Assembly: GCA_014859545.1 (NCBI GenBank)
Contig: JACUTZ010000005.1
Location: forward strand, 1 to 39,459
Reading direction: 5' to 3'
Origin: Gammaproteobacteria bacterium
GTDB taxonomy: Bacteria; Pseudomonadota; Gammaproteobacteria; Thiohalomonadales; Thiohalomonadaceae
DNA: 39,459 nt
Below the pieces are notes generated by a model. It worked only from the letters and a program-made list of their open reading frames with translations, had not been told where the DNA came from and did no database searches. Numbering within the stretch: position 1 is the first letter of the stretch; the number at the start of each line of letters is the position of its first letter. This document shows, piece after piece, positions 1-39,459 of this stretch. Both the position numbers and the translations under genes were made by a program.

Positions 1-55
1 ATGGGCCGCTTTCGAGCTGGTCAAGCATTGGGGTATCGTGCATTTTCTTAGCCAT
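1..55 (-). CDS. dsrA: Dissimilatory sulfite reductase alpha subunit, N-terminal fragment (runs off window)
   Basis: Minus strand from 55: ATGGCTAAGAAAATGCACGATACCCCAATGCTTGACCAGCTCGAAAGCGGCCCAT = MAKKMHDTPMLDQLESGP(W). Matches the remembered DsrA N-terminus (MAKHATPKLDQLESGPWPSF-type). RBS-like AGGAGA lies just upstream of the ATG. Confidence 0.8.
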   Translation of the reverse strand, partial: MAKKMHDTPMLDQLESGP

Positions 56-165
56 ACAAATATCTCCTGATTAAAGGATTAACACGGTTCCCGGTCTGCC
101 CACCCAACTGCTACTACTTTCGCCGGCTCGCCGACGCACAGATTGGTGATGCTGCCGATAAAAAG

Positions 166-184
166 CCCTGAAAGCATTTCAGGG
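166..184 (-). terminator. Hairpin CCCTGAAA-TGC-TTTCAGGG followed by CTTTTTAT (minus strand)
   Basis: 8-bp perfect stem plus U-run on the minus strand, downstream of phrB and upstream of dsrA. Confidence 0.7.
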
Positions 185-191
185 TGTGATA

Positions 192-220
192 ACCATAGTG
201 ATTAACTAGGGTATTGTCAA
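192..220 (-). promoter_or_regulatory. Sigma70-type promoter candidate, TTGACA-N17-TATGGT
   Basis: Minus strand: TTGACA (220-215), 17-nt spacer, TATGGT (197-192). Confidence 0.5.
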
Positions 221-270
221 TACCTGCCGGGCACGCAGGAATACTCTGACGGGGTTCTATCCCGCTTGAT

Positions 271-1713
271 CTATATGGATTTAGTGCCTTGCTTGATCGC
301 ATCGAAGCGTGCCAGGGCGCGCTGTCTGCTGGCGCTCAAATCCACGATGGGAGAGGGATAATCTTCGCCCAGCTTTAGGCCATAGGTTGCCAGCTCAGCG
401 GCACTGAGCCGCCAGGGCTGGTGCAGGTGTTTGTTGGGTAGTGCGGCCAGCTCGGGCACCCAGCGACGTACATATGTCCCCTGTGGGTCGAATTTTTGCC
501 CCTGTAATACCGGATTGAAGATCCGAAACCAGGGTGCGGCATCTGCCCCGCAGCCGGCGGTCCATTGCCAGCCCAGGGTATTGGCGGCCAGGTCCGCATC
601 CAGCAGGGTGTCCCAGAACCAGGCTGCCCCCGCTTGCCAGGGGATGAGCAGATTTTTGCTCAGCAGCGAGGCGACGATCATCCGTACCCGGTTGTGCATC
701 CAGCCCGTATGCCAGAGTTCACGCATCCCGGCATCAATGATTGGAAAGCCGGTTTGTCCACGTTGCCAGGCCTGCAGTCCTTGCGGATCATGCTCCCAGC
801 GAAAATCAGTAAAGCGTGGATCAAAGGGCTGTGTGGCTGTTTCGGGAAAGTGATAGAGCAGGTAATGGGCAAACTCGCGCCAACCCAGCTCGCGCAACCA
901 TGTCTCGGCATCGGCCAGGTGGCCGCTGGGTAGCGGTGTCTGCATTACTGCCTGTACCAGACGTGCCGGGCTGATCTCGCCAAAGTGCAGGTGGGGCGAA
1001 AGCCGTGCCGTGCCAGGCTGGGCAGGCCGATCACGGCCCTCGGCATAGTGGCTCAGGGCGGTATCCATGAATAACTCCATGGCTTGAAGTGCGCCATCCT
1101 CGCCCGGTGTCCAGGAGTGAGCAAAACCATCGGCCCAGGCCAGGCGAGGTTGCAGCTGCAGCGCCTCCAGGGGCAAGCTGTCCGGTCCGTCCAGGCTGGG
1201 GATTTGGCCGGGGGCTGCCTGTAACTGGCGTTCCAGGCCAAGGCGCTGGCAGGTCTTCCAGAAGGGAGTGAAGACCCGATAGGGCGTGCTGTCTGGTTTG
1301 ACTACCTGCCAAGGCTCAAACAACAACGCACTGTTATGGCTGCTGACCAGAATGCCCTGAGCCTGCAAAGCAATTTTGATGGCGCTGTCACGCTGGATGC
1401 ACGCCGGTTCGTAGAGGCGGTTCCAGTAAATATGGGTGGCCCCGCATTCCTTGATCAGTGCCTGCAGCACGCTCTGGCTATCACCCTGACGGAGGATCAG
1501 GCGCGCACCCCGTTGCGCTAAGCTCTTATCGAGGGCGGCCAGGCTGTGGTGGAGCCACCAGCGACTGGCGCCCCCCGCTTGCCAGGGGGCCTCCGCATCC
1601 GGGTCATGGATATAGACAAGCACTAGCTGTCGATGCGCCGCCAGCGCGGCCAGCAGGGCAGGGTTGTCATGCAGGCGCAGGTCGCGACGAAACCACAGCA
1701 GGGCAACACTCAT
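271..1713 (-). CDS. phrB: Deoxyribodipyrimidine (CPD) photolyase
   Basis: 480 aa; N-term LLWFRRDLRLHDNPAL and C-term FAD-binding region (WREFAHYLLYHFP, GMRELWHTGWMHNRVRM, DADLAANTLGWQWTAGCGADAAPWFRIFNP). Confidence 0.95.
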   Translation of the reverse strand: MSVALLWFRRDLRLHDNPALLAALAAHRQLVLVYIHDPDAEAPWQAGGASRWWLHHSLAALDKSLAQRGARLILRQGDSQSVLQALIKECGATHIYWNRLYEPACIQRDSAIKIALQAQGILVSSHNSALLFEPWQVVKPDSTPYRVFTPFWKTCQRLGLERQLQAAPGQIPSLDGPDSLPLEALQLQPRLAWADGFAHSWTPGEDGALQAMELFMDTALSHYAEGRDRPAQPGTARLSPHLHFGEISPARLVQAVMQTPLPSGHLADAETWLRELGWREFAHYLLYHFPETATQPFDPRFTDFRWEHDPQGLQAWQRGQTGFPIIDAGMRELWHTGWMHNRVRMIVASLLSKNLLIPWQAGAAWFWDTLLDADLAANTLGWQWTAGCGADAAPWFRIFNPVLQGQKFDPQGTYVRRWVPELAALPNKHLHQPWRLSAAELATYGLKLGEDYPSPIVDLSASRQRALARFDAIKQGTKSI

Positions 1714-1974
1714 CTGTACAAGCTCTCTACGGGTTGAGGAATAGCTGATTATTTGTACAACTATTGATGGGAGTTGTCGAGCCAGATCGGGGCCCCTTTG
1801 TAGGACATCCCTTATTTGTTGTAATTATCGAGGAAATAGGCACTTAGCTGTCATCAAAACAACACAATTGTAGATTAGCGTGCAATACTGGTCGGTCATG
1901 GATGAAAAACAGAAAAGTGCGACTAGAATTGCCGGATATGGACGTTGTTAGGGCCACTACAGGAGGAACATGAG

Positions 1975-2175
1975 ATGGCAACACAGGCCTTACTGAGAAC
2001 TGAGCTGGGTGTGGAGCCGGTGCATGGCGGGATCTATCGTACCCACAATAACGAGAGCATGATGGTGCTTGGGGTACGCAAGGATCGTATCTTTGTGGAA
2101 TATGCCGATGGCCGACACGGCAATCTGAGCTGGCGTGAATGGAGCAGTCTGCGCCCAAGCCCATCAACCTGCTGA
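1975..2175 (+). CDS. Small conserved-looking protein of unknown function (66 aa)
   Basis: Strong SD (AGGAGGAACATGAG-ATG) and a terminator immediately downstream; MATQALLRTELGVEPVHGGIYRTHNNESMMVLGVRKDRIFVEYADGRHGNLSWREWSSL... Confidence 0.7.
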   Translation: MATQALLRTELGVEPVHGGIYRTHNNESMMVLGVRKDRIFVEYADGRHGNLSWREWSSLRPSPSTC

Positions 2176-2192
2176 TATTTTGAACAATCATG

Positions 2193-2221
2193 AAAAAAGC
2201 CGACTCGAAGTCGGCTTTTTT
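2193..2221. terminator. Bidirectional intrinsic terminator
   Basis: AAAAAAGCCGACT-CGA-AGTCGGCTTTTTT; A-run and T-run on opposite sides, between the 66-aa ORF and tRNA-Val (opposite strand). Confidence 0.85.
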
Positions 2222-2225
2222 GTGT

Positions 2226-2301
2226 TGGTGGGTGCTGCAGGGATCGAACCTGCGACCCTCGCCTTGTAAGGGCGATGCTCTCCCAGCTGAGCTAAGCACC
2301 C
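2226..2301 (-). tRNA. tRNA-Val (TAC)
   Basis: Minus strand GGGTGCTTAGCTCAGCTGGGAGAGCATCGCCCTTACAAGGCGAGGGTCGCAGGTTCGATCCCTGCAGCACCCACCA; anticodon TAC, encoded CCA. Confidence 0.95.
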
Positions 2302-2512
2302 GAAAATCCCGCCTGCTGTGCAAGCAAGGCGCGCATCTTAAACACTGAAGGCGAAGCGGTCAAGGCAAACTTGCCATAATTTCCTCGGGGCTGGGTAGCC
2401 GTCCGCCTGTGATCATCGGAATCGGCATCGAAGCCTGATTCGCCCATCGCCGGGGCAGTGTGAAGTGGGTATAATCCCCGGTTTGCTTGCTACTGACAGG
2501 CCAGATTGTCCG

Positions 2513-3919
2513 ATGAGTATCAAAACCCGCTTTGCCCCCAGCCCCACCGGTTATCTACATGTGGGCGGTGCCCGTACCGCTTTGTTCTCATGGTTGCATG
2601 CCCGTAAGCACGGCGGCCGCTTTGTGCTGCGCGTAGAGGACACCGATCTGGAACGATCCACCGAGGCCTCGGTGAATGCCATCCTTGAGGGGATGAGCTG
2701 GCTGGGCCTGGAATACGATGAAGGGCCGATCTTCCAGACCCATCGCTTTGGCCGCTACAACGAAGTTATCGATCAGCTATTGACCAGTGGTCATGCCTAT
2801 CGCTGCAATTGTTCCAGGGAACGCCTGGAGACGCTGCGCGAGGGGCAGATGCAGCGCAAGGAAAAACCCCGCTACGATGGTCACTGCCGGGGCAAGACGA
2901 TCGATCCCAACGAACCCCATGTGATCCGTTTTCGCAATCCGGTCGAGGGTGTGGTGGCCTTTGATGACATGGTGCGTGGCCGTCTGGCCTTCGCCAACAG
3001 CGAACTGGATGACCTGATTATCCGTCGTAGCGATGGCGCACCCACCTATAACCTCACCGTGGTGGTGGATGACTGGGAGATGGGGATTACCGATGTGATC
3101 CGCGGTGATGACCACATCAATAATACCCCGCGTCAGATCAACCTGCTGCATGCCATCGGTGCCACCCCGCCGCGTTATGCCCATGTGCCGATGATTCTCG
3201 GTGATGATGGGGCGCGCCTGTCCAAGCGTCATGGCGCGGTCAGTGTGATGCAGTATCGTGACGACGGCATCCTGCCCGAGGCCCTGCTCAATTATCTGGT
3301 ACGCCTCGGTTGGTCCCACGAGGACCGGGAGATCTTTTCCCTGGATGAAATGGTCGAGTTGTTTGATATCAACAGTGTCAACAAGGCTGCCTCGGCCTTT
3401 AACACCGAAAAGCTGTTGTGGCTCAACCAGCATTACATCAAGAGCGAAGCGCCGGAGCGCATCGCCCGCCTGCTTAGTCGCCACATGGGTGATCTGGGGA
3501 TTGATCCGGCTCCCTATCCGCCCCTGGCCGAGGTGGTTGTGGCGCAGCGTGAGCGCGCCCACACCCTAGTGGAATTGGCCGAGATCAGCGCCTTTTACTA
3601 CCGTGATTTTGAGGGCTACGATGAAAAGGCGGCCAAAAAGGCCTTCAAGGCGGAGGCGCTTGAGCCCTTGCGCCGGGTGCGCCAGAAGCTGGTCGATGCC
3701 TCTGCCTGGGAGCGGGTGATGCTGCACGATGCCATCGCCCAAACCGTGGAGGAGCTGGGGGTGGGCTTTGGCAAGGTCGGTATGCCCTTGCGCCTGGCGG
3801 TGACCGGTGGCGCGCCATCACCGGATTTGGATCTAACCCTGCAGCTGATTGGCAAGGAGGCCTGTTTGCGCCGCATCGACAAGGCCATTGCCCATATCGA
3901 GACCACCCGCCATGAGTGA
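2513..3919 (+). CDS. gltX: Glutamate--tRNA ligase
   Basis: [45 protein letters not shown]; class I signature plus KMSK-like region ([11 protein letters not shown]). Confidence 0.96.
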
Positions 3920-5606
3920 CAAACCCATCTCAACACCAAGCAATTTTATCCGTCACATCATTGATGAGGATCTGAAAAACGGCAAGAACGGCGGCCAGGT
4001 GCTGACCCGTTTTCCGCCCGAGCCCAATGGGTATCTACACATCGGGCATGCCAAGTCGATCTGCCTGAACTTTGGGGTTGCCCGTGATTACCAGGGCCAG
4101 TGCAATCTGCGCTTTGACGACACCAATCCGCATAAGGAAAACCTCGAATTTGTCGAGGCGATCCAGGCCGATGTGAAGTGGCTGGGTTTTGACTGGGGTG
4201 GCAAGCCCTTTTATGCCTCGGATTATTTCGAGCAGCTTTATGGCTTTGCGATGGAATTGATCGACAAGGGCCTGGCCTATATCTGCGATCTCAACGCCGA
4301 GCAGACCCGTGAATACCGTGGCACACTCACCGAACCGGGCAAGAACAGCCCCTATCGGGAACGCAGCATCGAAGAAAATCGTGATCTCTTTCAGCGCATG
4401 CGTGCCGGGGAGTTTGCCGACGGCGCCAAGGTATTGCGCGCCAGGATCGACATGGCCTCGCCCAATATCAATCTGCGCGACCCGACCCTGTACCGGATCC
4501 GTCACGGGGTGATCCACCACCAGACTGGTAGTGAGTGGTGTCTGTATCCCATGTACGATTTCACCCATCCGATCTCCGATGCGCTGGAGGGGGTGACCCA
4601 TTCCCTGTGCACCCTGGAGTTTGAAGACCACCGTCCGCTCTATGACTGGGTGCTGGACAATATCAGCATCCCCTGTCACCCACAGCAGATCGAATTCTCC
4701 CGCCTCAATCTGCAATACACGGTGATGAGCAAACGCAAGCTCACCCGTCTGGTGGAGGAGGGCATTGTCGAGGGCTGGGATGACCCGCGCATGCCCACCA
4801 TCGCCGGGCTGCGTCGCCGGGGCTACACGCCGGCGGCGATCCGCGAATTTTGCGATCGTATTGGCGTGACCAAGTCTGACAACAGCATCGAGATGGCGAT
4901 CCTGGAGAGCTGTATTCGCGAGGACCTGGATGCCCATGCCCCACGGGCGATGGCGGTGTTGCATCCGCTCAAGGTGGTACTGAGCAACTATCCCGAAGAC
5001 AAGACCGAGATGCTCAGCGCCGCCAATCATCCCAAGGATGAGGCCATGGGTTCGCGTCAGTTGCCATTCAGTCGCGAACTATACATCGACCGTGCTGATT
5101 TCATGGAAGTGGCACCCAACAAGAAATTCAAGCGCCTGGTGCTCGGCGGTGAGGTGCGCCTGCGCAATGCCTATGTGATCCGTTGTGATGAGGTGATCAA
5201 GGACAATGCCGGTGAACCCATCGAGCTGCGTTGCAGCGTGGATATGGACACCTTGGGCGCCAATCCCGAAGGGCGCAAGGTCAAGGGAGTGATTCACTGG
5301 GTCTCGGCCCAGCATGGGATCCGTGCCGAGCTGCGTCTCTATGACCGCCTGTTCACGGTGCCGCATCCGGACAGTGACAAGAGCGTGACGGATTTTGTCG
5401 AGCTACTGAATCCGCAGGCCCTGCGTACCCTGACCGATTGCATCCTGGAACCCGGTCTGGCCAAGGCCGCTGAAGGCAGTCGTTATCAGTTCGAACGCGA
5501 GGGCTATTTCTGTTTCGATGCCAAGGCTTCCAGGGCGGATCTCCCGGTATTCAATCTGGTGGTTGGGCTCAAGGATTCCTGGGCCAAGATCGAACAACAG
5601 GATTAA
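3912..5606 (+). CDS. glnS: Glutamine--tRNA ligase
   Basis: [25 protein letters not shown] ... [14 protein letters not shown]; overlaps the gltX stop by 8 nt. Confidence 0.97.
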
Positions 5607-5743
5607 TGCGAAAAAACGGAAAAAAATCCGTTGTCATCGGCAGGCGTGTTTGTTAGAGTGCGCGCCTTCTCGAGAAGCGAGATCCAGGCATTCAGCCATG
5701 CAGATTAACCGATCTGACTGAATAAAAAATTCTACGGAATTGC

Positions 5744-5771
5744 TTGACATAGGTGATGGATTCTCTAGAAT
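5744..5771 (+). promoter_or_regulatory. Promoter of the tRNA-Ala/tRNA-Glu unit
   Basis: TTGACA (5744-5749), 16-nt spacer, TAGAAT (5766-5771), 16 nt upstream of tRNA-Ala. Confidence 0.75.
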
Positions 5772-5787
5772 ACACGCCTGCTTCACC

Positions 5788-5863
<76 letters not shown>

Positions 5864-5918
5864 GGTAAGTTTGACTTACATGGCCGACCAGCCGGCCAAG
5901 ACAGCAACGCAAGTTACT

Positions 5919-5994
5919 GTCCCCTTCGTCTAGAGGCCTAGGACATCGCCCTTTCACGGCGACGACAGGGGTTCGACTCCCCTAGGGGACGCCA
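5919..5994 (+). tRNA. tRNA-Glu (TTC)
   Basis: GTCCCCTTCGTCTAGAGGCCTAGGACATCGCCCTTTCACGGCGACGACAGGGGTTCGACTCCCCTAGGGGACGCCA. Confidence 0.96.
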
Positions 5995-6002
5995 ATTAAA
6001 AA

Positions 6003-6032
6003 GGCGACTATCGCAAGATAGTCGCCTTTTTT
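6003..6032 (+). terminator. Intrinsic terminator of the tRNA unit
   Basis: GGCGACTATC-GCAA-GATAGTCGCC-TTTTTT. Confidence 0.93.
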
Positions 6033-6096
6033 CATTTCCGGCCTATGTCACTGACAAACCCTGTCGATTGCGGCACACTGCTGTGTGGGAGGGGAT

Positions 6097-7038
6097 ATGT
6101 CTATCGATCAGGGCCGCTGGCAACGACATCGCTGGTTCAACCGGCTGCAGACCCTGTTATTGTTGCTGGGCATGGCGGGTTTCCTGGCCCTGCTTGGTTA
6201 TTTACTGTGGGGACGTGATGGACTGTGGGCGCTGTTACTAACGGCTCTGTTGCTGTTATTCATGCGGCCATTGATTTCCCCTGCCTGGGTGATGCGTGTC
6301 TACGGGGCCCGGCTGCTCGCGCCAGCGGATGCACCGGATTTGTATCGGTTGATCGGACAACTGAGTGCCAGGGCAGGCCTGGTGCGGCTGCCATCCCTGT
6401 ATTTTCTCCCCAACCCCGTGGTCAACGCCTTCACGGTGGGTAACCGGCGGCGGGCGACGATCGCCCTGAGTGAGGGGCTGCTGCGTTATTTGGGACCCCG
6501 TGAGCTTGCCGGGGTATTGGCCCATGAGATCAGCCATATCCGAAACAATGATATCCAGGTGATGCAACTGGCTGATTTTATTGGCCGCATGACCGCCGTG
6601 CTCTCCCTGCTTGGCCTCAGTCTGTTGATGATTAATCTGCCTTTGCTGCTCTTTGCCGAGGAAAGCCTTCCGCTGCTGCCGCTGCTGTTACTGATGGTTG
6701 CCCCGCATCTTAGCCTGTTGGCCCAGCTTGGTTTGTCGCGGACCCGTGAGTTTGATGCGGATCTGAGCGCAGCCAGTCTGACCGATGACCCGGAAGGTCT
6801 GGCGCTGGCCTTGCTGCGCATCGAGCAATTGCAGGAAGGCGGCTGGGCGCGCATGCTGTTTCCGGGTCGCCGCCTGCCATTGCCAAGATTGTTGCGCAGC
6901 CATCCGGACAATGCGGAACGGGCCAGACGTTTGTTGGCCTTGCGTGGCAGCGAGCGGGATGATGGCTTGGTCTGGCGGCACTATCGTCTGCCGCCAGGGC
7001 AGGCTCGGCCCGGCCATATCAGCCGTTGGTGGTTTTAG
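6097..7038 (+). CDS. M48 family membrane metalloprotease (HtpX-like)
   Basis: HEISH zinc motif (GVLAHEISHIRNND), N-terminal TM helices, SRTREFDADLSAA; GGGAGGGG RBS before ATG 6097. Confidence 0.88.
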   Translation: MSIDQGRWQRHRWFNRLQTLLLLLGMAGFLALLGYLLWGRDGLWALLLTALLLLFMRPLISPAWVMRVYGARLLAPADAPDLYRLIGQLSARAGLVRLPSLYFLPNPVVNAFTVGNRRRATIALSEGLLRYLGPRELAGVLAHEISHIRNNDIQVMQLADFIGRMTAVLSLLGLSLLMINLPLLLFAEESLPLLPLLLLMVAPHLSLLAQLGLSRTREFDADLSAASLTDDPEGLALALLRIEQLQEGGWARMLFPGRRLPLPRLLRSHPDNAERARRLLALRGSERDDGLVWRHYRLPPGQARPGHISRWWF

Positions 7039-7049
7039 GAGGAATGACA

Positions 7050-7667
7050 ATGCTTGGGGTTCAGGAATTTTTTATGATCTTGCTGCCACTGCTGATCATT
7101 ATGGATCCGCTTGGTAACATGCCCCTGTATCTCTCATTGACACGGAATAACTCGGAACAGGAACGACGCCGCATGGCGGCACAGGCCTGTGTGGCCAGCG
7201 CACTGATCCTGGCGCTGTTTGCCCTGAGTGGTGATGCGCTGCTGCGTTTTTTCCAGATCAGCATGCCTGCCTTTCAGATCGCCGGTGGCTTTATCTTCTT
7301 TATCTATGCCTTGCAGTTGCTGGCTTTGATCCCCGGTGGAATCAAGGGCAGTGCCGAGGAAGAGGAGGAGGGGATCCGCAAGCAGAATATCGCCCTGGTC
7401 CCACTGGCTACACCGCTGCTGGCCGGGCCGGGGGCGATTACCGCAGTTCTGGTCTGGCGTCAGCAGCTGGATGAGCCGGTACAGCAGTTCCAGTTGTATG
7501 GGGCGATCATCGCCGCCTGCATAGTGGTCTACCTGGTGCTGCATTTTGCCAGTCTGCTGCAGCGTATGCTGGGCGTGGGCGGGGTGCGGGTGATTACCCG
7601 CCTGATGGGCCTGCTGCTGGCGGTGATTGCGGTGCAATTCATGGTCAACGGCTGGCAGCAATTGTAG
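7050..7667 (+). CDS. MarC/YchE family integral membrane protein
   Basis: IMDPLGNMPLYLSLT, LVPLATPLLAGPGAIT; six-TM hydrophobic pattern; SD TAGGAGG. Confidence 0.88.
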   Translation: MLGVQEFFMILLPLLIIMDPLGNMPLYLSLTRNNSEQERRRMAAQACVASALILALFALSGDALLRFFQISMPAFQIAGGFIFFIYALQLLALIPGGIKGSAEEEEEGIRKQNIALVPLATPLLAGPGAITAVLVWRQQLDEPVQQFQLYGAIIAACIVVYLVLHFASLLQRMLGVGGVRVITRLMGLLLAVIAVQFMVNGWQQL

Positions 7668-7728
7668 TCGGCTGCCGAGTGCGTGATAATCCCGCCATGA
7701 ACAGCAAACGGCAGCTTGAGGTGGGGGC

Positions 7729-8373
7729 GTGAATCAGCATGTGAAAACACGGCTGGTGGGGGCGATCGTGCTGGTTTCTCTGGCGGTGATCTTCATCCCC
7801 ATACTGCTGGACGGCCAGGATGGCGAGCGCTCGCCGCTGGCCGAGCAGTTTGTCCCGGAGCGCCCCGGTTATCAGTTTGAACCCCTGGATATCCCGCTAC
7901 GCCCCTTGCCGCCCGTGGTGGAGGGGCTACCGCGTGTAGTTGATCCCGCTGATCTCGAGCCATATGAGCGACTTGCCGATGGGGATAGTGCACCGAAGGG
8001 CCAGTCTTCTCCTGAAGCGCCTGCCCCAGCGCCAAACCCAGCGCCAAACCCAGCTCCCAGCCCAGCCCCCACGCAGGCCAAAGCCGCCCCATCCGCGCCG
8101 AGTCAGCCATCCAGTCCGCCAAGTGCCGAGCAAACCCTGGCTTGGGTGGTGCAGGTCGGCAGCTTTTCCCAGCAGGCCAATGCCCTGGCACTACGGGACC
8201 GCCTGCGTCAGCAGGGTTTTACTGCCTTTGTTGATCGGGCCAGCATCACTGCCGGTAGTACCTGGCGGGTGCGGGTGGGGCCGGAGTTGCGGCGTGAAAA
8301 TGCAGAACGCCTGCAGCAGCGCCTCAAGAATGAGATGAAAATCGAAGGGATCGTGGTGGGCCACGGCTCGTGA
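7729..8373 (+). CDS. SPOR-domain cell-division protein (DedD-like)
   Basis: GTG start, single N-terminal TM, Pro/Ala-rich linker, C-terminal SPOR domain (WVVQVGSFSQQANALALRDRLRQQGF); next to cvpA/purF. Confidence 0.85.
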   Translation: MNQHVKTRLVGAIVLVSLAVIFIPILLDGQDGERSPLAEQFVPERPGYQFEPLDIPLRPLPPVVEGLPRVVDPADLEPYERLADGDSAPKGQSSPEAPAPAPNPAPNPAPSPAPTQAKAAPSAPSQPSSPPSAEQTLAWVVQVGSFSQQANALALRDRLRQQGFTAFVDRASITAGSTWRVRVGPELRRENAERLQQRLKNEMKIEGIVVGHGS

Positions 8374-8455
8374 TTTTGGCTTTTGCGGGACCGGTAGCTC
8401 TGTTAGAATTCGCCACCTGTCCACGCACCCATTTACAGGACGTCACTGCCCGACC

Positions 8456-8944
8456 ATGAACTGGGTTGACTACAGTATTCTCGCCATTCTTGGCATTTCG
8501 ACCCTGATCAGTATCTGGCGGGGCTTCACCCGCGAGGCCCTCTCCCTGGCCGGGTGGATCATGGCCGCCTGGGTGGCGCTAAGCTTCTCCAACAACATGG
8601 TGGTGCTGCTGGAGCCATTCATCGATGCCCCTTCGCTGCGTTTGATCGTTGCGTTTGCGATCCTCTTTCTGCTCACCTTGCTGGTGGCTGGGATCATCAA
8701 TTTTTTGATGGTGCAGTTGATTCAAAAAACCGGCCTGAGCGGCACGGATCGGATCCTGGGGATCTTTTTTGGCATTGCCCGTGGTGCCCTGGTGATCGCG
8801 GTGCTGGTGCTGATCGCCGGAATGACGCCGATGCCGCAGGATGATTGGTGGCGTGCCTCGGCCCTATTGCATTATTTCCAGGATCTTGCCCTGTGGATCC
8901 GGCAGTATCTGCCGGATGACATTGCAGAAAATATTCGTTACTAG
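8456..8944 (+). CDS. cvpA: CvpA family membrane protein
   Basis: MNWVDYSILAILGISTLISIWRGFTREALSLAGWI; directly upstream of purF. Confidence 0.93.
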   Translation: MNWVDYSILAILGISTLISIWRGFTREALSLAGWIMAAWVALSFSNNMVVLLEPFIDAPSLRLIVAFAILFLLTLLVAGIINFLMVQLIQKTGLSGTDRILGIFFGIARGALVIAVLVLIAGMTPMPQDDWWRASALLHYFQDLALWIRQYLPDDIAENIRY

Positions 8945-8959
8945 AGGTGAATTGAAGGC

Positions 8960-10477
8960 ATGTGCGGGATCATCGGCATCGTAGCAACAACCACTGTCAA
9001 CCAAATGATCTATGACGGTCTGACGGTTTTGCAACACCGCGGCCAGGATGCCGCCGGGATCATGACCTGTGACGACGATCGTCTGTATCTGCGCAAGGAC
9101 AATGGCCTGGTGCGTGATGTCTTTCATACCCGCCACATGCTGCGCCTGCAGGGCAATATGGGAATTGGGCATGTGCGTTATCCCACCGCTGGTTGTTCCT
9201 CTTCGGCCGAGGCACAGCCCTTCTACGTCAATTCCCCCTACGGGGTTGCCCTGGCCCACAACGGCAACCTGACCAATGCAGACAGCCTCAAGGAAGATCT
9301 GTTTCGCGAGGATTTGCGCCACATCAATACCAGCTCCGATTCCGAGATTCTGTTGAATGTGTTTGCCCATGAATTGCAGCGCCAGGGCAAGTATCGTATC
9401 GATGAACATGACATCTTCGAAGCGGTGGCACGCGTACACAAGCGCGTCAAGGGTGCCTATGCGGTGGTGGCGATGGTCATTGGCTATGGCATGGTTGCCT
9501 TTCGTGATCCGAATGGGATCCGCCCATTGATGATCGGCAAGCGCAGCAGCGCCGGTGGTGATGAATATGTGGCGGCCTCCGAGAGTGTCGCCATCGATGC
9601 GCTCGCCTTTGAACGCCTGCGTGATGTGGAACCGGGTGAGGCGGTGTTCGTTGACCTGGCCGGTAACTTCCACGCCAAACAGTGTGCCGAAACAGTGACA
9701 CATTCGCCCTGTATCTTTGAATATGTGTATTTTGCGCGCCCGGACTCCATCATCGACGGCATTTCGGTCTACAAGGCGCGTCTGCGTATGGGCGAAAAAC
9801 TGGCCCAGCGGATGCTGCAAGACTGGCCGGAGCATGATATCGATGTGGTGATCCCGATCCCGGATACCAGCCGCACTTCGGCCCTGCAGTTGGCCAATAG
9901 CCTGGGGGTTAATTATCGGGAAGGCTTTATCAAAAATCGCTATATCGGCCGCACCTTCATCATGCCTGGCCAGCAGCAGCGCAAGAAATCGGTGCGCCAA
10001 AAGCTCAACCCCATCGAGCTGGAATTCAAGGGCAAGAATGTCTTGCTGGTGGACGACTCGATTGTGCGCGGCACCACCTCCCAGCAAATCATTCAAATGG
10101 CTCGCGATGCCGGTGCCAACAAGGTCTATTTTGCCTCTGCCGCGCCGCCGGTACGCTTCCCCAATGTCTATGGCATCGATATGCCGTCCACCGCCGAGCT
10201 GATCGGTCATGGCCGTGATGAGGTACAGATTGCCGAGGCGATCGGCGCCGACCGTCTGTTCTATCAGGAACTGGATGACCTGATCGCCGCGGTGCTTTAT
10301 AAAAAGAACAAGACCCAGGTCACCCGTTTCGATGCCTCGGTGTTTAACGGCGAATACATCACCGGGGATGTGACCGAGGCCTACCTGCAGAACCTGCAGG
10401 ACTCCCGCAGCGATCAAGCCAAGGACGAGCGCAACAAACGCGACAATGCCATCATCGAGATGCACAACAACAACTGA
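8960..10477 (+). CDS. purF: Amidophosphoribosyltransferase
   Basis: [34 protein letters not shown]; PRTase motif [17 protein letters not shown]. Confidence 0.97.
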
Positions 10478-10491
10478 CAAGAAAAGCTTGA

Positions 10492-10646
10492 ACCGCAGAG
10501 GACGCAGAGTACGCAGAGAAATGCCAAGCGTGTAGCATCATGTCAGGTGTTCCCAGCGTGGGTCATTGACGGCATGCCCCCCCCGACAGGATGCACAAGA
10601 GGATTGATGCGCCATGTTTTCTCTGCGTACTCTGCGTCTCTGCGGT
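10492..10646. repeat. Intergenic inverted-repeat element with CGCAGAG-tandem arms
   Basis: Left arm ACCGCAGAGGACGCAGAGTACGCAGAGAA (10492-10520); right arm (10619-10646) is its reverse complement except for one missing base; about 98 nt between. Confidence 0.85.
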
Positions 10647-10688
10647 GAAAATCTTTTGCCACAAAGCCCTGACCAATGAGGACGGACA

Positions 10689-11882
10689 ATGACGATTTCA
10701 CGCGATGATTGGGATGCGCTGGGCTTTGATACCCTGGCGGTGCGCGCCGGGCAGGTGCGTACCAGCGAGGGCGAGCAGAGCGAGCCGATCTTTCCCACCT
10801 CCAGTTTCACCTTCGAATCCGCCGCCCAGGCGGCCGCCCGTTTTGGCGGTACCGAACCGGGCAATATCTACTCGCGCTTTACCAATCCCACCGTACGCAC
10901 CTTCGAGCAGCGCCTGGCGGCCCTGGAAGGCGGCGAGAGCTGTGTCGCCACCAGCTCCGGCATGGCGGCGATCCTCGCCACCTGCATGGGGCTATTGAAG
11001 GCGGGCGATCACATCGTCTCCTCGCGGGCTATTTTCGGCACCACCACGGTGTTGTTCAACAACTTTATGGCCAAGTTCGGGGTTGAGATCAGCTATGTGG
11101 ATCAGACCGACTATAGCGGCTGGGAGCAGGCGATCCGTCCCAACACCCGGTTCCTGTTCCTGGAAACCCCCTCCAATCCACTCACCGAGGTGGCCGATAT
11201 CCCGCGCCTGGCTGAACTGGCCCATGCCCATGGTGCCTTGCTGGTGGTGGACAACTGCTTCTGTACCCCGGCCCTGCAACAGCCGCTCAAGCTTGGTGCC
11301 GATGTGGTGATCCACTCCGCCACCAAGTACATCGACGGGCAGGGCAGGGCGATGGGCGGGGCCGTGGTGGGTAATGCCGAACTGGTCGGCAATCAGGTCT
11401 ACAGCTTTCTGCGCAGTGCCGGCCCTACTATGAGCACCTTCAATGCCTGGATCTTCCTCAAGGGTCTGGAAACGCTGAAATTGCGCATGCGCGCCCATTG
11501 CGAGAATGCCCTGGCCCTGGCCCAATGGCTGGAGCAACAGCCGGGCGTGGCCCGCGTCCACTATCCGGGCCTGGCTTCCCATCCGCAACACGAACTGGCA
11601 AGCAGCCAACAAACCGGTTTTGGCGGCATCCTCTCCTTCGAACTGGAAGGCGGCCAGCCCCAGGCCTGGAAGGTGATCGATGGCACCAGGGTGATGTCGA
11701 TCACCGCCAACCTGGGCGATACCAAGACCACCATCACCCACCCGGCCACCACCACCCACGGTCGCCTGACGCCCGAGCAGCGTCAACAGGCCGGGATCAG
11801 CGACGGCCTGGTGCGGATCTCGGTGGGTCTGGAGGATATCGAGGATCTCAAGGCGGATCTGGCGCGGGGCTTGGCAGGTTAA
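10689..11882 (+). CDS. metZ: O-succinylhomoserine sulfhydrylase
   Basis: Cys/Met metabolism PLP family (SATKYIDGQGRAMGGAVVG); follows purF as in pseudomonad-like gene order. Confidence 0.9.
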   Translation: MTISRDDWDALGFDTLAVRAGQVRTSEGEQSEPIFPTSSFTFESAAQAAARFGGTEPGNIYSRFTNPTVRTFEQRLAALEGGESCVATSSGMAAILATCMGLLKAGDHIVSSRAIFGTTTVLFNNFMAKFGVEISYVDQTDYSGWEQAIRPNTRFLFLETPSNPLTEVADIPRLAELAHAHGALLVVDNCFCTPALQQPLKLGADVVIHSATKYIDGQGRAMGGAVVGNAELVGNQVYSFLRSAGPTMSTFNAWIFLKGLETLKLRMRAHCENALALAQWLEQQPGVARVHYPGLASHPQHELASSQQTGFGGILSFELEGGQPQAWKVIDGTRVMSITANLGDTKTTITHPATTTHGRLTPEQRQQAGISDGLVRISVGLEDIEDLKADLARGLAG

Positions 11883-11942
11883 GGTCAAAAGAACCGACTT
11901 TAGGCCAGGGCGTCGAGCTCGCGCTCAATGTGGAGATGGCCT

Positions 11943-12791
11943 CTAATAGCAGGCCAACACAATCAGACCAAGCGTGATCACTGTCACCGCTAGTATGCGT
12001 CTGCCCCAGGCGTGCCTTTCCTTGAACAGGAGGATGGAGGCCAGGGTGGCCAGTACGATACCCGCATTGGTGTAGCTCACCGCTTCGGCCGCGCTGAGTT
12101 CACGCATGGCATGGATCACCAGCGCATAGGCCAAGCCGATACATAAGCCACCGACCAGCAGCGGCAGGATCTTGATCCGCTGCGCAGGTATCCAGCGCCC
12201 ACTCTGGCGGTGCAGGCGCCAGCTAAGGGCTAGCCAGGAAGCAAGATAGCCCACCGACAGGAAACCCACCAGCCCCATGAAGCTGGGGATCTGCGCGGTG
12301 GCCGCCTTGTCGCTCAACGAGTAGACGCTGGTGGCCAGCATCGCCAGCAGGGTCCAGGGCAGGGCGTGCCGGTCGCTGCCGTGGTTGGCGCTGGCGGCCA
12401 TGAGCCACAGCCCGATGACGCTGATCCCTATCCCCAGCCAGGCACCATGCGAGAGCTGTTGGTCAAAAAACAGGCTGCCCCAGATGGCGATCAGCAGTGG
12501 CGAGCTGCGCACCAGTGGATAGACCAGCGCCACCGGGGCATGCTCGTAGGCGCGGGCAAGTCCAAGGAAATAAATCACATTTGCTGTCGCCGATACCAGC
12601 AGCAGGAGCACGGTTTCCTGCGACCAGCTGGCGGTGCGCAGTAGCTCCCAGATCCCCCATGGGGCCAGTAGCAGCAGATGGGCCAGTAACACCCACCACA
12701 GCGGCATGGCTGCGGCGGGCAGGTGTCGGGCCATCAGGTTCCAGATCACATGCATCACCACCGATAGGCTCAAGGCCAGGGTGGCGCTCAT
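11943..12791 (-). CDS. DMT/EamA family transporter, coupled to phnP
   Basis: Ten-TM-like hydrophobic protein (MSATLALSLSVVMHVIWNLMARH ... VYPLVRSSPLLIAIWGSLFFDQQLS ... AVSYTNAGIVLATLASILLFKERH); start overlaps phnP stop by 4 nt. Confidence 0.85.
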   Translation of the reverse strand: MSATLALSLSVVMHVIWNLMARHLPAAAMPLWWVLLAHLLLLAPWGIWELLRTASWSQETVLLLLVSATANVIYFLGLARAYEHAPVALVYPLVRSSPLLIAIWGSLFFDQQLSHGAWLGIGISVIGLWLMAASANHGSDRHALPWTLLAMLATSVYSLSDKAATAQIPSFMGLVGFLSVGYLASWLALSWRLHRQSGRWIPAQRIKILPLLVGGLCIGLAYALVIHAMRELSAAEAVSYTNAGIVLATLASILLFKERHAWGRRILAVTVITLGLIVLACY

Positions 12792-13546
12792 ACATCCAGC
12801 TCATGGCAATCGCCGTCACTGGCCACGCACACCCCTTCGGGCAGGCCAGGTTGTTGTGCCAGCAGCCAGCTGTCGAGCTCGTGGCCGATATGGGTGAGCC
12901 AGGCGCGTTGCGCGCCACTGCGCTCGATGCACGCCAGCGCGGCGTGCCAGTCGTTGTGGTTGCTGGGGGCCTGCCGTGGCGGGTGGGTGCAGTCGATGGC
13001 CATCGCGAAACGCCCCCACTGGCGCAGGAATGCGCCGGTTTTGGGTGGCAGGCCGAGGGTGTCGGTAAGATAGGCCAAACGCGTTGCGCCCGCGCTCTCG
13101 ATGGCGTAGCCAAAGGTAACCTTGGAGTGTTGCAAGGGCAACGGGGTCAGGCGCAACGTGCCGATGCGAAAGGGTACGAATTTGCGCTGCGCGTGAAACG
13201 CCAGCACGCCGGGGTGTTTGAACAGATCGGCGCAACCCTGGCTGTCGGGCGGGCCGTATACCGGCAGCACCTCACCCTTGCCCCAGCGCAGGTGAAACAG
13301 GCCCTGCACATGGTCCGGATGGTAGTGGGTGAGTACGATGGCGTCCAGTGTGCCCGGGGGGAAGCGCTGGTGCAGGTCGCACAGCCCGGCATCGATCAGG
13401 ATGCGGGTGCCATCGGCCTCGATCAGGGCGCTACAGGGCTGACGCTGGTGCGGCACCGAGCTGGCGGCACGACGGCAGGCCGGGCAATCACAGCCATACA
13501 GCGGCACCCCGCCCGCAGCACCGGTACCAAGAAAGCTCAGGCGCAT
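12788..13546 (-). CDS. phnP: Phosphoribosyl 1,2-cyclic phosphate phosphodiesterase
   Basis: MRLSFLGTGAAGGVPLYGCDCPACRRA; metallo-beta-lactamase motif LTHYHPDHVQG. Confidence 0.93.
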   Translation of the reverse strand: MRLSFLGTGAAGGVPLYGCDCPACRRAASSVPHQRQPCSALIEADGTRILIDAGLCDLHQRFPPGTLDAIVLTHYHPDHVQGLFHLRWGKGEVLPVYGPPDSQGCADLFKHPGVLAFHAQRKFVPFRIGTLRLTPLPLQHSKVTFGYAIESAGATRLAYLTDTLGLPPKTGAFLRQWGRFAMAIDCTHPPRQAPSNHNDWHAALACIERSGAQRAWLTHIGHELDSWLLAQQPGLPEGVCVASDGDCHELDV

Positions 13547-14109
13547 GCGCTGTTCCCTCGGCTGTAGCGGCGGATCAGCGCCACCAGGGCCTCACCGCCT
13601 TGTTCGATGGGGCCGTCGTTATGAATCACCAGTGCGCCGCTGGGGGTGCCCTTGCGTAGCCGGGCATGGCGGGCCAGGCGGCGCTCCACCTCTTCGGTGT
13701 CCTCGCGTCCGCGCGCCAGTAGGCGCTGGCGTAACACCTCGGGGGAGACGTCGATGACCACCGGCAATAGTTCCGGGTAGCGTTGGCGCGCCTCTTGCAG
13801 ATAGGCGCGTGAGCCGTTCAGCACGACGCTAATCCCCTTGGCCAGCCACTGGTTGATCTCGGTGCCCACGCCGTAGCGCAGGCCATGGCTGTGCCAGTGC
13901 AGGGCGAACAGACGTCCGGCCAGTCGTGCGCTGAACTCCGCCTCGCTGAGCGCCACATGGTTTTCACCACCAGCATCGGCGGGGCGGGTGATATAGCGGT
14001 GGGCGAAGCAGACCCCCGGCTCGCTGGCCAGGTGCTGGCGGGCATAGGCCATCAGGCTGTCCTTGCCGCAGCCGGAGGCACCGACCACATAGATTAGATA
14101 AGCCGCCAT
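13537..14109 (-). CDS. phnN: Ribose 1,5-bisphosphate phosphokinase
   Basis: MAAYLIYVVGASGCGKDSLMAYARQHL P-loop; between phnM and phnP. Confidence 0.92.
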   Translation of the reverse strand: MAAYLIYVVGASGCGKDSLMAYARQHLASEPGVCFAHRYITRPADAGGENHVALSEAEFSARLAGRLFALHWHSHGLRYGVGTEINQWLAKGISVVLNGSRAYLQEARQRYPELLPVVIDVSPEVLRQRLLARGREDTEEVERRLARHARLRKGTPSGALVIHNDGPIEQGGEALVALIRRYSRGNSACA

Positions 14110-14110
14110 G

Positions 14111-15274
14111 TTAGTGACCCTGTTGCGGATCAAAGCGGGCATCGAGCGTCAGCCTGCCGGCGCTCCAGACTCGCTCGGCCTGGTGCAGCCCGCCCAATTC
14201 GCGCACCGCGATCAGGTCGGCACGTTGGCCTACCGCGATCTCGCCACGGTCGTGCAGGCCGGCGGCGCGTGCTGGGTTACGAGTCACCAGCGCCACTGCC
14301 TCGGGCAGGGCGATCCCGGCCAGGTCCGGCAGACGCATCACCGAGGGCAGCAGCGCAGCCGGTGAATAGTCACCGCACAGGCAGTCGGCCACCCCGGCCA
14401 GCACCGCATCCAGCGCGCGCATATTGCCGGACTGGGATTGCCCGCGCAGGATATTGGGGGCGCCGAACAGCGTGGCCAGGCCAGCGGCGCGCGCCGCCTG
14501 GGCCGTTTCCAGATTGACCGGGAATTCCGAGATCACTGCCCCCAGCGCCTTGACGGTATCGACCTTGGCGGGGCTGTCGTCATCGTGGCTAGCGATGGCC
14601 ACCCGCAGCTGACCGGCCAGTTCGGCCAGTTGCATCATGCGCGCCATGGCGCCTTCGGCAGCCTCGGCCTTTTGTGCCAGGATGGCATCCAGCTGGCTGG
14701 CGTCGGTCTTGTAGGTCTTGGCCAGGTAGGCGCTGTAGGCCTCCACATCACGGAACTGGCCCTGGCCAGGGCTGTGGTCCATGAATGAGATCAACTGCGC
14801 GTGGCCCTCGCGCAGCAGGCTGGCCAGCAGCGGCGGGGCACTCTGGTCAGTGACCTCGTAACGCAGATGTACGCGATTATCGACCAGCGCGTGGCGCTGC
14901 CAGTCACCGATGGCGCGGGCGATCTCGGCGGCGAAGGCGTTGTTGCGTACCCCCAGCTCGTGGTTGGCGAAGGACAAGGCGTGAAACACCGTGGTGATGC
15001 CGGCGGCGGCATTGCGCTTGTCGGCCTGGGCGCAGGCGAAGGCCAGTGGAAAATGCACGCCGGGGCGGGGCTCCACTTCCTTTTCCAGTGCATCGCAGTG
15101 CAGGTCGATCATGCCGGGCATCAGGGTGCGTCCGGACAGATCGATCTCGCTGGCACCGGCATGGCCAGTCGGATCGAGTGCCGCGATGCGATCTCCTTCG
15201 ATCAGCACCGCCACGTCGTCGTGGATTTCATCGGCCAATACCACGCGGGCGTGGGTCAATAGGGTGGATGTCAT
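14111..15274 (-). CDS. phnM: Alpha-D-ribose 1-methylphosphonate 5-triphosphate diphosphatase
   Basis: Amidohydrolase fold (LMPGMIDLHCDALEKEVEPRPGV; LISFMDHSPGQGQF). Confidence 0.95.
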   Translation of the reverse strand: MTSTLLTHARVVLADEIHDDVAVLIEGDRIAALDPTGHAGASEIDLSGRTLMPGMIDLHCDALEKEVEPRPGVHFPLAFACAQADKRNAAAGITTVFHALSFANHELGVRNNAFAAEIARAIGDWQRHALVDNRVHLRYEVTDQSAPPLLASLLREGHAQLISFMDHSPGQGQFRDVEAYSAYLAKTYKTDASQLDAILAQKAEAAEGAMARMMQLAELAGQLRVAIASHDDDSPAKVDTVKALGAVISEFPVNLETAQAARAAGLATLFGAPNILRGQSQSGNMRALDAVLAGVADCLCGDYSPAALLPSVMRLPDLAGIALPEAVALVTRNPARAAGLHDRGEIAVGQRADLIAVRELGGLHQAERVWSAGRLTLDARFDPQQGH

Positions 15275-15996
15275 GATGTGTGTGCCTCCAGCATTGCAGG
15301 GGTCGGGCGCGGCGGCTGCAGGGTAACGACCTGTTCGGCCAGGCGCTCGACCAGTTGTGGGTGGTGAAAGATGGCCAGCATGGCCACGCCCTCGCCCTTG
15401 ATCGCCTGGAGCAGCTCGACCACGCGATCAGTGGTGGCTGGATCCAGACTGGCGGTGGGTTCGTCCAGTAGCAGCAGGCGCGGACGGGCAATTAGCCCGC
15501 GCGCCAGGTTGACGCGCTGTTTCTCGCCACCTGAGAAGGTGGCCGGTGACACCTGCCACAAGCGTTCGGGCACATTGAGCAAGCTGAGCAGCTCGCTGGC
15601 CTGTTCGGCAGCCGCCTCGCGGTTGCCACCACGGCGGAGCAGTGGTTCGGCCACCACCTCCAGTGCGCTCTTGCGTGGCAGGCAGTGCAGGAACTGGGTG
15701 ACAAAGCCAATCTCGCGCCGCCGCAATTCCAGGATACGATGCTCGCTGGCCTGGGCCAGGTCGGTGATTCTGTCCTCGGCATCCCGGTAGAGGATGCGCC
15801 CGCTGCTGGGCAGGTAGGTGCGATAGATGGCCTTGAGCACCGAGGACTTGCCGGCCCCGGTGGGGCCGACCAGGGCGGTCAGCTCGCCGCGGTAAACCTC
15901 TAGCGCTACCTGCTCGCAGGAGGGGATGCACTGGCCTTGATCGTGCAGGGTGAACTGCTTGGATAGGCCGTCGATTTCAAGTATAGGTGTCGGCAT
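15271..15996 (-). CDS. phnL: C-P lyase ABC-type ATPase subunit PhnL
   Basis: GPTGAGKSSVLKAIYRTYLPSSGRI; FSGGEKQRVNLARGLIARPRLLLLDEPTASLD. Confidence 0.94.
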   Translation of the reverse strand: MPTPILEIDGLSKQFTLHDQGQCIPSCEQVALEVYRGELTALVGPTGAGKSSVLKAIYRTYLPSSGRILYRDAEDRITDLAQASEHRILELRRREIGFVTQFLHCLPRKSALEVVAEPLLRRGGNREAAAEQASELLSLLNVPERLWQVSPATFSGGEKQRVNLARGLIARPRLLLLDEPTASLDPATTDRVVELLQAIKGEGVAMLAIFHHPQLVERLAEQVVTLQPPRPTPAMLEAHTS

Positions 15997-16006
15997 TGCG
16001 GCCTCC

Positions 16007-16837
16007 TTACAGCGCCGAGGCCACCAGCCGCTGGGTATAGGCGTGCTGGGGGTCTTCGAGGATTTGGTCGGTGAGGCCGGATTCGATCACCCGGCCGTAT
16101 TTCATCACGATGGTGCGCCCGGTGAGCAGGCGGATTACCCCCAGGTCGTGGGTGACCACGATCATGGCGGTGCCCAGTTCCTGCTGAATTTCCAGGATCA
16201 GATCGAGGATTCGGGCCTGCACGGAGAGGTCCAGGCCCGTCGTCACCTCGTCGAGGAACAGCAAGGGCGGCTGCGTGGCCAGGGCCTTGGCGATCTGCAC
16301 GCGCTGTTGCATGCCGCCGGAGAACTGCTTCGGCGACTCGTCCATCCGCTCCGGCAGCACCTCGGTGCGCGCGAGCAGTTGCCGCGCCCGCTCGCGTATT
16401 TCGCCATAGTGCGAAAGGTCACTCATCAGCAGCCGCTCGGCGATGTTGCCGCCGGCGGAGACCTTGAAGTTCAGACCCAGGTGTGGGTTCTGATACACCA
16501 TGCCGAAGCGGTGGTTGCGCAGCCAACGCTGCTCGGCGGCGTTCAGCGCGAACAGGTCCCACTGGCGTTCGCCGTCAAAGAACAGCACCTCGCCCACCGT
16601 GGGCGTCTCATCGAAGAAAAGGGTCTTGACCAGGGTCGATTTGCCGCTGCCCGATTCGCCCATGATGCCGAGGATCTCGCCCTCGTGCAGGTCGAAGCTG
16701 ATGTCGTGGGCGGCCACCACCGCACCGCAGTGCGGGCAGATATTGCTGTCCACCTCCGGGCCGGTGCTGTCGATGCAGCGTGGGCAACCGTGGCCGTGGA
16801 TCTTGCTCAGGCCACGGACTTCGAGAATGCGTTTCAT
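16007..16837 (-). CDS. phnK: C-P lyase ABC-type ATPase subunit PhnK
   Basis: GIMGESGSGKSTLVKTLF; FSGGMQQRVQIAKALATQPPLLFLDEVTTGLD; carries a CPRC-x12-CPHC segment ahead of the Walker A. Confidence 0.94.
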   Translation of the reverse strand: MKRILEVRGLSKIHGHGCPRCIDSTGPEVDSNICPHCGAVVAAHDISFDLHEGEILGIMGESGSGKSTLVKTLFFDETPTVGEVLFFDGERQWDLFALNAAEQRWLRNHRFGMVYQNPHLGLNFKVSAGGNIAERLLMSDLSHYGEIRERARQLLARTEVLPERMDESPKQFSGGMQQRVQIAKALATQPPLLFLDEVTTGLDLSVQARILDLILEIQQELGTAMIVVTHDLGVIRLLTGRTIVMKYGRVIESGLTDQILEDPQHAYTQRLVASAL

Positions 16838-17739
16838 TGCGCCACCTCCCGTGTCGAGTCTTGGCCGCTGGCCAGCTGACTGTTGCAATAGTCGGAATCG
16901 GAACACTGCCAGAGCTTGTTCCCGTCATCGTCGATCAGTTCGTCGAGGAAGCTGTCGCGAGTGCCGCAGCGGGCACAGGCGCGGCGCTGGCCCTGGGCGT
17001 CGCGAAAGTCCTCGGTGCGAAACGGCACGTCATCGAAGACCAGCGGTTCGGCGCGGGTATACGGCGGCACCGCGTAGATCTTCTTCTCACGTCCGGCCCC
17101 CAGCAGGATCAGCGCCGGGCAGTGGTGCAGGCGCGGCACGTCGTAGCGTGGGATCGGGCTGGGGTCGATCACATAGTGGCCATTGATGCGTGTGGGGTAG
17201 CGATGCGAGATGGTGATTTCGTCGAATTGCACAATGTCTTCGTAGAGCTTGGTCAGCAGGCGCGAGTAGTCCCCCTCGCCATGCATCACCTTGCGCCGCG
17301 CCTCGGAAGGCTCCACCACCACCAGCGGGTCCGGGTAAGGCACCTGCAGGACGAGCACCTGCGCTTCGGTGAGCGGCATTTCCGGCACGCGGTGGCGCGA
17401 CTGGATCAGGCTGGCATCCCGGGTGTGTTCGGTGGTATCTACCTTCGGGCAGGTCAGCTCGATGAACTTGCGCAGATTGACCGCGTTGACCGAGTCGTCC
17501 GCGCCCTGGTCGATGACCTTGACCGTGTCGCCGGGTCCGACCAGTGACAAGGTTACCTGCAGTCCACCGGTGCCGAAGCCTCGGCCCATGGGCATCTCGC
17601 GCGAGGCATAGGGCGTCTGATAGCCGGGAATGCAGATGGCTTTGAGAATCGTGCGGCGCACCTCGCGCTTGGCGTACTCGTCCAGAAAGCCGAAGCTGTA
17701 GGCCGCTTCGTCGAGCGGTAGTTCATAGCCGGGGTTCAT
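16834..17739 (-). CDS. phnJ: Alpha-D-ribose 1-methylphosphonate 5-phosphate C-P lyase
   Basis: MNPGYELPLDEAAYSFGFLDEYAKREVRRTILKAICIPGYQ; C-terminal cysteines CARC-x20-C-x5-C (Fe-S/radical SAM ligand region). Confidence 0.96.
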   Translation of the reverse strand: MNPGYELPLDEAAYSFGFLDEYAKREVRRTILKAICIPGYQTPYASREMPMGRGFGTGGLQVTLSLVGPGDTVKVIDQGADDSVNAVNLRKFIELTCPKVDTTEHTRDASLIQSRHRVPEMPLTEAQVLVLQVPYPDPLVVVEPSEARRKVMHGEGDYSRLLTKLYEDIVQFDEITISHRYPTRINGHYVIDPSPIPRYDVPRLHHCPALILLGAGREKKIYAVPPYTRAEPLVFDDVPFRTEDFRDAQGQRRACARCGTRDSFLDELIDDDGNKLWQCSDSDYCNSQLASGQDSTREVAQ

Positions 17740-18890
17740 GCCGAGTCTCCTTGCGGTTTAGGGGCCGCCGTGGCTTTGTCGCGCGTGGTGCGCAGCCGGT
17801 CCATGTCGGACTGGAAGGTCACGTAATGCGGCATCTTGTAGTGGCTGGCAAAGCCCATGGAGTCGACGCCATCGATGTGCAGGAGCACAAACTCCGGGTC
17901 CTCCGAGGGGTTGCTCGGACCGTCGCGCATGCCCTTTTGCAGGGCGCGGTCGAGGATGGCCATGGAGATCGCCTTGGTCTCGTTGTGGCCGAAGCAGGCG
18001 CCGTAGCCCAAGGTGAAGGTGGGTGGGCTGGTTTGATTTTCGGTCCCGTCTCCCTCGACACTGGCATCTTCCTGTGCTTCGTACATCGCCACCACCTCGC
18101 ACTCGGTGATCAGCACCTCGCCGATCTCCACCGGCTCGCCGCTGACCGGATGCGGCAGCATCACCGGCAGATAGCCCACTCGCAGCTCGGCGATGGTGGG
18201 ATGTACATCGCCATAGCCGCGCATATTGGAATAGGCGATGGCCAGCAGTGAGCCGGTTTCGGCTCGCGCCATGGTGGCCAGCGCTGCAGAACGCGGCACC
18301 GGAAACACCAGTGGGTCGCGGGTGATATCGAAGGCCGTGGTCGCGTTTCGTTCTAGCGGTAGCAGCAGGCCCTCGTGGCGCAGTGCATCGACCACCTTGG
18401 GGAAGCTATCGGGCAACGTAGCTTCGTCCACGCCATCGAGAAAACGGCGCGAGACGGCACGAAAGGCCTCGGGGCTTTCATCGGCCAGGTCCAGGCGCAT
18501 CAGGCGCAGGGCGTAGTCGGTGGTGGGGCCGAGCATTTGTCCGCCGGGGATATCTTTGAAGGCGCTGGAGATGCGTCGGATCAGGCGCATTGGGCCGGTT
18601 TCCTGCAGCGGCAGGTCGAGCAGGCGCGGCTTGGTGGAGCGGTAGGCGCGCAGGGCAAAGGCCGCCTCCAACGTATCCCCCTGCATCTGTTTGATCGCCA
18701 ACGCCGCCAGACGCGGGTGGTAGAGCCCACCCTCGGAGACCACCCGCGAGGTCAGCAGACGCAGCTGTTGTTCGATGGCGTCAAGACTCAGCGGGGTGCC
18801 GGCCTCGCCCTCGGCACAGCGCAGTGACTCCAGGGCGGCCTCGGTGCCGGCGATGGCACGACCCCCACCCTTGATGGCAACGTATCCCAT
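17736..18890 (-). CDS. phnI: C-P lyase subunit PhnI
   Basis: MGYVAIKGGGRAIAGTEAALESLRC; LGYGACFGHNETKAISMAILDRAL; LLHIDGVDSMGFASHYKMPHYVTFQSDMDRLR. Confidence 0.96.
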   Translation of the reverse strand: MGYVAIKGGGRAIAGTEAALESLRCAEGEAGTPLSLDAIEQQLRLLTSRVVSEGGLYHPRLAALAIKQMQGDTLEAAFALRAYRSTKPRLLDLPLQETGPMRLIRRISSAFKDIPGGQMLGPTTDYALRLMRLDLADESPEAFRAVSRRFLDGVDEATLPDSFPKVVDALRHEGLLLPLERNATTAFDITRDPLVFPVPRSAALATMARAETGSLLAIAYSNMRGYGDVHPTIAELRVGYLPVMLPHPVSGEPVEIGEVLITECEVVAMYEAQEDASVEGDGTENQTSPPTFTLGYGACFGHNETKAISMAILDRALQKGMRDGPSNPSEDPEFVLLHIDGVDSMGFASHYKMPHYVTFQSDMDRLRTTRDKATAAPKPQGDSA

Positions 18891-19477
18891 CAGCGTGCTC
18901 CTTTGGTATATCGCAGTGTGGTGGTGCGAGGCAGCGCGATGACTGCCTCTTCACTCACCAGGATCATGTCCACGCCCAGGGGAAAGTGGGCGTTCCAGGC
19001 CTCGCGTCGAATCCACCAGTCCGGATCCACCCCGCTTACCTGCAAGTGGTGGCGATCACGGATGCCGGGGCCGCTGAGGGTGAGACTGCTACCCTGCGCC
19101 AGGCTAGCAACCTGCAGCACGATGGTGGCGCCCTGTTCAGGGTTCTCAAGCGTGCCCAGGCGGGGCTCGGCCTCCAGCGGGCGGGTGCCCTGGCATAGCA
19201 GGTAGTCGGCTGCATCGCTGGCGCTGCGCGTCACCCCCAGGCGCTGCAAGTCGTCTTGGTTGAGTTGTTGCTGCGGATCGGCCAGACGGCAGCCTCCGTC
19301 CACCAGGGTGGCCAGCAGCAGCAGGGTGGTGTCCTCTCCCACTTCGGCCAGTGGCAGCGTCCGGCCCGGGTAGGCAAAGGCCTGCATCAGTTGACGAAAG
19401 GCTTTTTGCTGGCGGGCCGCCTGCCAGATCGATGGCGACGTTTTGGGATTTGCATGCATGGCTATGGACTCATTCAT
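18890..19477 (-). CDS. phnH: C-P lyase subunit PhnH
   Basis: QKAFRQLMQAFAYPGRTLPL; GVDMILVSEEAVIALPRTTTL; start at 19477 overlaps the phnG stop. Confidence 0.93.
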   Translation of the reverse strand: MNESIAMHANPKTSPSIWQAARQQKAFRQLMQAFAYPGRTLPLAEVGEDTTLLLLATLVDGGCRLADPQQQLNQDDLQRLGVTRSASDAADYLLCQGTRPLEAEPRLGTLENPEQGATIVLQVASLAQGSSLTLSGPGIRDRHHLQVSGVDPDWWIRREAWNAHFPLGVDMILVSEEAVIALPRTTTLRYTKGAR

Positions 19478-19949
19478 CGTCGTCTTCTCCGGCGCTGCCG
19501 AGCAGGGAAAAGTCCACCCGTGTGGCGGCCAGCAGGGCCTGGCGCTGGCGTGTCTGCTCGGCCACCACGGCAGCTCCCTCGGCCAGTAGTTGGGCGGCCT
19601 GGTCATGTCCAGGCAGGCGCGCGGCCAGTACCCCATCGAGGATCGCCAGTGCGCGGGCCAGGCCGGCTCGGTCATCCATCAGGGTAGCGGCGCCCTCTAC
19701 CGTCTGCCCGTCTTCGGTGTGCAGGCGCACATGAGCCTGGGCCAAGGGCAGCTCGCCCAGGTAGTAGGTATCGCCCAGGGCGCTATCGCACAGCGGCAGC
19801 AGGCCCAGACCCGATTGTGGCAGGGTCAGGTCTTCCGCCGCGTAGCGTTCGGCAAGACCTTCTGCCAGAACCTTGAGCGGACGGGCCGACAGGGCCGACC
19901 ACAACCGTAGCCATTGTCCGCGGGCGGGGATCTCATAAGCGTGGTTCAT
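19470..19949 (-). CDS. phnG: C-P lyase subunit PhnG
   Basis: PQSGLGLLPLCDSALGDTYYLGELPLAQAHVRL; position between phnE and phnH. Confidence 0.9.
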   Translation of the reverse strand: MNHAYEIPARGQWLRLWSALSARPLKVLAEGLAERYAAEDLTLPQSGLGLLPLCDSALGDTYYLGELPLAQAHVRLHTEDGQTVEGAATLMDDRAGLARALAILDGVLAARLPGHDQAAQLLAEGAAVVAEQTRQRQALLAATRVDFSLLGSAGEDDDE

Positions 19950-19975
19950 ACGTTGTCCTTGGAGGTAATAATCGT

Positions 19976-21001
19976 TCAGATCAGTCGGGCGCGGATGCGT
20001 GCCTGCACCTGGTCGAGAATGAACACGAACAGGAAGATGGCGATCAGTATGGTCATGACATGGCCGTACTGGAACATATCGAAACGTCCCTTGAGCTCCT
20101 GGCCGATACCACCGGCGCCCACCAGGCCGATCACCGTGGCCATGCGCAGGTTACGATCCAGAATGTAGGTGGTGTAGGCAATGTATTGCGGGATAACCTG
20201 TGGCAGCACGCCATACCAGAGGGTCTTGATCTTGCCGGCGCCGATCGCTTCCAGGGCCTCCTGGGGTTTCTTGTCGGCGTTTTCGATATCCTCGGCGTAG
20301 AACTTGCCCAGAAAGCCGGCCGCATGCAGGCCCAGCGCTAGTACCCCGGCGATGGGGCCAAAACCATAGGCCAGTACCAGAAACAGCGCCACGATCAACT
20401 CCGGGGCCGAACGCAGCAGGCTGATGATGCCACGCGCGGCGGTGTAGATGTAGCGGTTGGGGCTGTAGTTGCGCGCCGCGAAATAGGCCAGCGGGATCGA
20501 TAGAAACACCGAGAGGATGGTGCCCCACAGGGCGATCTCCAGCGTCTCGATCATCTTGACGAACACCGTCCAGAGATAGCCCACGGGCTTAATCAGCACC
20601 TCTATGGTATCGGTGGTGGCCTCCAGTTGTAGGGTCTCCAGGTTCATCCTTTGTTCGACGCGCTGCTGTACCTCGATGCGTGAGAACAACGGCAGCTTGT
20701 CGCGATCCAGATCCGGCAGGCGGCTTATCTCGTCGCTTTCGCTGATCATCGGCGGCCACATGGCCTCGCCAACCCGTGACAGACCGCGCACCACCTGGGA
20801 ATCATCGGCAATACCGAGCAGATTGCCGACCGCCTCGGTGGTCATCACCAGCATGCGATCCATCTCGGTGCGCTGACCGGTCACCAGCAGCAGCACGACG
20901 ATGGCGAACAACACCAACAGATGCTTGTAATTGTAGGGGGTATTGAGCTGCCAGTGCAGTGCAGTGCCCTGCGGAGGCACGGGGATAGGACGTGAATTCA
21001 T
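19976..21001 (-). CDS. phnE: Phosphonate ABC transporter permease
   Basis: TLEIALWGTILSVFLSIPLAYFAARN; EDIENADKKPQEALEAIGAGKIKTLWYGVLPQVIPQY (EAA loop); 341 aa. Confidence 0.93.
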   Translation of the reverse strand: MNSRPIPVPPQGTALHWQLNTPYNYKHLLVLFAIVVLLLVTGQRTEMDRMLVMTTEAVGNLLGIADDSQVVRGLSRVGEAMWPPMISESDEISRLPDLDRDKLPLFSRIEVQQRVEQRMNLETLQLEATTDTIEVLIKPVGYLWTVFVKMIETLEIALWGTILSVFLSIPLAYFAARNYSPNRYIYTAARGIISLLRSAPELIVALFLVLAYGFGPIAGVLALGLHAAGFLGKFYAEDIENADKKPQEALEAIGAGKIKTLWYGVLPQVIPQYIAYTTYILDRNLRMATVIGLVGAGGIGQELKGRFDMFQYGHVMTILIAIFLFVFILDQVQARIRARLI

Positions 21002-21013
21002 GATCGTTCCTCT

Positions 21014-21805
21014 TTATGCGACTGAGCGCTGTACCGGCTCGTTCTGCTCGGCATCGTCGGCACTATCATCCCAGTGAGCGCCCTCGTAGAGCGACCTGAC
21101 ACAGTCATCGGTGAATTCTGCGGGGCTGCCATCGAATACCACACGTCCGTTGCGCATGCCAACGATGCGATCACCGAATTCACGCGCCAGATCGATCTGG
21201 TGCAAACTGCACAATACGGTGGCACCCTGTTCGCGGGCCGCATCGCGGATCAAACCCAGGATGTCACGCGAGATCTTCGGATCCAGGCTGGCCACTGGCT
21301 CATCGGCCAGTACCACTTCCGGGTCCATCATGAAGGCACGGGCGATCCCCACACGCTGCTGCTGGCCGCCGGACAGATCACCAGCACGGCGCTTCAGATG
21401 GGTGGGGGTGAGGCCGACCCGATCGAGCAACTGGCAGGCCTTGTGACGCTGCTCCGGTTTGAACCAGCCGGACAGTGCTCGCACCGTGGAAACCGAGGGC
21501 AACACCCCGGCCAGCACATTGGCTGCCACGCTCATGCGATTGGTAAGATTAAAGTGCTGGTGGATCATCGCCACCCGCTGGCGCAGCTGACGTTCGCTGC
21601 CGAGGTTGAACTCAATGTCATCGATCAATACCCGTCCGCCACTGGGGCGCATCAGGCCGTTGACCGCTCGCAGCAACGTGGACTTGCCCGCACCGGAGGG
21701 GCCGAGTACCACGCAGAATTGGCCGCGTGGGATCTCGAGTGAGACGTTACACAGCGCCTGGGTGCCGTCGGGCCATACCTTGTGAATGGCATCAAACTGG
21801 ATCAT
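21014..21805 (-). CDS. phnC: Phosphonate ABC transporter ATP-binding protein
   Basis: [53 protein letters not shown]. Confidence 0.94.
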
Positions 21806-21884
21806 GGTATTTGCTCCTGTCAATTGAGACATGGGTTGAACTACCCCGTGAGCGATGAATGGCTACGGAGCGGTTCGAGGGGGA

Positions 21885-22826
21885 CTAGCGTCGGCTGGCT
21901 TTGCGCATGATGTCCTCTTTCACTTGGTCGGTGACCAGACTGAACATCTTGCCGGCGTTGGTCATGTCCTGCTCACTGACCTCGGCGGTATAACCGTCTA
22001 CGCGACCACCACCATAACCACGGATCTGATCCCTGGTGATACCGGGCAGCTGGTGGACATTGTTGAAGGCATTGCGCAGCTTGGTTTTTACTAGGCCATC
22101 GACCTGGGGATGCACCGCCAGCGGTGGATAGGGGATGGGGCTGCTCTTGGCGATGACTGTGATCTGGCTGGGGTCGATGGCCTTGCTGTTGACGGCCTTT
22201 TCATAGGAGTCGAAGGAGGCACCACCGGCATCCACCAAGCCCTCGGCCAGCGCCTTCAATACGTTGGCATGGCTACCGGTCATATTGATGCCAGCCAGAT
22301 CACGCGCGGGTTGCACACCCTGTTCCATCATCATCGCCACCGGTACCGCGAAGCTGGAAGTGGAGTTCACATCACCCAGCGCGACCCGCTTGCCCTTGAG
22401 GTCTGAGGTGTTGTTGATGCCACTGTCGGCACGGGCGAACATGCCGGAATAGTAGACCGAACCACCCTTGCGCACGGCCAGGGCCAATAACTCGGCACAA
22501 CCGCGCTCGCGTGCCTGAAGGTAGGACAGTGGGCCATACCAAGCGATATCGGCAGCACCAGTGCACATGGCCTCCACCACCGAGCCATAACTCTGGCCCA
22601 CCTTGATGTCGAAGTGCAGGCCGGTGGACTGCCCGATGGCCGAGAAGATCGGCTCAAAATCTTTCTTGGTGCCATCCTCTGTACCGCCATCGGCGGGTAC
22701 CAGGATCACGCGCAGCGGCTGGCTGGCCGAACCATCGTTCTGGCTGGCCAGGGCCGCCAACGGCATGGCCAGTAGTGCCAGCCCTGCGGCCAGCAATTTG
22801 CGACGAAGAGGTTGTTTACGATACAT
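21885..22826 (-). CDS. phnD: Phosphonate ABC transporter substrate-binding protein
   Basis: Signal peptide (MYRKQPLRRKLLAAGLALLAMPLAALA) and ADIAWYGPLSYLQARERG, GKRVALGDVNSTSSFAVP. Confidence 0.93.
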   Translation of the reverse strand: MYRKQPLRRKLLAAGLALLAMPLAALASQNDGSASQPLRVILVPADGGTEDGTKKDFEPIFSAIGQSTGLHFDIKVGQSYGSVVEAMCTGAADIAWYGPLSYLQARERGCAELLALAVRKGGSVYYSGMFARADSGINNTSDLKGKRVALGDVNSTSSFAVPVAMMMEQGVQPARDLAGINMTGSHANVLKALAEGLVDAGGASFDSYEKAVNSKAIDPSQITVIAKSSPIPYPPLAVHPQVDGLVKTKLRNAFNNVHQLPGITRDQIRGYGGGRVDGYTAEVSEQDMTNAGKMFSLVTDQVKEDIMRKASRR

Positions 22827-22875
22827 TGCTTGAGCTCCTGTAAGTGTGATGACGAAAAGTGTGGTTTGCGAGACC

Positions 22876-23604
22876 TTAAGGGTTAATGCGCAGTTGGATC
22901 CGGTCGGCGCGGAACCGGGTGATGGCGTACTCGACCGGGGTACCATCCCGATCGTTCACGTTCACGCTCTTTACCCGCAGCACCGGACGGTTCTGTGGCA
23001 TGCCCAGCAACTTGGCGTCCTCACCTTGCGGGAGCACCGCTGTTACCAGGCTTTCACTGCGTCGCAGCGTGCAGCCATAGCCCTCACGCAGTAGGGTATG
23101 CAATGAAGCATCAACAAAGCGCTCGGACAGATCCGGGAATTTTTTTGTAGACACAAAGTGCGAAATCAGGCACATGGGCCGCTGTTCCACCAGGCGTAGC
23201 GTTTCAATCCAGTGCACCATCTCACCTTCCATGATGTCCAGCCGCTGAGCCACCCCGCGGATGGCCGGGAGGGCCTGCTTGCGCAGAATTCGGTTCTCGC
23301 TCATAAAGCCCAACGCACTGATGTTCTCGGTGAAGCGGGTGGCCTGATCAATCCGATAGTCCAGCTGGGTATCAAGGACGAACACCCCCAGCCCATGTCG
23401 GCGTTCCAGCAGCCCCACGTCCACCAACTCATCCACCGCACGGCGCAGGGTGTGGCGATTGACACAAAAACGCTGCGCTAGCTCAGCCTCGGCCGGCAGG
23501 CGACTGCCGGGGGCGTACTGGCTCAGCACAAGATTTTCAAGCTGACGAGCGATCTGCACGTACAGCGCCAGGCCAGAGTCACGATCAACAACGTAAAGGT
23601 TCAT
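22876..23604 (-). CDS. phnF: GntR/HutC-family regulator of the phn operon
   Basis: N-term wHTH (YVQIARQLENLVLSQYAPGSRLPAEAELAQRFCVNRHTLRRAVDELVDVGLLERRHGLGVFV), UTRA-type C-term; first gene of the operon. Confidence 0.9.
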   Translation of the reverse strand: MNLYVVDRDSGLALYVQIARQLENLVLSQYAPGSRLPAEAELAQRFCVNRHTLRRAVDELVDVGLLERRHGLGVFVLDTQLDYRIDQATRFTENISALGFMSENRILRKQALPAIRGVAQRLDIMEGEMVHWIETLRLVEQRPMCLISHFVSTKKFPDLSERFVDASLHTLLREGYGCTLRRSESLVTAVLPQGEDAKLLGMPQNRPVLRVKSVNVNDRDGTPVEYAITRFRADRIQLRINP

Positions 23605-23610
23605 GTGTAG

Positions 23611-23624
23611 TCATCTAGACAAGT
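23611..23624 (-). promoter_or_regulatory. Possible PhnF operator in the 5' leader (TCATCTAGACAAGT)
   Basis: TCTAGA-centred imperfect palindrome between the predicted -10 and the phnF ATG. Confidence 0.35.
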
Positions 23625-23637
23625 GTCGATGACGGGA

Positions 23638-23682
23638 AGAATAGTGCCCGATTGTGACGATGCAGTGACAGTTTGATGACAA
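23638..23682 (-). promoter_or_regulatory. PhoB-type promoter: three Pho-box repeats plus -10
   Basis: Minus strand TTGTCAT-CAAA-CTGTCAC-TGCA-TCGTCAC-N10-TATTCT; repeats start exactly 11 bp apart (plus coords 23676, 23665, 23654); -10 at 23638-23643. Confidence 0.88.
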
Positions 23683-23926
23683 TTACGGAGGGCAGAACAA
23701 CTATTCCGTAAAAAGCAGAGCTTTCAGGTCGGTGCATTCGGCGGGACGAAATTACTCTTCCTCATCTCCGATCATAGAAAAGTGAACAGGCGAGTGAAGT
23801 GATGGCCTGCTGGTACCGTTAGACGGCCGAGGTTCGCGACAAATGGACAAGAGCATGGATGAGGGAAACGATCATGGATGGTCGGTAGCATATGGGCACC
23901 GATGTGGTGCAAACACACCATTAAAT

Positions 23927-24006
23927 ACCTCTGTGCCTGGGCGATATGTTCCAGTCACCGCCAACCGACTACGTCCTGTAGTCGTCTGCGGTAAGATTGT
24001 CTTTGT
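23927..24006. repeat. Dispersed about 80-bp structured repeat, copy A
   Basis: ACCTCTGTGCCTGGGCGATATGTTCC...ACCGCCAACCGACTACGTCCTGTAGTCGTCTGCGGTAA; near-identical blocks at 37402-37482. Confidence 0.85.
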
Positions 24007-24376
24007 GGACAGTAAGCCGTTATCTCCGCGGCATGAATACTCCCAAGAGGGGGGGAGCTGTTACCAATAATATTGACATTCGGCCGCACCTGGGCCATCA
24101 CTGCTGTGTTAGGTTTCTTGGCAAGGGCGCAGCCATTACCTGCGAAACGCGCCTTGCATTGATGGTCCAGCCACACCCTCGGTGTTGACAGTATTATTTT
24201 GACCTGCCTCCTTAGCCATCTTGCTGTGCCAAGTTCTGTTGATCACTGATCTCGCGGGTAGTCATAAACCCTGGGCACATTTTCGCGATTGGGTTCATGC
24301 CTAGGCGTGTAGAATGGACGGTGTTGCTTATCCCTTGTTTCCCTCGCTCTCACTATTGAAGAGTGGCTTGACCGAC

Positions 24377-25594
24377 ATGTGCCTATCGATGACGCCAATC
24401 TTTACTCACCGCAGACAGTTACTGGAGATCTACCAGGCCGCACTTCATGCCGTGGCCGGTGATCGTGCGGTGACCGCTTGGCTGCAACAGCATCCATTGG
24501 ATGGAGAATGGGCGGTGTTGGCCATCGGCAAGGCGGCGGGGGCGATGCTGCAGGGGGCGCGTGAGGGTTTGGGTGCGCGTTTGCGTGAGGTGTTGGTGAT
24601 CACCAAGGCCGATCACGGTGGCCAGGCGCGGCCCGGTGAGCGGTGGCTGGAAGGGGGGCATCCAGTCCCGGATGAGCGTAGCCTGCTGGCCGGATCGTCC
24701 CTGCTGGAATTTCTGCAAGGCCTGCCGGTGGGCCGTCCCCTGCTGGTGTTGCTCTCCGGTGGGGCCTCGGCGCTGGTGGAAGTCTTGCCCGAGGGGATGA
24801 CACTGGAGCAATTGGCCGAGGTGAATGCTTATCTGTTGGGGAGCGGCCTGGATATCGATGTTATCAACCGGGTGCGCAAGCGGCTGTCGTTGATTAAGGG
24901 TGGACGGCTGTTGCCTCATTTACGCGGCAGGCGCTGTGTGCAGTTGTTGATCGCCGATGTGCCCGGTGATGATCCGGCGGTGATCGGTTCGGGGCCGCTA
25001 ATCCCTTCCTTTGAGCAAGAGCTGCCGGTGTTACCTGAGTGGATCGCGCGGCTATGCCAGCCGCCTGCGCCCGTCGTTGAGACGCATTGTGAAAGCCATA
25101 TTGTGACCAACAACCGAATGGCCTGTGAGGCGGCGGTGGAACGGGCGAGGGCGATGGGTTTGCCGGTGGTGTGGCACGATGCCCTGTTCCAGGGCAAGGC
25201 GGAACAGGTGGCGCAGGACTGCTGTGCCGAACTATTGGCCGGGCCGCCCGGGCTGCATGTATGGGGTGGGGAGAGTACCGTGGTATTGCCTGCCGAGCCG
25301 GGGTGCGGTGGGCGCAATCAGCAGCTGGCCTTGTGGGCTGCGAAATCTCTTGCCGGACAGGAGAATGTCTTGCTGCTGGCGGCAGCGACCGATGGCAGTG
25401 ACGGGCCGACTTGTGATGCCGGTGGTCTGATGGACGGACAGACCCTTGCCCGTGGCGAGGCGGAGGGGGTTTCTGCCGAGCTGGCTTTGGCTCGTGCCAA
25501 TGCCGGGGCTTTTCTGGCGGCCAGTGGCGATCTGATCAGCACCGGTCCGACCGGGACCAATGTGATGGACTTGTTACTGGGCTGGAAGTGGTAA
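24377..25594 (+). CDS. Glycerate 2-kinase, MOFRL/TtuD-GckA family
   Basis: WAVLAIGKAAGAML; VLLSGGASALVEVLPEGMTLEQL; GGRNQQLALWAA; AATDGSDGPTCDAGG; start could be 24314, 24377 or 24389. Confidence 0.9.
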   Translation: MCLSMTPIFTHRRQLLEIYQAALHAVAGDRAVTAWLQQHPLDGEWAVLAIGKAAGAMLQGAREGLGARLREVLVITKADHGGQARPGERWLEGGHPVPDERSLLAGSSLLEFLQGLPVGRPLLVLLSGGASALVEVLPEGMTLEQLAEVNAYLLGSGLDIDVINRVRKRLSLIKGGRLLPHLRGRRCVQLLIADVPGDDPAVIGSGPLIPSFEQELPVLPEWIARLCQPPAPVVETHCESHIVTNNRMACEAAVERARAMGLPVVWHDALFQGKAEQVAQDCCAELLAGPPGLHVWGGESTVVLPAEPGCGGRNQQLALWAAKSLAGQENVLLLAAATDGSDGPTCDAGGLMDGQTLARGEAEGVSAELALARANAGAFLAASGDLISTGPTGTNVMDLLLGWKW

Positions 25595-25604
25595 GATTCC
25601 CCGA

Positions 25605-26408
25605 ATGAATACTCTTAATCTGTTTGAACTGGCCCATCAGGCATTGATGTGTCCGGATGCGGATCAGAAGGTCGCGCTGACCCATGCCCTGCGTGCGGCC
25701 TGGTTGGCCGGCGAGCTCGCTGTCGAGGATGCGGGTGCAGTACAGGCCATTGCCGATCCTGGTCGTCCGGCCAGGCCTGAGCTGGTGCAGCCGCGCGATC
25801 TGCCCAGGCGCAAGCCCAGCACGGTGGAAGGCCGGGCGGTCTTGTTTCATGCCCTCTGTCATATCGAGTTCAACGCCATCAATCTGGCCCTGGATGCGGT
25901 GTATCGTTTTCGGGGCATGCCCTCGTCATTTTATCTCGACTGGTTACAGGTGGCCGATGAGGAGGCTAGCCACTTTGTGATGCTGCGTGAGCATCTGCGC
26001 GGCCTGGGCCAGGATTATGGGGATTATCCAGCCCACAATGGCCTGTGGGAGATGGCACAAAAAACTGCCCATGACGTGCTGGTACGGATGGCCCTGGTAC
26101 CACGCTGTCTGGAAGCGCGCGGCCTGGATGTCAGTCCCGGGATCAAGGCAAAGCTGTTGACGGTGGGGGATACGGCCGGGGCGGCCTGTCTGGATATCAT
26201 CCTGCGTGATGAGATCGGCCATGTGGCGATCGGTAATCGCTGGTATCTGTCGCGGTGTGCCGAACGCGGCCTGGAACCGATGAGCCGTTACCAGCAACTA
26301 TTGGATGAATACATGGATGGACCGCTGCGCCCGCCGTTCCATATTGAGGCCAGGCGCGAGGCCGGTTTCAGCGAGGATGAACTGGCTTATCTGGAAGGGG
26401 TGGGCTAA
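25605..26408 (+). CDS. DUF455 family ferritin-like protein
   Basis: FHALCHIEFNAINLALDAVYRFRGMPSSFYLDWLQVADEEASHF ... ILRDEIGHVAIGNRWY. Confidence 0.88.
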   Translation: MNTLNLFELAHQALMCPDADQKVALTHALRAAWLAGELAVEDAGAVQAIADPGRPARPELVQPRDLPRRKPSTVEGRAVLFHALCHIEFNAINLALDAVYRFRGMPSSFYLDWLQVADEEASHFVMLREHLRGLGQDYGDYPAHNGLWEMAQKTAHDVLVRMALVPRCLEARGLDVSPGIKAKLLTVGDTAGAACLDIILRDEIGHVAIGNRWYLSRCAERGLEPMSRYQQLLDEYMDGPLRPPFHIEARREAGFSEDELAYLEGVG

Positions 26409-26426
26409 GAGCTGGTCGCCTGGGAT

Positions 26427-26657
26427 TCAGGCGACTTTCAGGCGAATAATGCTGGCCTGCTGGGCAAAGATATCGCGCTGTTTGCCCTGTGGTGTGGGCC
26501 GGTGGCGGTCTGGTACCTGGGTGGCCTCGATGGCGAGGATCTCAAAACAGGATTCACCCGCCTGAAAGGCCCGCTCGTAGGCCAGCTCTTCCAGATTGTC
26601 CATGACGTCCTGCATGGCCATTTCCAGGGCCAGCTTGTGATTGATTTGTTTTTGCAT
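26427..26657 (-). CDS. Hypothetical small protein (76 aa)
   Basis: MQKQINHKLALEMAMQDVMDNLEELAYERAFQAGESCFEILAIEATQVPDRHRPTPQ...; helical N-term; weak RBS evidence. Confidence 0.5.
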   Translation of the reverse strand: MQKQINHKLALEMAMQDVMDNLEELAYERAFQAGESCFEILAIEATQVPDRHRPTPQGKQRDIFAQQASIIRLKVA

Positions 26658-26776
26658 GCCGTTGCCTTGCTTCAAAGCGGGAACACAGGCCTTAGCGGAC
26701 AATGGCAACAAAACTTTACGACAGCAGGGCATTGAATTCAGGAGAGGGGCGGGCACCTCCGCCCCCATTGGCGGTT

Positions 26777-27580
26777 TTACTTCTTGATGTGTGCCGGCAG
26801 GCAGGGCTGGATCAGTTTCTGCATCGCAGCAAAGACATCCAGGTTGCCAGCGATCACATTGCCGCTTTCCAGATAGTCTTCCCCACCGCCAAAGTCACCA
26901 ACCTTGCCGCCGGCCTCGGCCACCAGTAGTGCACCGGCGGCCATGTCCCAGGAATTCAAGTCCAGTTCCCAGAAACCATCCAGACGGCCGGCGGCCACAT
27001 AGGCCAGGTCCAGCGCGGCGGAGCCGGGTCGGCGGATCCCGGCAGTGTCCTTGAACAGGGCACGGAAGGTCTCCAGGTAGACATCCAGCAGTTCATGGCG
27101 GCGGAAGGGAAAGCCGGTGCCCAGTAGCGCGCCGTCCAGATTCTTGCGGGCGGCCACCCGAATCCGTCGCCCGTTCAGCTGTGCTCCACCACCCTTGCTG
27201 GCGGTATAGAGTTCCTGGCTGATCGGGTCATAGACCACCGCCTGATCCAGCTTGCCACGGTAGAGCAGGGCGATGGAGACGGCGAACTGGGGAAAGCCAT
27301 GCAGGAAGTTGGTGGTGCCATCCAGGGGATCGATGACCCACTGGTATTCGTCGTTGCCATGGCTGGCAGCGCCGCTTTCCTCGGCGAGGATGGCATGATC
27401 CGGATAGGCCTTGCGCAGGGTCTTGATGATCTCCTGCTCGGCGAGACGATCGACGTCACTGACGAAGTCATTGCGGGATTTACTGTCAACCTTGAGGCTG
27501 TCCACATGGGCAAAGGAACGGGAAATGACAGTACCGGCCTGACGCGCAGCGCGCACAGCCGTGTTCAGCATGGGATGCAT
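26777..27580 (-). CDS. suhB: Inositol-1-monophosphatase
   Basis: MHPMLNTAVRAARQAGTVI; WVIDPLDGTTNFLHGFPQFAVSIAL; WDMAAGALLVAEAGG; divergent from trmJ. Confidence 0.95.
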   Translation of the reverse strand: MHPMLNTAVRAARQAGTVISRSFAHVDSLKVDSKSRNDFVSDVDRLAEQEIIKTLRKAYPDHAILAEESGAASHGNDEYQWVIDPLDGTTNFLHGFPQFAVSIALLYRGKLDQAVVYDPISQELYTASKGGGAQLNGRRIRVAARKNLDGALLGTGFPFRRHELLDVYLETFRALFKDTAGIRRPGSAALDLAYVAAGRLDGFWELDLNSWDMAAGALLVAEAGGKVGDFGGGEDYLESGNVIAGNLDVFAAMQKLIQPCLPAHIKK

Positions 27581-27731
27581 GGGGAGAGCCTCCGGATTGT
27601 TAAATAGCTGGCAAGACCACTTGGTCTGCAATGTGCGGTATTCTATACGGCTGCCGGAGAAATATCACCATCAATTCTGCTCGATCCCTGGTCACAACAG
27701 GCGCACTCGGGTGGTGCACAGGAAAATATTC

Positions 27732-28454
27732 ATGTCGTTTCCCAAGATTCGTATCGTCATGGTTGAAACCAGCCACCCCGGCAATATCGGGGCGGCGGCC
27801 CGCGCAATGAAAAATATGCGCCTGGACAGTCTGTATCTGGTCAATCCACATCGCTTTCCCGATCCCGAAGCAACGGCCCGCTCCTCCGGGGCCGAGGATA
27901 TCCTGGAGAAGGCGACCATCTGTGCCAGTCTGCCCGAGGCGCTGGCAGGTTGCCAGCTGGCCTATGGTGCCAGCGCGCGCGCCCAGCGCACCATCCCCTG
28001 GCCACAGCTGGATGCCCGTCGCTGTGCCGAACAGATTGCCGGCGAGGGGGATGAAACCGAGGTGGCCCTGGTGTTTGGCCGGGAACACTCCGGGCTGAGC
28101 AATGAGGAGCTGGAGAGCTGTAACTATCTGGTACATATCCCCTGCAATCCGGACTACAGCTCGTTGAATGTGGCGGCGGCAATCCAGGTAATCAGCTATG
28201 AGCTGCATATGGCCCGCCTGGGGGAGTGGCAGCCCAAGGTCCCCAAGCGTGAGGAGCCCCTGGCCAGCGCCGATGAGCTGGCCGGACTGATGAGCCACCT
28301 GGAGCAGGTGATGCTGGATACCGGTTTTCTGGATCCGGACAACCCGCGCCAGCTGATGCGCCGCCTGCGTCGTCTGTTCCTGCGGGCCCAGTTGGAAAAA
28401 ACCGAGTTGAACATCCTGCGCGGTATTCTCACCAGTGTCGACAAGCTGGGATAG
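27732..28454 (+). CDS. trmJ: tRNA (cytidine/uridine-2'-O-)-methyltransferase TrmJ
   Basis: IRIVMVETSHPGNIGAAARAMKNMRLDSLYLVNP; SPOUT motif VALVFGREHSGLSNEEL. Confidence 0.95.
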   Translation: MSFPKIRIVMVETSHPGNIGAAARAMKNMRLDSLYLVNPHRFPDPEATARSSGAEDILEKATICASLPEALAGCQLAYGASARAQRTIPWPQLDARRCAEQIAGEGDETEVALVFGREHSGLSNEELESCNYLVHIPCNPDYSSLNVAAAIQVISYELHMARLGEWQPKVPKREEPLASADELAGLMSHLEQVMLDTGFLDPDNPRQLMRRLRRLFLRAQLEKTELNILRGILTSVDKLG

Positions 28455-28533
28455 GGTGTAAAAATACCCTGTCATTTGACTAAGGATTTATGTCAAAATA
28501 GCACCTCGGTTTTAGTCAGGAATTGCGATCCCC

Positions 28534-29382
28534 ATGTTTGCACGACTGCGAGAAGACATCGCCTGTATCTTTGAGCGCGACCCGGCGGCACGTAATGTGT
28601 TTGAGGTGTTGACCGTCTACCCTGGCCTGCATGCGGTGATTCTGCATCGGGTTTCTCACCGACTCTGGGGCTGGGGCCTGAAGTGGCTCGCTCGGGTATT
28701 GGCCGGCTTTTCACGCTGGATGACCGGCATCGAGATCCACCCGGGTGCCACCCTGGGGCGACGTTTCTTCATTGACCATGGCATGGGTGTGGTGATTGGC
28801 GAGACCGCGGTGATCGGTGATGACTGCACCATCTACCACGGCGTTACCCTGGGCGGCACCAGCTGGAACAAGGGCAAGCGCCATCCCACCCTGGGCAATG
28901 ATGTGGTGGTGGGGGCCGGTGCCAAGGTGTTGGGGCCGATTACGGTGGGTAATGGTGCACGGATTGGATCCAATGCGGTGGTGGTCAAGAATGTACCCAA
29001 GGCCACCACGGTGGTTGGCATCCCCGGTCGTATCGTCAAGCGCGAGGAGCCTGATCCCAAGCAAGCCAAACGCAAGGCGATTGCCGCCAAGATGGGTTTT
29101 GATGCCTACGGCACCACTTCTGACATGCCTGATCCGGTGGCCCATGCGATCAATTGCATGCTGGATCACATCCATGCCATGGACGGACGGATGGAGGATA
29201 TGTGCAAGGCAATCAAGAGCCTGGGTACCGAGTTTAACGATCTGCCCCTGCCCGAAATGCGTTCCTGTGAAATCCGTTCCGGCGATGAGGATGACCTGGC
29301 TGGAGAGCGTCTGGATAGTGGCGATGCCGAGGGTGTGCAGAAGCCGTCGGCGGCCAATGAGAGCCAGGGCAATAATAGTTGA
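28534..29382 (+). CDS. cysE: Serine O-acetyltransferase
   Basis: Left-handed beta-helix hexapeptides: [58 protein letters not shown]. Confidence 0.95.
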
Positions 29383-29400
29383 CTATTTTGCTTGGTATTG
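29375..29400 (+). promoter_or_regulatory. Candidate IscR type-1-like site overlapping the iscR promoter
   Basis: ATAGTTGACTATTTTGCTTGGTATTG; left half fits the type-1 consensus ATASYYGACTR; overlaps the cysE stop codon. Confidence 0.5.
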
Positions 29401-29457
29401 ATAAGTTATGACCCTATTAAGCCTGTATAAACCAACCGTGAATTGAGGGAGAAGGCA

Positions 29458-29922
29458 ATGAGACTGACTACCAAAGGGCGTTACGCCGTCACGGCCATGC
29501 TGGATCTTGCGGTACATTATAATGAAGGTTCGATAACCCTGTCGGACATTTCCAAGCGTCAGGGTATTTCCCTGTCTTACCTGGAGCAGTTGTTTTCCCG
29601 CTTGCGCAAGAATGGTCTGGTCGACAGTGCCCGTGGTCCAGGTGGTGGATACCGCCTGAGCCGTGCCGCCGCCGAGATCTGTGTGGCCGATGTGATTACC
29701 GCCGTGGACGAAAAGGTCGACGCGATGCGTTGTGAAGGCAAGGGCAACTGCCAGGACAACGACCAGTGTCTGACTCATGAGCTGTGGTGTGACCTGAGTG
29801 GCCAGATCTACAGTTTCCTGAAGAGCATCGATCTGGGCCAGCTGGTGGATCGCAAGGGCGTCAAGGACGTGGCAGCACGTCAGCAGGGTAAATTGCAGTC
29901 GGAGCGTGCTGTCAATTTCTGA
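29458..29922 (+). CDS. iscR: Fe-S cluster assembly transcriptional regulator
   Basis: [65 protein letters not shown]; three-Cys cluster region [13 protein letters not shown]. Confidence 0.96.
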
Positions 29923-31064
29923 TGATCTACCTGGATCATAATGCCACCACGCCCCTGGATCCTCGGGTGTTGAAGGCGATGCTGCCCTGGTTGCAGGATC
30001 GTTATGGCAATCCATCCAGCCGCCATGCCCTGGGTCGCCAGGCCAAGGCCGCGCTGGAGCTGGCACGGGAACAGGTTGCCGCTCTGGTCAATGCCCACCC
30101 CAGCCAGGTGATCTTCACCAGCGGCGGGACCGAGGCAAACAATCTGGCCCTCAAGGGCCGGGCCATGGCACCGGGCCGTTTGCAGGTCAGTGCCATCGAA
30201 CATGCCTCCTTGCTGGGTCCGGCCAGGGCCATGCAAAGAGAGGGCTGGCAGCTGGATCGGCTGCCGGTGGATTCCCAAGGGATGCTTGATATCGAGGCCG
30301 CTGTGGCGAGCCTTAATGATGAGACACGCCTGGTTTCGCTGATGTGGGCCAATAACGAAACCGGCGCGATTCAACCGGTGGCCGCGATGGCCGAATGTTG
30401 TCGCAGCCGCGGGATAGTGATGCATAGCGATGCGGTCCAGGCGGCGGGCAAGATCCCGGTGGATTTTGCCAGCAGTGGTGTGCAGTTGTTGAGTCTCTCG
30501 GCGCACAAGATCTACGGCCCCAAGGGTGTCGGCGCGCTGGTGGTGGACAAATCACTGGAATTGCTGCCGCTGCTGGATGGTGGTGGTCAGGAACGTAATC
30601 GCCGCGGTGGCACCGAGAATATCCCGGCCATCGTTGGTTTTGGTCTGGCAGCGGAGTTGGCACGGCTTGAATTGCCTCAGCGCAGCCTCCAGCTAGAACA
30701 CCTGAGAGGGCGACTTGAGCAGCAATTGGCGCAGCAGCTGCCGCAGGCGGTGATCTTCTCCAGTGGCATCGCCCGTCTGCCCAACACGGTGTTTCTGGCG
30801 ATTCCAGGCCTGGATGGGGAAACTCTGATTATGGCCATGGACAGGGAGGGGATAGCGCTCTCCAGTGGTTCGGCCTGCGGTAGTGCACAGAACGAACCCA
30901 GTCCGGTACTCAGGGCCATGGGTGTGGCCACGGAACTTGCCCAGGGTGCGATACGCATCAGTCTGGGCAAGGACAACACGGAACAGGATATTGACAGGCT
31001 CGTGGCGGGGCTTTGCACCCAGGTGCAAACCCTGCAGGGTATGGCCGCTGCGACGGCCTGGTAA
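29922..31064 (+). CDS. Second cysteine desulfurase (NifS/IscS-like), coupled to iscR
   Basis: [38 protein letters not shown]-Lys [10 protein letters not shown]; Cys loop SGSACGSAQNEPS; ATG overlaps the iscR stop (TGATG). Confidence 0.92.
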   Translation: MIYLDHNATTPLDPRVLKAMLPWLQDRYGNPSSRHALGRQAKAALELAREQVAALVNAHPSQVIFTSGGTEANNLALKGRAMAPGRLQVSAIEHASLLGPARAMQREGWQLDRLPVDSQGMLDIEAAVASLNDETRLVSLMWANNETGAIQPVAAMAECCRSRGIVMHSDAVQAAGKIPVDFASSGVQLLSLSAHKIYGPKGVGALVVDKSLELLPLLDGGGQERNRRGGTENIPAIVGFGLAAELARLELPQRSLQLEHLRGRLEQQLAQQLPQAVIFSSGIARLPNTVFLAIPGLDGETLIMAMDREGIALSSGSACGSAQNEPSPVLRAMGVATELAQGAIRISLGKDNTEQDIDRLVAGLCTQVQTLQGMAAATAW

Positions 31065-31092
31065 ACATTGACGATTGTGAGCGGAGCGAATC

Positions 31093-32310
31093 ATGAAAAA
31101 ACCGATCTACCTGGACTATTCAGCCACCACCCCGGTGGATCCGCGTGTGGCCAAGCTCATGTGCAGCTATCTGACCCCCGATGATGGCCTGTTTGGCAAT
31201 GCGGCCTCCCGCTCCCACCAGTACGGTTGGGATGCGGAAGACGCGATCGATACTGCCCGCAAGCATGTGGCCAATCTGATCAACGCCAACCCCAAGGAGA
31301 TCGTCTGGACCTCCGGTGCCACCGAATCCGACAATCTGGCGATCAAGGGTGTGGCCGAGTTCTATGCCAAAAAGGGCAAGCACATCATCACCTCCAAGAC
31401 GGAACACAAGGCGGTGCTGGATACCTGTCGCAACCTTGAGCGCTTTGGCTACGACGTTACCTATCTGGAGCCCAAGAGCGATGGTCTGATCGACCTGAAC
31501 GAGCTGGAAGCGGCAATGCGTGAAGACACCATCCTGGTCTCCATCATGCACGTGAACAACGAGATTGGTGTTATTCAGGATATTCCGAGCATCGGCAAGC
31601 TGTGTCGTGCACGCAAGATTCTCTTCCATGTGGATGCGGCACAAAGTGCCGGCAAGACCCCCATCGACGTGGAGGCCATGAATATCGACCTGCTGTCCCT
31701 CTCGGCTCACAAGATCTATGGCCCCAAGGGGATTGGTGCCCTGTATGTGCGTCGCAAGCCGCGTGTACGTCTCGAGGCGCAAATGCATGGTGGTGGTCAC
31801 GAGCGTGGCATGCGCTCCGGTACCCTGGCCACCCACCAGATCGTCGGTATGGGTGAGGCCTTCCGCCTGGCCGCCGAGGAGCTGGAACAGGATTACGCCC
31901 ATGCCCTCAAGCTGCGTGAACGTCTGCTCAAGGGTGTGAGTGATATCGAAGAGAATTATATCAACGGTGATATGGAACGACGCGTGCCGCACAACCTGAA
32001 TATCAGCTTCAACTATGTGGAAGGTGAATCGCTGATGATGGCGCTCAATGAGCTGGCGGTATCCTCCGGCTCGGCCTGCACCTCGGCCAGCCTTGAGCCT
32101 TCTTATGTGCTGCGTGCACTGGGTCGTTCTGATGAACTGGCGCATAGTTCGATTCGCTTCAGCTTCGGCCGTTTTACCACCGAGGCGGACATTGACCGCG
32201 CTATCGAATTGCTCCACCAGAAGATTGACAAGCTACGTTCGCTTTCCCCGCTGTGGGATATGTACAAGGACGGCGTGGATCTCTCCACCGTGCAGTGGAC
32301 CGCACATTAA
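31093..32310 (+). CDS. iscS: Cysteine desulfurase IscS
   Basis: [45 protein letters not shown]-term [21 protein letters not shown]. Confidence 0.97.
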
Positions 32311-32472
32311 GGCTTGGTTTGTATTGCGATGACCTTGCCCATTAGCGGTGCAAGGTCAGGGAATAGGGAGGGTGAGTTGGTTTCAGTATGAAACTATACC
32401 CACCATGTCTGTTGGGCTAGAATCATATTCCCCCACTAGCCAGGGGGCGATTAACCATTGAGGTAACAGATC

Positions 32473-32856
32473 ATGGCATACAGTGACAAGGTATTGGACC
32501 ACTACGAAAATCCGCGCAATGTTGGCACCTTTGAGAACGACGACGAGGCTGTGGGTACCGGTATGGTGGGTGCGCCTGCCTGTGGTGATGTCATGCGCCT
32601 GCAGATCAAGGTCAATGATCAGGGCATCATCGAAGATGCCTGTTTCAAGACCTATGGCTGCGGTTCGGCAATCGCCTCCAGCTCGCTGGTTACCGAGTGG
32701 GTGAAGGGCAAGACCCTGGATGATGCCGCGCAGATCAAGAACAGCCAGATCGCCGAAGAATTGGCTCTGCCGCCGGTGAAGATTCACTGCTCGGTACTTG
32801 CTGAGGACGCCATCAAGGCGGCCATCAGCGACTACAAGGCCAAGCATCAAGGCTAA
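32473..32856 (+). CDS. iscU: Fe-S scaffold IscU
   Basis: MAYSDKVLDHYENPRNVGTF; LPPVKIHCSVLAEDAIKAAI. Confidence 0.97.
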   Translation: MAYSDKVLDHYENPRNVGTFENDDEAVGTGMVGAPACGDVMRLQIKVNDQGIIEDACFKTYGCGSAIASSSLVTEWVKGKTLDDAAQIKNSQIAEELALPPVKIHCSVLAEDAIKAAISDYKAKHQG

Positions 32857-32877
32857 TTTGCCTGGAGGGGAATGAGC

Positions 32878-33201
32878 ATGGCAGTCACATTGACAGAAAA
32901 CGCCGCGGATCGCGTACAAAAATTCCTTGCCGGTCGCGGCAAGGGAGAAGGCCTGCGCCTGGCTGTACGTACCTCCGGCTGCTCCGGCATGGCCTATGTG
33001 TTGGAGTTTGCCGATCAGATCGCCGAGGAAGACCTGGTCTTCGAAAGCCACGGGGTCAAGGTGATCATCGATCCCAAGAGCCTGACCTACCTGGATGGCA
33101 CCGAGGTGGACTTTGGCAAGGAGGGATTGAACGAAGGCTTCAAGTTCAATAACCCGAACGTCAAGGACGCCTGCGGCTGCGGTGAAAGCTTCACGGTGTG
33201 A
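32878..33201 (+). CDS. iscA: A-type Fe-S carrier IscA
   Basis: Conserved cysteines SGCSGMAY and CGCGESF. Confidence 0.96.
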
Positions 33202-33206
33202 AGCCC

Positions 33207-33761
33207 ATGTCATTTTCGCCCAATGCGGATTATTTCGAGCTGTTTGGCCTGACGCCAGGCTTTGAGATCGATCAGGAACTGCTATCGCTGCGTTTTCGCG
33301 AGCTGCAGCGTAACGCCCATCCGGATCGATTTGCCAATGCCTCGGCCCAGGACAAACTTGCCTCGGTACAGCAGGCCGCCTTGATCAACGAGGCCTATCA
33401 AGCCCTAAAAAGCCCGCTTGGCCGTGGTCGTTATCTGTTGGCCCGCAGTGGTGCCCAGCTTGACGATGCGGACACCCGGATGGATACCGGCTTTCTGATG
33501 GCACAAATGGCCCTGCGTGAAGACCTGGCGGCGGTGCCGACCAGTGCCGATCCCTTTGCCAGTCTGGATCTGCTTCGCCAGCGTATCGAGGGTAATGAAC
33601 GGGAGATGGTCGCGCAATTACAGCGGCTGGATGAGGCGATACTCGCCGGTGATCCCGAGGCCCTTGAGCAAGGTGTGCAATGGGTGCGCAAGATGCAGTT
33701 CATGCACCGCCTGCTCGAAGAGCTCGACAGCATGGAAGACGATTTGGTGCATCAGGGCTGA
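33207..33761 (+). CDS. hscB: Co-chaperone HscB
   Basis: J-domain HPD ([12 protein letters not shown]) and C-terminal helices. Confidence 0.94.
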
Positions 33762-33807
33762 GCCCTTTCTTTTTATCTACTTCAGTTTTAAGGCAAAAAG
33801 CATACCC

Positions 33808-35682
33808 ATGGCCCTACTGCAAATCAGCGAACCCGGACTATCTACCGCACCCCATCAGCATCGGCTTGCCGCCGGGATTGATCTGGGTACCACCAACTCA
33901 CTGGTGGCGACGGTACGCAGCGGTGTGGCCGAGACCCTGGCCGATGAACAGGGCAGTCACCTACTACCCTCGGTGGTGCGTTATCTGGCCAGTGGTGAGC
34001 GTATTGTCGGTACGGAGGCCAAGCAACAGGCCGCCAAAGACCCGCTGAATACCATCATCTCGGTCAAGCGTTTCATGGGTCGGGGTGTGGATGACTTCAA
34101 AAGTCTTGGCAACCGTCTTCCCTACGAGTTTATCGGTAGCGACTCGGGTATGCCCCGGCTGCGCACCGTGGCCGGTGATTTTAGCCCGGTGGAGGTTTCT
34201 GCCGAGGTCTTACGCAGCCTGCGGGATCGTGCCGAGCAGAGCCTGGGCGGCGAACTGACCGGGGTGGTGCTGACCGTTCCAGCCTATTTTGACGATGCCC
34301 AGCGCCAGGCCACCAAGGATGCGGCCACCCTGGCCGGGCTGAATGTATTGCGTCTGATCAATGAGCCGACCGCAGCGGCGCTCGCCTATGGGTTGGACCA
34401 GGGTTCAGAAGGGCTTATCGCGGTTTACGATCTGGGTGGCGGTACCTTTGATATTTCCATCCTGCGTCTGAACAAGGGTGTGTTCGAAGTGCTCTCCACC
34501 GGCGGCGATTCCGCCCTGGGTGGCGACGATATGGATCGGGCGGTGGCCGAGTGGATCATGGCACAGGCCGGTATTGCGGATGACGCGGATCATCACCAGC
34601 TGCGCCGACTGATGCGCGATGCCTGTGCCGCCAAGGAAGCCCTCACCGAGGCCGACAGCGCTGAACTCAAGCTGGAGCTGGCGGATGGCAGTCATTGGGA
34701 AGGCCGACTCAGCCGGGAACAGTTTGATCAATTGATCGAGGCTTTGATCCGCAAGACCCTGCTGCCCTGTCGCCGCGCCCTCAAGGATGCCGGGGTTGAG
34801 GCCAGTGAGATCATGGATGTGGTGATGGTCGGTGGTTCCACCCGTGTGCCACTGGTGCGCCAGCGGGTTAGCGAATTTTTTGGCAGGGAGGCCAGGGTAG
34901 ATATTGACCCGGACAAGGTGGTCGCCATCGGCGCGGCGATGCAGGCCGATGTGTTGGTGGGCAACAAGCCCGGTGACGAGATGTTGCTGCTGGACGTGAT
35001 CCCCCTTTCACTGGGACTGGAGACCATGGGCGGCCTGGTGGAAAAGGTGATCCCGCGCAATACCACCATTCCGGTGGCGCGCGCCCAGGATTTCACCACC
35101 TTCAAGGATGGCCAGACCGCGATGGCCATCCATGTCCTGCAGGGTGAGCGTGAACTGGTCAGTGATTGCCGTTCCCTGGCGCGCTTCGAGCTGCGCGGGA
35201 TCCCACCGATGGCTGCCGGGGCGGCGCGAATTCGCGTCACGTTCCAGGTGGATGCGGATGGCCTGTTGTCGGTGACCGCGCGCGAGCAGGGTACCGGCAT
35301 CGTCAGTAGCATCCAGGTCAAACCCTCCTATGGCCTGTCTGACGAAGAGATTACCCAGATGCTGCGCGACTCGATGGAGCACGCCAGTGATGACAAGGAC
35401 GCGCGCATGTTGCGCGAGCAGCAGGTGGAAGCGGAGCGAGTGCTCGAGGCCCTGGAGGTTGCCCTGGCCGCCGATGGCGAGGTATTGCTGGATGAGCAGG
35501 AGCGTGCTGTGCTGCTGGCGGATATGGACTCCTTGCGTCAGCTGTTGGGCAGTAGTGATTACCGCCTGATTAAACAGGCCATCGATAAGCTTAATGTCGG
35601 CTCCTCTGAATTTGCCGCACGGCGCATGAATGCCAGCATCAAAAAGGCCCTGTCAGGGCAGGATCTGGAACGATTTGAATAA
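33808..35682 (+). CDS. hscA: Fe-S specialised Hsp70 HscA
   Basis: [45 protein letters not shown]. Confidence 0.96.
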
Positions 35683-35695
35683 TGGAGTTCACCGT

Positions 35696-36037
35696 ATGAC
35701 GCAGTTGATTTTTCTTCCGCATGAAACCCTTTGTCCTGACGGTGCCGTCATCGAAGCCGAGCCCGGGATCAGTATCTGTGATGCCGCCCTGGCCAATGGT
35801 ATCGAGATCGAACACGCCTGTGAAAAATCCTGTGCCTGTACTACCTGTCATGTGGTCGTACGTGAAGGTGGGGAGGCCTTGAACGAGGCCGATGAAGTGG
35901 AAGAGGATATGCTCGACAAGGCCTGGGGCCTGGAGCCGGATTCACGCCTTTCCTGCCAGGCCATTGTCGGCGATGTGGATCTGGTGATCGAGATCCCAAA
36001 ATACACCATCAATATGGTTTCCGAAGGGCATCACTAG
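35696..36037 (+). CDS. fdx: ISC-type 2Fe-2S ferredoxin
   Basis: CEKSCACTTCHVVV ... RLSCQAIV. Confidence 0.96.
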   Translation: MTQLIFLPHETLCPDGAVIEAEPGISICDAALANGIEIEHACEKSCACTTCHVVVREGGEALNEADEVEEDMLDKAWGLEPDSRLSCQAIVGDVDLVIEIPKYTINMVSEGHH

Positions 36038-36082
36038 CGCCGGAGCAGTTCCGGTCAGCGTTACGTCGAGAGGAGTGCCACG

Positions 36083-36280
36083 ATGAAATGGACCGATAGT
36101 CTGGATATTGCCATCGCCCTCGATGAGGTCCATCCGGATGTGGACCCGCGCTACATCCGTTTTACCGATCTGCATGCCTGGGTCTGTGCCCTGGATGATT
36201 TCGACGATGAGTCGGAAAACTCCAACGAGGCGATCCTCGAGGCGATCCAGATGCAGTGGCTGGAGGAGCGCGAGGACTGA
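36083..36280 (+). CDS. iscX: IscX (YfhJ) family protein
   Basis: MKWTDSLDIAIALDEVHPDVDPRYIRFTDLHAWVCALDDFDD. Confidence 0.95.
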   Translation: MKWTDSLDIAIALDEVHPDVDPRYIRFTDLHAWVCALDDFDDESENSNEAILEAIQMQWLEERED

Positions 36281-36284
36281 ATCT

Positions 36285-37274
36285 TCAGGGTATGCTGGCG
36301 TGTAACATCGCCCGCAGTGGTGCCGGATAGCCTTCGACAGTGCGGCTGGGATCGCGCGGGTCCAGGTAGTCCCTGAGTGATTCAAAGTGCATCCATGGGG
36401 TGGCACGCTGTTCCTCGACCGTGGTTGGACTGAGATCCAGCAGCCGTACCTGCTTGAACCCTGCCTCCGTCAGCCAGTGGCTGACGCTCGCCACACTCGG
36501 GACGGTGTGCACATTCTTCATTTTGGCATAGCGCCTGTCGCCCTGACTGGCCGGATAGATCGCCTCGCCATGCCCTTCGGGGATCACTAGCCCCTCAATG
36601 ATCAACTCGCCAGCGGGTTTTAGCATCTGGTGCAGTTGCGTCAGGTGTTCCATGTGATCGCGCCGGTGGTAGATCACCCCCATCGAAAATACCGTATCAA
36701 ACGCCCCCTGCCCCGGCGGCAGTGCCTCCAGCGCCAGCGGCAACACCTGCATCGGCTGCGGGCCGATCAGTTTTTGCATCGCCGCAAACTGCATCACGTA
36801 GGAGATGGTCGGATCGATGCCGATCACCCGTTGGGCGCCGGCCCCCAGCATGCGCCAGCCGTAGTAGCCGTTGCCGCTGCCCACATCCAGCACCAGCTTG
36901 TCCTGCAGGGTGATCTGCTCAGCCAGGCGCGCCCACTTCCAGTCGGATCGCCATTCGGTGTCCAGGTGCAGGCCATAGGGGCAGAAAGGCCCCTTGCGCC
37001 AGGGATGAAAGGCCATCAGGGTCTCAGCCAGCTGTGTACGTGCTGCTTCATTAAGCTGCTTGGCCTCGCCGATATGCAGGCAGGGGGCATTCAGATCCAG
37101 CTTGTCGGGTTTCAGTTCCGGCAGCGCCGCCAGTGCATCCAGCCAGCGCGGCAGATCACCATGGGCCAGCAGGCGCTCCTCACACAGGGCCGGTACCGTC
37201 TCCAGCCAGTGGGCCAGCGGTGACTGTGCAAGCCATTGCCACAGGGCATCGTAATCAAGTTGTTCTAGGTTCAT
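36285..37274 (-). CDS. cmoB: tRNA U34 carboxymethyltransferase
   Basis: KGPFCPYGLHLDTEWRSDWKWARL; VLDVGSGNGYYGWRMLGAGA. MNLEQL start preferred because the upstream ORF extension is repeat sequence. Confidence 0.94.
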   Translation of the reverse strand: MNLEQLDYDALWQWLAQSPLAHWLETVPALCEERLLAHGDLPRWLDALAALPELKPDKLDLNAPCLHIGEAKQLNEAARTQLAETLMAFHPWRKGPFCPYGLHLDTEWRSDWKWARLAEQITLQDKLVLDVGSGNGYYGWRMLGAGAQRVIGIDPTISYVMQFAAMQKLIGPQPMQVLPLALEALPPGQGAFDTVFSMGVIYHRRDHMEHLTQLHQMLKPAGELIIEGLVIPEGHGEAIYPASQGDRRYAKMKNVHTVPSVASVSHWLTEAGFKQVRLLDLSPTTVEEQRATPWMHFESLRDYLDPRDPSRTVEGYPAPLRAMLHASIP

Positions 37275-37289
37275 TGTAAAAAGATTCTC

Positions 37290-37510
37290 ACCGCAGAGGC
37301 GCAAAGGCGCAGAGAAAAGAATGGGAATAAGTGCTTACGGGGTTTCCGATACCTATTACCAATAGATTTGTATTGGTAGAAGTGAGCATGTCGTCTCGTA
37401 CACCTCTGTGCCTGGGCGATATGTTCCCGACATCGCCAACTGACTACATCCCTGTCGTCGTCTGCGGTAAAAATGATCTTTGCGTCTTTGCGTCTTTGCG
37501 TCTTTGCGGT
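37290..37510. repeat. Inverted-repeat element between cmoA and cmoB
   Basis: Left arm ACCGCAGAGGCGCAAAGGCGCAGAG (from 37290); right arm CTTTGCGTCTTTGCGTCTTTGCGTCTTTGCGGT (ends 37510); encloses repeat copy B. Confidence 0.85.
37402..37482. repeat. Dispersed about 80-bp structured repeat, copy B
   Basis: ACCTCTGTGCCTGGGCGATATGTTCCCGACATCGCCAACTGACTACATCCCTGTCGTCGTCTGCGGTAA; homologous to 23927-24006. Confidence 0.85.
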
Positions 37511-38253
37511 TAATGCTTTTTAAACGCTACTAAGGAAGCAAAATTGAAGGCCTGAAACCAGGACTCGACCTGGGCAAATCCGGCCTCCGTCAGCCGTGCC
37601 CGGTGCTGCGCCAGGGTATCGGGCACCAGCACATTTTCCAGCGCGGCACGTTTCTGGCTGATCTCCATCTCCGAATAACCGTTGGCCCGCTTGAAGGCCA
37701 GGTGCATCTGCTCCTCGAAGGCCTGGCTTTGGGGATCGGGAAAACACAGCTTTTCCGACAGGATCAACACCCCGCCCGGCAGCATGCCAGCATGGATGGT
37801 TTGCAGCAGGTTTAGCCGCTCTGTCGGAGGCAGAAACTGCAGGGTGAAATTGAGTACCACCACCGAGGCCTGTTCGATCACCACCTCGCGGATATCCGCC
37901 TCGATCACCTCCACCGGGGTAGGGGAGAGATCGCTGGCGATATGTTCACGGCAGCGCGCCACCATCGCCTCGGCGTTGTCCACCGCGATGATCCGGCAGC
38001 CCGGCACCTGGATACGTCGCCGCAGCGAGAGGGTAGCGGCACCCAGCGAGCAGCCGAGGTCATAGATGCGGCTATTCGGCTGGGCATATTGTTCGGCAAA
38101 CAACCCGAGCAGGGCGATGATATCGCCATAGCCCGGCACCGAGCGACGGATCATATCGGGAAACACACTCGCCACCCGCTCATCGAACTGAAAGTCCACC
38201 AACATCGGCTCGGGCTGGGAAAACAGGGTGTCGCGGGGAGGCGCTTGGCTCAT
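37510..38253 (-). CDS. cmoA: Carboxy-S-adenosyl-L-methionine synthase
   Basis: [58 protein letters not shown]. Confidence 0.95.
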
Positions 38254-38335
38254 GGGCTCATCGAACGGTAGTGAAGATCGGCGGTCATTTTAGCCTGAAT
38301 GGGGGGGTAGGCACAGCGTTCGATAAAGATGTAGC

Positions 38336-38363
38336 AAATCAATGGGGTCAGAGTCATTGATTT
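38336..38363. repeat. RAYT-associated palindrome
   Basis: AAATCAATG-GGGTCAGAGT-CATTGATTT, 9-bp perfect arms; resembles motifs usually found upstream of REP-associated (Y1) transposase genes. Confidence 0.6.
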
Positions 38364-38498
38364 AAACGTCAATGGGGTGTTCGGCTGAGCTAGGCCGATA
38401 ATTCCAGCGGGTGAGAGTCCCGTTCCGGCAGTAAAGTCGTGGTTGTCCCAATTTGTGTTTATACAGCTCATTTTTGGGGAGGAATTACTGAGTAGTGG

Positions 38499-38864
38499 CT
38501 AAGTACCACGCGTTTGCGCTGATAATTTCCTGTATAGCAGTTCTGCTTCTTGCTGTAGGGTATGTTCGATCTCAAGAAGCCGCTCAGGAAGATCCATCTG
38601 GCAGTGTTTAATGGTGAGAATAATGAGTGTGTCTGACAATCTTGTGCAGACCAGATGATGGTTGCGAACCGGGTAAAACTGGAAAAAATGGGATATTCCC
38701 GGTTTTGAAAGGAGTATGTCGGGCTGTTCCTGAAGGATGGATAGTGCGGCTTCGACGTCATCCAGATAACGTTCGGCTACCTTGGTGCCAAATGTTTGGA
38801 TTGAATAGTCGTGGATCTCACGCAGATCAGCCATTGCACGATGGGTGAGTTCGACTGAGACCAT
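38499..38864 (-). CDS. RelE/ParE family toxin
   Basis: MVSVELTHRAMADLREIHDYSIQTFGTKVAERYLDDVEAALSILQEQPDI; directly after a ParD-like gene. Confidence 0.87.
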   Translation of the reverse strand: MVSVELTHRAMADLREIHDYSIQTFGTKVAERYLDDVEAALSILQEQPDILLSKPGISHFFQFYPVRNHHLVCTRLSDTLIILTIKHCQMDLPERLLEIEHTLQQEAELLYRKLSAQTRGT

Positions 38865-38866
38865 GG

Positions 38867-39127
38867 TTATTTTCGGTTGGAGGTGCCGAATTGTTGCATA
38901 TCATTGCGCAGATCACCTGAAAAACGGATGACACGCCCGATAATGGCATCATGATAACCTTCGATAATAGACATGCGTAACTCAGCGGCCTCTTGCCGCT
39001 CTTTTTTTTCACGGAGCAGGCTTCTTAGGAATTCGCTGGGTGTGGCATAGAGGGTACCATCGCCCGTATTGCGGTCAATGAATTGTCTTAGCTCGTCAGT
39101 TAATGAGAGGTTGATGCTGCTACTCAT
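38867..39127 (-). CDS. ParD-like ribbon-helix-helix antitoxin
   Basis: MSSSINLSLTDELRQFIDRNTGDGTLYATPSEFLRSLLREKKERQEAAEL; RBS GGAGAACAAA-ATG. Confidence 0.86.
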   Translation of the reverse strand: MSSSINLSLTDELRQFIDRNTGDGTLYATPSEFLRSLLREKKERQEAAELRMSIIEGYHDAIIGRVIRFSGDLRNDMQQFGTSNRK

Positions 39128-39173
39128 TTTGTTCTCCATGATATGCATTCCGGCGCGAGGGCGTGGACGAGGA

Positions 39174-39214
39174 ACAGATATCTGTACTCTAGATAGGATG
39201 TTTTTTATTGTCAA
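39174..39214 (-). promoter_or_regulatory. parDE-type promoter with palindromic operator
   Basis: Minus strand TTGACA (39214-39209)-N17-TAGAGT (39191-39186), immediately followed by the perfect palindrome ACAGATATCTGT (39174-39185). Confidence 0.7.
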
Positions 39215-39232
39215 TATTTGCCATTACCCTGA

Positions 39233-39445
39233 AATAAATACGTTCAGTACTTCAACTTTACCCATCGCCGTACTGGCACCCTGCGGGAGGGGCGCTACAA
39301 GTCCACGCTGGTGAGTGCAGAGCATTATTTGCTGACCTTGTATCGCTATATCGAGCTGAACCCGGTGCGGGCCGGGATGGTGGCTCATGCCTCGGAATAT
39401 CCCTGGTCTAGCAGGCTGTTGTTGTCTACTCATGCGTCGCGATAG
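39233..39445 (+). pseudogene. REP-associated tyrosine (Y1/TnpA_REP) transposase, 5'-truncated remnant
   Basis: Frame from 39233: NKYVQYFNFTHRRTGTLREGRYKSTLVSAEHYLLTLYRYIELNPVRAGMVAHASEYPWSSRLLLSTHASR*; RAYT C-terminal half without its catalytic N-terminal half. Confidence 0.85.
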
Positions 39446-39459
39446 GGCGTTACAAAGCC

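Follow-up and report, generated by a model that had tools for sequence, protein, structure and literature searches.

The dsrA start at the edge of a Thiohalomonadaceae contig most likely belongs to a second, solitary dsrA gene

DsrAB, the sulfite reductase that serves as marker for dissimilatory sulfur metabolism, is regarded as a pair of subunits in a 1:1 ratio. Duplicate genes at separate loci may stay alike while their flanks differ, as in the concerted evolution of the tufA/tufB type. In Thiobacillus denitrificans, dsrA genes without a linked dsrB are found besides the clustered dsrAB (Beller et al. 2006, as reported in PMC2702494). In Chlorobaculum tepidum, the whole dsrAB is duplicated and one dsrB is frameshifted (PMC2702494). 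The Thiohalomonadaceae resemble T. denitrificans in having a dsrB-less dsrA additional to dsrAB in a sulfur oxidiser. T. denitrificans is, however, a betaproteobacterium with two extra copies and DsrA identities of 78–83% (PMC2702494), whereas the Thiohalomonadaceae have one extra dsrA per genome, at recurrent loci, with identities reaching near-identity and mostly with a common promoter. As in C. tepidum, nearly identical duplicate dsr genes occur within one genome, but it is dsrA alone that is duplicated, and every solitary copy with a complete sequence is intact. Unlike tufA/tufB, dsrA encodes a subunit of a catabolic enzyme and not a translation factor, and its ratio to DsrB would change.

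The stretch of DNA analysed here, the window, is 39,459 nucleotides long and is the entire contig C162 of a metagenome-assembled genome (MAG) of 2.44 Mb in 253 contigs, 94.6% complete with 0.9% contamination. Positions 1–55, on the minus strand, cover codons 1–18 of a dsrA gene that is most likely a solitary copy. Read from the ATG, positions 55 to 2 encode MAKKMHDTPMLDQLESGP, and all 18 residues are identical to residues 1–18 of the full-length DsrA of G001, the sole same-genus genome compared. The G001 protein has 414 residues and scores 557 bits against TIGR02064, a profile score for the full gene with a curated cut-off of 392.85. At the DNA level, the window and the G001 gene differ at very few positions, and the N-terminus MAKKMHDTPMLDQLESGP recurs in DsrA across the Gammaproteobacteria. 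Judged by this agreement, the match is not due to chance. A ribosome-binding site, AGGAG, lies at positions 64–68 (minus strand), 8 nt before the ATG, and CAGGAGAT is conserved in G001 and G010. The first-pass annotation, which had read the window edge as the start of dsrA behind a good minus-strand ribosome-binding site, is thus borne out on both counts. The 55 bases are exactly the assembly contig overlap; it follows that the window contains no further part of dsrA. Neither the 18 residues nor the host bin reaches the DsrA cysteine motifs.

The ends of four contigs converge on dsrA. The first 55 bases of the window reappear at the end of contig C190 (positions 6612–6666), an exact 55-mer corresponding to one assembly k-mer, and the two contigs enter dsrA from different upstream sequences that diverge from the base preceding the ATG. 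At the other end of the gene, contig C197 starts with the last dsrA codons and continues with dsrB, dsrE, dsrF, dsrH, dsrC, and further dsr genes. Its first 55 bases, the last 55 of dsrA, also close contig C51; on that contig, an intrinsic terminator, GGCGACCttcgGGTCGCCTTTTTT, comes after the dsrA stop codon, and a convergent histone-deacetylase-family gene comes next. The body of dsrA is absent from all contigs of the bin, in which the sole sulfite-reductase (NIR_SIR) domain found is that of DsrB. Since the entries and the exits each share exactly one k-mer, dsrA is a repeat node with two ways in and two ways out. The simplest reading of these overlaps would be that the genome has dsrA twice, the two copies agreeing exactly over 55 nt or more at either end, and that their flanks bear no relation to each other upstream of the ATG and beyond a point just after the stop. 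Because the body is missing from the bin, identity is visible at the ends alone, and we infer near-identity inside the gene.

We propose, with fair confidence, that a second, monocistronic dsrA starts in these 55 bases, with a promoter, an intrinsic terminator, and no dsrB, and that the normal reverse-Dsr (rDsr) operon is headed by the other copy. The solitary gene would sit between the gltX/glnS/tRNA/photolyase block of the window and the deacetylase/CheW block of C51; the operon copy would follow the C190 flank and lead into dsrBEFHC and the further genes of C197.

The operon on C197 reads dsrBEFHCMKLJOP, an order common to relatives; DsrB is confirmed by Pfam and the other names come from gene order and sequence reading. 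With dsrEFH, dsrC, and dsrL-type genes accompanying dsrAB, the Dsr system is assigned to the oxidative (reverse) type. The earlier expectation of a host with an rDsr locus of that type holds, and so does that of a gammaproteobacterial sulfur oxidiser, here from the family of Thiohalomonas. In most genomes of the family, the neighbourhood divergent to dsrAB consists of a gene of no known function (F10), a Cas6-family gene (F12), and a DsrC-like gene (F0), beyond which tmk, holB, and a PilZ-like gene are often found. C190 carries exactly this gene set, and this match identifies C190-dsrA-C197 as the expected operon.

Two genes of this flank are of interest in their own right. The Cas6-family protein (PF09559, E 5e-52) is encoded at positions 4571–5236 of C190 (minus strand), beside the dsr operon flank. 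Homologues recur at 48 of the 80 dsrA loci from named genomes, and the F10 gene at 34 of the 80, often together with them; for this recurrence, the Cas6-family gene looks tied to dsr and not to CRISPR. The DsrC-family gene at 4168–4503 of C190 (minus strand), divergent to dsrA, is a second one besides the dsrC of the operon. Its product has no terminal cysteine and ends in ...SRRKGGY.

A solitary dsrA recurs in the family. The dsr genes are present in 18 of 20 family genomes (the order-level search returned the same 20). A solitary dsrA lies on uninterrupted sequence in five genomes, G002, G010, G012, G018, and G019 (the last being Thiohalomonas denitrificans BL5_bin.3 of the Thiohalomonadaceae), and a second dsrA is deduced from contig ends in the host, G006, and G009. 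In a sample of the class, dsrA was found in 120 of 370 genomes, 117 of them outside the family. Possible parallels among second copies elsewhere in the Gammaproteobacteria were weighed and set aside: 14 of the 117 have two dsrA copies, but nearly all of these are a second complete dsrAB set. A second dsrA lacking dsrB was found outside the family only in G222 and G314 (2/117; copies cut by contig ends could not be judged). The solitary gene is thus seen in 5/18 dsr-bearing family genomes vs. 2/117 (p = 4e-4), or in 8/18 vs. 2/117 when inferred cases are included (p = 8e-7), both by a test that ignores kinship. One further genome, G202 (contig C246, locus L196), has a dsrA only 47% identical to the family DsrA, with its own dsrB, besides a normal dsrAB.

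The closed genome G002 has two dsrA genes and one dsrB. Its dsrA copies are 99.4% identical, the likeness being limited to the coding sequence; upstream of the ATG and from near the stop onward, the flanks show no relation. In G006, a 99-mer inside the gene is common to both copies, which differ in the first codons; in other genomes, the copies are 80–89% identical. In trees, solitary copies group with the operon copies of their own genome or of close relatives, not with one another. An AU test that covers the locus shared by G009 and G010 rejects their solitary copies as one clade (p = 8e-5); the host dsrA sequence is too short for trees. As far as trees and identities can tell, the pattern is one of concerted evolution, and the alternative, separate insertion events at one site, seems less likely. 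By extension, the two dsrA bodies of the host would be identical or nearly so, held in that state by gene conversion.

Between G018 and G019, the solitary copies differ with a dN of 0.011 and a dS of 0.38, giving a dN/dS of about 0.03, a ratio that indicates purifying selection on the gene between these two genomes. The CX5C and CX3C siroheme/4Fe-4S motifs and the ferredoxin CXXCXXC motif, aligned to 3mm5_A, are present in all of the relatives' copies that cover them, solitary and operon alike. Given the low ratio and the complete set of cofactor cysteines, the solitary copies look functional. Most likely, such a gene would provide extra DsrA for the DsrB of the operon, with which the additional subunit would pair. 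We think it rather unlikely that, instead of adding dose, the solitary DsrA acts as a specialised alpha subunit or in some other capacity such as regulation or formation of a homo-oligomer. The residue differences of 11–15% between solitary and operon copies in G009, G018, and G019 would accord with specialisation, as would the selection acting on the solitary copy between the latter two. However, the G002 products are 99.5% identical, which leaves little room for it, and the retention of all cofactor cysteines by the solitary copies also speaks against it.

We now turn to which copy begins in the window, where the first-pass annotation had expected an adjacent dsr operon. The same-strand upstream neighbour of dsrA is a DNA photolyase gene (271–1713, minus strand; PF00875 and PF03441), whose homologue, 68% identical, is also upstream of dsrA in G001. 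It is followed by markers of a solitary locus: a tRNA-Val(TAC) gene (2226–2301, minus strand), found beside the solitary dsrA of G009 as well, and a gltX-type glutamyl-tRNA synthetase gene (2465–3919, plus strand; PF00749 and PF19269), with homologues beside the solitary dsrA of G009 (76% identical) and G010 (85%). A glnS-type glutaminyl-tRNA synthetase gene (3849–5606, plus strand; homologue in G009, 79% identical) then precedes tRNA-Ala and tRNA-Glu genes, in the same order as in G009. In G010, gltX, dsrA, and a terminator lie on a single 3.7 kb contig and dsrB is absent after dsrA. In G009, the dsrA fragment that comes after the gltX/glnS/tRNA block has 82% identity to the operon copy over a 149-nt overlap, an identity so low that the two are different genes; the other solitary dsrA fragment of G009 has a terminator and CheW-type genes behind it, as on C51. 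These arrangements point to window-dsrA-C51 as the solitary copy, which is the most likely assignment. An operon next to the dsrA of the window is most likely wrong, since the gltX and tRNA-Val flank joins a dsrB-less, terminator-ended second dsrA in related genera and the conserved dsrAB-side flank is instead on C190. The rejection is not certain, because the same-genus MAG G001 joins a window-like flank to dsrAB.

This exception, a photolyase-dsrA-dsrB order on one G001 contig, could be either a recombination between copies or an assembly chimera. It is the ground for the reverse assignment, in which the window dsrA is the operon copy, the C190 copy is the solitary one, and recombination between the dsrA repeats has swapped the flanks. 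We regard this as unlikely, even though G001 is the only same-genus genome: in G010 and G009, the gltX/tRNA-Val flank accompanies a solitary dsrA, the C190 gene set is divergent to dsrAB in most family genomes, and the G001 contigs in question end just where the alternative could be seen. A search of G001 for the ends of a collapsed second dsrA found none, and no DNA match to the operon flank was found in that genome; its tmk/holB contig stops short of the Cas6-like and DsrC-like genes. The G001 contig of the deacetylase locus (L076, positions 1–160) begins in a CCCTTGT tandem repeat, where one would expect the terminator of a solitary dsrA. At the far end of the window, positions 39407–39459 are the edge of a dispersed repeat with about 27 occurrences in the genome, every one with its own flank and many at contig ends; it is probably the end of an insertion sequence.

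A single dsrA, with the fork as a strain or assembly artefact, would fit a MAG in 253 contigs that lacks the dsrA body but is very improbable, given two upstream and two downstream flanks, several with conserved housekeeping genes, a contamination of 0.9%, and the real duplicates in the closed G002 and in G010, G012, G018, and G019.

The proposed solitary dsrA has a predicted promoter of its own, TTGACA-17-TATGGT, at positions 192–220 (minus strand). A matching promoter is found upstream of six of the nine solitary-type copies, and an equally good one in 0 of 200 shuffles and in 0 of 15 operon upstream regions; it is also missing at the solitary copies of G012, G018, and G019. The window-type copies of the host, G001, G009, and G010 have it 157–165 nt before the ATG, and in G002 and G006 a promoter of the same type lies closer to the gene. 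Upstream of the same four window-type copies, there is a conserved leader, TGTGCGTCGGCGAGCCGGCGAAAGTAGTAGCAGTTGG, GC-rich and with GTAGTAGCAGTTG (positions 101–141, minus strand); an Rfam search of window positions 1–2500 gave only the tRNA above threshold and no match to the leader. Directly after the promoter, a hairpin with a T run (166–184, minus strand) is a possible terminator of the photolyase transcript, on weak evidence since 0.5 such hairpins are expected by chance per region. With its own promoter and terminator, the solitary dsrA is predicted to be a monocistronic unit. Its promoter would be uncoupled from operon control, and our guess is that the gene is expressed constitutively.

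In the literature library searched, no paper dealt with gene conversion of dsrA or described a solitary dsrA from the Thiohalomonadaceae. A solitary dsrA is in itself already known; the seemingly new aspects are how often it occurs within a single gammaproteobacterial family, the shared promoter, and the homogenisation. In practical terms, surveys based on dsrA only count such genomes double, and short-read MAGs may lose dsrA or misjoin its flanks, because the copies collapse into a repeat. It is tempting to propose, though only tentatively, that sulfur oxidisers of the Thiohalomonadaceae type keep a dedicated solitary dsrA with a conserved promoter, homogenised by gene conversion, which would free the DsrA:DsrB ratio, or the time at which DsrA is made available, from the control of the rDsr operon. 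A repeated duplication of dsrA only, under selection and homogenised, makes the question of why an extra alpha subunit is kept a testable one in cultivable Thiohalomonas.
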